A DNA stretch of 64,000 nucleotides from positions 78,602-142,601 of the forward strand of contig PBKA01000019.1 in assembly GCA_002721305.1 (NCBI GenBank), in the 5' to 3' direction. The notes beneath the pieces are model-generated. The model searched no databases and was not told the origin of the DNA. It saw nothing but the letters and a program-made list of their open reading frames with translations. Position numbers and translations under genes: made by a program. This DNA comes from Acidimicrobiaceae bacterium. Lineage in GTDB: Bacteria; Actinomycetota; Acidimicrobiia; Acidimicrobiales; Poriferisodalaceae. This document shows, one piece after another, positions 1 to 64,000 of this stretch (positions within the stretch are counted from its first letter, which is position 1; each line of letters begins with the position of its first letter).

Positions 1-2
1 GC

Positions 3-917
3 GCGACCACCGAAAACCCCTACTTTGAGGTCAACCCGCCGCTTCTCTCAAGATCCAATTTGTTCCGTATGAACGAATTAACCGACGCGTCAATCAAAGA
101 ACTGTTGCTTCGCGGAGCTAAGCACGAAGAGGTATCCCTGAGTCAAGAAGCATCGGATCACCTCGCCCATAGGGCCGACGGCGACGCGAGGCGAGCGCTC
201 ACCGCATTGGAAGTAGCCGCGGTGCTCGCCGGAGGCAAAGGTGCAAACGTAGCGCTAACCCATGCAGAGCAAGCCCTTGATACCCGTGCCCATAGATACG
301 GCGAAGATGAGCATTACGACGTTATTTCCGCCTTCATTAAGAGTATTCGAGGCTCTGACGTCGACGCCGGTCTGTACTGGTTAGTGAGAATGTTGGAAGC
401 CGGAGAAGATGCACGATTCATAGCCAGACGGTTGGTGATATTGGCTTCTGAGGACATCGGTATGGCTGATCCGATGTCGCTCTTGGTTGCTGACGCCGCA
501 GCTAGGGCAGTGGAGTTCGTTGGGCTTCCTGAAGCACAACTGAATCTCTCTCAGGCGGTTATTCATTTAGCGACCGCACCCAAGTCGAACTCAGCGTTAG
601 TTGGTTTATCTCGAGCCAGAGATGATGTGCGAGAAGGACGCGGACGGAGAGTACCGCCTCATCTTCGCGATGGTCACTACACGGGAGCGAGAGATCTTGG
701 ACATGGCGAGGGTTACATCTACCCACATGACACCGAAACGGGATGGGTGGACCAGCAATATCTCCCGGACGACATGGCGCAGGTGAGCTACTACTCGCCT
801 AGCCACCACGGATTCGAAGCAGAAATCCTTCAGCGTCGGCGAAATCAACGAACCGCTGATAGCTCTCCCGATGGTGCCTTGGGCGCCAACAGAGAGGCAA
901 AGGATCAGAAAGCATGA
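3..917 (+). CDS. rarA: Replication-associated recombination protein A (RarA/MgsA AAA+ ATPase), 5' truncated by window edge
   Basis: Open frame from base 3 reads ATTENPYFEVNPPLLSRSNLFRMNEL, then DGDARRALTALE and the C-terminal YIYPHDTETGWVDQQYLPD typical of RarA. Confidence 0.88.
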   Translation, partial: ATTENPYFEVNPPLLSRSNLFRMNELTDASIKELLLRGAKHEEVSLSQEASDHLAHRADGDARRALTALEVAAVLAGGKGANVALTHAEQALDTRAHRYGEDEHYDVISAFIKSIRGSDVDAGLYWLVRMLEAGEDARFIARRLVILASEDIGMADPMSLLVADAAARAVEFVGLPEAQLNLSQAVIHLATAPKSNSALVGLSRARDDVREGRGRRVPPHLRDGHYTGARDLGHGEGYIYPHDTETGWVDQQYLPDDMAQVSYYSPSHHGFEAEILQRRRNQRTADSSPDGALGANREAKDQKA

Positions 918-1285
918 CGGTCTGGGACTTGGTAGCGGTGATAGTCACAGTCTGCGTCATCGTGACTATGACAATTCTCCTGCTGCTTTTGATGCGATTG
1001 ATATCAGTACTTCGAGAGCTGCGTTCGGCAGCAGATCGCCTTGCCGATCAGGCGTTACCTGCAGTCGATGACCTTCGAGAGACCGTCGATCACGCCGATA
1101 TTGAATTGAAGAGACTTCAAGGCGTAGTCGAAACGGTGGAAGAGGTATCAAAACATTTACGTTCAGCTGGCCGAACAGCGGGACGCGCCGCTTCGGTGCC
1201 ATTCATCAAGACGAAGGCGGTCATCGCTGGAGCCAAATCAGGACTCGGGCGCATCAAATATGGCCGAAGTAACAAGCAGAGATGA
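914..1285 (+). CDS. Small membrane-anchored coiled-coil protein, DUF948-like
   Basis: N-terminal hydrophobic segment then amphipathic helix; ATGA overlap with rarA stop; position between rarA and alaS. Confidence 0.5.
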   Translation: MTVWDLVAVIVTVCVIVTMTILLLLLMRLISVLRELRSAADRLADQALPAVDDLRETVDHADIELKRLQGVVETVEEVSKHLRSAGRTAGRAASVPFIKTKAVIAGAKSGLGRIKYGRSNKQR

Positions 1286-1320
1286 GCGCGAGTTGAAGAA
1301 GTTCGTGGCAGGCTATAGGC

Positions 1321-1569
1321 GTGCTTAAACGACTTAGGTGGTTGCTACTGGGAGGTCTATTTGGAGCGGGTAGCTCACTATGGGTTCGTCGCCAGTTTCA
1401 CCATCTAGCGGAACGGTACGCACCAGTTCGAGGTACGGCGACTGTCGCCGGAGTCGCCCGCAGAATAGGGCGCGACTTGCGGGATGCTTGGGCTGATGGA
1501 CAACGTCAGATGCGCGATACCGAAATGAAACTCCGAGCGGAACGCACAAAGGTTTCCAATCGTTATTGA
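1321..1569 (+). CDS. Hypothetical small protein
   Basis: 82-aa ORF with GTG start between the DUF948-like gene and alaS; hydrophobic N-terminus. Confidence 0.4.
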   Translation: MLKRLRWLLLGGLFGAGSSLWVRRQFHHLAERYAPVRGTATVAGVARRIGRDLRDAWADGQRQMRDTEMKLRAERTKVSNRY

Positions 1570-1614
1570 ATAGGACCGAGTTCCCGTAGCAACACCTCGG
1601 TACCATCTTGAGGC

Positions 1615-4203
1615 ATGCAAGCAGGTGAATTGCGGGAAGCATTCTCAAAGTTCTGGAGCGAACGCGGCCATGAAGTTCGCGGGTCAGCGAGTCTCATACC
1701 TCATGAACCTTCGTTGTTGTTCACCGTGGCCGGAATGGTGCCCTTCATGCCCTATTTCTTGGGTGAAGAACAGCCCCCCGCATCGCGATTGTGCACCATC
1801 CAAAAATGCGTTCGTGCTGGAGGTAAACACAACGATTTGGATGACATAGGGCGAACGAACCGCCATTTCACCTTCTTTGAAATGATGGGCAATTTCAGCT
1901 TCGGTGACTACTTCAAAGCCGAAGCCATACCTTGGGCATGGGAGTTTGTCACCGAGGTCCTTCGATTAGAAAAAGAGCGTCTCTGGGTTACCGTCCATGT
2001 AAGTGATGACGACGCAGAAGAAATTTGGACCGACTCTGTTGGTTTGCCTGCTGAACGCATACAACGTCTAGACAAAGACAACTGGTGGGCTGCGGGAGAC
2101 ACAGGTCCCTGCGGTCCCTGCAGTGAAATCTTCTACGATTTGGGGCCAGAATATGGAGAAGATGGTGGCCCGGCGGAAGGCGGGGAAGATCGATTCATCG
2201 AAGTGTGGAACCTCGTTTTCATGCAGTTCTCCAACGATGGCTCAGTCGAACTCACCCCACTCCCGCAAACAGGCATTGATACTGGAGCGGGACTAGAAAG
2301 ACTCCTAGCGGTACTCCAAGGAGTGCCCTCGGCATGGGACATAGACCTATTCGCACCGCTGCTGTCCGAAGCGGAGCGAATCACTGCTCTCAAGTACGGC
2401 CAGGATCCGACTGCCGATATTTCCATGCGAATCTTTGCTGATCACGCCCGGGCTACAGCCCTGCTAATCAGCGATGGCGTTTTTCCCTCCAACGAAGAAC
2501 GGGGCTATGTGCTGCGCCGGATAATCCGACGGGCGGTCCGACATGCGTGGACCTTAGGAGTGGAAGAGGTAGTCATGCCTCGACTAGTCGAGGTCGTCTG
2601 TGACGTGATGGGTGACCATTACTCCGAACTGCGAGAAAATCTTGAGCTAGTCAAAGACGTAGTTGGCCGCGAAGAAGAACAGTTCCGTCGCACACTAGCC
2701 ACCGGGTCTCAGATCTTGGATGAGGCCGTGACCGCCCTCGACCAAGGTGAAGCGCTCCCCGGGAGTATCGCCTTCCAACTCCATGACACCTTTGGGTTCC
2801 CAGTAGAAGTTACTGAGGAAATTCTCAGCGAACGAAACCTCACTTTGGACAAACAGGGTTTCGATGCAGAGATGAACCAGCAGCGAGAACGAGCTAGATC
2901 AGCGAGGTCAGAGGGGCCTACTGTCGCTAACGAGGCATATCGGGAACTCTTGAATCAATTTGACGTAACGGAGTTCACCCGAGATTCCGGTGTTGTGCGT
3001 GATGCCCAAGTGTTGGCTGTGATTCAGGTGGATGACACCCAGGTTGAAGTCTTCCTCGACAAAACACCCTTCTACGCCGAGAGCGGCGGTCAGATCGGAG
3101 ACACCGGGACAATCACAACTGAGAGTGGAGTCGTTGAAATAGATGACTGCACTTATGCCCTCCCTGGATTACATCGACACGTGGGGCGGATAGTTGAAGG
3201 AACTGTCAGCCCTTCTTCGGAGGCTGTCGCTGAAATAGACGATGAACGCCGCTCAGCGATACGTCGAAACCACACCGCCACACACATACTCCATTGGGCG
3301 TTGAGAGAAGTGCTGGGAGAACATGTGAAACAAGCAGGTTCGTTGGTTGCCCCCGATCGGCTACGTTTCGACTTCAACCACTTCGAAGCAGTAACTTCTG
3401 ACGAACTTTCAAGAATTGAAGACCTTGTCAACACAGAACTATTAACGAACGCACCCTGCCGACATTACGAAACGACTATGGAACACGCCCAAGAAGCTGG
3501 AGCGATTGCTTTTTTTGGTGACAAATACGGAGACATGGTCAGAGTTCTAGAAGCGGGTCCACATTCATTAGAACTATGCGGGGGTACCCACGTCAATGCT
3601 CTAGGCGACATTGGTCATCTGCGAATTATTTCGGAGAGCAGCATCGGTTCCAACATCCGACGGGTGGAAGCGATCACCGGCTTGGCAACGGTCGAACGAC
3701 TCCAAACCGACGAGAACCTGATCGCGAAAATGAGTGAGATCTTGAACACATCGACCGATGAGTTGTTGGACGCGTTGCAACGCCGCCTAGGGGAAATGAA
3801 AGATTTGCGGAGCCAAATCAAGGCTCTTCGACAAGTCACCGCCGGAGCGCGTGCCAATGAGTTAGCCGACAATGCGGAAGAAGGCATCGTGGTTGCCCGA
3901 TTAGATGGCATGGAACGTGACGAACTTCGAGACCTCGCTGCAGCAATAAGAGACCGACCACACATCCGCGCTGTCATATTGGCAGGCACCCCAGATGGAG
4001 GAGGAGTGGCACTTGTCGCAGCCGTTCCACCGGAAGGCGAATTTGAAGCGGCCGACCTTATCGACGAAGCAGCGCAGGCGATTGAAGGGGGCTTCGGTCG
4101 CAAGGGCAACCCACCGCTGATAGTCGCTGGCGGCAAGAACGTAGATGGGATCGAACAAGCACTGGACAGCGCGCGACGTGCTGCAGGCATAGGGGGAGGC
4201 TGA
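1615..4203 (+). CDS. alaS: Alanyl-tRNA synthetase
   Basis: 862 aa; FTVAGMVPFMPYFLG, QKCVRAGGKHNDLDDIGRTNRHFTFFEMMGNFSFGDYFK, RNHTATHILHWALR, LELCGGTHV motifs. Confidence 0.98.
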   Translation: MQAGELREAFSKFWSERGHEVRGSASLIPHEPSLLFTVAGMVPFMPYFLGEEQPPASRLCTIQKCVRAGGKHNDLDDIGRTNRHFTFFEMMGNFSFGDYFKAEAIPWAWEFVTEVLRLEKERLWVTVHVSDDDAEEIWTDSVGLPAERIQRLDKDNWWAAGDTGPCGPCSEIFYDLGPEYGEDGGPAEGGEDRFIEVWNLVFMQFSNDGSVELTPLPQTGIDTGAGLERLLAVLQGVPSAWDIDLFAPLLSEAERITALKYGQDPTADISMRIFADHARATALLISDGVFPSNEERGYVLRRIIRRAVRHAWTLGVEEVVMPRLVEVVCDVMGDHYSELRENLELVKDVVGREEEQFRRTLATGSQILDEAVTALDQGEALPGSIAFQLHDTFGFPVEVTEEILSERNLTLDKQGFDAEMNQQRERARSARSEGPTVANEAYRELLNQFDVTEFTRDSGVVRDAQVLAVIQVDDTQVEVFLDKTPFYAESGGQIGDTGTITTESGVVEIDDCTYALPGLHRHVGRIVEGTVSPSSEAVAEIDDERRSAIRRNHTATHILHWALREVLGEHVKQAGSLVAPDRLRFDFNHFEAVTSDELSRIEDLVNTELLTNAPCRHYETTMEHAQEAGAIAFFGDKYGDMVRVLEAGPHSLELCGGTHVNALGDIGHLRIISESSIGSNIRRVEAITGLATVERLQTDENLIAKMSEILNTSTDELLDALQRRLGEMKDLRSQIKALRQVTAGARANELADNAEEGIVVARLDGMERDELRDLAAAIRDRPHIRAVILAGTPDGGGVALVAAVPPEGEFEAADLIDEAAQAIEGGFGRKGNPPLIVAGGKNVDGIEQALDSARRAAGIGGG

Positions 4204-4211
4204 TTCCTCGG

Positions 4212-4622
4212 ATGAGAGCCGTTGGAATCGATCTCGGAGAGAAACGTATCGGCGTAGCTGTGTCTGACAGCGAAAGTCGAGTTGCAACCCCTTACGAGAC
4301 CGTCGTCCGATCAGGTAGCCGCGACCAAGACCACGCACAAATCAGAGGTATCGTCGAGGAGGTAGGGGCAGAGATTCTTGTGGTCGGTCTTCCATTATCG
4401 CTTGACGGCACAGAGGGAAAAGCAGCAGCTGACGCTCGCGAGGAAGCTGAACACCTTCGACAAGCAGTCCCGATTCCACTTGAAATGCATGATGAACGGT
4501 TGACCACAGTTGAGGCGGAACGGGTCTTACAAGAGCAAGGTCTTGACGCGAGCCAGCGACGAAAGGTAGTGGACAAAGTTGCCGCCTCCATCATCCTGCA
4601 GGCATGGATGGATGCCAGATGA
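4212..4622 (+). CDS. ruvX: Holliday junction resolvase-like RuvX/YqgF
   Basis: MRAVGIDLGEKRIGVAVSD, VVGLPLSLDGTEG, DERLTTVEAERVL; downstream of alaS. Confidence 0.92.
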   Translation: MRAVGIDLGEKRIGVAVSDSESRVATPYETVVRSGSRDQDHAQIRGIVEEVGAEILVVGLPLSLDGTEGKAAADAREEAEHLRQAVPIPLEMHDERLTTVEAERVLQEQGLDASQRRKVVDKVAASIILQAWMDAR

Positions 4623-5803
4623 GTGACCCAACAGGCACATCCTTTAGAGGGTTCCGGCCGCCGCCGCCTCGGCAACGCCGACCGGAACGATCTCGACCTC
4701 CTCAACGGGAAGGGGTGGAGTACGAAACTATCTTTGTTCGCAAAGGCCGAGGAACCACCCTCTCGATCCTGTTTTTGCTCCTACTGGTACTGGTCGCCGC
4801 ATGGGTAACAATGCGAGCGGTGCAATGGGGAAGAGAACAACTCGATCCCCCGGGCGACCAAGGTGCTGCAATCAACTTGACGTTGCCTCCGGGTGTGAGC
4901 ACGAGCGGAATATCTGAGATTCTTGAGCAATACGGGGTTATCCCCGACGCCCGCGCATACGAGTGGTACGTCCGCCTCAAGGGCGCACCGTTATTCCAAG
5001 CTGGCGATTACACGTTCCACACTAACTCTGCTGTGTGGGAAGCATTAGAGGTCCTCAAAGATGGTCCACGCTATGTCGAACAAGCCGTAAGAATTAGAGT
5101 CACAATCCCTGAAGGGCTCACCGTTCGACAGATCATCAATGAAATTGACGAAATCGAAGACATGCCTTTTAGTGGTGCTGACTTCGAAGATGAGATGCGT
5201 GTGCAACACGTCGTTTCAAATTACGCGCCGTCACCAACAGCCATGCCATCCGGAGCGATAGAACCCTATGAAGGTTTGCTATTCCCCGATACCTACTATC
5301 TCGGGCCAGATTCGACGCCTGAAGACCTCCTCACCCAGATGGTCACACGCTTCGATCAGATACTTACCAAACTCGGTTACGCCGCAGCACCACAAACAGT
5401 GGGTTTGACACCCTATGAGACAGTGGTTCTGGCGAGCCTGATCGAACGAGAAGCTCGCATTGGCAGTGAGCGCGCAAAAATATCGAGAGTCATTCACAAT
5501 CGTCTTGCAGCTGATTGGCACCTAGGTATTGACGCGTCAATCATCTATGTGACAGGTGATAATCAACTGACCTCAACCGACTTGCAAACAGAGTCGCCCT
5601 TCAACACACGGCTATCGAAAGGTCTACCTCCGACACCAATCGCAGCGCCTGGCGAAGCATCGCTTGAGGCGGCGATGGGTCCGATCTCCGGTCAATGGAT
5701 GTATTACGTGCTTGCCGATTCAGAAGGGCGACATAATTTCTCAATTACTACTGAAGAATTCGAACGCGACAAAGCTAAGTGTCAGGAGCGGGGCCTGTGC
5801 TAA
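4619..5803 (+). CDS. mltG: Endolytic transglycosylase MltG (YceG-like)
   Basis: Single TM then YceG domain; VLASLIEREARIGSER, LSKGLPPTPIAAPGEASLEAA; ATGA overlap with ruvX. Listed ORF starts at 4604; ATG 4619 preferred. Confidence 0.92.
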   Translation: MSDPTGTSFRGFRPPPPRQRRPERSRPPQREGVEYETIFVRKGRGTTLSILFLLLLVLVAAWVTMRAVQWGREQLDPPGDQGAAINLTLPPGVSTSGISEILEQYGVIPDARAYEWYVRLKGAPLFQAGDYTFHTNSAVWEALEVLKDGPRYVEQAVRIRVTIPEGLTVRQIINEIDEIEDMPFSGADFEDEMRVQHVVSNYAPSPTAMPSGAIEPYEGLLFPDTYYLGPDSTPEDLLTQMVTRFDQILTKLGYAAAPQTVGLTPYETVVLASLIEREARIGSERAKISRVIHNRLAADWHLGIDASIIYVTGDNQLTSTDLQTESPFNTRLSKGLPPTPIAAPGEASLEAAMGPISGQWMYYVLADSEGRHNFSITTEEFERDKAKCQERGLC

Positions 5804-6633
5804 TTCCCCCACAGAACACGCCAACATCGACAACGCGGATAGCAGCGGTAATCGGTGATCCGGTGGGTCACTCATTGAGTCCGCGGCTGCACAATGCAGG
5901 CTTCGAGGCCTTGGGGCTTGATTGGATGTATGTGGCGTGTCATGTGCCCCACGGCAGGGGGGCAGAGGCGGTGGAAGACATGCGAAGAAAAGGCTTCGAT
6001 GGCCTATCTGTAACTATGCCCCACAAAGCAGCTGTGGCCGCGGCTGTAGACGACCTATCTCCCACTGCAGCCAAACTTGGCGTCGTTAACTGCGTCCGTC
6101 GAGAAGGTGATCGCTTAATCGGAGAAAATACCGACGGCATCGGCTTCTTGGATGGCCTGCGTGCTCAAACAGACAAAGATGTAGACGGTCTGCGAGTTGT
6201 CATCATCGGAGCGGGTGGCGCCGCTCGGTCAGTAGCACTAACGCTTGCCGAAAACGGTTCAACTGTAGGGGTGTGCAATAGAACGCACGCTTCGGCTCAA
6301 GAACTGGTCGAACTCATCGGCGGGGCTTCGTCGGTGGTGCAACAAGAAGCCATCAGCGACGCCGAACTCGTCATTAACGCAACACCATTGGGAATGAACG
6401 AGAACGACCCGTTGCCTTTCGGGATTGATCTTTTGAGGGCGGACCAATGCGTGGTCGACCTCATCTATGATCCGCGCAAAACACGGCTGTTGCTAGAAGC
6501 AGAGTCGCGAGGTCTGGCGGTGCTCAATGGTTTAGGAATGCTTCTCTATCAGGCAGGAGAACAATTTCGGTTGTGGACTGGTTTGGAGCCACCGATCCAC
6601 GCGATGGCGGACGCCATCGGAGTTACCTTGTAG
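5779..6633 (+). CDS. aroE: Shikimate dehydrogenase
   Basis: IGDPVGHSLSPRLHNAGFEALGLDW, SVTMPHKAAV, ENTDGIGFLDGL, GAGGAARSVALTL. Confidence 0.95.
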   Translation: MSGAGPVLIPPQNTPTSTTRIAAVIGDPVGHSLSPRLHNAGFEALGLDWMYVACHVPHGRGAEAVEDMRRKGFDGLSVTMPHKAAVAAAVDDLSPTAAKLGVVNCVRREGDRLIGENTDGIGFLDGLRAQTDKDVDGLRVVIIGAGGAARSVALTLAENGSTVGVCNRTHASAQELVELIGGASSVVQQEAISDAELVINATPLGMNENDPLPFGIDLLRADQCVVDLIYDPRKTRLLLEAESRGLAVLNGLGMLLYQAGEQFRLWTGLEPPIHAMADAIGVTL

Positions 6634-6750
6634 ATTCCCTGACTGCTTTGGTGCAATCGCGGACACTGACATCGGATTCTGGGTTGCCGTCGCCGTGTCC
6701 TGTCGTTATTTCAAGCAGTTTGACTCCGCCGAGTCGGTACTCTTCGGAGT

Positions 6751-7749
6751 GTGATTCGTCTTGAGGTTCCTCTTGGTTCGCGCAGCTATCCCGTTGTCGT
6801 CGGGGAGTCAGCCCTTTCTGAGTTCCAGTCGCTGCTTCCCTCAGAAGTATCGCGGGTGGCGTTTGTTACCCAAGAAGGCATTGACGCTTCGATAGCGACA
6901 GAACTTCCATCATCTGTTCACTATTTGCCCGACGGAGAGCAAGCGAAACGACTTGCCGTGATCGAAGATTTATGCGGAGCATTTGCCCGAGAGGGCCTTA
7001 CACGTCGTGACCTCATTGTGGGTATAGGCGGCGGAGTGGTTACCGACGTTGCTGGTTTCGCGGCGGCGGTCTATCACCGAGGAATTCAAGTGATGCACGT
7101 GCCGACCACTTTGCTGGGGCAGATAGATGCAGCGATCGGCGGCAAGACAGGCGTGAACTTAGAAGAAGGAAAAAATCTTGTAGGGGCTTTTTGGCAACCC
7201 TGCGCCGTCATATGTGACACTGCGTTGCTGGCATCACTGCCTGAACGAGAGTTGCGTTCAGGAATGGGCGAATTGGCAAAGTACCACTTTTTGGGCGGCA
7301 GGCAATTGGATGCCCTTCCTCTCGAAGAACGCATAGCGGCGTGCGTGCAAATAAAGGCGGACATAGTGTCAGCTGATGAGCGCGAAGGTGCGGGAAGGGC
7401 TCTTCTTAACTACGGTCATACGCTTGCACATGCTCTAGAGATCGAAGGTCGCTTCGACCTCCGTCATGGTGAAGCAGTCTCAATCGGTATTGAATACGCC
7501 GCTCTAGTAGCACTTGAAATGGGCAGAATTGACCCAGCAAGATTGGCGGAGCATCGTCGCGTTCTGGACATCTATGGCTTACCGAGAAACCTGCCCGATG
7601 GTTGTGATGTCGACCAGATAATGGAACTCTTCCGGCGCGATAAGAAGGCAATGACTGGATTAACTTTTGTACTAGATGGTCCCCAAGGGCTTGAAGTCGT
7701 TGAGGGAGTGCCCGAAAACGTACTTAGGGGAGTATTAACTCGAATGTGA
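6751..7749 (+). CDS. aroB: 3-dehydroquinate synthase
   Basis: VGIGGGVVTDVAGFAAAVYHRGI, VPTTLLGQIDAAIGGKTGVNLEEGKNLVGAFWQP, NYGHTLAHALE. Confidence 0.96.
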   Translation: MIRLEVPLGSRSYPVVVGESALSEFQSLLPSEVSRVAFVTQEGIDASIATELPSSVHYLPDGEQAKRLAVIEDLCGAFAREGLTRRDLIVGIGGGVVTDVAGFAAAVYHRGIQVMHVPTTLLGQIDAAIGGKTGVNLEEGKNLVGAFWQPCAVICDTALLASLPERELRSGMGELAKYHFLGGRQLDALPLEERIAACVQIKADIVSADEREGAGRALLNYGHTLAHALEIEGRFDLRHGEAVSIGIEYAALVALEMGRIDPARLAEHRRVLDIYGLPRNLPDGCDVDQIMELFRRDKKAMTGLTFVLDGPQGLEVVEGVPENVLRGVLTRM

Positions 7750-7753
7750 GGCA

Positions 7754-8239
7754 ATGATTTGCCTCCACGTCTGGCAACCTAGTGGTGTGGCCCGTCCCGT
7801 AATTCTCCTGCTCTCTGGTCCCAACCTCAACTTGTTGGGGGACCGTGATCCAGAGGTATATGGCACCGACTCTCTGTTGGACCACGTCACAGCCACTCGC
7901 GAGCGCGCACACGATCAAGATTTCGACTTAGAGCACATTCAGAGCAACCACGAAGGTGATCTGATCGATGCCATTCATGGCGCGCGCAAGCGTGTGGCTG
8001 CGATAGTGATCAACCCCGGAGCTCTCACCCACTATTCATGGGCGCTACACGACGCTCTTGCGGCCTACGAAGGACCCGTAGTAGAGGTGCATTTGTCCGA
8101 CCCTAAAAAACGTGAACCGTGGCGCCACCTTTCTGTCGTGGAGCCCGTCGCTATTTCCTCCGTGACGGGCAAAGGCGGGGCTGGCTACCTAGAGGCCGTT
8201 GACATAGCGATCAATGCTTGCACCAAAAACGATGGTTGA
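7754..8239 (+). CDS. aroQ: 3-dehydroquinate dehydratase, type II (start may be GTG 7787)
   Basis: LLSGPNLNLLGDRDPEVYG, QSNHEGDLIDAIH, INPGALTHYSWALHDAL. Confidence 0.94.
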   Translation: MICLHVWQPSGVARPVILLLSGPNLNLLGDRDPEVYGTDSLLDHVTATRERAHDQDFDLEHIQSNHEGDLIDAIHGARKRVAAIVINPGALTHYSWALHDALAAYEGPVVEVHLSDPKKREPWRHLSVVEPVAISSVTGKGGAGYLEAVDIAINACTKNDG

Positions 8240-9320
8240 TCTACCAGAGCTACAGCGAGCCCCCCGCATAACCAACTTGCGCCAAGCAATGAGTAAAACA
8301 TCCATAGATAGCTTTATGACGTCAGACCGCACCAGCGTTAGATGGCTCAGTGGATTTACTGGCTCGGCTGGCACGCTCCTCGTTACTGATGACACGCTTC
8401 TGCTGTTGACAGATGGGCGCTATGGCGACCAGGCGCCGGAAGAGACCGCAGGAACCGAAATTGAACTTTGCGTTGGTGACAGGAATCGTCACAAACAAGT
8501 GATCCACCATGAACTTTCGCGGTCAGCAACATTGGCCCTTGAAGCGGATCGCATCAGCTGGGGTGAGGTCGAAGAACTAAAAGAAATTGTCAAGGTCGCT
8601 TTGGTGCCAGCAAAGGGTTTGCTCTCCGATCTACGAAAAGTGAAAGAACCCGAAGAAGTGGCCCGCTTAGAAGCAGCGGCGACGATCGCGGATAAAGCAC
8701 TGGCTCAAGTGGTGCTAGGGCTCGGCGATGAGCCAACCGAAAGTGAATTTGCCCGTGTTCTTGATCACACCATGCTTGAGCTAGGAGCCGAATCGCTCTC
8801 GTTCGAAACCATATGTGCCAGCGGTCCGAATGCCGCGTTGCCTCACGCAAGGCCGTCAACCCGAACCATCCGATCAGGGGACCTAGTCATTCTGGACTTC
8901 GGTGCGGTCATCGACGGATATCACTCTGACATGAGCAGAACATACGCAATAGGAGATGTGGACCAGAATCGCTGGGACATGTTGGAGTCGGTAACGGCGG
9001 CGCAGAAACACGGGTGCGAGATAGTTCGGCCCGGGGTGAAGGCATCTGAAGTTGACAACGCTTGCCGGTCACACTTAGCGAAGAAAAACCTGTCCGAATA
9101 TTTCGTTCACGGGACAGGTCACGGTGTGGGCCTCGAAATCCATGAGGCTCCGTGGATTAACTCGCAGAGTGAGGACATACTCGAAGAATTCCAAGTAGTG
9201 ACTGTGGAGCCGGGCGTGTACCGTCCCGGTATCGGCGGTGTTCGAGTAGAAGACACTGTGTTGATTACGCCGTCGGGACATCGGCGGCTCACCGCGGCCC
9301 CCAAAGATCCAGTGATTTAG
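8232..9320 (+). CDS. pepQ: Xaa-Pro peptidase family protein (M24)
   Basis: LSGFTGSAGTLLV creatinase-N; metal motifs DFGAVIDGYHSDMSRTYAIG and VHGTGHGVGLEIHEAP, VEPGVY. Confidence 0.88.
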   Translation: MVDLPELQRAPRITNLRQAMSKTSIDSFMTSDRTSVRWLSGFTGSAGTLLVTDDTLLLLTDGRYGDQAPEETAGTEIELCVGDRNRHKQVIHHELSRSATLALEADRISWGEVEELKEIVKVALVPAKGLLSDLRKVKEPEEVARLEAAATIADKALAQVVLGLGDEPTESEFARVLDHTMLELGAESLSFETICASGPNAALPHARPSTRTIRSGDLVILDFGAVIDGYHSDMSRTYAIGDVDQNRWDMLESVTAAQKHGCEIVRPGVKASEVDNACRSHLAKKNLSEYFVHGTGHGVGLEIHEAPWINSQSEDILEEFQVVTVEPGVYRPGIGGVRVEDTVLITPSGHRRLTAAPKDPVI

Positions 9321-9346
9321 TGGAGTGAGAAACCCGAAGGAAACCT

Positions 9347-9913
9347 ATGTCGATATCCACTTCAGATTTTAAGAATGGGATGACTATTGATTTGGACGAC
9401 GGTCTCTTCCAAATCTCGGAATTCCAACATGTGAAGCCGGGCAAAGGAGGAGCGTTTGTTCGGACCACCTTGCGAAACGTACGCACCGGGGCTGTCATCG
9501 AGCGAACCTTCCGAGCTGGGGAGAAAATGGAACGCGCTGTTATTGACAAACGCGAGATGCAGTACCTGTACTCAGACAACAGCGAGTTTGTGTTCATGGA
9601 CAGCGAAACCTACGAGCAACTTCAGGTTGAGCGGCAGCAACTCGGTAATGCGGCCGACTATCTCGTTGAAGGCAACATTGCTGTATTGCAGATGTACGGT
9701 AGCGAAATAGTTGGGACCGAACTTCCCGCATCGGTCGTCTTAACTGTCTCTGAAACGGAACCTGGTGTACAAGGAGACCGCGTATCTGGAGCGCGCAAAG
9801 CAGCGACCATGGAAACCGGTGTCGTGGTTCAGGTGCCTCTGTTTGTTGAAACAGGGGAACGACTCAAGGTAGATACGCGAACGGGTGACTATATAGAGAG
9901 AGCAAACGAGTGA
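9347..9913 (+). CDS. efp: Translation elongation factor P
   Basis: 188 aa EF-P; HVKPGKGGAFVRTTLRNVRTGAVIERTF, RTGDYIERA C-terminus. Confidence 0.97.
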   Translation: MSISTSDFKNGMTIDLDDGLFQISEFQHVKPGKGGAFVRTTLRNVRTGAVIERTFRAGEKMERAVIDKREMQYLYSDNSEFVFMDSETYEQLQVERQQLGNAADYLVEGNIAVLQMYGSEIVGTELPASVVLTVSETEPGVQGDRVSGARKAATMETGVVVQVPLFVETGERLKVDTRTGDYIERANE

Positions 9914-10329
9914 ATGGTGATCCCTTCGCCCCAAGCGTGTCAGCTCAGAAGAGAGAGGCCAGAGAGCGGGCGATTGAGTTGCTCTACGAGTCAGAAATCA
10001 GGGGAATTCCAATCACCGATCTCCTAGAGAACCAAGTGATGCCACCTGCACAAATGGTCAGCGACCTCGCCATCGGCATCTCCCAAGATATTGAACGGAT
10101 TGATGCTGAAATCGACGCGTACCTCCACGAAGGTTGGTCGCTGGACCGCCTTGGAATATTGGACCTCTGGATTCTCCGCTTAGGTGTCCATGAATTGCAA
10201 CTAGGCGAGGCGCCGGTAGCGGTGGTGATCAACGAGGCCGTCGAATTGGGTAATCGTTTTGGTGCGACAGACGAAAGTGGAGCCTTCATTAATGGTGTTC
10301 TCGGAAGCGCCGCCCGCGACATTCGTTGA
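9910..10329 (+). CDS. nusB: Transcription antitermination factor NusB
   Basis: REARERAIELLYESEIRG, GWSLDRLGILDLWILRLGVHEL, VVINEAVELGNRFGATDESGAFINGVL; GTGA overlap with efp. Confidence 0.95.
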   Translation: MNGDPFAPSVSAQKREARERAIELLYESEIRGIPITDLLENQVMPPAQMVSDLAIGISQDIERIDAEIDAYLHEGWSLDRLGILDLWILRLGVHELQLGEAPVAVVINEAVELGNRFGATDESGAFINGVLGSAARDIR

Positions 10330-10400
10330 AAGATTCAACTGAGCGATAATGGTCATGGTGTAGAAGCTTCTTTCCACTAAGATCCACTCCTGACCGTGAA

Positions 10401-10420
10401 GCGAGTCCAGAGAGGCTCGT
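10401..10420 (+). promoter_or_regulatory. PyrR-binding RNA hairpin (PyrR box)
   Basis: gcgagtccagagaggctcgt contains AGTCCAGAGAGGCT, an exact match to the PyrR loop consensus ARUCCNGNGAGGYU, closed by GCGAG/CTCGT (one G-U). Confidence 0.85.
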
Positions 10421-10438
10421 ACGGCAGGAGGAAATACA

Positions 10439-11005
10439 GTGGCCGACCGCGAGCGCCGTATGACGCCCCCTTACGGGGGCGTTTTCGTTGCACGAACCAC
10501 CGTTTTGGATGCGTCGCAAGTCCGCAGGGCACTGACCCGCATCAGCCATGAAATCATTGAGCGTAATCAAGGCCTTGATGATGTTGTGCTCGTGGCACTT
10601 CAAACCGGAGGTGTCGAGATAGCCAGATTGGTTGCTCGGATTCTTTTTGAAATTGACGGGGTCGACGTTCCGGTAGGGACGCTTGATGTCGCGTTGTACA
10701 GAGATGACATCGCTCTAAGACCGGTTATGCCAGAAGCAGAGACAGATATTGAGATCGACCTTGGAGGCAAAGTAGTGGTCCTAGTCGATGACGTCCTGTT
10801 CACTGGCAGAACCATCAGGGCAGCCCTCGATGCGTTGACCGATTTCGGTCGACCACGTGCTGTCCAGTTAGCTGTAGTGATTGACCGAGGGCATCGCGAG
10901 TTGCCCATTCGACCAGATTTTGTCGGAAAGAACTTACCTACTCGCCGCGATGAGCTTGTTGACGTCAACCCGGAAGGAGTGTTGCTAGGGGAGATGCGTA
11001 AATGA
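10439..11005 (+). CDS. pyrR: Bifunctional PyrR regulator / uracil phosphoribosyltransferase
   Basis: PRPP motif [27 protein letters not shown] 7 nt upstream of GTG 10439; PyrR box just upstream. Confidence 0.94.
10463..10485 (+). terminator. Intrinsic-terminator-like hairpin inside the first codons of pyrR
   Basis: ACGCCCCC-TTAC-GGGGGCGT (8-bp perfect stem) followed by TTTTCGTT. Confidence 0.7.
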
Positions 11006-11955
11006 CCAATCATCTGATTGACCTTAAGGATTTGGATAACAGTGCAATACGAGAGTTGCTGCATCTCACTGATCGATTCGTGGAAGTTTGCCAACGACCA
11101 ATTCCGAAAGTTCCGGCGCTAAGAGGACGAACGATTGCAATGGTCTTCTTCGAAGATTCAACTCGAACTCGAATGTCTTTTGATCTAGCGGCACACCGAC
11201 TTTCTGCAGACGTTCTTGAGTTCCCGACACATACCTCTTCGCTCTCGAAAGGCGAAACCCTTCAAGACACAGTGGAAACCATCAGTGCATTAGGGGTTGA
11301 TGCCCTGGTCATCCGTCACAGTTCAGGGGGACTTCCGAGAGAAATAGCGGATGGAGTCGGAGAGACAATTGCTGTAATTAATGCCGGTGATGGTTTGAAT
11401 GCTCATCCGACGCAGGGATTACTTGACGCCTACACCCTGTGCCAGCACTTCAACGGGTCGGCAGGGATCAATGCCTCATTGGAGGGAATCCGTATAGGGA
11501 TAGTCGGAGACATAAAGCACAGTCGTGTAGCGCGGAGCGACGTCACCGCATATTCCAGTCTTGGAGCAAAGATCACAGTCGTGGCCCCGGCTTCGCTACA
11601 ACCAGATGACATTGAAGATTGGCCAGTCGAAGTATCCGATGACTTGGATGATGTGCTTCCGGAACTCGACGTCGTCGGATTGCTCCGAATCCAAAATGAA
11701 CGGATAGATGAAGAGTTGGTTCTTTCGCTAGATGAATACATAGAACGATTTGGAATGACTGAAGTTCGGGCGAATTCCATGCGGAGTGAGGTAGTGATTA
11801 CTCACCCGGGTCCAGTCAACCGTGGTATTGAAATCGCCGACGCAGTGTTAGACAAGAGACCGAATGTTCTGGTGCAGAAGCAGGTCACAAACGGAGTAGC
11901 TGTTCGAATGGCTGTTCTCTTTCGGCTCCTTGGACTCGGAATCGAGATTGATTGA
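11002..11955 (+). CDS. pyrB: Aspartate carbamoyltransferase catalytic chain
   Basis: [51 protein letters not shown]. Confidence 0.97.
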
Positions 11956-12019
11956 TGTCACCTCCTCTTGGTCAGAGATGTCTCACAACAGTTTCACCCT
12001 TAAATGGAGAGGCATCTAG

Positions 12020-13108
12020 GTGAGTGCAATCCGTGAGGGAGCTCTAGTCCTTGCTGACGGGACAGTATTTGAAGGTGAGTTGGTAGGAGCGGATGTTGAT
12101 CTCGCAGCAGGTGAAGTAGTCTTCAACACCGTCTTGAGCGGGTACCAAGAAGTCATAACCGATCCTTCCTACGCCGGACAAATCATCAATTTCACCTATC
12201 CCCACATTGGTAACTACGGCGTCACGGTGGCTGACAATGAAGCGAAGCGGCCCTTCTGTAGAGGTGTAGTTGTTCGCGAACTCACGCGGCGGCGATCGAA
12301 TTGGAGGAGCGAAGGAGGCCTAGATGCCTACTTGCGATCCGAGGGGGTGCCTGGAATCGCCGGGGTGGACACACGACGTCTCACCCGCCATGTGCGCGAA
12401 AACGGAGCTATGCCAGGTGCTCTGGGATCAGCCCCCTTGTCTCGATTAGAGGAGGCCGCTGCGTCGGAACCTGGGACCAATGGCATCGACCTGGTCAGTG
12501 AGGTAACAACTTCGGAGCTGTACCAAGCCGGTGATGGCCCCTTCCGAGTCGTCGCGTACGACTTGGGGATAAAGAAATCAATTGTTCAACAACTATCAGA
12601 CATCGCAACGGTGTTGGTGGTTCCTGCGGGCACAACCAGTGACCAGGTGCTCGCTTTGGAACCTCATGGAGTGTTTCTTTCTAATGGTCCGGGAGATCCA
12701 ACCATGGCGGGCCAAGTGGTTCAGGCTCTCGGTGACCTACTTGGGCAAGTCCCGGTGTTTGGTATTTGTCTCGGCCATCAAATTCTTTCGTTGGCACTCG
12801 GGGGAAAGTCATACAAGATGAAATTTGGTCATCATGGGGGCAATGTCCCAGTTCGAAATCTTGACAGTGGACGTATTGAAATCACCAGCCAAAATCATAA
12901 TTTTGCCATTGAGTCAGGTTCAGTCCCGGCAGTCACTGAGACCCACGTTTGCCTGAACGACGGGGCTCTCGAAGGGTTGAGATGTAACGACATACCGGCG
13001 TTCAGCGTTCAATATCATCCTGAGGCTAGCCCCGGACCCCATGACTCTCGCTATCTCTTCGAAGAGTTTGCCGAGCTCATGAACTCCTTTCACGGGAGTG
13101 TTAGCTAA
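12020..13108 (+). CDS. carA: Carbamoyl phosphate synthase small subunit
   Basis: [27 protein letters not shown], class I amidotransferase [10 protein letters not shown] and [16 protein letters not shown]. Confidence 0.97.
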
Positions 13109-16100
13109 TGCCAAGACGTGACGACATCGAAAGCATTCTGATCATTGGATCTGGGCCCATCGTCATCGGACAAGCCTGTGAATTCGACTACTCGGGTACA
13201 CAAGCTTGCCGTGTGTTACGAGATGAGGGCTACCGCATCATTCTCGCGAACTCAAACCCTGCGACAATCATGACGGATCCTGAATTCGCCGACGCCACCT
13301 ATATCGAACCGCTTCAAGCTGATGTCCTGGCAGCCATTATTGAACGCGAGAGACCGGATGCGATTCTCCCCACTCTAGGAGGCCAAACAGCTCTCAATCT
13401 TGCTACTGAACTCGTCGAATCTGGAGTGTTAGAGCAATACGACGTAGAGATGATTGGTGCAAGCGGTGAGGCGATAGCGACCGCTGAAGATCGAGACTTA
13501 TTTAGGCGAGCCATGCAGGAAATAGGCTTGCAGTGCGCCCAATCGGGAATAGCTCACAACATGGATGAAGCTATGGAGGTGATAGAGGACATCGGGCTTC
13601 CAGTCATCATTCGCCCCGCCTACATTTTGGGTGGTAAGGGCACGGCTTTCGCGCACACTGCGGAAGAATTTGAGCGCGTAGCGGCCATAGGTCTAGAAGC
13701 GAGTCCGATCTCCGAGATATTGATTGAACAATCGATCAAGGGTTGGAAGGAATTTGAACTCGAAGTAATGAGAGATCACGCCGACAACTGTGTCGTGATT
13801 TGCTCTATCGAAAATGTCGACGCGATGGGGGTCCACACGGGTGATTCGATAACAGTCGCGCCTGCCCAGACATTGTCGGACGTCGAATACCAGCAAATGC
13901 GTAACTCAGCATTTGCTTGCATCCGACGAGTTGGAGTTGAAACCGGCGGTTCCAATGTCCAATTCGCAGTTCACCCTGAGACCGGCGAACAAATCGTTAT
14001 TGAAATGAACCCACGGGTAAGCAGGAGCTCAGCCTTGGCTTCAAAAGCAACGGGATTTCCAATTGCGAAGATCGCTGCGCGTTTGGCTGTTGGGTATCGC
14101 CTTGACGAAATTACCAATGACATTACTGAGAAAACTCCAGCGAGTTTCGAGCCCACAATCGATTACGTCGTCACCAAGATCCCACGCTGGGCCTTTGAGA
14201 AACTGCCAGGAGCATCCGGCGTGCTCGGACCCCAGATGCAATCCGTGGGAGAGGCCATGTCTATTGGGCGAACCTTTCCCGAAAGCCTCCAAAAAGGCAT
14301 TCGCTCTCTAGAACAGGGCCGGGTGGGGCTGAACGCTGATCCAGGAGAGAAGCACTATCTCGAGCAAGAAACCAAAGAGCTACTTTCGGAGATCTCGGTT
14401 CCGACAGCCGAAAGGCTTTTCCAAATAGCGGAGCTAATGAGGCGAGGGGTCGGCATCGAGGAGATCAATGTCGCCTGTGAAATCGATCCATGGTTCCTTG
14501 ATCAGATGCAGATGATTGTCGAAGAACGCATTCATCTAGAACTAGCGGATTGTTCATCGCTCAGTCGACTTGAATGGCGACGTGCAAAGCAGTTGGGTTT
14601 TTCAGATGCCCAACTCGCTTATTTGATGCAGGTCGATGAAGGTGACGTCCGCTTGGCGAGACTGGCTCAGGGTGTCAAAGCAACTTTTAAGACCGTTGAT
14701 ACGTGCGCTGCCGAATTCGATGCAATAACGCCGTATCACTATTCGACCTATGAGGATGAAGACGAAATACGAGCCGGGGAGCGGCCTCGAATGATGATTC
14801 TCGGCTCGGGTCCAAACCGGATTGGTCAAGGCATTGAATTTGACTATTGCTGCGTTCACGCGAGCTTTGCCCTGGAAGAAGCTGGTTACGAAACGATCAT
14901 GGTTAACTGCAATCCCGAAACAGTGTCGACGGACTATGACACTTCGGATCGTCTCTATTTTGAACCGCTCACATTAGAAGACGTGCTGAACGTCATTGAT
15001 GCCGAGAAACCAACTGGGGTCATAGTCAGCCTGGGCGGCCAGACCCCGCTGAAACTTTCTTCTGGCTTGCCGAGTTCTCTTGTCTGCGGAACCTCTCCTG
15101 ACTCAATTGATCTGGCCGAAGACAGAGAACGGTGGAATTCCTTGTGCGCTCAACTGGAAATTCCCCAACCGCCAGGGGGAACGGCCGTCACCTTTGAACA
15201 GGCCTCAGCGATTTGCGACCGGATCGGATTCCCAGCTCTAGTTAGGCCCAGTTATGTGCTGGGTGGTAGGGCCATGACCATCGTGTATGACCTTGACGAA
15301 TTACGAGATGCGATGGACGACCTAACTGCGTTCGGTGGTCTGGGACGCGAAGGGGAGCTATCCGCGGAACGACCAGTACTGGTGGATCGCTTCTTAGAAG
15401 ACGCAATTGAAGTTGATGTCGACTCCATCAGAGATCACACGGGGGAATTTGTGCTGGGAGGCATCCTGGAACACGTTGAAGAGGCGGGAGTGCACTCGGG
15501 TGACAGCGCGTGCGTTATCCCTCCCCCCAACCTCTCCATGGAGACCCAGGAAGTGATAATTGAATACACGCAGCGGCTAGCTGAACGTCTTAATGTTGTT
15601 GGACTGTTAAACGTTCAGTTCGCAGTTAAACAGGGTCAAGTCTTTGTTATTGAGGCTAACCCACGCGCTTCGCGAACAGTTCCCTTTGTCGCTAAGGCAA
15701 CAGGTGTGCAGTTGGCCAAAGTTGCAGCCCGAGTAATGGCCGGTGAAACCCTAGAAGAACTGCGACTTTCCAAGGCTTTACCAGATGCCATTCGCGAAGG
15801 CCACGTCGCCGTCAAAGAAGCGGTGCTTCCGTTCCAGCGGTTCCCCGATGTTGACACCGTCCTCGGTCCTGAGATGCGATCCACTGGTGAAGTCATGGGC
15901 ATAGATACCACTTTCGGCTTAGCGTTCGCTAAGAGCCAAATAGCGGCCGGCGAAGGGTTGCCTCTCGGCGGAACCATATTCTTCTCATTAGCTGACAGAG
16001 ATAAAGACTATGGCCTTGAGGCTGCCAAAGGATTTGTAGAACTTGGTTTCGAAATCGTAGCTACTGAAGGAACAGCTGAATTTCTAGAGGGCAACGGAGT

Positions 16101-16401
16101 ACACGTCGAAACGGTCGTGGCGAAGCTCAGTGAAGAGGGCCGAGAGATTAGCGCGGGAGTGGATGCAGTTGAGCTCATTGGGGCAGGTCAAGTGAAACTA
16201 GTGGTCAACACGCCTCAAGGACGAGGACCGAGAAGCGATGGCTACCGAATTCGTTTCGCATCGACAGCGCACAAAGTTCCATGTTTAACGACGGTTGCAG
16301 CAGCGCGAGCGGCTGCAGTTGGTATGAGAGAATGGATGTCAAATCCGTTAACGGTCAGACCACTGCAGGAGTTCCTTGGTCTCGAGGTATCAAAACAGTG
16401 A
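13108..16401 (+). CDS. carB: Carbamoyl phosphate synthase large subunit
   Basis: 1097 aa; [24 protein letters not shown], duplicated ATP-grasp halves, C-terminal MGS domain. Confidence 0.98.
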
Positions 16402-17321
16402 GCGCGTATGACACCTCGGTACAGGTCGGTTCTGTGACGCTTCCCAACCCCGTAATGACTGCCTCCGGAACAGCAGGTCACGGCGCGGAACTAGCACCAT
16501 ATTTTGATTTGTCGGAACTCGGTGCAGTGGTAGTGAAATCGCTATCGGCTGAGCCGTGGCCAGGTAACCCAAGCCCCCGAGTGCATGCCACTTCGTCGGG
16601 CATGATTAACTCGGTCGGGCTCCAAAACCCTGGAATCGATTGCTGGCTGCAGGAGGATCTCCCGGCTTTGTTGGATCTTGGTGCACGGGTTGTCGTCAGT
16701 ATCTGGGGACGAACCGTTGCCGAATATGGTGAAGTTGCAAGGCGTCTGGAAGGAGTCAAAGGCTTGACAGCGGTTGAAGTGAATGTGAGTTGCCCGAATC
16801 TGGAAGATAGAGGGGACATGTTCTCGCACGCGCCGGAGACCTGCGAAGCCGCGGTGGGCGCTTCACTAGCTTCAGGTTTGCCGACCTGGGCGAAGTTGAG
16901 TCCAAATGTCACCGACATTGTTCCAATAGCGCGGGCAGCGATGGGTGCCGGCGCCGAAGCTCTCACTCTCACCAACACCGTTTTCGGAATGGTCATAGAC
17001 CCCGATACCCAAAAGCCCGTGCTTGGTAATGGTGGGGGAGGGCTTTCAGGCCCGAGTATCCGCCCGGTAGCAGTTCGAGCGGTGTACGACGTCTACGCGT
17101 CCTTAGGAGCCATCCCGATTGTGGGAGTTGGTGGGATCGCCAAAGAGGAACATGTCGTCGAATTCCTTGCGGCCGGAGCTTCCGCGGTCCAGGTGGGTTC
17201 TGCTCATTTCGCTGACCCGAAAGCTTCCCGACGAATCCTTCGAGATTTGGAACGATGGTGTCGTAAACGTCGCGTAAGTTCGATGAAATCTTTGACTGGA
17301 ACAGCTCATGAAACCCCCTGA
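16398..17321 (+). CDS. pyrD: Dihydroorotate dehydrogenase, class 1B-like
   Basis: [29 protein letters not shown] (Cys base), [30 protein letters not shown] overlap with carB. Listed ORF starts at 16281; GTG 16398 preferred. Confidence 0.93.
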
Positions 17322-18015
17322 TGTCTCAGACGACGTTCGTTCACGCCTCGCTATCGCACTCGACGTCGATGACCTGGTTGAGGCGGGTCGCTTAGGGCGG
17401 CGAATGTTGCCGTGGTTTTCGGTGGCGAAAATTGGCCTCGAACTCTTTTCGGCTGCCGGACCCGAAGCGGTGGGTGCCTTTGTTGATCAGGGATACAAGG
17501 TTTTCCTCGATATGAAACTGCATGACATACCTACCACCGTTGGAAGGGCATCGAGGGTGTTAGGGAGTCTCGGCGTTTCTTATGTCACTGTTCACTCATC
17601 GGGAGGAGTCGACATGCTTTCTGCAGCCGTTGACGGTCTGCACGAAGGCGCCTCCGCTGCTGGCCTGTGTCCTCCGGCGGTGCTCGCTGTGACCGTTTTG
17701 ACCTCAGAACCAAACGCCCCGAGGACTGTTTTGGAAGAGAGACTTACGTTTGCTTCGGAGGCTAATTGTGGCGGGGTTGTATGTGCGGCTAGTGATCTCG
17801 GGCAAGTGTCACGGCTAGCTCCAGAACTTCTGACAGTTGTCCCCGGTATTAGACCCGAAGGAGTCGCGAGTCACGATCAAGGGAGACCAGCGACACCGAG
17901 TACCGCAATTCAAAACGGTGCAGGCATTTTGGTTATCGGACGAGCAGTGACAGCCGCAGATGAGCCTGAGGTGGCTGCCAGCGCTATAGCAATGGAAGTT
18001 GCAAACGCAATATAA
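17308..18015 (+). CDS. pyrF: Orotidine 5'-phosphate decarboxylase
   Basis: LAIALDVDD, VFLDMKLHDIPTTV, VPGIRPEG, ILVIGRAVTAADEP. Confidence 0.95.
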   Translation: MKPPDVSDDVRSRLAIALDVDDLVEAGRLGRRMLPWFSVAKIGLELFSAAGPEAVGAFVDQGYKVFLDMKLHDIPTTVGRASRVLGSLGVSYVTVHSSGGVDMLSAAVDGLHEGASAAGLCPPAVLAVTVLTSEPNAPRTVLEERLTFASEANCGGVVCAASDLGQVSRLAPELLTVVPGIRPEGVASHDQGRPATPSTAIQNGAGILVIGRAVTAADEPEVAASAIAMEVANAI

Positions 18016-18058
18016 GAAGTGAGTCACAGGTTCCGTCGCCCCGTTAGACTGATCGGCC

Positions 18059-18376
18059 ATGCCTAACCCGCCCCGTCTTTCACCAGAGCAACGTGAAGCA
18101 GCCCTCGAAAAAGCCGCGGCGGCGAGACGAGTAAGAGCCGAAACGAAGGACCGCTTAAAGATGGGCCTGGTTTCATTTGATGAGCTACTTCGCTTGGCTG
18201 ACAGTGACGAGCTTGTCGGCAAGATGAAGACGCTAGCGGCTTTGGAGTCGATGCCGAAAATAGGGAAAGTAAAAGCCCGGCGACTCATGACGGAAGTGGG
18301 TATCGCCGAAGGCAGAAGACTAAAGGGTCTGGGCGAAAATCAACGCGACCAGCTGGTGGCCTTTTTTGCGAGTTGA
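18059..18376 (+). CDS. mihF: Integration host factor, actinobacterial type
   Basis: 105 aa; RLSPEQREAALEKAAAARRVRAETKDRLKMG, LESMPKIGKVKARRLMTEVGIAEGRRLKGLG. Confidence 0.95.
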   Translation: MPNPPRLSPEQREAALEKAAAARRVRAETKDRLKMGLVSFDELLRLADSDELVGKMKTLAALESMPKIGKVKARRLMTEVGIAEGRRLKGLGENQRDQLVAFFAS

Positions 18377-18409
18377 GATCTTCGACCCAATGCTGAAGAA
18401 TTGGGTCTT

Positions 18410-18979
18410 GTGACCGAAGATAAAACGCCAATTGTCTTCGTTGTTTGCGGTGCTGGAGGCGCGGGGAAAAGCACCATAGTGGCGCAATTGGTGCACCGAG
18501 ACTCCACTCTCCATCTGAGTCGATCATGGACGACGCGGCCGCGTAGACCCAATGAGCCAGAAGACGCATATATCTATGTGACTGAGGATCAGTTCGAGGC
18601 GCGCGTTTCCGAAAACGGCTTTTATGAATGGGCAAATTTCTTTGGTCATCGTTATGGAACGCCCACCCCTATTGTCCCAGCGGGAAAGGATCTGTTACTC
18701 GAGATAGATGTGCAAGGAGCAGTTGCCGTAAGGGAACGGCAATCGGACGCTGTTGTCGTTCTCGTCGTACCGCCTGACCGCCTTGAACAAGAGCGCCGGA
18801 TGAGGTCGAGAGGCGACGACGAGGATCACATACAGCAGCGCCTCAGAGCAGCCGAGGTAGAGGAAGAAACGGGACGAGAACTTGCTGATTCTGTGGTGGT
18901 TAACGAAGAAGTCGAGACAGCAGTATCGGTGATCGAATCCATCGTTGCGTCGATTAGGCAACAAAGATCACGGAAATAA
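18410..18979 (+). CDS. gmk: Guanylate kinase
   Basis: P-loop GAGGAGKST, SRSWTTRPRRPNE, YIYVTEDQFEARV, LLEIDVQGA; between mihF and rpoZ. Confidence 0.92.
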   Translation: MTEDKTPIVFVVCGAGGAGKSTIVAQLVHRDSTLHLSRSWTTRPRRPNEPEDAYIYVTEDQFEARVSENGFYEWANFFGHRYGTPTPIVPAGKDLLLEIDVQGAVAVRERQSDAVVVLVVPPDRLEQERRMRSRGDDEDHIQQRLRAAEVEEETGRELADSVVVNEEVETAVSVIESIVASIRQQRSRK

Positions 18980-19074
18980 AGGCCTATGTTGGGTGGGGCT
19001 CGTTAGAGTCAACCAGCCCGCTGATAGCATGGGTAACCGGTCTTAGTCGCTGAATTCTTATAGAGGTAACGCAG

Positions 19075-19422
19075 ATGTCTGATGAACAGGACACCATGAT
19101 CACCCCTGGCCTCGAAGCGTTGCTTGAAAAGGTTGACTCAAAGTTCACGCTGGTAAGTCTCGCTGCCAAAAGATCTCGTCAGCTGATCTCGTATGACCTC
19201 GGACTAGGAGACGGTGGGGGAAGCGAAGTTCCCCCACAAGTCACCAGCACCGCACGCAAGTCCCTATCGATGGCGTTTGAGGAAATTCAAGCGGACAAAA
19301 TCGGCTATGAGCGGTTCGACCCCGAAGAGAGGGCCCGCTTGGAAGCTGAGGCGCTGGCACAAGCAGAGGCTGACGCAGCCGCGGCCGCAGCTGCTCTTGA
19401 GGCCGTGCCTGACGAAGAGTAG
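19075..19422 (+). CDS. rpoZ: RNA polymerase omega subunit
   Basis: LLEKVDSKFTLVSLAAKRSRQL, KSLSMAFEEIQADKIGYE; acidic/Ala C-terminal tail. Confidence 0.92.
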   Translation: MSDEQDTMITPGLEALLEKVDSKFTLVSLAAKRSRQLISYDLGLGDGGGSEVPPQVTSTARKSLSMAFEEIQADKIGYERFDPEERARLEAEALAQAEADAAAAAAALEAVPDEE

Positions 19423-19434
19423 GAACATTTACTG

Positions 19435-20619
19435 ATGCTGGGGGGTCGCCGCATCGTCCTGGGAGTAACCGGGGGGATCGCCGCATATAAGGCTGTTTTG
19501 CTGTGCCGATTGTTGGTTGATGCAGGTGCGCACGTAATTCCGGTAATGACGGAGAGTGCACAAAAGTTTGTCGGTCGAGCCACGTTTGATGCCTTGGCTT
19601 CAGAACCCGTCCGAACGTCAATCTTTGATGACGTTGATCCGATTCCACATACCACCCTTGGGCAAACAGCGGACCTTATTGTCGTAGCCCCAGCGACGGC
19701 GCGTTGTATTGGTAGCTATGCGAGTGGAATTTCCGATGATTTGCTTACAGCGATTCTCGTCGCTACTCGAGCCCCTGTTGTCGTTTGTCCCGCCATGCAC
19801 ACCGAAATGTGGGAACACCCGGCCATCCAAGAGAATCTCAAGACCTTGGTCGACAGAGGTGTGATTGTTGTCCCAGCTGAGGAAGGACGATTAGCCGGTG
19901 GAGACGCTGGCGCTGGTCGTTTAGCGGCCCCGGAGACCATTTTTGACGCCGTCAAGGGAGTGTTAATTGCCGGAGATCTGCAAGGCAGAAAAGTGCTGGT
20001 CACAGCGGGTGGAACCCGAGAAGCGATAGACCCGGTGCGTTATGTGGGCAACCGGTCCACCGGCAAGCAGGGCTACGCAGTTGCTGAAGCAGCCCTAGCA
20101 CGTGGTGCCGATGTCACTCTAATTTCGACGGTCACGATGGAAACCTCAGCAGGTATCGAAGTTGTGGCCGTTGAGTCGGCTCGACAAATGCATGAAGCTG
20201 TGCTGGAAAGAGCCGAAGCCGACGTGATTGTGATGGCCGCAGCGGTAGCAGACTTTCGTCCGACAGATATTTCAGACTCCAAGATCAAAAAGAACGAAGG
20301 ACTACCCGAAGTATTGCTTGAGGAGACAGCAGACATCTTGACCGATTTGGGCGGCGCCAAGCGACCTGGGCAAGTAATTGTCGGGTTCGCTGCGGAGACT
20401 GATGACTTGATTGCTCATGCAAAACAGAAACTAGAACGAAAGAATATTGACGTCATTGTCGCCAATGACGTCTCGGCTCCCCGCGTTGGGTTCGCCCACG
20501 AGACGAATGAAGTAACAATCCTTGAAGCCGACGGATGTCAGAGGCATGTTTCTCTTCGGTCTAAGCGACAAATTGCCGACGAAGTGTTGAATACGGTCAT
20601 CCAAATACTTGCAAGATGA
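19435..20619 (+). CDS. coaBC: Bifunctional phosphopantothenoylcysteine decarboxylase/phosphopantothenate-cysteine ligase
   Basis: VLGVTGGIAAYKAVLLCR, CPAMHTEMWEHPA, VTAGGTREAIDPVRYVGNRSTGKQGYAVAEAA. Confidence 0.97.
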   Translation: MLGGRRIVLGVTGGIAAYKAVLLCRLLVDAGAHVIPVMTESAQKFVGRATFDALASEPVRTSIFDDVDPIPHTTLGQTADLIVVAPATARCIGSYASGISDDLLTAILVATRAPVVVCPAMHTEMWEHPAIQENLKTLVDRGVIVVPAEEGRLAGGDAGAGRLAAPETIFDAVKGVLIAGDLQGRKVLVTAGGTREAIDPVRYVGNRSTGKQGYAVAEAALARGADVTLISTVTMETSAGIEVVAVESARQMHEAVLERAEADVIVMAAAVADFRPTDISDSKIKKNEGLPEVLLEETADILTDLGGAKRPGQVIVGFAAETDDLIAHAKQKLERKNIDVIVANDVSAPRVGFAHETNEVTILEADGCQRHVSLRSKRQIADEVLNTVIQILAR

Positions 20620-20689
20620 GTTGAGCTACCTTTCGAGTCGTTCTTTGGCCTAGCCTTGAACGGGTTGATCGAATAATCAGGAGAGATGC

Positions 20690-21892
20690 GTGAGTCGATG
20701 GACTTTCACCTCGGAGTCGGTGACTGAAGGTCATCCCGACAAAATGGCGGATCAGATTTCTGACGCCATCCTCGACGCAATGCTTGAGCAAGACCCAAAC
20801 AGCAGAGTGGCGTGTGAAACCATGGTGACCACCGGACTGGTGGTCGTTGCAGGTGAGATCACCACAAGTGGATTCGTAGATATTGCCTCAGTGGTCCGAG
20901 AGACAATCAACGAAATTGGGTATGACAGAGACTCACTGGACTTCAACGGAAGTACCTGTGGGGTAATGGTCAGTCTGGACGAGCAGTCGCCTGATATAGC
21001 TCAAGGCGTCAATGACTCTGAAGAAGTCAGAAGTGGTAAAGCCGGTGAAGAAGACGAACTTGACCGGCAAGGCGCTGGCGACCAAGGAATGATGTTCGGG
21101 TTCGCTTGTCGTGAAACTGAAGCGCTGATGCCGTTACCTATTCACGTAGCCCATCGGATGGCCGAACAACTCACCGAGGCGCGCAAGTCCGGCCAAGTTC
21201 CATACTTACGGCCAGATGGCAAAACACAGGTTTCATTCGAATACGAAGACGGCCGGCCAGTCCGACTAAAGACGGTGCTTGTTTCCAGTCAGCACAACCC
21301 GGGCATCGATAGAGACGGCATGATCAAACCAGATCTTGTTGAGCATGTGATTCGCCCCGCGATACCCGTCGAGTTCGCTGATGACGACTTTGAAGTATTT
21401 GTGAATCCGACGGGGAATTTCGTGGTCGGTGGTCCGGTGGGAGATTGCGGGCTTACCGGCAGGAAAATCATTGTTGACACATACGGAGGCTACGCAAGAC
21501 ACGGTGGCGGGGCTTTTTCAGGTAAAGACCCATCCAAGGTCGATCGATCGGCAGCCTACGCAACACGCTGGGTGGCAAAGAACCTTGTCGCCGCTGGAGC
21601 AGCGGATAAGTGTGAAGTTCAGGTCGCGTATGCGATAGGGGTGGCACGCCCAATATCGGTACTTGTCGAGACCTTCGGAACTGAGAACGTCGACCCGGAT
21701 CGGATTACCTCTGTGGTCAACGAGGTTTTTGATTTGCGACCGGCGGCGATTCTGAAAGATCTAGATCTTCGTCGGCCAATTTTTCAGCCAACTGCCGCGT
21801 ACGGTCATTTTGGTCGCGAAACGTCCGGTGACCTCTTTACTTGGGAGCGAACCGACCGAGTGGAGGATGTGCGTTCGGCGCTGGAGCTATAA
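20690..21892 (+). CDS. metK: S-adenosylmethionine synthase
   Basis: [57 protein letters not shown]. Confidence 0.99.
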
Positions 21893-21941
21893 ATTCCCCA
21901 CTTGAGTCGTCGAGGTCCCACCCGTCAACCACAATGGGCGT

Positions 21942-23675
21942 GTGTCCCGAATAGTTCGGGTTCTTCCCGACCAACCAGCCGTCGACAAGGAATTTGACTA
22001 TTTGCTCACCAATGAGGTTGCCAAGGCCTCAGGTGCTGTTCCGATCTGCATCGGAACTGTGGTGCGCGTTGACCTGCGAGGCCGCAGGGTTCGTGGGTGG
22101 ATTACTGCCTTAGATGTCACCCCTCCCGAGGGCGTATCGCTCAGCGAGGTCAAGAAAGTCAGTGGCATCGGGCCCCCCGCGGAACTAGTTGATTTAGCTA
22201 ATTGGGCGAGTCGACAGTGGATCGGCAGTCGAGTGCACTTCTTGCGGACAGCGACCCATAGCCGGGTCGTTTCGTCGGTCTCGCAAAAGCCGCGACAGAA
22301 TTCCCTTGTCGTCGCTACTAGCGATTTGGCTGAGGAGGCCTTCAGGCGTTCCGGGGCGGTGGTGAGGATGCCGCCAACGAGTGACGACTTTGCGTTAGCA
22401 ATCGCCGCGGCATCTCAGGGTCGCGCTCTGATTCTCGTTCCAACGATGGCTCGAGCCCAACATCTTGCATTGGCCATGAAGCGGGCAGGTGTGGACATAG
22501 CCTTGCATCCCCGAGACTGGCAAGGGTCGGCTGGTGGGCGAACGACTATAGGAACGCGGTCAGCTGCCTGGGCGCCGATCAACGAATTAGACGCGGTCCT
22601 GGTACTAGACGAACATGACCAGTCTTATCAACAAGAAGCTGCTCCGACGTGGAACGCACGCGACATAGTTTTAGAGCGAGCTAAGCGAGACGGGGCTAGG
22701 TGGGTAATAGCATCACCTGCCCCGTCGCTTGAAGCGCTTACTTGTGGTGCCCCTCTCTTGACATCGGACCGAGCCACTGAACGATCAGGATGGCCAATCA
22801 TCGATCTGATCGACCTTCGAGACGAAGCGCCGTCTGCTGGCTCATGGTGCTCTCAGCACCTGTCGCGAACGCTGAGAAAGCATGATCGAATTGTTTGTGT
22901 CCTCAACCGCAAAGGGCGGGCCCGGTTCGCTTACTGCGATCAATGCGGAGAATTAGCACGATCAGAAGTATCTGGCAAAGCTCTGGGTTTGGAAGGAGAT
23001 CGGCTCGTGCACCCCACCGATGGTGACGAAAGACCGGCAGTGTGCGCGGAGTGCTCATCCACGAAATTCCGTCGAGTGAAATTAGGGGTGGCAGGTGTAG
23101 CGGAGGAATTAGGGCGTCTCGCTCGTCGACCAGTGATTGAAGTCAGTTCAACAACAGGGGCTCTGCCAACCGAAGCAGATTTATATATCGGCACCGAAGC
23201 AGTACTTCATCGAGTCGAGAGCGCCGATGCGGTGGTGTTCTTGGATTTCGACCAAGAACTATTAGCTCCGCGTTACAGAGCCGCTGAAGAAGCGATGACC
23301 TTGTTAGTTCAAGCTTCTCGTCTGGTAGGTAGTCGTGATGGGGGAGGCCGTATTTTGGTTCAGACGCGGATGCCTCAGCATCCCGTGCTACAGGCTGCAA
23401 TCAATGCAGACCCGGGTTCGTTAGCCCGAACTGAACTGGAGGTCCGCAGGGAACTCCGACAGCCCCCCGAATCGCACTGGGCGATAATTTCGGGAGCAGC
23501 CGCGGACGAGTTCATTCGACGTGTAGGTCATCCTGATGCATTAGAAATCTTGGCCTCGAGTGAAAATCGATGGCGTGTTCGTTGCGATGACCGGCAGCAT
23601 CTTGTCGATCATTTGAGGGGTGTTGACCGGCCGTCGGGCAGACTTCGTATTGAAATCAACCCCCTGAGAGCCTGA
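21942..23675 (+). CDS. priA: Replication restart protein PriA, degenerate helicase
   Basis: AVDKEFDYLLTNEV N-domain, degenerate DExH box (LDEHD), retained zinc cysteines YCDQCGEL...CAECSS; between metK and def. Confidence 0.85.
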   Translation: MSRIVRVLPDQPAVDKEFDYLLTNEVAKASGAVPICIGTVVRVDLRGRRVRGWITALDVTPPEGVSLSEVKKVSGIGPPAELVDLANWASRQWIGSRVHFLRTATHSRVVSSVSQKPRQNSLVVATSDLAEEAFRRSGAVVRMPPTSDDFALAIAAASQGRALILVPTMARAQHLALAMKRAGVDIALHPRDWQGSAGGRTTIGTRSAAWAPINELDAVLVLDEHDQSYQQEAAPTWNARDIVLERAKRDGARWVIASPAPSLEALTCGAPLLTSDRATERSGWPIIDLIDLRDEAPSAGSWCSQHLSRTLRKHDRIVCVLNRKGRARFAYCDQCGELARSEVSGKALGLEGDRLVHPTDGDERPAVCAECSSTKFRRVKLGVAGVAEELGRLARRPVIEVSSTTGALPTEADLYIGTEAVLHRVESADAVVFLDFDQELLAPRYRAAEEAMTLLVQASRLVGSRDGGGRILVQTRMPQHPVLQAAINADPGSLARTELEVRRELRQPPESHWAIISGAAADEFIRRVGHPDALEILASSENRWRVRCDDRQHLVDHLRGVDRPSGRLRIEINPLRA

Positions 23676-23705
23676 CTGCGCGACACCGGTATCCTAGAGG
23701 TCACC

Positions 23706-24233
23706 ATGAGTTACCAGATACGTCTGATGGGAGATCCTGTTCTCCGGCAAGCGGCCAGCTCCATCGAAAATATCGATGGCCGTATTGTCCAGATAGTTGA
23801 TGACATGGTTCCCGCCATGTATCAGGCTGAGGGAATTGGCCTGGCAGCACCTCAAGTAGGGATCCAAAAAAGGCTCTTCGTCTACGACATAGGAGAGGGT
23901 CCTCAGACCTTGGTCAATCCCGAAATCGTGGATTCGGATGGCGAATGGAGTTTTGAAGAAGGGTGTCTATCTCTACCAGGCCTGTCGTTTGAACTTATTC
24001 GACCCAAACAAGTGCACTTGGTCGGACGAGATCTGGATGGCAATGAAGTTTCGATAGAAGCCGATGAGCTACTGGCACGATTATTTCAACACGAACTCGA
24101 CCATCTGGATGGAGTCCTTCTCCTGGACCATCTTGAACGTGACGAACGGAAAGCAGCGCTCCGGCAGTGGCGCGAAATACAAAATCCACCGAACTCGGAC
24201 TTGGTATCTAGAACCGATATCTCATTGCCGTGA
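23706..24233 (+). CDS. def: Peptide deformylase
   Basis: EGIGLAAPQVGIQKRLFVYD, EEGCLSLPG, FQHELDHLDGVLLLD. Confidence 0.98.
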   Translation: MSYQIRLMGDPVLRQAASSIENIDGRIVQIVDDMVPAMYQAEGIGLAAPQVGIQKRLFVYDIGEGPQTLVNPEIVDSDGEWSFEEGCLSLPGLSFELIRPKQVHLVGRDLDGNEVSIEADELLARLFQHELDHLDGVLLLDHLERDERKAALRQWREIQNPPNSDLVSRTDISLP

Positions 24234-25123
24234 ATGTCGTACTTCCTGCACCTCCTGAACATCCGAGCTCTCTTGTGTATTTCGGTAGCCCCCAAGCCGC
24301 AGTGCCCGCATTGTTGGCTTTGGTGGAGGCAGGATTCAATGTTCCACTCGTGGTTTCGATGCCAGATCGTCGTCGAGGTCGAAGGGCGGCGCCTTCACCG
24401 ACCCCGGTCAAGAAGATGGCCCTTGATCTTGATATACCGGTGTCAGATCAAGTTTCCGACGCCTTATCAGCTGAGGTCGATTGTGGCGTTGTCGTCGCCT
24501 ATGGCCAGTTAATTGCTCATGAGGTCTTACTCAAGTTACCGATGATCAACGTCCACTTCTCATTGCTCCCTCGGTGGCGTGGAGCCGCACCAGTCGAACA
24601 TGCGATCTTGGCCGGCGACCAAACGACCGGAGTTTGCATCATGGGTCTCGAGCCGGAATTGGACACAGGTCCGGTGTACAGAAGACGAGAAATACCCATC
24701 AAAGCTGAAGCGACAGTTTCCGAACTAACTGAAGAACTGGCAGTATTAGGAGCCAAAGAACTCGTTGCTGCCATACAACAGGGTTTACGCGACCCGGTTC
24801 CCCAAGAAGGCGCGGTGACCGTCGCGACAAAAATATATCGATCAGATCGTGAACTCGATTGGGAACTCCCGGCGGCACAACTCAGCCGGATTGTTCGAGC
24901 AGGCGGCGCTTGGACGACCAATAGCTCATCATCACTGAAGGTGCATCGGGTCGCTGTTGTTGAAGGCAACAGCGAGCCCGGGAAATTAGTGAATGGATTG
25001 GTTGGCACGGGCAAAGACCTCCTGCAACTTTTGGTTGTCCAGCCCGAGGGGAAACCAGCGTTAGATGCCGCGGATTGGATAAACGGTGCCCGATTAGGCG
25101 ATGAAACGCGTTTGGGCACGTGA
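24230..25123 (+). CDS. fmt: Methionyl-tRNA formyltransferase
   Basis: VYFGSPQAAVPALLAL, VHFSLLPRWRGAAPVEHAILAGDQTTGVCIM, LDTGPVY; ATGA overlap with def. Confidence 0.95.
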   Translation: MNVVLPAPPEHPSSLVYFGSPQAAVPALLALVEAGFNVPLVVSMPDRRRGRRAAPSPTPVKKMALDLDIPVSDQVSDALSAEVDCGVVVAYGQLIAHEVLLKLPMINVHFSLLPRWRGAAPVEHAILAGDQTTGVCIMGLEPELDTGPVYRRREIPIKAEATVSELTEELAVLGAKELVAAIQQGLRDPVPQEGAVTVATKIYRSDRELDWELPAAQLSRIVRAGGAWTTNSSSSLKVHRVAVVEGNSEPGKLVNGLVGTGKDLLQLLVVQPEGKPALDAADWINGARLGDETRLGT

Positions 25124-26247
25124 AAGCAACGACAAGTCGACAGCTAGCGGCCCAAGCGTTGATCGAAATTAGTTCGGGCGCACGAGCTAATGACGCTCTG
25201 GCCGCAGCGCTGACTGAACAAGGGACCGACTTGACCGTCAGAGACAGGGCTTTCGTCACAGAACTGGTTCAAGGTACAACGCGAATGCGGCGAGCCGTCG
25301 ACTACGCCCTCGAGCCATACGTAGATGGAAAATTAGACCCTGATGTTCGGTCAGCGTTGCGGATGGGGGCCCACCAAATTCTTCATCTTCGTACCCCACC
25401 TCATGCAGCCGTGAACGATACCGTCGCCGTAGCGCCCCGAAGAGCTCGCGGTTTAGTGAACGCCGTTTTGCGTAAAGTCGCGACGAGTGATCGCGAATGG
25501 CCCAACGAAGCCACCCAGTTCAGCTACCCGGATTGGATCTGGAATCTATTTGTCGACACCTGGGGGGAAGATGGTCGTTTAGCTCTAATTGCGATGAACT
25601 CACCAGAACAACCTGACCCAAGGTCCGACGGATACGTTCAGGGTCAAGCATCTCAATGGGTGGGCGAAGCGATCGATGCCGCCTCTGAGAGCGGGGGAGT
25701 CATTGTTGACCTGTGCGCAGCACCCGGGGGCAAGACCACGGCCCTCGGCTCTCATTGGTCCAAGGTGTGGGCTAACGAAATCGATCCCTCTCGGGCCAGG
25801 CTCCTTCAACAACTAGTGCATCGCTACCGACCCGGAACCAATGTTGTAGTCGGGGATGGTACTCAGGCACCCTTCCTCGACGGTTCAGCGGATGCGGTTT
25901 TGGTTGATGCCCCGTGTAGCGGTCTCGGGGCCCTGGGTCGACGAAGCGATGCGCGTTGGCGGATTTCTGAACAGGCAATCACACGGTTAATTGAGGTCCA
26001 AGGCGCACTACTGGATGAGGCTTTCCGTCTGCTTCGCCCTCACGGAGTTCTTACCTACAGCGTCTGCACCGTTACCCAAGAAGAAACGGTTGATGTTCCC
26101 CGCGCCTTCGAAACAAGACAGCAACATGCAGCGAGCATCGAAGTTCCAGAACTACGTTGGCGTCGACATCACAAAGGCGGCGTCGTTCTCCCTCACGATT
26201 ACGGAACCGACGGAATGGCGGTTTTTCAGTGGAGACGCCTGCTGTAA
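25120..26247 (+). CDS. rsmB: 16S rRNA (cytosine967-C5)-methyltransferase
   Basis: NusB-like N-domain; VDLCAAPGGKTTALG, VLVDAPCSGLGALGRRSDARWR, YSVCTV. Confidence 0.94.
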   Translation: MKATTSRQLAAQALIEISSGARANDALAAALTEQGTDLTVRDRAFVTELVQGTTRMRRAVDYALEPYVDGKLDPDVRSALRMGAHQILHLRTPPHAAVNDTVAVAPRRARGLVNAVLRKVATSDREWPNEATQFSYPDWIWNLFVDTWGEDGRLALIAMNSPEQPDPRSDGYVQGQASQWVGEAIDAASESGGVIVDLCAAPGGKTTALGSHWSKVWANEIDPSRARLLQQLVHRYRPGTNVVVGDGTQAPFLDGSADAVLVDAPCSGLGALGRRSDARWRISEQAITRLIEVQGALLDEAFRLLRPHGVLTYSVCTVTQEETVDVPRAFETRQQHAASIEVPELRWRRHHKGGVVLPHDYGTDGMAVFQWRRLL

Positions 26248-26257
26248 GGATGGACTT

Positions 26258-26836
26258 GTGCGAATTGGTTTAGTGTCCGACACACATATACCCGAAGCCG
26301 GCCCGGAGCTTTGGCCCCAGGTCTACGAAGCGTTCGAAGATTGCGATGCGATATTGCACGCCGGAGACATTTACGAAATTTCTGTGATCGAAAAACTTCA
26401 CCAAATCGCGCCTACTTGGGCTGCCCGAGGAAATGGGGATGACGGCTCTTCGGGACGCCAAGTTCAACCAAACCACCCACTTCTGGCCGCTTCCTGGCTC
26501 CACACCTTCGATGACTTCACAGTGGGTTTGACCCATCACATGCCCATTCCGGAACTGCCCTCTTACGGAGTTCTCGACGCAATAGACAGACATTTTGATG
26601 TTCCGACCTTGGACGTAGTGGTGTATGGAGACACTCACGTAGAGCACATCACCACCATTGACGGGGTTTTGTGCGTCAATCCGGGATCACCCACTTTTCC
26701 TCATAACCTTTCGGTTCAACTCGGCACAATAGGTTTTCTGGATCTCATCGACGGCCACGTTGAAGCATCAATCTGGAAACTCACCGAAAAAGGAATTGAA
26801 CCATTCGATTGGGAAACTTGGGGGCGACCTTGGTGA
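26258..26836 (+). CDS. Metallophosphoesterase, YfcE/MJ0936-like
   Basis: RIGLVSDTHIPE, ILHAGDIYE, ARGNGD, YGDTHVEH, VNPGSPTFP. Listed ORF starts at 25991; GTG 26258 preferred. Confidence 0.85.
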   Translation: MRIGLVSDTHIPEAGPELWPQVYEAFEDCDAILHAGDIYEISVIEKLHQIAPTWAARGNGDDGSSGRQVQPNHPLLAASWLHTFDDFTVGLTHHMPIPELPSYGVLDAIDRHFDVPTLDVVVYGDTHVEHITTIDGVLCVNPGSPTFPHNLSVQLGTIGFLDLIDGHVEASIWKLTEKGIEPFDWETWGRPW

Positions 26837-26888
26837 AGGTTGACTAGCGTCTCGATTGTTCCCCGATGTCTTCTCAGAAAGTACCGCC

Positions 26889-27890
26889 ATGGACAAAACA
26901 GAGTGGCTTACGAGCACGATCGAGGAAGCAATCGATCCAGTTGAAGAAATAGTTGACCCTCACCACCACCTTTGGGATTTTCCGACCGGAACCTACCTGT
27001 TGCCTGAACTTCATTTAGACACCGGCGCAAGCCACAACGTCGTGCAGACAGTATTTGTGGAGTGCGGAGCGGAGTACAGAGATGAAGGCCCCGAACACCT
27101 CCGCCCTGTGGGAGAAATCGAGTTTGTTCGACGGCAAGCTGAATTGTCAACGAACACTGACGGTGCCGAGATAGCAGGGATCGTAGGATTCGCGGACTTG
27201 ACGAGAGGAGAAGCCGTCGAAGAGGTTTTGGCCGCCCAAGACGCGGCGGGTGGTGGACGATTTCGAGGTATCCGCCACGCGAACGCGTGGGACGCCAGCG
27301 ACGAGATTCGCGAATCCCACACCAAACCGCCTGCTGGCCTTTTGAGCCATTCGAATTTCCGAGCGGGCTTCGCCAAACTTGGCGAAATGGGATTCAGTTT
27401 CGACGCATGGATGTTTCACCCCCAAGTCGAAGAGTTGGTAGAACTCGCAGCGTCTGTGCCAGACACACCGATTGTGTTGGACCACTTAGGTGGTCCGCTG
27501 GGAATTGGACCCTACGTCAATGCCAGAGATGAAGTGCGAGCAACTTTGCGGCCATCACTCGAAGCCCTAGCCCAGCACGAGCAGGTGATGGTCAAAGTAG
27601 GCGGAATAGGAATGAGCATCTACGGGGTCGGCTTGAACCGTCTCCCGCAAGCCCCAACCTCAGAACACGTAGCGGACCTGTGGAACGAAGATATACGACA
27701 TTGCGTCGACACGTTTGGACCCGACCGCTGCATGTTTGAGAGCAATTTCCCGGTCGACAGACAAGGCTGTTCCTACACTGTTCTCTTTAATGCTTTTCAG
27801 AGAATCGCCGACGAGGCGGGTTGGAGCACTGCGGAACGAACCGAATTGTTCTCCGGATCTGCTCGCCGGTTCTATCGGTTAAAGCAATAA
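26889..27890 (+). CDS. Amidohydrolase-2 family TIM-barrel hydrolase
   Basis: EEIVDPHHHLWDFPTG, IVLDHLGGP, RCMFESNFPVDR. Confidence 0.85.
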   Translation: MDKTEWLTSTIEEAIDPVEEIVDPHHHLWDFPTGTYLLPELHLDTGASHNVVQTVFVECGAEYRDEGPEHLRPVGEIEFVRRQAELSTNTDGAEIAGIVGFADLTRGEAVEEVLAAQDAAGGGRFRGIRHANAWDASDEIRESHTKPPAGLLSHSNFRAGFAKLGEMGFSFDAWMFHPQVEELVELAASVPDTPIVLDHLGGPLGIGPYVNARDEVRATLRPSLEALAQHEQVMVKVGGIGMSIYGVGLNRLPQAPTSEHVADLWNEDIRHCVDTFGPDRCMFESNFPVDRQGCSYTVLFNAFQRIADEAGWSTAERTELFSGSARRFYRLKQ

Positions 27891-27894
27891 CGCT

Positions 27895-28494
27895 TTGCCG
27901 GCACCCGAGTTGCAAACTCCTCGCTTGGTATTGCGGCACTGGCTCCCTGAGGACCGAAAACCATTTGCCGTGATGAATGCTGATCCGGAGGTCATGAAGT
28001 ATTTCCCGTCGGTTTTGAGTTCCGATCAAAGTGATCTGTTCGCAGAAACTATTCAAATGGGCCTTGAAGAACGCGACTTTGGGTTGTGGGCTCTGCAACT
28101 TCGTGAGGGCGAGGAGGACGAGGGACCTTTCGTCGGCTTTGTGGGCCTTTCTGCACCTCTATGGACCGCTGCGTTCACTCCGTGTGTAGAAATCGGTTGG
28201 CGTCTTCACCGCGACCATTGGGGAATGGGGTACGCAACCGAAGCGGCAACGCGAATCCTGGACTACAGCTTCACGCGACTAGATCTCGGCGAGGTTGTTT
28301 CCTTTGCCTCAGTGATGAATCTCCGGTCCATAGCGGTGATGCAGAGGCTCGGGATGCATCGGGACTTAGAAGAAGACTTCGCCCACCCATTGGTTGATGC
28401 GAGTGACCGACTGAGTCGACATGCCCTCTACCGCATGACGAAACGCGTATGGACAAGTTCGAATCGAACTCAGATCAGCCCCGCGGGAGCCTGA
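27895..28494 (+). CDS. GNAT family N-acetyltransferase (RimJ/RimL type)
   Basis: TPRLVLRHWLPEDRKPFAVMNADPEVMKYFP, EIGWRLHRDHWGMGYATEAATRILDYSF, NLRSIAVMQRLGM; TTG start. Confidence 0.88.
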   Translation: MPAPELQTPRLVLRHWLPEDRKPFAVMNADPEVMKYFPSVLSSDQSDLFAETIQMGLEERDFGLWALQLREGEEDEGPFVGFVGLSAPLWTAAFTPCVEIGWRLHRDHWGMGYATEAATRILDYSFTRLDLGEVVSFASVMNLRSIAVMQRLGMHRDLEEDFAHPLVDASDRLSRHALYRMTKRVWTSSNRTQISPAGA

Positions 28495-29240
28495 CTCAGG
28501 GTGGCCCATTGAGACGCGTCGTGACCATACAGAAGTCGACAACCATCTTCGTCCCTTAGCTGTTTGAGCCTGCGCATCGAATCCAACTGCATCTCGTGGT
28601 CGAAGCCAAAAGGAGGGAGAAGCATTTCTTCTAGCACTTCTTCCCAATAAATGCAGTCGCCAGTCAAAATGACCGGTCCACTTGCCAAATTCACTCGAAG
28701 AGACTGGTGACCAGCTGTGTGGCCAGGGGTGGGTACGCAGATCACCGAGCCGTCCCCGAAAACATCGTGGGAGCCATCGACTTTCAACACATCGTGACCG
28801 AGATCGAAATCCGCGGGGTTGTAGACCTCGTGTTCGATCAGCTTTGGGTGATGAGCCGAATCCCATTCTGATGCTTGGACAATGATCTGAGCGTTAGGAA
28901 TCAGTGAAGTACCACCGCAATGGTCGAAATGAAGGTGGCTGAAAACAATCGCATTCACCTCTGAAGGGTCTACCTCGACGTTTTCGAGACGTTCGGAAAC
29001 CGTATCTTCGTAAGTAAAGCGAGACTCGAACTGGCGGGCCATCAGCGGATACCTAGCCCCAACTCCGTTTATCAATTCGTCATGAAGTCCAGTGTCAAAG
29101 AGCGCGGTCCGACCACTGGGATGAATGACCAGCCAGCTTGGTATAGGCAGCTCGACCTTTCCATCCAGACCAGCCACCACAGAAGAAGCTGAAGTTGATA
29201 GCCAACCACACTCAAGAGGAACCAGTCGTAGAGACGTCAT
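28470..29240 (-). CDS. Metallo-beta-lactamase-fold hydrolase, AHL-lactonase-like subfamily
   Basis: FSHLHFDHCGGT (HxHxDH), PTPGHTAGHQSLRV, LTGDCIYWEE. Confidence 0.85.
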   Translation of the reverse strand: MTSLRLVPLECGWLSTSASSVVAGLDGKVELPIPSWLVIHPSGRTALFDTGLHDELINGVGARYPLMARQFESRFTYEDTVSERLENVEVDPSEVNAIVFSHLHFDHCGGTSLIPNAQIIVQASEWDSAHHPKLIEHEVYNPADFDLGHDVLKVDGSHDVFGDGSVICVPTPGHTAGHQSLRVNLASGPVILTGDCIYWEEVLEEMLLPPFGFDHEMQLDSMRRLKQLRDEDGCRLLYGHDASQWATLSQAPAGLI

Positions 29241-29286
29241 CGGAAAACGTTAGCTCGTCGATGTTGGAGAATGCGGGACGACTGCT

Positions 29287-30750
29287 TCAGGTGCTCTCCC
29301 TGGCCCAAAGATGATCGGTGAGTCGCCCACATCTCTCCTGCAAAGATTCAAGCGCATCGCAGATCAAATCTTCTCTGTAGCGCCGGCCGACGATTTGGAC
29401 TGCCGCGGGCCGGTCTTCGACGAGACCAGTGCCGATAACACCTGCTGGTAATCCCAGATAATTGATACCCATCGAGTAAGCCGAAGCCTCAATAAAATCC
29501 TTACATGCTTCGAAACTTTGGAGGTCGTAATCCCAGTCATAGAGACGGTTCATGTAAATCGGTGTAAGCACCAGGGGGTATTGCTCCAAAAAGAGATTCC
29601 AATCTCGCATCATCCTTGTGCGATCGCCAAAATCGTGAATGAAACGGTCCAACTCAAGCACTTCGCCCATGCGAAAGAAGTAGTCAAAAGTTGTTTTGAT
29701 CTCATCGCTGCCGTGTTCAACAATCTGAGGCCAAAGGGCCACGTCCATTTCTGTTATCAGGGTTCGGAACCAATCTCTAAATGGCTCTTCGATTGATGGG
29801 GTGGAAACTTCCACTACGCGGTAGCCGGCGTCTTGTAAGGCTTCGGCGGCCTGATCAATGAGATCGATGATGCCTTGATGGATGTCGTAACCGCATGGAT
29901 CTTTGGTGACAGCAACGGTGATCGGATCATCTAGCTGAGGTCCTCGCCACGGAACTGGTGGACACAACGGATCTCTTGGGTCGGGTTCAATCATTACTGC
30001 TGTGGCTAGGGCAAGATCCTGGGCGTCTCGGGCCATGATGCCTTGAACAGATATCACTTGAGATAGTGGACCGCGTTCTGCTGGCGCACTGGAGTTATAT
30101 ACAGGAATCCGATTGTTGGTCGGCTTTACCGTAGTAATTCCGTTCGCGAGCGCGGGGAATCTGAGCGAACCTCCGATGTCGTTTCCGTGATGCAAGGGAC
30201 CGAAACCTGCTGCCGCGGCCGCTCCACCCCCTCCTGAGGAGCCTCCCGGACTCGCGTCGGAGTCCCACGGGTTAAACGTTCTGCCCCGCAATGGGTTGAC
30301 AGTGGTGCCCCTCATTGAGAACTCCGGGACATTTGTCCGTCCGACCAATATGGCGCCAGCTTCACGCAGATTCTTCACCAGGGGAGCGTCGTCGGATGCG
30401 ATCAGTCCCTCAAATGCCGGCACTCCATTCGGCGTTGCTTGGCCGCCAACATCAATGTTTTCTTTGATAGTCATTGGCACACCATGGAGAGGCCCCACAA
30501 TTTCCCCGGCGGCGGTGAGGTCATCCGCTGTGGCAGCCGCGGCCAGCGCCTCTTCTGGAAACTCAACGGTAATTGCGTTGAGATCTGGGTTCTTTTCGGC
30601 GACTCGGTCAAGGACTGACCGAACAACCTCACTAGCAGAGAAATTCTTATCCCTTATACCTTGAGCCAATTCGGTAGCGCTAAGTCGCCATAACTCATCC
30701 ACAGTCTTAAATCCCTTTTCTTGTACGTCGGTGGTCGGGGAACTGCGCAT
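29287..30750 (-). CDS. Amidase (amidase signature family)
   Basis: GVPMTIKENIDV (Lys), DASPGGSSGGGGAAAAAGFGPLHHGNDIGGSLRFPA (Ser-cisSer). ORF extends to 30813; ATG 30750 preferred. Confidence 0.9.
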   Translation of the reverse strand: MRSSPTTDVQEKGFKTVDELWRLSATELAQGIRDKNFSASEVVRSVLDRVAEKNPDLNAITVEFPEEALAAAATADDLTAAGEIVGPLHGVPMTIKENIDVGGQATPNGVPAFEGLIASDDAPLVKNLREAGAILVGRTNVPEFSMRGTTVNPLRGRTFNPWDSDASPGGSSGGGGAAAAAGFGPLHHGNDIGGSLRFPALANGITTVKPTNNRIPVYNSSAPAERGPLSQVISVQGIMARDAQDLALATAVMIEPDPRDPLCPPVPWRGPQLDDPITVAVTKDPCGYDIHQGIIDLIDQAAEALQDAGYRVVEVSTPSIEEPFRDWFRTLITEMDVALWPQIVEHGSDEIKTTFDYFFRMGEVLELDRFIHDFGDRTRMMRDWNLFLEQYPLVLTPIYMNRLYDWDYDLQSFEACKDFIEASAYSMGINYLGLPAGVIGTGLVEDRPAAVQIVGRRYREDLICDALESLQERCGRLTDHLWAREST

Positions 30751-31552
30751 CTCGATTTTCTGTTTGAGCCATGAAAGCCTCTGCCATGTCGTCGGGGTCG
30801 AACATCGCAGCATTCCAAGTTGCGATGTAATCCAACCCGTCGGCTACCGAGTGGTCACGTCCATAATTCAGTGTTCGCTTTGTTCCCCAAATGGCCATGG
30901 GACTTTTCGAAGCTATCTGTTTAGCGACTTCGAGAACAGCGTCGTCCATTTCGTCTTGATCTTCGTAAATTTCGTTAATGAAGCCCCGTTCTTTGGCCTC
31001 CAAAGCAGACATGTTGCGACCGGTGTACGCCAACTCGCGAACCACTCCCTCGGGGACCAACTTCGGTAAGCGTTGCAATGTTCCGACGTCAGCGGTCATA
31101 CCGATGTTGATCTCCTGAATACAAAAGAAGGCGTCTTTGGTTGCGTAGCGGAGGTCCGTGGCAGACACCATGTCTATGCCGCCTCCTATGCAGGCCCCCT
31201 GTATGGCTGACAGGACAGGCAGCCTGCTTTCCTCAAGACAACTGAAGGACCGTTGCAACTGCAACGCTGTAGTGCGAAAGCTTGCCCGCTGGCGGCTCAC
31301 ATGTTTTGTATTTCCTTGAACGCTCACGTCGTTGTTACCGGCGAAAACGCTCAAATCCATACCCGAACAAAAGTGTCGCCCCTCTGCGGAAAGAACAATC
31401 GCTCGAGCGTCATCACCGTCCGATAGTTGATCGACAATCTCGGGGAGTTCGTCCCAGAACTCGGGGATCATAGAGTTGGCGCGCTCTGGCCGAGTCATAC
31501 GGATGTGAGCGACGTGATCGGTTGTTTCGACGCTAAAGCAGGTATAAGTCAC
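30707..31552 (-). CDS. Enoyl-CoA hydratase/isomerase (crotonase) family
   Basis: RPERANSMIPEFWDELPEI, SAEGRHFCSGMDLSVF, IQGACIGGGIDMVSATDLRYATKDAFFCIQEINIGMTADVG. Confidence 0.93.
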   Translation of the reverse strand: MTYTCFSVETTDHVAHIRMTRPERANSMIPEFWDELPEIVDQLSDGDDARAIVLSAEGRHFCSGMDLSVFAGNNDVSVQGNTKHVSRQRASFRTTALQLQRSFSCLEESRLPVLSAIQGACIGGGIDMVSATDLRYATKDAFFCIQEINIGMTADVGTLQRLPKLVPEGVVRELAYTGRNMSALEAKERGFINEIYEDQDEMDDAVLEVAKQIASKSPMAIWGTKRTLNYGRDHSVADGLDYIATWNAAMFDPDDMAEAFMAQTENRDAQFPDHRRTRKGI

Positions 31553-31609
31553 AAGCTGAGACTAGGTCCCAGTGAGAGCTGATGCGACTCCCAGTTGCCT
31601 GGGAGCCAA

Positions 31610-32014
31610 CTAATTCGACAACATGACGCCCATCACGAGAGCGGCGAGAGAAGTCAGGAGAGCCACTCCGGCGCTCGCCCCTCTGATAGAGGCCTTGTCC
31701 GTGGATTGGTGCAACCAAGCGGTCGCCCCAGATACGGCCACCAAAAGCATTTTCATGCCAAGCAGAGCATTCCAACTCGCACTGGTTCCGGGCAGGGACA
31801 CCATGTTCCATATGCCAGTGAACACCGCGAGCCCAAAGAAGGGCCAGCCGATTCGCCCGAACGCCTTAGCGACGTTGGGTACGGCATCGGGGCTAGTTCG
31901 CTTTAGTACTGGAACGATCGCCCCCACGACGATTTGACCGCCTACCCAAACGCAGACGGCCAGAACGTGAAGCACGACCCGAACCGTTTGAACATCAAAG
32001 TTGACATCTTTCAC
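31610..32014 (-). CDS. Small polytopic membrane protein, CopD-like
   Basis: Four hydrophobic segments; VVLHVLAVCVWVGGQIVVGAIVP and an FTGIWN-type motif. Confidence 0.55.
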   Translation of the reverse strand: MKDVNFDVQTVRVVLHVLAVCVWVGGQIVVGAIVPVLKRTSPDAVPNVAKAFGRIGWPFFGLAVFTGIWNMVSLPGTSASWNALLGMKMLLVAVSGATAWLHQSTDKASIRGASAGVALLTSLAALVMGVMLSN

Positions 32015-32072
32015 TGAACCTACTTTCGGAACCTCACAGGGTCCGTACTTCGATTACTTAGCGTGGCTTCAG

Positions 32073-33230
32073 TCAATCCCCTAGCAGACCGGCCATGTTC
32101 TCTGAATAAAACTTGTTCTGAACGTCGTCAGCCATCCCTTCGAGCGAAGCCTCGAAACGACCCAGCGGATTTCGTCCTCCCTCTATGTGGGGGTAATCGG
32201 ACGAAAACAGATACAGATCGGCGTTCGACTCTCGAATCATCGACCCAACATCTTCAAACGGATACGGAGTAAAGGCCATCTGCTGTGAGATCAATTCCGA
32301 CGGAGGAGTTTTCAATGCTTCTAGGTCAGGTTCCGACCGTTTCCAAATCTGCGCAATTAGATCCAAACGCCGAAGGAGCGACGGCACCCATCCTGCCCCG
32401 AGTTCGATCACACCTCCGCGCAGGTTGGGGTGTCGTTGTAAGACCCCATCCAAAACCAAAGCGCCAACAAAGGTTTCGGCGGCATGGTGAAGAGCGATCA
32501 TGTCTTTACCTCGAACATTTTCGCCACCGCCGATCCAATCTGTTGGGATCGGTCGACCCGTGTTCATCCAGTCGGGTTTGATTTGGAGCGGATTGCCGCC
32601 CACGTGAAGAAGAAACGGAACTCGCGCCTCGGCCAAACGAGCCCACACTGGATCAAGTGCATCGTGCCCGGGAGAACCACCCCCTGCAGGCCGGTGGGGG
32701 ACCCACACTGCTTCAAGGCCAGTCGATATCGCGAAGTCGAGTTCTTTCATGGTGGCACCGGGTTCGTCGAGCGGGAGCAAAGCGACCCCGATGAGTCGAG
32801 GATCATCTGAACAGAAATCAGCCATTGCGCGGTTGTGCGCTCGAGTAGTTCCATAGCGAAGATCGAGATCAGCTTTGGGGTCGAACGCTATGGGTGCGCT
32901 AAAGGTGGAAAAAATAAATTGTTGGTCGAAGCCGAGTAGATCCAGTGCTATCCGACGCTCATCCTTATTGAAGGCGCCGAGAGCGTAATACCCTTTGGGG
33001 CCAGCTATGAGACCGTCCCCGAGAGCAACCAATTCGGCGACTTTTTCCGGTGAATGAGCCCCCGATTTCGCTGCTTCCCGCCACGAATCGCTGCTCCGTC
33101 CACCGGCATCGAAGTCTATTTGCGGGATTCGATCACGAATTGTTGAATCAGCGTGGGCGGTGAGAAAGTCCGGTAGCTCCATGAGATGACTGTCGGCATC
33201 TAGATACGTTCGATCGTTGGCGTAACTCAT
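32073..33230 (-). CDS. Amidohydrolase-2 family hydrolase
   Basis: YLDADSHLMELPDFL, VPHRPAGGGSPGH, LHVGGNPL, FSSDYPHIEGGRNPLGRFE. Confidence 0.88.
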   Translation of the reverse strand: MSYANDRTYLDADSHLMELPDFLTAHADSTIRDRIPQIDFDAGGRSSDSWREAAKSGAHSPEKVAELVALGDGLIAGPKGYYALGAFNKDERRIALDLLGFDQQFIFSTFSAPIAFDPKADLDLRYGTTRAHNRAMADFCSDDPRLIGVALLPLDEPGATMKELDFAISTGLEAVWVPHRPAGGGSPGHDALDPVWARLAEARVPFLLHVGGNPLQIKPDWMNTGRPIPTDWIGGGENVRGKDMIALHHAAETFVGALVLDGVLQRHPNLRGGVIELGAGWVPSLLRRLDLIAQIWKRSEPDLEALKTPPSELISQQMAFTPYPFEDVGSMIRESNADLYLFSSDYPHIEGGRNPLGRFEASLEGMADDVQNKFYSENMAGLLGD

Positions 33231-33293
33231 ACCAAGACGCTAGTTCCCAAATACGAGCCGATGCTTCACAAGTGAGGGCGGTAGCCTCCCGAT

Positions 33294-33824
33294 ATGACCC
33301 CATCCGAAAATACCGGTGAGTCAACCCACGAGTCCGATGAGTCAGCTGCTAGCGACAGTTCTCTGTTGGCCAAAGTGTTGACGGTATCCGACGGGGTCGC
33401 AGAAGGTGTGCGAGAAGATCGAAGCGGCGAAGCGCTTGTAGCGACCCTGATTTCCCACAACTATGACGTAGTTGAACACAGTGTGGTCGCTGATGGTGTG
33501 GAAAGCGTCGCTGAAAGGCTCTCTGAGCTTACAAGTGGCTTTTCGGGGCTGGTTGTGACTACAGGCGGAACCGGATTTACAGAAAGAGACTTGACCCCTG
33601 AAGGGACCCGACGGGTGATCGAAAGAGAAGCTCCGGGGATAGCTGAAGCAATGCGGCTGACAAATCCTTTGGGTCGGTTGTCTCGAGGTGTTGCCGGGAT
33701 TGTCGGCGGGTCCATTGTGATCAACACTCCGGGCTCAACAGCGGGTTGTGTCGAATGCTTCGAAGCCGTGGCTGACGTGTTGCCCCATGCTTTGCGGTTA
33801 CTTCATGGCGAACGGTTGCATTAA
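33294..33824 (+). CDS. moaB: MogA/MoaB family molybdenum cofactor biosynthesis protein
   Basis: VLTVSDGVAEGVREDRSGEAL, VVTTGGTGFTERDLTPEGTRRVIEREAPGIAEAMR, INTPGSTAG. Confidence 0.9.
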   Translation: MTPSENTGESTHESDESAASDSSLLAKVLTVSDGVAEGVREDRSGEALVATLISHNYDVVEHSVVADGVESVAERLSELTSGFSGLVVTTGGTGFTERDLTPEGTRRVIEREAPGIAEAMRLTNPLGRLSRGVAGIVGGSIVINTPGSTAGCVECFEAVADVLPHALRLLHGERLH

Positions 33825-33826
33825 CA

Positions 33827-34831
33827 GTGAATGACACGGACACTCCTTCTGACGCACACCTGATGGGCAGGGCGATAGGTAATGCGGAAACTGTACGGGG
33901 CACAACGGCCCCAAATCCGTGGGTTGGTGCCCTCGTCTTGGGCTCCGATGGCAAAATTTATGACGGCGCTACCCAGCCTCCGGGAGGCTTACATGCGGAG
34001 CGGATCGCAATTGATCTAGCGGGAGCAGCGACCAGGGGGGCAACGCTGGTCACAACACTTGAACCGTGTTGTCATGAAGGAAGAACGTCCCCGTGCGTTG
34101 ATCACATTATTGAGGCGGGCTTAAGTCGCGTTGTCGTAGGCGTCGAGGACCCCGACCCACGAGTAGTAGGCAATGGACTGCAGGCGCTGCGCGATGCGGG
34201 ACTCGAAGTCGTCTTAGGAGTTGAGCGAGACGCGGTTGAGGAGCAACTGGAGCCGTACCTTCATCAACGAAAGACTGGAACACCTTGGGTGGTGCTCAAG
34301 ATCGCACTAACCCTCGATGGGAGAATCGCTGCTGCAGATGGATCGTCGGAATGGATCACCAGTGACGAGGCGCGAAGAGACGCTCACTCGCTCCGAGCAA
34401 GATGCGATGCTGTTCTGGTTGGAGCGGGGACCGTACGGGCCGACAACCCATCGCTCACGACCCGTTTAGTCTCTGGTTCTAATCCTCAGCGAATTGTCCT
34501 GGGAAAGGCTCCCGACGACGCAGCGGTGCACCCTTGTTGGGAAATCGAAGGTGACCTTGAAGGGGTTCTGAATGATCTCAGTGACCGAGGTGTCATCGAC
34601 CTATTGGTCGAGGGAGGATCCAGTGTCGCAGCGCAATTCCATAGGGAGGGTTTAGTCAACGAATACATCTTCTACCTCGCACCTGCGTTGACGGGTGGTA
34701 ATGATGGACGACCAGTGTTCGAAGGTGGGGGTTCTGCCACAATGGCGGAACTATGGCGCGGAAATCTTCGCGACGTCCGCAAAATAGGAACCGACGTCCG
34801 TGTCGAATTTCGACCTAGAGAAGGAGATTGA
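33827..34831 (+). CDS. ribD: Bifunctional diaminohydroxyphosphoribosylaminopyrimidine deaminase / uracil reductase
   Basis: TAPNPWVGALVL, LHAERIAID, VTTLEPCCHEGRTSPCVDHII, KIALTLDGRIAAADGSSEWITS. Confidence 0.96.
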   Translation: MNDTDTPSDAHLMGRAIGNAETVRGTTAPNPWVGALVLGSDGKIYDGATQPPGGLHAERIAIDLAGAATRGATLVTTLEPCCHEGRTSPCVDHIIEAGLSRVVVGVEDPDPRVVGNGLQALRDAGLEVVLGVERDAVEEQLEPYLHQRKTGTPWVVLKIALTLDGRIAAADGSSEWITSDEARRDAHSLRARCDAVLVGAGTVRADNPSLTTRLVSGSNPQRIVLGKAPDDAAVHPCWEIEGDLEGVLNDLSDRGVIDLLVEGGSSVAAQFHREGLVNEYIFYLAPALTGGNDGRPVFEGGGSATMAELWRGNLRDVRKIGTDVRVEFRPREGD

Positions 34832-35409
34832 TGTTTACGGGATTGATCGAAGAGCTCGGCTCTTTCGTAAGCAACGACGGTGACCGTTACCGTTTTGAAG
34901 CAGAAACAGTGATTCAGGAAACGGAAATCGATGATTCCATAGCGGTCAACGGCTGCTGCCTGACCGTCGTCGCCCTCGGAGAGGGATGGTGGGAAGCCGA
35001 CGTGGTGTCTGAGACACTCAACCGCACTTCCCTCGGTCTGCTGCAACCCGGTGATCGAGTGAATCTTGAACGTGCCGTCAGATACAGCGATCGACTGGGC
35101 GGACACATGGTCCAAGGACATGTTGACGGCATTGGAACCGTTCTTGAACCTGGACCGGATTTACGGATCCAGATTCCCGAGAATCTGCAGCGTTATCTGG
35201 TGGAAAAAGGCTCAATCACAGTCGATGGCGTGAGCTTGACGTGTTTCGACACGAAGGATCAAGCGTTTTCAGTCGCGTTAATTCCCCATACCCTCGAAGT
35301 GACCACCCTTGGATCCTATGTAAAGGGCGATAGCGTAAATATAGAAGTAGATGTAGTTGCGAAGTATGTCGAACGGCTCTTGACGCCCCACACGGGAAAA
35401 GACTCGTGA
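34831..35409 (+). CDS. ribE: Riboflavin synthase alpha chain
   Basis: MFTGLIEELGSF, IAVNGCCLTVV, LGGHMVQGHVDGIG, DGVSLTC; AAGGAG SD; coupled to ribD stop (TGATG). Confidence 0.95.
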   Translation: MFTGLIEELGSFVSNDGDRYRFEAETVIQETEIDDSIAVNGCCLTVVALGEGWWEADVVSETLNRTSLGLLQPGDRVNLERAVRYSDRLGGHMVQGHVDGIGTVLEPGPDLRIQIPENLQRYLVEKGSITVDGVSLTCFDTKDQAFSVALIPHTLEVTTLGSYVKGDSVNIEVDVVAKYVERLLTPHTGKDS

Positions 35410-35433
35410 CCGGTGTCACCGAGGTTGATAGAG

Positions 35434-36699
35434 ATGCCTAAAACAAAATCTAGGAATCAAACATCAGGAGACCCCAACTCCCCGCTGGCTGCTGTTGAAG
35501 ACGCCATCGAAGCTATTGGTCGAGGCGAAATCGTTGTCGTGGTCGATGATGAAGATCGCGAGAATGAAGGCGACCTCATCATGGCCGCGGAGCACGCGAC
35601 ACCAGAAAGCATTGCGTTCTTCGTTCGCTACACATCTGGCGTTTTGTGTGCGCCGATGACCGGCGAGCGCCTAGACGACCTAGCACTACCCCTCATGGTG
35701 ACGGTCAACACCGAACCCATGCGTACCGCGTACACCATAACCGTTGACGCGGCAGAAGGAACCACTACGGGTATATCAGCTAGTGATCGCTCCAAAACAC
35801 TCAACCTGTTGGCCTTTGCAAATAGCGAGCCACATGATTTCGTTCGACCGGGTCACGTGCTCCCTCTTCGATATCGGCCAGGTGGGGTACTCAAACGAGC
35901 TGGTCACACAGAAGCAGCGGTCGATCTAGCGCGTTTAGCTGGATGTGAACCAGTGGGGGTTTTGGCCGAAGTCGTAAATGAAGACGGCTCCATGTCTCGT
36001 TTACCAGAGCTCACAACGTTCTGCGAAGAGCACGACTTATTGCTCATCTCGATAGCGGATCTGATTCGCTACAGAAGAGCAAACGAACGCTTAGTTGACC
36101 CCGTATCCCAAGCACGGATCCCGACAATATATGGGGACTTCACGGCACACGTGTTCCGGGATTTCGATGAAACCGAGCACCTAGCGCTTGTGTTTGGCCA
36201 AATCATGGGTTCAGAACCCGTGTTGGTGCGAGTCCACAGTGAATGCTTGACGGGAGACGTTCTGGCATCGATGCGCTGTGATTGTGGCACTCAATTACAT
36301 ACAGCCTTGGAAGCGATCTCAGAGGAGGGTGCAGGTGTTCTGGTCTACTTGCGTGGCCACGAGGGTCGCGGTATAGGCATAGGCCACAAAATGGCCGCCT
36401 ACCACCTGCAAGATGAAGGCCGCGACACCGTGGACGCGAATCTTGAACTGGGCCTGCCGGTCGACAGTCGCGAATATGGCATTGGGGCACAAATCCTTGT
36501 TGAGCTCGGAGTCACCAAAATGCGTCTCATGACCAACAACCCCGCCAAGATCGGTGGACTTGAGGGCTACGGGCTTGAAATCGTTGAAAGAGTTTCTACG
36601 CCCACTGGTGCCAATCCGGAAAATTTGGCATACCTCCGAACCAAAAATGTGCGGCTCGGTCACATGATTGAAGGCCTTGACGACTTAGCGGTGGACTGA
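35434..36699 (+). CDS. ribBA: Bifunctional 3,4-dihydroxy-2-butanone-4-phosphate synthase / GTP cyclohydrolase II
   Basis: VDDEDRENEGDLIMAAEHATPE, GISASDRSKTL, VRVHSECLTGDVLASMRCDCGTQL, RGHEGRGIG. Confidence 0.97.
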   Translation: MPKTKSRNQTSGDPNSPLAAVEDAIEAIGRGEIVVVVDDEDRENEGDLIMAAEHATPESIAFFVRYTSGVLCAPMTGERLDDLALPLMVTVNTEPMRTAYTITVDAAEGTTTGISASDRSKTLNLLAFANSEPHDFVRPGHVLPLRYRPGGVLKRAGHTEAAVDLARLAGCEPVGVLAEVVNEDGSMSRLPELTTFCEEHDLLLISIADLIRYRRANERLVDPVSQARIPTIYGDFTAHVFRDFDETEHLALVFGQIMGSEPVLVRVHSECLTGDVLASMRCDCGTQLHTALEAISEEGAGVLVYLRGHEGRGIGIGHKMAAYHLQDEGRDTVDANLELGLPVDSREYGIGAQILVELGVTKMRLMTNNPAKIGGLEGYGLEIVERVSTPTGANPENLAYLRTKNVRLGHMIEGLDDLAVD

Positions 36700-36796
36700 A
36701 CTTTCTGAAGTAACTGCCCATTCAAATCGGGAGCGGTCTGCGTGAATCGAGAAATTAACTACTGCTTCAGCTAATCCGACCGGTACCGTCAACACC

Positions 36797-37672
36797 ATGC
36801 TGAAACTTGTGTTACCGAAGGGTTCCCTTGAAAAGGCGACGCTCCAGTTGTTCGAAGAGGCTGACCTCACTGTTCGTCGAAGCAGTGATGTTGATTATCG
36901 AGCGACGATAGACGACCCAAGAATCGCCGATGTACGCATTCTTCGGCCGCAAGAAATCCCCATGTACGTCGCGGATGGTTTATTTGACGTGGGCATAGCG
37001 GGCCGAGACTGGATCGAAGAAACCAGTAGTGACGTTGTCCCGCTAGGGGAACTCAAGTATTCCAAAGTGACAGCGGAGCCCGTCAAGATCGTGGTGGCGG
37101 TCCCCGCAGACAGTGAATACGAAAGTATTGCGGACCTACCCCAAGGTGTCCGAGTTTCAAGCGAATATCCAGAACTAACCAACCGCCATTTTGCTGCGGC
37201 GGGCATTGAAGCTGAAGTGATGCTCAGCTATGGAGCGACTGAGGCGAAGGCACCTGAGATCGTCGATGCTGTTGTCGACCTAACTGAGACCGGAAGCGCC
37301 TTGCGGGCGGCGGGACTCAAGATCATTGATGAAATCCTGACCAGCTACACCGAAATATTTGCGAACAACCAGACGTATGAGGATCCCGAGAAACGCAAAG
37401 CGATGGAGCAGATCAAAACCTTGCTAGATGGAGTGCTAGATGCCAGAGGTCGTGTCCTGATGAAGTTGAACGTAGGCGCCTCAGAACTCGATCAGGTGAT
37501 ACGTATGCTTCCGTCGATGAAGGCGCCGACCGTAAACGAATTGTGGGGTGGTGGTGGTTTCGCTGTCGAAACGGTTGTCAACAAAATCGACATTAATGTT
37601 TTAATTCCACAACTGCTCGACCTCGGCGCCACCGATGTGATCGAACTTCCTATTTCCAAGATCGTTCCGTAA
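36797..37672 (+). CDS. hisG: ATP phosphoribosyltransferase, long form
   Basis: LVLPKGSLEKATLQLFEEADL, GLFDVGIAGRDWIEE, C-terminal regulatory domain ...GLGATDVIELPISKIVP-type end. Confidence 0.95.
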   Translation: MLKLVLPKGSLEKATLQLFEEADLTVRRSSDVDYRATIDDPRIADVRILRPQEIPMYVADGLFDVGIAGRDWIEETSSDVVPLGELKYSKVTAEPVKIVVAVPADSEYESIADLPQGVRVSSEYPELTNRHFAAAGIEAEVMLSYGATEAKAPEIVDAVVDLTETGSALRAAGLKIIDEILTSYTEIFANNQTYEDPEKRKAMEQIKTLLDGVLDARGRVLMKLNVGASELDQVIRMLPSMKAPTVNELWGGGGFAVETVVNKIDINVLIPQLLDLGATDVIELPISKIVP

Positions 37673-37684
37673 AGCAGGACTCAG

Positions 37685-38092
37685 CTAGTTCTCATCTTCG
37701 GCTGTTTGGTTCTGTACCTCCACGAACGCAAGCCTGATTTGATGAAGAGCAGCGGACAATGTTTGGTGCTCTGGGAGCTGATCACCCAGTTGCTCAACCA
37801 AGATTCCCATAGCGTCGATAGGTAATCGGGCCTCATCCAGATTTGGAGGATCGACGCGGAGGTGAAGAGCCGCCAATTCGAACAGTCCGATGATGTGATT
37901 CGCGATGATCTGTGCAGCAGGCACAGAAAGTAACTGTTCTTGGGCTTCCCGAAGCTGTTGCTCCATAGCGGCAGCCGTCTCCGGATCGATTTCGGCGTCT
38001 CCTGGTCCTGAAACTGGGGGATTGCCAACATTGTTTGGGTCGTCGTTATTAGGAACTTCGTGCTCTCCCGAAGGAGTCCAAAAGCTACTCAC
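37685..38092 (-). CDS. DUF1844-like protein
   Basis: Acidic protein with AAQIIANHIIGLFELAALHL and AMGILVEQLGDQLP; located divergently beside infC. Confidence 0.6.
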   Translation of the reverse strand: MSSFWTPSGEHEVPNNDDPNNVGNPPVSGPGDAEIDPETAAAMEQQLREAQEQLLSVPAAQIIANHIIGLFELAALHLRVDPPNLDEARLPIDAMGILVEQLGDQLPEHQTLSAALHQIRLAFVEVQNQTAEDEN

Positions 38093-38283
38093 GGGTCCTC
38101 TTTCAAACTGGTGCAGCCCCCAAAGATGGGTCTGCTTGTTCGGAATGTGTGTTTACCCTGCTACCCTACGCCGTCAACAATAGATACAAGCGGGGTTTCG
38201 CCCCCACCGTTCCGCCGAGAGGCGCGATTCGGTCCCTGTCGGTTTGGCAAACGGTTTGACTGTTGTCGACACCGATATGCGAG

Positions 38284-38308
38284 GCGGACACCAAATGTGT
38301 CCGCTTTT
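38284..38308 (+). terminator. Intrinsic-terminator-like hairpin in the infC leader (candidate attenuator)
   Basis: GCGGACAC-CAAAT-GTGTCCGC (8-bp perfect stem) followed by TTTT, 65 nt upstream of the earliest plausible infC start. Confidence 0.6.
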
Positions 38309-38372
38309 CGTCGTTTGGCGAGAGGTGCCATCAACGGACTTGGAGAATGTCCTTGGTTAAGCGAGTAAGGCC

Positions 38373-38939
38373 ATAGCACGCCCAGACGAAGGCGACGCTC
38401 GGATCAATGAAGAGATTCGGGTGCGGGAGGTCCGACTAGTTGCCCCTGACGGCGAACAAATCGGTATCAAACCCTTGCCAGAAGCACTGAATATTGCACA
38501 AGAACTAGATCTTGACCTAGTGGAGGTTGCCCCAGACGCTAACCCTCCGGTATGTCGGATCATGGACTACGGCAAATTCAAGTACGAGTCGTCCCAAAGG
38601 GCTAAGGAGTCAAGGAAGAAAGCGAGCTCCATTTCCCTAAAGGAAATGAAGTACCGACCGAAGATTGGACAAGGAGACTTTGACACCAAGACGACCAAGG
38701 TAGAGAAGTTTCTCTCAAATGGTCACAAGGTCAAAATCACGATCATGTTCCGAGGAAGAGAAGTCTTCCACCCTGAGTTAGGTAGAGAAATCCTTGAACG
38801 AGTTGCAAAGACTGTGGAGACAGTCGGGAAAGTTGACCAATTTCCCAAACTAGATGGCCGTAACATGACCATGGTTCTGAGCCCCGATAAGACAGCGAAA
38901 CAGCGACGAAAGAAAACCGAAGAAGAGCCCAACTCCTAG
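38373..38939 (+). CDS. infC: Translation initiation factor IF-3, probable non-canonical start (AUA 38373, AUC 38403 or AUU 38415)
   Basis: DARINEEIRVREVRLVAPDGEQIGI...EVAPDANPPVCRIMDYGKFKYE...TIMFRGREVFHPELGREIL. Conserved INEEIR precedes the first canonical start (GTG 38421). Confidence 0.9.
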   Translation: MARPDEGDARINEEIRVREVRLVAPDGEQIGIKPLPEALNIAQELDLDLVEVAPDANPPVCRIMDYGKFKYESSQRAKESRKKASSISLKEMKYRPKIGQGDFDTKTTKVEKFLSNGHKVKITIMFRGREVFHPELGREILERVAKTVETVGKVDQFPKLDGRNMTMVLSPDKTAKQRRKKTEEEPNS

Positions 38940-39003
38940 GGAGCAGGCCACGGCCCCGGCATCTGATAATCAAACCCCTCGAATCCTTCGATAAGGAAAT
39001 GTT

Positions 39004-39198
39004 ATGCCCAAAATGAAGACACACAGTGGAGCCAAAAAGAGATTCAAAACAAGCGGTTCAGGCAAACTTGTCAGGCGCAAGCAGGGCAGAAACCATATCC
39101 TCGAGAAAAAGTCTGCAAAGAGGAAGCGCCGCTTGGCACTAGAAGGCGAAATCAGCAAAGCCGACTTGCCGCGCATCAACAAGATGTTGGGCAAGTAG
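39004..39198 (+). CDS. rpmI: 50S ribosomal protein L35
   Basis: [44 protein letters not shown]. Confidence 0.98.
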
Positions 39199-39222
39199 AA
39201 ACATTCTTAGAGGAGACTTCAA

Positions 39223-39585
39223 GTGGCACGTGTAAAGCGTTCGGTCGCAGGCAGAAAGAGCCGCAAAGCAACCCTTCAGAAAGCCAAGGGTTACTACGGC
39301 AACAAGAGTCGTTCCTATAGAGCGGCCAACGAACAAGTGATGCACAGCGGTAACTATGCGTTTAGGGACCGTCGAGCTCGCAAAGGCGAATTCCGTAGGC
39401 TCTGGATTCAGCGAATTAACGCTGCGGCCCGACAAAACGGAACCAGCTACAGCAAACTGGTTAACGGGCTGAACGCGGCGGGGGTTCAGGTTGATCGAAA
39501 GATCTTGTCCGACATGGCTGTCAACGACCCTGAGGCTTTCAGCAAGCTCGTAGAAAAAGCTGAATCAGCCCGACAAGCAAGCTGA
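39223..39585 (+). CDS. rplT: 50S ribosomal protein L20
   Basis: [69 protein letters not shown]. Confidence 0.98.
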
Positions 39586-40349
39586 CTCTTTCCCCGCATT
39601 CGCCAAAACTCAAGCGTCTTAGACGCCTGGTTAACGATCGTCGCTTCCGCGACAGTGAGCGTCTAGCGGTCGTAGAAGGACCGCGTGCCATACGAACTGC
39701 GTTCCAAATCGGCGCCGAGATTCAAGAGATTTTCTATGGCCCAGACCAACTCCCAGTTCTTCAGTCGTTCGAAGATTTTGACGGGCCGGCCCATGAGGTA
39801 GAAAAAGAGACGCTTGATCGAGTGGCTGATAGTGGAACCCCACAAGGGCTACTTGCTGTAGCTGCAATCAACGAGGCCGAAATCAAATCGATAGCAGAAC
39901 TTCGCCGAGTCGTTGTAGTCGACTCGGTGCAAGACCCAGGTAACTTGGGGGCAATCGTTCGCACGGCGGTGGCTGCAGAGTTCGACGCGATCGTTGTTTC
40001 GAAAGGAACGACAGACTTGTGGAGTCCGAAAGCGATACGGGCAAGCGCAGGTACTCTCTTTGCTCTGCAGTCCTCCCGAAATCTCGACCTTTCCTTCGGT
40101 CTAGACGCCCTGCTTGCTGCCGGCCATTTCGTAGTCGCGACTGACGCAAAAGGCGGCACGGATCTTGACTCACTTCGACTATCGGAGCGCATGACTCTAA
40201 TCCTGGGAAGCGAAGCCAGCGGGCTATCTGAATCAGTGGTGAGTCGTGCCCATGCCTTCGTCACCGTCCCCATGGGTTCATTCGTGGAATCCCTCAACGT
40301 CGCGGTTGCAGGCGGACTACTGATGTATCGAATGCAGTCCCGAAGGTAA
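39582..40349 (+). CDS. SpoU/TrmH family RNA 2'-O-methyltransferase, probable CTG start overlapping the rplT stop
   Basis: [53 protein letters not shown] (substrate-binding domain), [47 protein letters not shown]. The ORF track begins only at GTG 39822. Confidence 0.88.
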
Positions 40350-40413
40350 GCCGTGTCGACTCATTCCGTTATTGACTTCTAGTAATCGCTCTCCTGGCCG
40401 TATCCTTCACAGT

Positions 40414-41484
40414 GTGAGTGTCTACGACCAAATTGCTGAAGCACAGGCTTCAGCGATAGGCGAAATCGAAAATACAGGCGATCTCGACAGCCTGAAAGCA
40501 ATAGAACCGGTGCTTTTTGGAAAGAAGTCGGCACTCAGCGGCCTCAAACGCTTAATGGGTGACGTCGACGTAGAAGAACGAGCGGATGTCGGGCAAGCTT
40601 TAAACGAAGCTCAACAGACAGTCCGAGAAGCCCATGCGGCGGCGAAAGAGAAGTTCGAGTTATCGAGTCGTAAGGCACAGTTAGAAAGTGAACGGCTGGA
40701 TCTCACAGAATCGCTGCAAACAAATAGCCGCGGCCACCTTCATCTGGTTACTCAAACCATGGAACGCCTCGAGGACGTTTTCGTCGGCATGGGCTTCACC
40801 GTCTCGGAAGGACCGCAAGCAGAGACGGACTGGTACAACTTCGAAGCTTTGAATCTTCCAGCAGCGCACCCAGCGAGGTCCATGTTCGACACCCTTTACC
40901 TGGATTTGGGTGAACGCACAGAAATTGGTGATGGTGAAGGGGGAGAAGCGACGAACATCTTGCTCCGCACTCACACTTCACCAGTACAAGTGCGGGTTAT
41001 GGAGTCGATAGCGCCGCCTATTTACACTGTTTGTCCCGGACGTGTGTTTCGACGAGACACGGCCGATGCAAGCCATATGCCGGTTTTTCATCAAATTGAA
41101 GGACTCGTTGTAGATCGTGGCATCAGCCTCTCCGATTTAGCGGGAACTTTGAACGAGTTCACAGCCGCTTACTTTGGCGGGGCAATCAGCAGCCGGCTGC
41201 GACCCTCTTACTTCCCCTTCACCGAACCAAGTGCCGAGTTCGACATCACTTGCGTGATATGTGAAGGTGATGGATGTCAAACATGTCAACGAACAGGCTG
41301 GATTGAGCTTGGCGGCTGCGGAATGGTGCATCCGAATGTCCTAGCCAACTGTGGAGTAGACAGCGAAGAATGGACTGGTTTCGCCTTCGGTTTCGGAATA
41401 GACCGATTGGCGCTGATGCGTTATGGGATCAAAGACCTAAGAGATATGTACACCAACGATGTCAGATTCCTTGGGCAGTTTTAG
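40414..41484 (+). CDS. pheS: Phenylalanyl-tRNA synthetase alpha subunit
   Basis: LLRTHTSPVQVRVM, GRVFRRDTADASHMPVFHQIEGLVVD, GGCGMVHPNVLANCGVD, GFGIDRLALMRYGIKDLR. Listed ORF starts at 40372; GTG 40414 preferred. Confidence 0.98.
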   Translation: MSVYDQIAEAQASAIGEIENTGDLDSLKAIEPVLFGKKSALSGLKRLMGDVDVEERADVGQALNEAQQTVREAHAAAKEKFELSSRKAQLESERLDLTESLQTNSRGHLHLVTQTMERLEDVFVGMGFTVSEGPQAETDWYNFEALNLPAAHPARSMFDTLYLDLGERTEIGDGEGGEATNILLRTHTSPVQVRVMESIAPPIYTVCPGRVFRRDTADASHMPVFHQIEGLVVDRGISLSDLAGTLNEFTAAYFGGAISSRLRPSYFPFTEPSAEFDITCVICEGDGCQTCQRTGWIELGGCGMVHPNVLANCGVDSEEWTGFAFGFGIDRLALMRYGIKDLRDMYTNDVRFLGQF

Positions 41485-41496
41485 GCAGGCATTGAA

Positions 41497-43869
41497 ATGA
41501 AAGTTCTCCTGTCTTGGCTGCGCGAATTCGCCCCGATCGAAGGGGACCCTCATGAACTGGCAGACCACATGAGCGATTTAGGCATGGCCGTCGAAGAGAC
41601 CCGCGTCCTAGATTCCCTGGAAGGCCTGGTGGTAGCGAGGGTTGGTGACCTGAGACCTCATCCCAAAGCGGACAGAATCCAACTAGTGGATGTTGAAACA
41701 GGTGACGGTGAACGGCTTCAAGTCTGTTGCGGCGCATTCAACATGTCGGTGGGTGATCTAATTCCGTTTGCGACGATTGGCACAGTTATGCCTGACGGTA
41801 TGGAAATCTCGCAGAGAAAAATGCGGGGCGAAATGTCGAACGGGATGTGCTGTTCAGCCGCTGAGCTCGGCTTAGGTTCGGACCAGGACGGCATAATGAT
41901 TCTCCCCGACGATCTCGAGACAGGGGTATCGCTAATGGAGCAGTTAGGCCTCGTCGGGGACGTGCTTTGGGATCTAGAAATTAATCCGAATCGTCCCGAC
42001 GCGATGTCAGTAGCGGGCGTTGCGCGGGACTTAGCGGCACGGCTTGGCGTCCCGTTTGAGATCCCGGAGTGGACGGTAGCGTCAACTGGTTCTGAGGAAG
42101 GTCTGGCCCGTATAGAGATTGCTGATGGGGATCTCTGTCCGAGATTCACAGGCCGAGTGATTACCGGTGTGACCGTTGGCACATCGCCGCTGTGGATGCA
42201 GATGCGGTTGACGCTGTTAGGCATGCGTCCAATTAATTCTGTTGTCGACGTCTCCAATTACGTGATGCTTGAACTAGGAACACCCAATCACACATATGAC
42301 CTTTCGCTGCTTGCAAACGGTCACATAGGTGTGCGGCGGGCGGCCAACGGGGAAAGCATCACAACCCTTGATGACCAAGAGCGCACGCTTCTCGCAGATG
42401 ACGGTCTGATAGTCAACGACGGCGACGAACCCATCGGTATAGCTGGTGTCATGGGTGGAGCATCCACGGAAATCTCGGCTACAACTGATTCGGTCTTACT
42501 CGAATTGGCGTCCTGGGAGCCGGAGTCCATTGCTAGAACCTCGCAGAGGCTTGGTCTGAGATCCGAAGCGTCAGCGCGATTTGAGCGAGGAACCGATTGG
42601 AGAATAAATGCCATCGCCGTGCAACGTTTCTGTCACCTGTTGAATGAAATTAGCCCCGACGGTATCGAAGTCGTGGGCGCTGTCCTAGATGTGGCCGGTA
42701 CCACCCCGGACATCCTCTCAGTTCCCGTGCGAACCTCAAGAATCAGTATGTTGCTTGGCCGAGAGTTCTCATCAGAAGAAATACGAGAGTTGTTGACGCC
42801 GATTGGGTTTGGGATTGAAGCTACAGATAGCGAAGATGTGCAGCTTGTAACGATCCCGTCCTTTAGGCCTGACACCCAAACTGAAACAGATATTGCCGAA
42901 GAGGTAGCGCGCCACTTTGGTTACGGAAAGTTGGGTGCCACTGTCCCTAGGTCACCAGATGCTGGTCACCTATCCCCACAGCAAAAGCTTCGTCGGGTGG
43001 TCCGCCAGGTCATGACGGGTGCGGGTCTCACCGAAGCGATGCCCAACCCGTTCTTAGCTCCAGACGAGATTGCCAAGGCTGGCTTGGCCACAAAAGAACC
43101 GGTGCGATTACTTAACCCATTGGCGGTCGAAGAATCGGTCTTGAGACCTTCACTTTTGCCGGGCTTACTGGCGGCTGTCGCTTACAACTATTCGCATCGC
43201 AACACTGGAGTGAAACTGTTCGAGACCGGCGCGGTATTTGAGCCCTCAGAGGATTCATCTGCATTGCCTCTTGAGAACGAACATCTGGCAGCGTTGCTAT
43301 CCAACGCGGATGCGTTTGCCGCAACCGCACTACTCAAAGACCTTGCCTCGGCTCTCAAACTGGAATTCGAGTTGACGAACGCCGACAGCCTCGGAGGACT
43401 GCATCCCACTCGGGGTGCCCTGATCAGTATCGGAGACACAGAGGTTGGTTCAGTGGGGGAAGTTGATCCCGCGGTGCTGGGAAAGTACGAAATAGAGCAC
43501 AGATGTGCGTGGCTCGACTTAAGACTTGATCTTGTAATCGAAGCGGCCATTTCAGTCGAGGGCACCGCATATCAGCCAGTTTCCACTTTCCCCTCCAGTG
43601 ACGTTGACCTGGCCTTTGTTGTTGCCGAAGGGGTGCAGGCTTCACAGATAGAGATGACTTTAAGGAATGCTGCGGGCGAAGAGCTTCAATCGTTGCATTT
43701 GTTCGATGTCTTTCGGAGTGAGCAGATGGACGAAGGGGTGCGTTCACTGGCGTTTTCTCTGAGGCTTCAGGCAAAGGACAGAACTATGACTGATGATGAA
43801 GTAGGCGCTGTTCGTCAACGTTGCATCGATGCGGTGGAAAGTTCACATAGCGCAACTCTTCGCGCTTGA
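41497..43869 (+). CDS. pheT: Phenylalanyl-tRNA synthetase beta subunit
   Basis: MKVLLSWLREFAPIEGDPHELADHMSDLGMAVEE, tRNA-bind domain CGAFNMSVGD, NRPDAMSVAGVARDLAA, C-terminal anticodon-binding fold. Confidence 0.98.
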   Translation: MKVLLSWLREFAPIEGDPHELADHMSDLGMAVEETRVLDSLEGLVVARVGDLRPHPKADRIQLVDVETGDGERLQVCCGAFNMSVGDLIPFATIGTVMPDGMEISQRKMRGEMSNGMCCSAAELGLGSDQDGIMILPDDLETGVSLMEQLGLVGDVLWDLEINPNRPDAMSVAGVARDLAARLGVPFEIPEWTVASTGSEEGLARIEIADGDLCPRFTGRVITGVTVGTSPLWMQMRLTLLGMRPINSVVDVSNYVMLELGTPNHTYDLSLLANGHIGVRRAANGESITTLDDQERTLLADDGLIVNDGDEPIGIAGVMGGASTEISATTDSVLLELASWEPESIARTSQRLGLRSEASARFERGTDWRINAIAVQRFCHLLNEISPDGIEVVGAVLDVAGTTPDILSVPVRTSRISMLLGREFSSEEIRELLTPIGFGIEATDSEDVQLVTIPSFRPDTQTETDIAEEVARHFGYGKLGATVPRSPDAGHLSPQQKLRRVVRQVMTGAGLTEAMPNPFLAPDEIAKAGLATKEPVRLLNPLAVEESVLRPSLLPGLLAAVAYNYSHRNTGVKLFETGAVFEPSEDSSALPLENEHLAALLSNADAFAATALLKDLASALKLEFELTNADSLGGLHPTRGALISIGDTEVGSVGEVDPAVLGKYEIEHRCAWLDLRLDLVIEAAISVEGTAYQPVSTFPSSDVDLAFVVAEGVQASQIEMTLRNAAGEELQSLHLFDVFRSEQMDEGVRSLAFSLRLQAKDRTMTDDEVGAVRQRCIDAVESSHSATLRA

Positions 43870-43872
43870 ACA

Positions 43873-44790
43873 TTAATAACCGAGATCGATGTCTACTGGA
43901 CCTATTAGCGGTAAGCCCCCTATTCGCCGTTGGACATTTTCAGTTACTCGCTGAGCAAGTAGGGGGAGGCCCATCTCAGGAGTGTTGCCGATGTGTGGAG
44001 TAATGATGCAATTTTCCAGTGCCCAAAGGGGATGACCTTCGGGTAATGGTTCGGGGTCGGTGACATCGAGAGCTGCGCCCCCAATAGAGTTGTTTCGTAA
44101 GGCTTCTACTAGGTCATCGGTGACGACGTGACCACCGCGAGCGACATTCACTATCCACGCGTGGTCGGGGAGTAGCGCAAGCTCCTCCTTGGCGATGACT
44201 CCCGTCGTTTCAGGTGTCAACGCGAGCGCTAGAACCAGAAGATCTGAGTTCGGTAAAACGTCGTGCAAGTTTTTTGAACTAACTACTTTGGCGGCACCCT
44301 CCATCGGGGATGCGTGATTTCGAACGACGGTTACTTCGCAATCAAACGGTGCGAGAAGTGGCAAGAGTTCCTCAGTGATTCCGCCTCCACCAAGAATCGT
44401 GACCTTCGCGCCCAACAGATTCTGACCCCGGGGTTCGGACCACGTGTCGGCACGAGAGTAAGTGTTCACAGCCCTAAATCCCGCTAGGGCGAGAGCCAAA
44501 ACGTGTTCGGCGACGGGAGAAGCATAAACGCCTTTGCCGCACGTCCAAGTGAGATGCGGTCGGGAGCGAAGCATCTCGACAAACGGTTCGATCCCCGCGT
44601 ACGGCAACTGCACCCAATCGATATTCGAGTTTTCGTCGAGCATTGGGGGAAGAAGGTCAGCTTGAGCCGGTTCAGCCCATACCAACACCTCTGCACTTCC
44701 GGGGCTGACCACCTCTCCTCCTCCGATCTCAACAGCGGCGACCAGGGACTCACGGCGCCAGCAATCTGGTTCGACAGCGACTTTCAACAT
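43873..44790 (-). CDS. D-2-hydroxyacid dehydrogenase (NAD-binding)
   Basis: KGVYASPVAEHVLALALAGFR, ILGGGGITEELLPLL, IVNVARGGHVVTDDLVEALRNNSIGGAALDVTDPEPLPEGHPLWALENCIITPHIGN. Confidence 0.92.
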   Translation of the reverse strand: MLKVAVEPDCWRRESLVAAVEIGGGEVVSPGSAEVLVWAEPAQADLLPPMLDENSNIDWVQLPYAGIEPFVEMLRSRPHLTWTCGKGVYASPVAEHVLALALAGFRAVNTYSRADTWSEPRGQNLLGAKVTILGGGGITEELLPLLAPFDCEVTVVRNHASPMEGAAKVVSSKNLHDVLPNSDLLVLALALTPETTGVIAKEELALLPDHAWIVNVARGGHVVTDDLVEALRNNSIGGAALDVTDPEPLPEGHPLWALENCIITPHIGNTPEMGLPLLAQRVTENVQRRIGGLPLIGPVDIDLGY

Positions 44791-44840
44791 GATGAAGACG
44801 CTAGACGGTCAGATCGTCGGATTGCTCATAGCGGGTCGCT

Positions 44841-45668
44841 TTATGAACGACTGTCGGCGATCAACCCACCATCGGGAAAGATGATTTCACCGGTGACGAA
44901 ACTCGCTTCATCGCTGCACAAGTAGAGGCACGCGTTGGCGATATCTGATGGTTCCCCGAGCCGCCGCAGAGGGGTTTCTTTGATTCGATCTTCAACCCAG
45001 GCGTCGTTGCTCGTAGCGGCGCCACTCATTGAAGTCCTGATGTATCCGGGACCAACCGCGTTCACTCGAATTCCGTACCGCGCAAGTTCTATAGCTCCGC
45101 ATTTCGTCAGCATCCACACTCCGGCCTTCGAGACGCAATAGTCCGATGCCCCCATGAGGGCTGTCTTGCCGGCGACGGAAGCTATGTTGACAATCGCTCC
45201 TCCGTCAGATTCAGCCATCTGTTTGGCTACTAACTGGTTGGTCAACATGACACCGGTGAGGTTGACATCCAAGACACGTTGCCAACTTGATAAGGATTTG
45301 TCGATCAGCATCATGTCCTGGCGGTCATGACGATCAGCGCCGGCCTGCTCTTCAGCTTCTCGGCTTACGTAACCGGCATGAGAAATTCCGGCGGCAGCGA
45401 CACACGCATCGATTTTTCCGAAAGTTTCAACAGCGCTGTTGGCCATACCTTCCACCTCTTCAGGGATCGACGTATCGACCGCCAATGCGATCGCCTCGCC
45501 GCCCATGGATGCAACTTCGTCTGAAACCGCTGTAGCTCGCTCGAGATTGAGGTCGGCGACCACAATTTTCGCCCCCTCTTCCGCGAAGCGAAGGCAGCAC
45601 GCCCTACCGATGCCGGATGCACCCCCAGTAATGATCGAGACCTTTTCAGCCATACGCCCAGTCATCAC
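44841..45668 (-). CDS. SDR family oxidoreductase
   Basis: VSIITGGASGIGRACCLRFAEEGAKIVVADLN, IVNIASVAGKTALMGASDYCVSKAGV (YxxxK), ASFVTGEIIFPDGG. Confidence 0.95.
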   Translation of the reverse strand: MMTGRMAEKVSIITGGASGIGRACCLRFAEEGAKIVVADLNLERATAVSDEVASMGGEAIALAVDTSIPEEVEGMANSAVETFGKIDACVAAAGISHAGYVSREAEEQAGADRHDRQDMMLIDKSLSSWQRVLDVNLTGVMLTNQLVAKQMAESDGGAIVNIASVAGKTALMGASDYCVSKAGVWMLTKCGAIELARYGIRVNAVGPGYIRTSMSGAATSNDAWVEDRIKETPLRRLGEPSDIANACLYLCSDEASFVTGEIIFPDGGLIADSRS

Positions 45669-45738
45669 AAACCTCCAAATGTCTCGACACAGAGTAGATA
45701 CCCGGAGAGAATCTTGCTTGTGAGAATCTGAGACCTGG

Positions 45739-48141
45739 TTACTCCAGAACGCCTGCTATCACCAGGTCCGCAATCTGGTCTCCGTCGTAGCCCAAGAGAT
45801 CACTCAGAATCTCGAAATTGTGCTCACCCCACAACGGCCCACTCCTTGTAGGTGTCCCGTCGCTCCTCGACAAGCGAAAACCGTATTGTTCAGCCCACGT
45901 TGTGTCGTAAATCTCGTGTGGTACTTCAACAAAATGGTTGCGGTGGATCAACTGCTCATCGGATGTAACTTCGGGGCTGTTTTGAACCTGATGGGCCGGA
46001 ACCCCGGCGGCTTGCAGAAATTCAGTAGTTTCTGCGGCATCTCGGGGAAGACACCAATCCTTCAATATTTGATCCAGTTCCTCTTCTCTCTCAAGACGTT
46101 CAGGTACTTCAAGATTCGCTAACTCATCTTTGCCTATCGCTTGAGCCAGGGCTTGCCACTGCCCGTCGTCTTCGCAAGCGATAGCGACCCATTCGTCTTT
46201 TTCGCCATGAGCACATTCGTATACCGAATGAGGTGCCATCCACCGGTCAGCATTTCCCATCCTGCTTTGGGCAAATCCATTGACCTCTTGATCAAGGACT
46301 GCTTCAGTCAAGAAGTGAATACCGCCTTCTGCTTGTGAAAAGTCGAGCAGCATCCCTTCACCCGTGCGTTCTCGGTAATCAAGGGCCGCCATGAGTAGTG
46401 CCGCAGTGAGACGTGGGGAAGTGGCATCGGTGTAAGCCAGGAAGGGACCCGCCGGTAGCCGGTCTGCCCAACCAGTCAATTCGTAATAACCGCCAGTGGC
46501 TGCACCCATGTTTCCGAAACCGGGAATGGGAGACAAAGGGCCACTTTGTCCGAAGAGGGTCGTCGAACAAACAATCAGATGGGGGTTGGCTTCGAGTAGT
46601 TCTGAAGGGCTGAGTCCAATCCTGTCGAGCACACCCGCTGAAAAGGCGTTGACAACGATGTCGCTCTTAGCTGCTAGATCCAGAACGACTTGGCGTGCCT
46701 CGGGGGCTTTCAGATTGATTTGGAGACTTTCTTTGTGCGCGTTGATTGAGTGCCATTGCTGACTGTTCTCCGGGCCGTCCAGATCTTCAGGGTCCCGACT
46801 TAAGCCCGAGGTACGTACTTGGTCAGGTCGAGTCTGGGACTCCACGCGGATGACACGGGCTCCGTAGTAGCCCAACATGCGGGTGGCGAAGGGTCCGGCG
46901 TACACCCACGTGAAGTCAAGCACGGTAACGCCTTCGAACGGGAGCTTGTCAGCTGCTGGGGTGGGTTTCACTGTTCGGATATCGCGGTTCTCATTCAACA
47001 CTTCCTGGGTGTGTTCGCCCAGCAACGGAGGTCTGCCAAGCCGCTTAACCGCCATGGGAGTTCCATGAGCCCAAGGTCCCGGAAATCTCACCTTTTTCCC
47101 GACCTGGTCTACTTCGACTTCATCCCAGAACTCTCGCTCGGCGTAGTGGGGTGTTTCAAGAACATCTTCGGGAGTGATGACCGGAACCAAGAGAAGTTTG
47201 TCTCGTTGAGCCATAGCAAAAAGATCATGTTTGCTGTGGGAACGGAGCGCGTTGGCTAGGCATTGAGCCGTCCGCTCTGTGATCGACGCGACGTCTTCGA
47301 CGGCTCGGTCAGTTAACAAGTCGGTCCAATCGAGTCCGTAGAGGTCTTCGTCTAGGTGTCCTTCTTCGTTCACCCACTCAAGCAAGCGGTTCGTAAATGA
47401 CCCAACCAGAACACCCGGTAGGAAAGTAATTGTGACGTGACCGTCGGCGCACTCGTAGACGAAGCGAAATTCAACCATCCCCAATAATTCGAACCCACCA
47501 CCAGTTCTTTGAGCTGGGGGATTTCCGCACAAGGAGGGCGTGAGCCACCCTTGGGCTGTCAGGATCATTGCTTCTTGAGCAGAGACGTCTACATGCTGTC
47601 CCATGCCGCTCACCCTTCGTTCCGTTAATGCGATGAGGGCGGCACAAGCAGCCTCAGACCCAGCGTTAACCCACACTTGAGGAGCTGAAATGCGCACTGG
47701 CGCCCGATCCCGGTAACCGTTGAGCGACATTGGGCCGGCTGCTGCATTGAGAGTGAGATCTGTCCCAAGCCAACTTGACTTGGGACCATCATCTCCAAAG
47801 TTGCTCAATGAAACCGTTACGAGCGACGGGTTGATCGAACGAAGCGCCTCTAGGTCGATCTCCATTGCACCGCATTCGATGACAACGTCGGCGGTACGGG
47901 CGAGTTCCAACAACTGTTCTGACTTGTCCACCACAACCGATCGTTTACCTCGGTTATAGGCCCAATGTTGAAGTGAGCACTCTGGATTTTCGTTGCCGCC
48001 GGCGAATGGCGCGAGGTGCCGGGAACGTTGGCCCCCTGGCGGTTCGACCGCAATGACGTCGGCCCCCAACTGAGCGAGCAAAAAGCCTGCGAAGTGGCCC
48101 CGATCATCTGTTAGATCCAGCACACGATAATGCGACAACAT
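45739..48141 (-). CDS. Tandem-domain class III CoA-transferase (two fused CaiB/BaiF domains)
   Basis: Two CaiB-type halves: MLSHYRVLDLTD...LLAQLGADVIAVEPPGG and FEGVTVLDFTWVYAGPFATRMLGYYGARVIRVES; GQHVDVSAQE and GEGMLLDFSQAE; C-half AYTDAT catalytic Asp. ORF extends to 48162; ATG 48141 preferred. Confidence 0.92.
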   Translation of the reverse strand: MLSHYRVLDLTDDRGHFAGFLLAQLGADVIAVEPPGGQRSRHLAPFAGGNENPECSLQHWAYNRGKRSVVVDKSEQLLELARTADVVIECGAMEIDLEALRSINPSLVTVSLSNFGDDGPKSSWLGTDLTLNAAAGPMSLNGYRDRAPVRISAPQVWVNAGSEAACAALIALTERRVSGMGQHVDVSAQEAMILTAQGWLTPSLCGNPPAQRTGGGFELLGMVEFRFVYECADGHVTITFLPGVLVGSFTNRLLEWVNEEGHLDEDLYGLDWTDLLTDRAVEDVASITERTAQCLANALRSHSKHDLFAMAQRDKLLLVPVITPEDVLETPHYAEREFWDEVEVDQVGKKVRFPGPWAHGTPMAVKRLGRPPLLGEHTQEVLNENRDIRTVKPTPAADKLPFEGVTVLDFTWVYAGPFATRMLGYYGARVIRVESQTRPDQVRTSGLSRDPEDLDGPENSQQWHSINAHKESLQINLKAPEARQVVLDLAAKSDIVVNAFSAGVLDRIGLSPSELLEANPHLIVCSTTLFGQSGPLSPIPGFGNMGAATGGYYELTGWADRLPAGPFLAYTDATSPRLTAALLMAALDYRERTGEGMLLDFSQAEGGIHFLTEAVLDQEVNGFAQSRMGNADRWMAPHSVYECAHGEKDEWVAIACEDDGQWQALAQAIGKDELANLEVPERLEREEELDQILKDWCLPRDAAETTEFLQAAGVPAHQVQNSPEVTSDEQLIHRNHFVEVPHEIYDTTWAEQYGFRLSRSDGTPTRSGPLWGEHNFEILSDLLGYDGDQIADLVIAGVLE

Positions 48142-48200
48142 CCAAGCCCCCCGGTTCTTCAATCACCCGAAAGCATGATCGTAGTGTCGACCTTCAGCGC

Positions 48201-48231
48201 AAGTCGACAGAACATGCTGAACTGTCGACTT
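48201..48231. promoter_or_regulatory. Perfect 10-bp inverted repeat in divergent promoter region (candidate operator)
   Basis: AAGTCGACAG-aacatgctgaa-CTGTCGACTT; extra GTCGAC half-site at 48186-48191. Confidence 0.6.
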
Positions 48232-48245
48232 ACTCCGAGGAACAT

Positions 48246-49814
48246 ATGACTGAAGAAGAAAAAGAGAGCGTAAAGGACCCCGTCGCAGATTTACACGAAC
48301 GGCAACGACGTATTCGCGAAGAAATGGGTGGAGCGGACAAGGTCGCGAAGATGCGACAAGAAGGAACTCCCACTATCCGAGATCACATAAACGGTGTCTT
48401 AGACAGCGAGTCATTTCGCGAACTTGGCACGCACAGCCGATCGATGCGCCTCGAGGATCGACACAACACTCCTGGTGACGGCAAAGTCGGAGGTGAGGGT
48501 CGAATTGATGGCCGCCCTGTCGCCATTGGCGGGGATGACATAACTGTCAAGAAGGGCTCCAGCGCGATTGTGGGCGGTCGACGGATGCACCGCATTTACG
48601 ATCGTGCTCTTGAACGCGGCATGCCATACGTGTACATCGGAGAAACCGGCGGAGGTCGGATTCCTGACCTGATTGGGGCGGAAGGCATAGCCGATGTGGC
48701 ACCAGACCCCGAGCTGGCGCAAAGGCGAAGGCAAATCCCGATGGCGACCATGATCGTTGGTCAAAGCTTCGGCGGCTCATCATTCCAATCGGCGTTCTCT
48801 GACTTCGTAGTGCAGGTGCGCGGTTCGGTTTTGGCTGTCACTTCGCCCAGAGTTTTCGAAGTGGCAACCGGCGAAATTATTGGATTCGAGGAGCTAGGTG
48901 GAGTTGATGTCCACTCCCGAATCACGGGCCAAATTGATCTGGGCGTAGATACTTTTGAAGAAGGCTATGTAGCGGTTCGGAGGTGGCTCTCATATCTCCC
49001 GTCGAACGCGTGGACGACCGCGCCTCGAAGCGACTTTCGAGTTGACCTGAGACCGGACGATTCGCTGGCCGAGATGATCCCGTTGAAGAGAACCCGTGGA
49101 TATGACATGCGTCGGTTTAGTTCAGCTCTTTTGGACCCTGGCACGTTCATGGAGTTACAACCCGGATACGCCCGTAACCTCACCACTGGTTTAGGAAGAC
49201 TCGATGGTTTTTCTGTCGGAATTATCGGTAACAATCCCATGTTTAACGCCGGGGTTTTAGATCCGGAAGCCTGCCGCAAAGCTGTTCGGCTGATGTGTCT
49301 TTGTGACGCGTTTAACTTACCGGTCATCTTCTTGATGGATGTCCCCGGCTTTATGGTGGGAAAGGCCGTTGAACACGACCGGATTCTGTCCCTAGCGATT
49401 CGTTTCGTTGAGGCGTTAGGCAACATGTCCACGCCGACGTTGACGGTGACGCTCCGTAAAGGTTTCGGGCTGGCGTTTCCCGCTATGAACGGTTCCGGTC
49501 TGGGATCATCAGGTTTGTATTCGTGGCCTGGAGCAGAAATTGGCTTCATGGATCCAGATGTTGGGGTCAACGTTGCATACGCATCGAGACTTGAGCAGTT
49601 GGATCCCTCAGAGGCAGATGCTGAGCGAGCCAGAATGATCTCAGAAATCTCATTAGCAACTTCACCATACGAGGCGGCGGGAACTCTTCGAATCGATGAA
49701 GTAATTGATCCCGCTGACACTCGAAGCGTTCTTGTCGAGGACCTCCGACAACTAGAGGGCCGTCGTGTACCTCCGCCAGAGGAGAGACCGCTCAGCTATT
49801 GGCCTACTGTTTAA
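48246..49814 (+). CDS. Acyl-CoA carboxylase carboxyltransferase subunit
   Basis: 522 aa; two crotonase-like halves; FLMDVPGFMVGKAVEHDRILSLAIRFVEAL, LTVTLRKGFGLAFPAMNGSGLG, WPGAEIGFMDPDVGVNVAY. Confidence 0.9.
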   Translation: MTEEEKESVKDPVADLHERQRRIREEMGGADKVAKMRQEGTPTIRDHINGVLDSESFRELGTHSRSMRLEDRHNTPGDGKVGGEGRIDGRPVAIGGDDITVKKGSSAIVGGRRMHRIYDRALERGMPYVYIGETGGGRIPDLIGAEGIADVAPDPELAQRRRQIPMATMIVGQSFGGSSFQSAFSDFVVQVRGSVLAVTSPRVFEVATGEIIGFEELGGVDVHSRITGQIDLGVDTFEEGYVAVRRWLSYLPSNAWTTAPRSDFRVDLRPDDSLAEMIPLKRTRGYDMRRFSSALLDPGTFMELQPGYARNLTTGLGRLDGFSVGIIGNNPMFNAGVLDPEACRKAVRLMCLCDAFNLPVIFLMDVPGFMVGKAVEHDRILSLAIRFVEALGNMSTPTLTVTLRKGFGLAFPAMNGSGLGSSGLYSWPGAEIGFMDPDVGVNVAYASRLEQLDPSEADAERARMISEISLATSPYEAAGTLRIDEVIDPADTRSVLVEDLRQLEGRRVPPPEERPLSYWPTV

Positions 49815-49835
49815 ACACAGAACGAGGTTGTTGGT

Positions 49836-50654
49836 ATGAGCTATGAGGTAACTGAAGAACAACGAAGCGCGTGTACTCAGGATGGGGCAGTGCCGCTCAG
49901 GAATGTTGTAAATGAAGAGTGGCTTGAGGTCCTCGAGGCGGGTATCGAACGCGACATCGATGAACCAGGGCCGTTCTTCCATGGGTATGTTCCCGATAAT
50001 GGGGTGGGTCGGTTCCATGGAAACATCAGAATCTGGGAGACCGATTCTGAAATGGAGAGATTCTGCACTCAAGGCCCACTGGTCTCGTTGGCTGCACAGT
50101 TCTTTGACTCGTCAAAGGTCAACCTCTTTTATGACCAACTGTTCGTCAAGGAACCGGGAACCGAAAATCGAACTCGTTGGCACAACGATTTGCCTTACTG
50201 GCCCGTCCGGGGACAGCAAATCATGTCGTTTTGGGTGGCTCTGGACGCCGTGACCGTCGACAGTGGTGCGCTCGAATTCATAAAGGGTTCCCACTTATGG
50301 GATATCTGGTACCAACCGGAGACCTTCGGGAAGACGTCAGGTCACGGCGAATACGAGAGGAACCCCGACTACATCGATATTCCTGACATCCAAGCCATGC
50401 GCGATAGGTACGACATCATTAGTTGGGACCTAGAGCCTGGTGACGTGTACGCGTTTCATGCGATGACAGTCCACGGGGCCGGAGGAAACCTACGGTCGGA
50501 CATCCGACGTCGCGGTTACACCGTTCGGTATTGCGGAGATGACGCGGTATATGACACCCGCAAAGGCACCCAGGGTCACCTTCGGTCTGAAGTGCATCGC
50601 GATGGTGATCAATTAGACAGTGAGCAGTATCCACTTGTGTGGAGCGCTAGCTAG
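49836..50654 (+). CDS. Phytanoyl-CoA dioxygenase (PhyH) family protein
   Basis: Fe(II)/2OG motif RWHNDLPYWP ... YAFHAMTVHGAGGN ... RRRGYTVRY. Confidence 0.9.
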   Translation: MSYEVTEEQRSACTQDGAVPLRNVVNEEWLEVLEAGIERDIDEPGPFFHGYVPDNGVGRFHGNIRIWETDSEMERFCTQGPLVSLAAQFFDSSKVNLFYDQLFVKEPGTENRTRWHNDLPYWPVRGQQIMSFWVALDAVTVDSGALEFIKGSHLWDIWYQPETFGKTSGHGEYERNPDYIDIPDIQAMRDRYDIISWDLEPGDVYAFHAMTVHGAGGNLRSDIRRRGYTVRYCGDDAVYDTRKGTQGHLRSEVHRDGDQLDSEQYPLVWSAS

Positions 50655-50666
50655 TAGCAGGGCTCA

Positions 50667-53078
50667 CTACTCGAGAACCTCGGAGGCGGCTAAGTCAGCG
50701 ATCTGGTCCACGGAGTATCCCAACAGTTCACTCAGTACTTCGAAATTGTCTTCTCCCAAACATGGTCCTCCGCGGTTTAGGACAGCGGGCGTACGCGACA
50801 TTTTTGTTCTGCACGAGTGAGTCCACATCGTGCCCGCATGACTTTGCGGAACTCGGACCTGATGTTGGCGATGAGCTAGTTGCGGGTCGGAGTTGGTTCC
50901 CGCGGCATCATGCACCGGGTAGGCCGCCACTCCCAAGGCCTGAAGTTCCTCTGCTGCAGTCGTGCTATTGCGAACCGATGACCAGGCACCAAGAGCGTCA
51001 TCGATTACCGACTGATGTTCACGACGCGTTGTTTGGTCGGCGTCGAAGAGATCGTTGAGTCCCAACAATTCGGCCAACTGGGACCAACTTTCGTCAGAGC
51101 ATGCGATTGCCAGCCATGAGTCGTCGCCTTCGGCCGGGAAAACGCCGTGAGGGAAAATATTTGGGTCGTCGTTTCCTTGTCGCTGAATTGTCCTCCCATT
51201 GACGCTTTGATCCAATATTGCTGGGGTCAGGTAATGCAGTGCGCACTCAGTTTGCGACAAATCAATGTGTTCACCAACTCCTGTTTCCCTGCGTCTTTCC
51301 AACGCGGCCATGAGTGATGCGACAACGATCCGTGGAGCCAGGAAATCTGTGTACGGACCGTAAGGACCCGCTGGTGGCCGATCAGCCCAACCAGTCAACT
51401 CGTAGTAGCCAGCTATGGCAGCAGCCATGAATCCATATCCAGCGAGGCTTGAGTGGGGACCACTTTGCCCAAGCAGAGAACTCGAAAGCATTATTAAGCC
51501 CGGATTGATTTCCGAGAGCACTTCGTAGCCGAAACCCAAGCGACCCATAGCCCCTGGAGCAAAAGATTCGGTAGCGATGTCGGCCCACCTGATCAGGTCA
51601 AAGACCACCTCTTTTGCCTCAGGCTTGCTGAGATCAAGACTCAGGCTGCGTTTCCCCGCGTTGTAGACGCCGTAACCCACACTGTTATCAGGGTGAGGGT
51701 CCTCGTTGACAAACGGATTCACGGTTCTCATGGTGTCGGGATGGCTTGCGGTCTCTACCTTGACGACCTCCGCTCCGTAGTCACAGAGGATTCGAACGGC
51801 GGAAGGTGTTGCGATCACCCACGAGAACTCGACAACCTTGAGTCCCTCTAGCGGCAAAGAATCGATGACGGGATCTTTAACATCAAGGCTTCGGGTTCGT
51901 TCCACTGAGAAGGAGTTGTTGTGTTGGCCAAGCGTGGGGGGGATACCCCCAAAATCGACTTCGTTGTTCTTGAACTTCACGAGACCACCGGGATACTTCG
52001 CTTCGCCACCTTTCCCATCTGGCTGGATGTCCCAAAACTCCCGAGCCTCAAGATGCTCGTAATCGACGAGATCGGCAATAGTCATAGAAGGCGTAATGAG
52101 AAGGTTGCGCTCTAAAGCCGCCTCCCACAGCTCCATTTTCGATTTAGAGGCAAGGAAACGGCCATAAGTGGCAAACGCATTAGCGACGACATCAAAGCTC
52201 ACCTCCCCAGCGAACAACTGGACCCCAATGTTGTCCCAGTCGATCGATTGCAGGTTCTCGTCAACAGCGCCTTCTTCTTCCAACCAAGCTGTGAGCCGAC
52301 GAGAAAATGGGGCGAAAGCCGCTCCTGGCAGGATGACGCAAATGGTGTAACCATCAAGACATGGGAAGAGAAGTGGAATGTCCATTCCGGCGAGGCTGAT
52401 TCCACCGGCCATCCGATCAGCAGCTAAAGCGTTTTCCATTGGGGCCACGTTCTGGGGAAAGCCAATCGTCACTGATTCTTGGGCAGAGACATCGATGTGC
52501 TGTCCGGCCCCGCTTCGGTAACGCTCCTGCAAAGCGATCAAGCTGGCAGCCGCAGCGTCCGCTGCGGCGTGAAGGAAGCTGTGTGGCACGCCGACTCTCA
52601 GCGGGGCCCGATCTGCGTCGCCGCTTGCGTGCATGAAGGAGCTTCCCGCTACCGCTGTTAGGTCAGATCCCAACCAATGAGAACGCGGTCCAGTGAGACC
52701 ATAAGGAGTGATGGAAGCATGAATAATTTCGGGATTGATTTCTGCGATCTCTTCATATGAGAGCGCAAGTGACCGTAAATAGCCCGGATGCCGATCTTCG
52801 AACAGAATGTCAGCGTTTTGAACCAAATGATGAAACCTTGCGCGGTCTTGCTCTGATTCGATGTCTAAGACAACGGATTTCTTTCCTCTGTTGTACGCCC
52901 AATGCGTCAGGCTGAAGTCCGGGTTCGGTTCATCCGCGACATATGGCCCTGTGTGACGGGTCGAAACCCCTTGAACAGGCTCAACAGCAATCACCTCAGC
53001 GCCAAGACGAGCCAGTATGTGTCCCGCAAACTGGCTTATTCCATCGCAAAGATCAATAACGCGGATGTGCTCTAGCAT
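50667..53078 (-). CDS. Tandem-domain class III CoA-transferase, paralog of 45739-48141
   Basis: MLEHIRVIDLCDGISQFAGHILARLGAEVIAVEP...AGQHIDVSAQES...LEGLKVVEFSWVIATPSAVRILCDYGAEVVKVET...PYTDFLAPRI...HIDLSQTE; same C-terminal signature as the first copy (NFEVLSELLGYSVDQIADL). Confidence 0.92.
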   Translation of the reverse strand: MLEHIRVIDLCDGISQFAGHILARLGAEVIAVEPVQGVSTRHTGPYVADEPNPDFSLTHWAYNRGKKSVVLDIESEQDRARFHHLVQNADILFEDRHPGYLRSLALSYEEIAEINPEIIHASITPYGLTGPRSHWLGSDLTAVAGSSFMHASGDADRAPLRVGVPHSFLHAAADAAAASLIALQERYRSGAGQHIDVSAQESVTIGFPQNVAPMENALAADRMAGGISLAGMDIPLLFPCLDGYTICVILPGAAFAPFSRRLTAWLEEEGAVDENLQSIDWDNIGVQLFAGEVSFDVVANAFATYGRFLASKSKMELWEAALERNLLITPSMTIADLVDYEHLEAREFWDIQPDGKGGEAKYPGGLVKFKNNEVDFGGIPPTLGQHNNSFSVERTRSLDVKDPVIDSLPLEGLKVVEFSWVIATPSAVRILCDYGAEVVKVETASHPDTMRTVNPFVNEDPHPDNSVGYGVYNAGKRSLSLDLSKPEAKEVVFDLIRWADIATESFAPGAMGRLGFGYEVLSEINPGLIMLSSSLLGQSGPHSSLAGYGFMAAAIAGYYELTGWADRPPAGPYGPYTDFLAPRIVVASLMAALERRRETGVGEHIDLSQTECALHYLTPAILDQSVNGRTIQRQGNDDPNIFPHGVFPAEGDDSWLAIACSDESWSQLAELLGLNDLFDADQTTRREHQSVIDDALGAWSSVRNSTTAAEELQALGVAAYPVHDAAGTNSDPQLAHRQHQVRVPQSHAGTMWTHSCRTKMSRTPAVLNRGGPCLGEDNFEVLSELLGYSVDQIADLAASEVLE

Positions 53079-53199
53079 CCCGCCCCCTCGTTCCCCAAGA
53101 GCATAGGTTCACCGTCGCCCAGCAGTTGAAACTTTGGCAGTCACGGTCGGGGAGGGAACAAGTCCACCGCAATACTTCAGATGCGAATAGCCTCATGGA

Positions 53200-54033
53200 A
53201 TGGGAAAGGTCTTCAGCACCAGTCAAATCAAACAATACGAATCGGATGGATGGATTTCACCGGTCGATGTGTTTACCGAAGAGCAGGTGAGCGACTGTCG
53301 AACACGATTGGAGGCATGGGAATCAATGCGGGGAGGACACCTCCCACCGCACGAACGATCTGGGGGGCACATATTGTTCCCGTGGATTGATGATCTCATG
53401 AGGAACGACACAATTCTCGATGCTGTTGAAGATTTGATTGGGCCAGACATTCTGTGCTGGAGTTCGGTGTTTTGGATTAAAGAACCGCAGAGTCCAAGCT
53501 ACGTGGGGTGGCACCAAGACCTGCAGTACTGGGGGCTCTCTAGCTCCGACGTCGTTTCCACATGGATAGCGCTCAGTGATGCCAGTGAGGACGCGGGATG
53601 CATGAGCATCATTCCGGGTAGCCATAAAGAAGTTCTCGACCATGAAGAGACCTACGCAAAGGACAACCTGTTAAGTCGAGGGCAGGAACTCGAAATAGAC
53701 GTGACGCAACGCGAAACTATTCCAATGCCGTTGAAGCCGGGGCAAGTCTCATTTCACAATGTTCGGACTGCCCATGGTTCAGGCCCGAACACCACAAGTG
53801 ATCGACGCATCGGGCTTTCGTGTCACTACATGCCGACCTCTACCGAACAGACATTGAGTGAATGGGACAGCGCAGCGTTGGTGCGGGGAGAAGACCAATA
53901 CAACAACTTTCAACACTGCCCACAGCCCGCATATGACCTAGAACCAGCAGCAGTGGACTTTCATAAACGAGCAGCCGACACAATGAGGCAAATCATTTAC
54001 AAGGGTGCTCGCACTGACGAACGAACACTTTAG
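53200..54033 (+). CDS. Phytanoyl-CoA dioxygenase (PhyH) family protein
   Basis: VGWHQDLQYWGLS (HxD), SIIPGSHKE, SFHNVRTAHGSGPNTTSDRRIGLSCHY. Confidence 0.92.
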   Translation: MGKVFSTSQIKQYESDGWISPVDVFTEEQVSDCRTRLEAWESMRGGHLPPHERSGGHILFPWIDDLMRNDTILDAVEDLIGPDILCWSSVFWIKEPQSPSYVGWHQDLQYWGLSSSDVVSTWIALSDASEDAGCMSIIPGSHKEVLDHEETYAKDNLLSRGQELEIDVTQRETIPMPLKPGQVSFHNVRTAHGSGPNTTSDRRIGLSCHYMPTSTEQTLSEWDSAALVRGEDQYNNFQHCPQPAYDLEPAAVDFHKRAADTMRQIIYKGARTDERTL

Positions 54034-54042
54034 GTTCATCAA

Positions 54043-54444
54043 GTGCTTGACCTGCATCACGTACACATCTTCGCTAGTGACGCATCGGTCACTGTGGAGT
54101 GGTGGCAAAGCAACCTCGGGGCGGTTGTGAGCTATGACGGAGATTTCGGAGGATCTCGTAACATCTTTATGAAGGTAGGACGTGGACGGATCAATGTTTA
54201 CGATCAGGAACCGCGGGGCGAATCAAGTGGCGCCTATCACCATGTGGGTATACGAGTCGAGGGGCTTAATGAGCTAAGAGAACGAATGATCGCGAACGGT
54301 GTCGAGTTTCGGTCTGACATTAGAGAATTTGGAAATTGGCGATATCTCATGTGCGAGGCACCCGATGCTGTTCTCTTGGAGCTTTTCGAAGTAGACATCG
54401 ACCAAATGTCCGCCGACTTGGCTGACTTCTTTAATTTGGGTTGA
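54043..54444 (+). CDS. VOC (glyoxalase/dioxygenase superfamily) protein
   Basis: LDLHHVHIFASDASVTVEWWQSNLGA, YHHVGIRVEGLNELRERMIANGVEF, LLELFEV. Confidence 0.88.
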   Translation: MLDLHHVHIFASDASVTVEWWQSNLGAVVSYDGDFGGSRNIFMKVGRGRINVYDQEPRGESSGAYHHVGIRVEGLNELRERMIANGVEFRSDIREFGNWRYLMCEAPDAVLLELFEVDIDQMSADLADFFNLG

Positions 54445-54473
54445 CGTCGAAAGAAATGTGCAAAGCTTAGGAA

Positions 54474-54905
54474 ATGGCAGATAAACAACTTGACGTCGAA
54501 CATCTCTTCACCCTCGATCTCCAGGTCGCCGAAGGGGTGCAGATCATCAAGGGGGGGCCACACGGTACAAGAATGATTGCTGAGGTAGCGGGCGGCACTT
54601 TCACAGGTGAACGCCTCACCGGTAGCGTCGTTCCACCTGGCGGAGACTGGGTCACGGCGCGGGCTGACCGGAATATTCAGCTAGATGTTCGCCTGACACT
54701 GGTCACAGACGATGATGCCGTGATCTTGATGCAGTACAAAGGCATAGCAGATCCCGCTGCTGGTGTAGCCAGATCGGCTCCTCAATTTGAAACCGGTGAC
54801 GAAAGGTACGCCTGGTTGAACAATGTCCAAGGAGTCGGAATCGGTCAGCTGCATCCCGAAGGGGGAGTGACTTATGAGGTCTATTCACTGACCCATCTCC
54901 CTTAG
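54474..54905 (+). CDS. DUF3237 family protein
   Basis: LEHLFTLDLQVAEGV-type N-terminus, GGTFTGERLTGSVVPPGGDWVTARADRNIQLDVRLTLVTDDDAVILMQYKGI. Confidence 0.82.
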   Translation: MADKQLDVEHLFTLDLQVAEGVQIIKGGPHGTRMIAEVAGGTFTGERLTGSVVPPGGDWVTARADRNIQLDVRLTLVTDDDAVILMQYKGIADPAAGVARSAPQFETGDERYAWLNNVQGVGIGQLHPEGGVTYEVYSLTHLP

Positions 54906-56161
54906 CGTGTCTTAGGAGACACCAACCACACTGTTGGTTCACTCAAATAAGAACGCGTTGGAGCAACCGTGGGTGTTCCGTCACCGATCCGCCACATGGG
55001 TACAACTGACACTGTGGCAATCAGAGAAACGCCGATCGCACCGATAATCGCGACGGTATAGGAACCTGTTGCGTCAATGATGGCTCCGGCGGCGATTGGT
55101 CCGATGAGCGCCCCAACCCCCGCTGACGTGTACTGAACCCCGAGAACTCCCCCCAAACCTTCAAGACCAAAAATTCCGGCCATGGCCACGGGGCTCAGAG
55201 CAACGAATCCGCCGTAACCCACTCCCAACAGGGCCGCGAATAACAGCAGCAGTACGTAGTTCGATCCGGAGATCAACCACAACATGTATGCAATGGGTTG
55301 GATCCCGAAACACATGATGATCAACGGTAAGACTCCCAGACGCATACCCAGTACTCCCAGACCAAGCCGACCCAGCACGCTGCCCAACCCGAGGGAAGTG
55401 ATGAGAAAGGCCGCTGTGCTCGATGCAATCCCTTGTTCCTTTGCGTACTGCACGAGAAAAACGAAAGGAATGAATAGGGCGACTGACATTAGAAAACCAG
55501 CGACATATAGACGCCAAAACTCTGATCTTCTTACCGCTCGACGTGCCGCCGAAATGCTGGCAGAAACTGAAGCAGGAGGAGTCGGAGGTCTAAAGGACAC
55601 CAGAGCCACGACGCCGTAGACGATCGCGCTTCCGATACCCATCAGTTCAAAAGCGCTGCGCCATCCAGCAGTGCGAATTAGCCATTCCGCGACGGGAACC
55701 AAGGTCAGAGTGCCGAGTCCTATACCGACAGTGTTGATACCCAGAGCCAAGGTTCTGTGTTTCTCAAACCAAGCCCCAGTAGCAACGCTGAGAGGAACCA
55801 AATAGGAGCCAATGCCCAGCCCGACTCCGAGTCCGTAGATCAGGATTCCTGCGAACAGAGATTCGACTTGAGCGGTGAGCCACAGACCTCCACCCATGAG
55901 GAACGCGCCTACTGCCACTAGACGTCTGGCGCCGAAACGGTCAGCTAATGGACCGGCGAGCATGCCGGTCGCGAAGAAGAGAAAAGTTGTGACCGAGAAA
56001 AAGGCAGCAATTCCTGACAGGCTGGCATCGAACTCAGCGACCATCTGTTCCAGTGCCGTTGCGAAGGCATAGAAGACACCGAAGGTCCATGTGTTAATGA
56101 GGCATCCAGCAAATGCCACTACCCAGCCGCGACCGCTGTCGATTTCGTGAGTCACGGCCAT
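54902..56161 (-). CDS. MFS transporter, oxalate/formate-antiporter-like family
   Basis: About 12 TM segments; GWVVAFAGCLINTWTFGVFYAFATALEQMVAEF, FFSVTTFLFFATGMLAGPLADRFGARRLVAVGA. Confidence 0.88.
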   Translation of the reverse strand: MAVTHEIDSGRGWVVAFAGCLINTWTFGVFYAFATALEQMVAEFDASLSGIAAFFSVTTFLFFATGMLAGPLADRFGARRLVAVGAFLMGGGLWLTAQVESLFAGILIYGLGVGLGIGSYLVPLSVATGAWFEKHRTLALGINTVGIGLGTLTLVPVAEWLIRTAGWRSAFELMGIGSAIVYGVVALVSFRPPTPPASVSASISAARRAVRRSEFWRLYVAGFLMSVALFIPFVFLVQYAKEQGIASSTAAFLITSLGLGSVLGRLGLGVLGMRLGVLPLIIMCFGIQPIAYMLWLISGSNYVLLLLFAALLGVGYGGFVALSPVAMAGIFGLEGLGGVLGVQYTSAGVGALIGPIAAGAIIDATGSYTVAIIGAIGVSLIATVSVVPMWRIGDGTPTVAPTRSYLSEPTVWLVSPKTR

Positions 56162-56231
56162 GAACTCACCCTAGAGCAGTCTCTAAGAATCAGGCCTTAC
56201 CGAACGATGGTTTACGTGTCAGGATGACCGT

Positions 56232-56639
56232 ATGGAAATCGAAAAAGGCCTCGACTACGTCCGCGACAACTCCAGAGCCGTTCTAGCGACTCGACGTCGA
56301 GACGGTTCCCCTCAGATGTCGCCGGTGACGCTCGCTGTCGTCGATGACGAAATCGTTATGAGTACCAGAGAGACAGCCATCAAGACCTGGAACCTTCGTC
56401 GGGATCCCATCTCGTGGCTGTGTGTTTTTCCTGACAAGTGGCTTGGTCGGTGGGTGCAATTGCAGTGTCAAGCTGAAATCGTTAGCTTGCCTGACGCTCT
56501 GGATCCGTTGGTCGCTTATTACCGGACGCTGAGTGGGGAGCACCCTGATTGGGATGATTACCGCAGGGCGATGGTCGATGATCAAAGGTGCATCGTCAAG
56601 TTTGAGATAGAGGCTGCCGGGCCTGATATTCAGGGTTAG
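56232..56639 (+). CDS. PPOX class (probably F420-dependent) oxidoreductase
   Basis: RAVLATRRRDGSPQMSPVTLAVVDDEIVMSTRETAIKTWNLRRDPISWLCVFPDKWLGRWVQLQCQAEIV. Confidence 0.82.
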   Translation: MEIEKGLDYVRDNSRAVLATRRRDGSPQMSPVTLAVVDDEIVMSTRETAIKTWNLRRDPISWLCVFPDKWLGRWVQLQCQAEIVSLPDALDPLVAYYRTLSGEHPDWDDYRRAMVDDQRCIVKFEIEAAGPDIQG

Positions 56640-56644
56640 CTGTC

Positions 56645-58048
56645 ATGAGCGAAGACGGCGTTAGCGACTATTTGGTTGTAGGTGCCGGAGCGATGGGCAT
56701 GGCGTTTACCGACGTGCTCATGAACGAAACCGAAGCTACGGTCACCATTGTTGACCGGCACGGACGACCTGGTGGGCACTGGAACGACTCATACCCATTC
56801 GTTCGACTGCACCAGCCGTCTTCGTTTTATGGGGTCAATTCGCGGGCGTTGGGGACGAACCAGAAGGATCTGGTCGGTTTGAATGCCGGGTTGTACGAAT
56901 TGGCCTCCGGTAGTGAGGTGGTGACGTACTTCGAGCAGGTCATGAACCAGCAATTTCTGCCTACAGGAAGAGTGGAGTATCTCCCAATGTGTGAATACAT
57001 TGGGAATGGAACGGTTAGGAATCTGGTATCTGGGGTTGAAACACACCTTGAAGCCGAAAAGACCGTTGATGCGACATACATGAATGTGACCGTTCCCGCG
57101 GTCACCACCCCGAGTTACAAGGTGTCAAAAGGAGTGACATGCATCCCTCCTAACGGGCTCCCTGAAATTGGTGACACCCCTGGAGACTATGTCGTTGTAG
57201 GTGGGGGAAAGACAGCGATTGACTCGTGCCTCTGGCTGCTCGGCAACGGTGTCAACCCGGATGCGATCAGGTGGATCGTCCCGCGAGACCAGTGGATGTT
57301 GGATCGAGCGTCCATCCAACCAGGAGAAGAGTTCGCAGTTCAGGCCCTGCTTCGTCAGGTCGAAACGATGGAGATCGTCGCAGAGTCCGTTTCTGTGGAT
57401 CAGATGTTTGATGAATTGGTGCAAAGGGGAGCGTTGCTTCAATTTGATCATTCGGTTCGCCCAACGATGTACCGATGCTGCACTGTTACGGTCGCCGAGT
57501 TAGACGAACTGCGTCGGATTCACAATGTGGTTCGAATGGGTCGGGTGCAAACAATAGGGATAGATCACATCGACCTTGACCATGGGCAAATTCCGACGAC
57601 AAGTGACACAGTCCATGTCGATTGCACAGCTGATGGGTTAGCGAACCGACCGGTGCGCCCCATCTTCGCACCCGGCCATCTGACGTTACAGACGGTGAGA
57701 ACTTGCCAACAGGTGTTCAGCGCTGCGTTCATCGCCCACGTCGAGGCGGCTTACGATGATGATGAAACCAAAAACGATATATGCAAGGTTGTTCCTCATC
57801 CCAATGACACCTTGGACTGGGTCCGAACAACGATGGACAACGCACTCAACTCGATTCGATGGAATTCTGATCCCGATCTCAAAGAGTGGCTGTCACATGC
57901 CCGGTTGGATGGATTCAGTCGGGCGAAGAGAGACCGGGTGAGGGATCCCAGCCAAAAACAGCTTGTGGCTCGGATAATGGAAGCGACCCCAGTCGCATTA
58001 GGCAAATTGGATCAGTACCTGAAAGAGGGCCGCGGGGTAGGCGGATAG
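56645..58048 (+). CDS. FAD/NAD(P)-binding oxidoreductase (monooxygenase-like)
   Basis: YLVVGAGAMGMAFTDVL, VDRHGRPGGHWNDSYPFVRLHQPSSFYGV, second Rossmann YVVVGGGKTAIDSCLWLL. Confidence 0.8.
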   Translation: MSEDGVSDYLVVGAGAMGMAFTDVLMNETEATVTIVDRHGRPGGHWNDSYPFVRLHQPSSFYGVNSRALGTNQKDLVGLNAGLYELASGSEVVTYFEQVMNQQFLPTGRVEYLPMCEYIGNGTVRNLVSGVETHLEAEKTVDATYMNVTVPAVTTPSYKVSKGVTCIPPNGLPEIGDTPGDYVVVGGGKTAIDSCLWLLGNGVNPDAIRWIVPRDQWMLDRASIQPGEEFAVQALLRQVETMEIVAESVSVDQMFDELVQRGALLQFDHSVRPTMYRCCTVTVAELDELRRIHNVVRMGRVQTIGIDHIDLDHGQIPTTSDTVHVDCTADGLANRPVRPIFAPGHLTLQTVRTCQQVFSAAFIAHVEAAYDDDETKNDICKVVPHPNDTLDWVRTTMDNALNSIRWNSDPDLKEWLSHARLDGFSRAKRDRVRDPSQKQLVARIMEATPVALGKLDQYLKEGRGVGG

Positions 58049-58073
58049 AACTATCCGTTGCTTACCGGCGGTC

Positions 58074-59537
58074 TCAGGTCAAGGGCCGATCAGTGGGTGT
58101 CACCGGAGACATAAGAGCTGTGGAACCGGTTAGGAAGGCGTCCACTGAAGCTGCGCAAGAACGACCTTCGGCGATGGCCCACACGATGAGGCTTTGCCCG
58201 CGTCCCATGTCGCCGCAAACCCAAACACCGTCAACATTGGTGGAGAAGTCGCTGTCGCGAGCGACATTGGATCTCTCGTCGAGATCTACTCCCAATTGAG
58301 TCAACAGATCGCCCTTCTCGGGTCCAGTAAAGCCCATCGCTAGAAACACTGCATCTGCTTCTAGTTCGAAGTCTGACCCGGGGACCTTCTCGAAACGACC
58401 GTCTTTGAATTCGACTTCGTGTGCAGCGAGCGCCCGAACGTTTCCGTCGTCGTCTCCCACAAATTTTTCAGTGTTGACCGAATAGATTCGTTCCCCGCCT
58501 TCTTCGTGAGCTGACGTTGTTTTGAAGGTCATGGGGAACGTTGGCCAGGGATTCCCGTCTGAACGTTCCTCAGGGGGACGCGCCATTATCTCGAATTGAT
58601 GAACTGAGCTTGCGCCTTGCCTATGGGCGGTACCAAGGCAGTCGGCTCCGGTGTCGCCGCCTCCGATAATGACCACTTTCTTGCCTGCGGCGGAGATGGG
58701 GACTTCTTCAACACTGATGTCTCCTTGTTGGGCTCGGTTAGCCCAAGGGAGATATTCCATTGCCTGATAAATGCCGTTTAATTCTCGGCCTTCTATTGGA
58801 AGGTCGCGCCATTGGGTGGCGCCGCCGGCTAGTACAACGGCATCGAACTGCTGCTGCAGTTCGCTACTGGTGATATCTACGCCGACTTCGATTCCTGTTC
58901 GAAACTCCGTTCCCTCGAGTTCCATTTGTTCGATGCGCCGGTCTATGTGTCGCTTCTCCATTTTGAATTCAGGGATGCCGTATCTCAGTAGGCCACCGAT
59001 TCGGTCGGCGCGTTCGAACACGACGACAGAATGTCCGGCTCGTGTCAGCTGTTGGGCGGCTGCGAGACCGGCCGGACCGCTGCCAACCACCGCAACGGAC
59101 TTACCGGAGAGAACACTTGGAGTTATAGGAGTGACCCAACCCATCTCGAATGCGTGGTCGATGATGGTTACCTCGACTTGTTTGATGGTGACCGGGTCCT
59201 GGTTGATGCCTAGGACGCATGCCCCTTCGCATGGGGCGGGGCAGAGACGGCCCGTGAATTCCGGAAAGTTGTTTGTTGCGTGCAGCCGGTCGATTGCTTC
59301 TTTCCAGCGGTCTTTGTAAACGAGGTCGTTCCAGTCAGGGATGATGTTTCCGAGAGGGCATCCGTCGTTACAGAAGGGAATTCCGCAGTCCATGCACCTG
59401 CTCGCTTGATCTTTCAGATCTGCTTGGTCGAAATCTTCATAAACTTCGTTCCAATCAAGCAGGCGAACGGGTACCGGTCGGCGCGATGGATTTTGTCTCG
59501 GGTGTTTCAGGAATCCGCGAATGTCAGCCATTTCCAC
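58074..59537 (-). CDS. gltD: Glutamate synthase small subunit
   Basis: CMDCGIPFCNDGCPLGNIIPDWNDLVY, RLCPAPCEGACVLGINQDPVTIKQVE, VAVVGSGPAGLAAAQQL, GGGDTGADCLGTAHRQGA. Confidence 0.97.
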   Translation of the reverse strand: MEMADIRGFLKHPRQNPSRRPVPVRLLDWNEVYEDFDQADLKDQASRCMDCGIPFCNDGCPLGNIIPDWNDLVYKDRWKEAIDRLHATNNFPEFTGRLCPAPCEGACVLGINQDPVTIKQVEVTIIDHAFEMGWVTPITPSVLSGKSVAVVGSGPAGLAAAQQLTRAGHSVVVFERADRIGGLLRYGIPEFKMEKRHIDRRIEQMELEGTEFRTGIEVGVDITSSELQQQFDAVVLAGGATQWRDLPIEGRELNGIYQAMEYLPWANRAQQGDISVEEVPISAAGKKVVIIGGGDTGADCLGTAHRQGASSVHQFEIMARPPEERSDGNPWPTFPMTFKTTSAHEEGGERIYSVNTEKFVGDDDGNVRALAAHEVEFKDGRFEKVPGSDFELEADAVFLAMGFTGPEKGDLLTQLGVDLDERSNVARDSDFSTNVDGVWVCGDMGRGQSLIVWAIAEGRSCAASVDAFLTGSTALMSPVTPTDRPLT

Positions 59538-62500
59538 TCACCCCTTCGCCGCCGCCATCACAGCTTCTTCGATGTCCTGGCCGTGTTCTTCTGCCGTGGC
59601 GATTGCGTCCAGGACTCGCCGGTAGTCCTTTGGCATGACTTTTTTGAAGGAACGGACATGTTGATGCCAACGATCAAGAATTGTTGAAGCGACGGTCGAG
59701 TTTGTTTCATCAAGGTGACGTCGAATGATGTCTCGAAGCGCATCGGCGTCTTCTTCGGACAACGAACTTTCTAGGTCCACCATCTCGGTGTTGAGATTGC
59801 GATGGAACTCGTCGTCGGGATCGAAAATGAATGCCACTCCACCCGACATTCCCGCGCCGAAGTTTCTGCCGGTAGCGCCGAGAACGACGACGATTCCCCC
59901 GGTCATGTATTCGCATCCGTGGTCGCCGACGCCTTCGACAACCGCTGTTGCCCCCGAGTTTCGGACGCAGAAACGTTCACCCACTACTCCTCGGATGTAA
60001 GCCTCGCCTCCGGTCGCGCCGTAGAGGATGACGTTTCCCGCGATGACGTTTTCTTGTGCAATGAAATCTGGGGAGGCATTTCTTGGCGGTCGAAGGGTAA
60101 TTCGACCGCCGGATAGCCCTTTACCCAAGTAGTCATTGGCGTCTCCGCACAGACGCAGGGTTATGCCTTGCGGGACGAAGGCACCAAAACTTTGACCCGC
60201 TGAACCCGTCAACTCGATGTCAATTGTGTTGTGAGGTAGTCCGTCACCTCCGTAGGTCTTGGTGAGGTGATAGCCGAGCAACGTCCCGACGGTGCGATTG
60301 ACGTTCGAAACAGGCAGTTCGATCCGGACCGGGGATCCATCTTCCAGTGCCGGTTGAGCGTGCTGGATGAGCTCCTGGTCTAGGGCTCTGTCTAATCCGT
60401 GGTCTTGGTCTTGGGAACAGAAGCGGTCTTGTTCCCAAGGAGAGGTGGGTACGTGAAGAATTGGGCTCAGGTCGAGACCATCGGCTTTCCAGTGATTCAC
60501 AGCGCGGTCGACGTCGAGACAGTCAACTCTGCCTATTGCTTCTTCGACTGAGCGGAAACCGAGCTCAGCCAAATATTCCCTTACTTCTTGAGCTACATAT
60601 TCGAAGAAGTTGACAACGAACTCCGCTTTGCCGGTGTATCTGGCTCTGAGTTCCTTGTTTTGAGTCGCCACACCGACCGGACAGGTATCGAGGTGACAGA
60701 CGCGCATCATTATGCATCCCGATACCACCAACGGTGCCGTGGCAAACCCGAACTCTTCGGCGCCGAGCAGGGCTGCGACTATGACGTCTCGACCGGTCTT
60801 CAATTGCCCGTCGGTTTGCACCACTATTCGGTCGCGGAGTCCGTTTATTAACAGGGTTTGTTGAGTTTCAGCTAAACCCAGTTCCCAGGGTCCACCCGCA
60901 TGTTTGAGTGACGTGAGTGGTGAAGCGCCGGTGCCACCGTCATGGCCTGAAATGAGAACCACGTCGGCTTTGGCTTTGGAGACACCTGCGGCCACTGTTC
61001 CGACTCCGACCTCCGCTACCAGCTTGACGTGGATTCGCGCTTCAGGGTTTGAGTTCTTCAGATCATGAATGAGTTGTTTTAAGTCCTCAATTGAGTAGAT
61101 GTCGTGGTGCGGTGGCGGTGAAATCAGACCAACTCCCGGGGTGGAATGACGGGTCTTCGCTATCCACGGCCACACTTTGGGGCCCGGTAGTTGGCCGCCT
61201 TCACCAGGTTTTGCTCCTTGAGCCATCTTGATCTGAATGTCGTCGGAGTTGACCAAATATTCAGACGTCACCCCGAACCGGCCCGACGCCACTTGTTTGA
61301 TGGCTGACCTTCGGGAGTCACCGTTGCTGTCTAGTATGAACCGCTCCGGGTCCTCACCCCCTTCGCCGGTGTTGGACTTCGCCCCTAACCGGTTCATGGC
61401 GATGGCAAGCGTCTCGTGTGCTTCAGCTGAGATGGACCCGTAGCTCATCGCGCCAGTCGAGAATCTCTTCACGATGTCGCTCACAGGCTCAACATCGTCG
61501 ATGGGGATCGGGCCATCGTCGTTGGGGGTCAGCCTGAATAATCCCCTAAGTGTCGCTAGTTCCTCTGATTGTTTGTCTACAAGTTTGGTGTATTGCTTGA
61601 AAAGTTCGTACTGACCCGTACGTGTCGAATGCTGAAGCCGGTAGACCGTCTCTGGGTTAAATAAGTGAAATTCGCCCTCTCGCCGCCACTGGTACTCGCC
61701 GCCCGACCACAGATCTCGATGAGCTACTTCTTCAGGATTCTCCAAATACGCGAAGCGGTGCCGAAGCGCTACCTCTTCGGCAATCACATCAAGATCAACG
61801 CCCCCCAGTTTTGAACTTGTGCCGGTGAAATAGTCGTTGATGACTTGGTGAGAGAGGCCCACGCACTCAAATACTTGTGCGCCTGTGTAACTGGCAACGG
61901 TGGAAATCCCCATCTTCGACATGATTTTGAGGACACCTTTGGAACAAGCTTTGATGTAGTTCCGAACCGCTGTTTTGCTATCGATTTCTGTAATTGCGCC
62001 TTCCTCAATCAGATCTTCGATTGATTCGATAGCGAGATACGGATTGATGGCCCCAGCTCCATAACCGAGCAGCAGTGCCATGTGATGCACCTCTCGAGCG
62101 TCACCACATTCGACCACGAGCCCGACTTCAGTTCGGGTGCGATTACGCACCAAATGATGATGGACGGCGCCTGTGAGTAAGAGAGATGGAATCGGAGCGT
62201 TCTCTGCGTTGCTGTACCGGTCGGACAAAACGATCACTTTGGCGCCGTCAGCGATCGCGTCAGAGACTCTTGCTTGAATGTCCTCGATTGCTTTTTGCAT
62301 TCCCGCGCCACCTTCGGCAACGGGATACAGGCCGTCGATCGCGAATGACTTGAATTGGGGATGGTCGTCGTTTTCGTTTAGATACAGGACCTTGGCGAGG
62401 TCCTCATTGGAGATCACCGGGTGGGGGAGAACGATCTGTCGGCAAGATTCCGGACCGGGTTGCAGCAAATTCCCCTCTGGGCCTATCACCGAAGATGTTG

Positions 62501-64000
62501 AGGTGACCAACTCTTCTCGGATGGCGTCCAATGGTGGGTTGGTGACCTGAGCGAAAAGTTGAGCAAAATAGTCAAAGATCAACCTGGGGCGCGGGGACAG
62601 CACAGCTATTGGGGTGTCGGTACCCATTGAGCCGATCGGCTCCGCTCCAGTGCGCGCCATGGGTGAGAGCAAGATTTTGAGTTCCTCTTCGGTGTAACCA
62701 AAGGTGCGCTGTCGTTTCACCACAGACGAATGTTGGGGGGTGAGGAGGAAACGGTCAGGTAAATCGTCTAAATGCAACAACCCGTCTTGCAGCCATTCCC
62801 CATAGGGATCTGTCTCAGCGAGCGTGCTTTTGATTTCTTCGTCACCAATGATGCGCCCTTGGTCCGTGTCGACCAAGAACATCCTTCCCGGTTGCAGTCG
62901 CCCTTTTTGTACAACGGTGCTCTGATCGAGATCGAGTACACCCACCTCGGAAGCGACCACGACCAGTCCGTCGTCAGTCACCCAATATCGTGACGGGCGC
63001 AGGCCGTTACGGTCCAGGACTGCTCCTATGACAGTTCCGTCGGTAAATGCGATGGAAGCAGGTCCGTCCCAGGGTTCTATCAACGAGGCGTGGTACTCGT
63101 AGAAGTCGCGTTTCCATTGTGGGAGACGTTCATGGTTCTCCCAAGCTTCGGGAATCATCATCAACACCGCATGGGGCAGGGTGCGTCCGCCGAGGTACAG
63201 AAGTTCCAGGGCCTCATCGAAGCTGGCGGTGTCAGAGGCACCTTGAGTCATCACCGGCAACGCCCGCTGGAGGGCATCGCCGAATAGTTCGGTTGACAGT
63301 TTCCCTTCGCGGGCATGCATCCAGTTTCGGTTCCCCATCACTGTGTTGATTTCCCCGTTGTGAGCAATGAGGCGATATGGGTGGGCGAGGGGCCAGGAGG
63401 GAAACGTGTTGGTACTGAACCGTGAATGGACTAACGCGAGGGCGCTTTCCAGTCGTTGGTCAGTCAAGTCGGGAAAGAATTCGGGTAACTGGTCGCAGGT
63501 GAGCATCCCTTTGTACACAAAGGTGCGGCACGACAACGACGGGAAATAAACCGCTGGTTGGACTTCATGTTCGATTCTTTTACGGAGAATGAACACAGCT
63601 CGTTCGAGATCGAGATCTCTTATGGGGGAGCTATCTGCGCCTGCGATGAACACGGTCCGAAAGACCGGCATCGCATCGGTAGCGAAACTTCCCAACGAAG
63701 AGCTAACAGTTGGCACCTCTCGCCAACCAAGAACTCGAAGGCCTTCCTGTTCGGCGAGCGCTTCAATGGCTTGAGCCGCACCATCGGGGTCCTCAGATGG
63801 GAGGAACGCCATACCAGCTGCATAGCTACCAGCCTCGGGTAGATCGAAATCTGTGACCTTTCGAAAAAATGAGTCAGGTAACTGAATCAGCATTCCTGCC
63901 CCGTCACCAACGTTTGCTTCCGCGCCGGTCGCGCCACGATGGTCGAGTTGATACAAACACGTCAAACCGCGTTGCACCATGTCATGGGAACTGCGGCCAT
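59538..64000 (-). CDS. gltB: Glutamate synthase large subunit, N-terminus beyond window edge
   Basis: Open frame to the edge; [71 protein letters not shown]-like motif, [32 protein letters not shown], GxxxG helix C-terminus. Confidence 0.97.

Follow-up and report, generated by a model that had tools for sequence, protein, structure and literature searches.

The window, meaning the whole stretch of 64,000 nucleotides analysed here, contains an acyl-CoA island in which a CoA-transferase gene and a carboxyltransferase gene diverge from a short intergenic region. The start of the CoA-transferase lies at an ATG at 48141 or a TTG at 48162 (- strand). Between the two genes, which flank it in the orientation described in an earlier note on this DNA, lies a perfect inverted repeat. 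The features of the region are as follows:

45739-48141, - strand: double-domain class III CoA-transferase (CaiB-type), PF02515, 800 aa, the divergent neighbour (from ORF and domain)
48186-48191, no strand: third GTCGAC, shared by only 3 of the 16 orthologous loci
48193-48241, + strand: conserved block TTYAGCG ... GAGGA, core of a putative carboxyltransferase promoter/5' leader (from alignment A1), with one match in its own genome
48201-48231, no strand: perfect 10-bp inverted repeat AAGTCGACAG-N11-CTGTCGACTT, an exact match here and retained without mismatch in 3 of the 16 loci
48211-48221, + strand: spacer AACATGCTGAA, consensus AACRTGMTGAA, the least variable part of the repeat (diversity 0.122)
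48237-48241, + strand: Shine-Dalgarno-like GAGGA, invariant, 4 nt before the ATG (from sequence and ortholog alignment)
48246-49814, + strand: acyl-CoA carboxylase carboxyltransferase-type protein, PF01039 (Carboxyl_trans), 522 aa (from ORF and domain)

The island also holds SDR, PhyH, D-2-hydroxyacid dehydrogenase, second double CoA-transferase, VOC-like, and DUF3237 genes, the VOC label being assigned by eye. Both double-domain class III CoA-transferases (45739-48141 and 50667-53078) are ~800 aa long with two CoA_transf_3 stretches each, and two PhyH dioxygenases are encoded alongside them in the island. Searching the literature for this gene set returned nothing relevant. According to record titles, the close relatives are marine Acidimicrobiia metagenome-assembled genomes (MAGs). 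Carboxyltransferase homologs of ~70% identity were also found at L056, L058, and L061, in MAGs labelled Pseudomonadales/Gammaproteobacteria, which suggests either transfer or mis-binned contigs.

The letters at 48201-48231 read AAGTCGACAG-aacatgctgaa-CTGTCGACTT, an exact dyad symmetry of the kind looked for in an operator. The 10-bp arms and 11-nt spacer, the 14-nt gap from the end of the repeat to the carboxyltransferase ATG at 48246, and the further GTCGAC at 48186-48191 are all as first reported. This specific sequence occurs once in the window, where 0.01 occurrences are expected, and a scan of the 1.94 Mb genome that allowed up to 3 mismatches over 18 bases gave no other copy. As a class, perfect inverted repeats with arms of at least 10 bp and spacers of 3-20 nt number four in the window, against a dinucleotide-shuffle mean of 0.95. 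The other three (20449-20472, 60085-60110, and 60410-60439) all fall within long ORFs and act as a chance control. Given this count and the location of the others, the repeat is notable by its place and not rare as a kind.

Orthologs of 84-97% identity, from the same genus and family, provided upstream sequence from 16 loci, which align over 64 columns without gaps. Identity in 10-column windows over 48191-48249 is 0.71-0.90, compared with 0.35 at four-fold sites of the carboxyltransferase gene and about 0.48-0.6 in the adjacent intergenic DNA (about 0.5 at 48150-48170). As its identity lies far above both, the block is under purifying selection. The conserved stretch (~48193-48245) extends up to the carboxyltransferase ATG, such that selection reaches the start codon and takes in the Shine-Dalgarno-like element. 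The earlier note had proposed looking for the repeat upstream of orthologs, and the outcome is divided: the region is under purifying selection in all 16 loci but its symmetry is lost in eight. The best 50-column mean identity is 0.84 here vs. 0.80 at the PhyH2 start and 0.78 at the SDR start, for species sets that overlap only in part, so the block exceeds its neighbours in conservation by no more than a small margin. No comparable block lies upstream of the paralogous carboxyltransferase on contig C25 (62% identity).

Within the block, sequence and symmetry have fared differently. Diversity across the 16 loci is 0.12 for TTTAGCG, 0.229 for the left arm, 0.122 for the spacer, 0.241 for the right arm, and 0.00 for GAGGA, with 0.56 in the left flank. 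The best-kept parts are hence TTYAGCG, the spacer with its TGNTGAACT, and GAGGA, with the arms less so; TGNTGAACT is invariant save for one base. Ten Watson-Crick pairs between the arms are found in three loci, 8-9 in five, and 3-6 in the remaining eight. In the near-perfect members L033, L036, L037, and L039, every substitution relative to the perfect form weakens or breaks a pair, and none is compensated. On this comparison, the sequence of the block is conserved and the symmetry of the palindrome is not.

The block is linked to the carboxyltransferase by a locus (L048, in G005) from which the divergent CoA-transferase is missing, yet ATGATGAACTGTTGTCTTACCCCTAGGA is kept before the carboxyltransferase (model E 4.5e-6). 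Since the 3' part survives there, at least this part of the block is tied to the carboxyltransferase. At L050 and L051 little is left beyond a ATGAACAGTC-like core. In all three of these loci the divergent CoA-transferase is missing or has moved away and the carboxyltransferase leader is altered correspondingly.

The reading held with moderate confidence is that a real palindrome lies within a conserved but ordinary gene-start region and is itself probably incidental. The repeat would sit in what is putatively the conserved core promoter, 5' leader, and ribosome-binding region of the carboxyltransferase (about 48193-48245). What keeps the block in place would be RNA polymerase together with the ribosome, or else a factor specific to the locus that recognises sequence and not symmetry. 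The perfect palindrome would then be a lineage-specific, probably incidental product of the block sequence in one subclade. As relatives keep a start region of ~50 bases without the palindrome symmetry, accident is its most likely origin. Counting against this reading, eight of the 16 loci still have a palindrome of 8-10 pairs, and conservation is slightly higher in the block than in its neighbours.

The promoter itself can be described in terms of candidate elements on both strands:

48178-48183, - strand: candidate -10 TACGAT (TANNNT type) for the divergent CoA-transferase, proposed from alignments read by eye
48182-48187, + strand: candidate -10 TAGTGT for the carboxyltransferase, tentatively proposed from sequence and lost in several orthologs

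The CoA-transferase candidate reads TATGAT and is shifted by about 9 nt in L041, L044, L046, and L059, which form one clade. If TAGTGT did serve as a -10, RNA might start near 48192 and the whole block would be leader, a tentative suggestion. Alternative candidates on the + strand are TAGCGN and the extended TGN-TGAACT, with TAGTGT and TAGCGN each failing in some orthologs. A local sigma-70 scan found no canonical -35/-10 for the carboxyltransferase gene, and no TANNNT hexamer on its strand is shared across the full set of orthologs, which leaves the promoter reading tentative. A de novo search for promoter motifs over 193 upstream regions gave no usable motif. Elsewhere in the island, a conserved CAGATNCGAATAGCCT lies immediately before the PhyH2 start (53170-53202), with a TANNNT hexamer (TAGCCT) at roughly leaderless-transcript distance; this placement suggests that PhyH2 may be a leaderless gene. 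Before the SDR gene (45669-45738, - strand), a conserved GTATCTACNCTGTG carries a TANNNT-like -10, after which comes a short leader containing TTGGAGG.

The earlier note held that the geometry suits the operator of a dimeric repressor or activator. In this scenario, confined to the genus and its nearest relatives, a regulator encoded elsewhere binds both arms and controls the two divergent genes. The site does lie between divergent genes, its two GTCGAC-bearing arms have centres 21 bp apart, about two helical turns, and eight of the 16 loci retain perfect or near-perfect symmetry (8-10 of 10 pairs). The spacer of an operator is usually free to vary. Here, however, it is better kept (0.122) than the arms (0.229 and 0.241), the arm substitutions go uncompensated, symmetry is lost in the other eight loci, and the third GTCGAC is not conserved (3 of 16). 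The suggested genome scan for the exact and relaxed repeat produced no convincing second site. Relaxed matches number 35 in its own genome vs. 22 for a reversed control, and the next best has 2 mismatches; matches at this level resemble chance or coding matches. One relaxed match recurring in relatives (G000 C6:19788, G003 C20:122821, and G002 C28:38563) varies like coding sequence when inspected by eye. A sequence model of the block (R1) likewise matches its own genome once and gives a single strong match in every other searched genome that keeps the gene with such a leader, the rest being weak (best E 0.0125). The block thus occurs once per genome and defines no regulon, although the single site leaves room for a single-site operator. 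Two of the weak matches were considered as second copies and rejected, L138 because two convergent genes have their 3' ends close to it and L137 because no obvious conserved gene lies downstream. Consistent with the observation that the island lacks a regulator gene, none was found nearby. A search for TetR and GntR genes found four TetR genes, all on other contigs, and no GntR gene. An operator at this site is regarded as unlikely.

A further possibility concerns translation, as the block can be read as containing a short open frame:

48214-48249, + strand: possible 11-codon leader ORF with an ATG/GTG start in the spacer and a TGA that overlaps the main ATG (ATGA), from sequence and orthologs

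Ribosomes on this mini-ORF could feed or gate the carboxyltransferase start through the ATGA overlap. The RTG, the open frame, and the overlap are kept without indels in 16 of 16 loci. By eye, the frame continues into the main ORF at L048 and stops just before the start at L050 and L051. However, an open frame in all rows has a P of about 0.2 by column shuffling, there is neither a synonymous pattern nor a third-position excess, and no Shine-Dalgarno directly precedes the RTG. Coupling of this kind is considered improbable. A more elaborate version, in which the block forms a cis-acting leader that only the carboxyltransferase has and whose upstream ORF (uORF), starting from AACRTGMTGAAC and ATGA-coupled, senses the translation or metabolite state in marine Acidimicrobiia, is quite improbable. 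A longer carboxyltransferase, extended at its N-terminus through the block, was rejected by eye, as the frame is closed by TAG/TAA with no ATG/GTG/TTG between in most orthologs.

The suggestion of a 10-bp RNA hairpin near the ribosome-binding site, by which the 5' leader would control translation or stability of the carboxyltransferase mRNA, has a conserved loop sequence and a predicted stem probability of 0.93-0.98 in L002, L032, L033, L036, and L038 in its favour, but is very improbable, as the stem probability is at most 0.17 in eight of the 16 orthologs, there is no covariation above shuffles (the percentage paired is reached by 104 of 500 and the covariation score by 60 of 500), such a stem is absent from the RNAalifold result, the region folds no better than shuffles (z -0.76), and no Rfam family is matched at its curated score. 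An alternative pairing of GTCGAC-TTCAGC with GCTGAA-GTCGAC appears in the minimum-energy fold; according to the alignment it cannot form in most orthologs.

The incidental palindrome within a conserved gene start is retained as the preferred reading. The finding carries little weight overall. It illustrates that a striking perfect palindrome in one genome can arise as a side effect of a conserved promoter or leader, with ortholog comparison revealing that it is the sequence that is selected. If the leader is regulatory, it would offer a way to study how uncultured marine actinobacteria control this uncharacterised acyl-CoA island.

Operators of TetR-type repressors are inverted repeats with half-sites spaced near a whole number of helical turns. 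The present repeat resembles them in this spacing and in lying between divergent genes, but differs in that its symmetry is unconserved, its spacer exceeds the arms in conservation, it is a single site, and no linked regulator is seen. Translationally coupled uORFs (PMC12548453, PMC11260477) share with the candidate leader ORF a short upstream frame that overlaps the main gene by ATGA; the candidate, a predicted frame, differs in lacking peptide-level conservation. Bidirectional bacterial promoters (PMC12825309, PMC10268837) are resembled by GATCGTAGTGT, which has overlapping TANNNT hexamers on both strands, although the + hexamer here is lost in several orthologs. In M. tuberculosis, a TANNNT -10 precedes the majority of primary start sites and no -35 is conserved, and the transcription start site map of this species describes TANNNT promoters with short or absent 5' leaders (PMC3898074). 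The carboxyltransferase has a GAGGA ribosome-binding site; it departs from this pattern in that its strand is without a universal TANNNT. Other start regions of the island, read by eye, share TANNNT-like hexamers with the mycobacterial pattern, with TACGAT before the CoA-transferase, TACNCT before the SDR gene, and TAGCCT before PhyH2.
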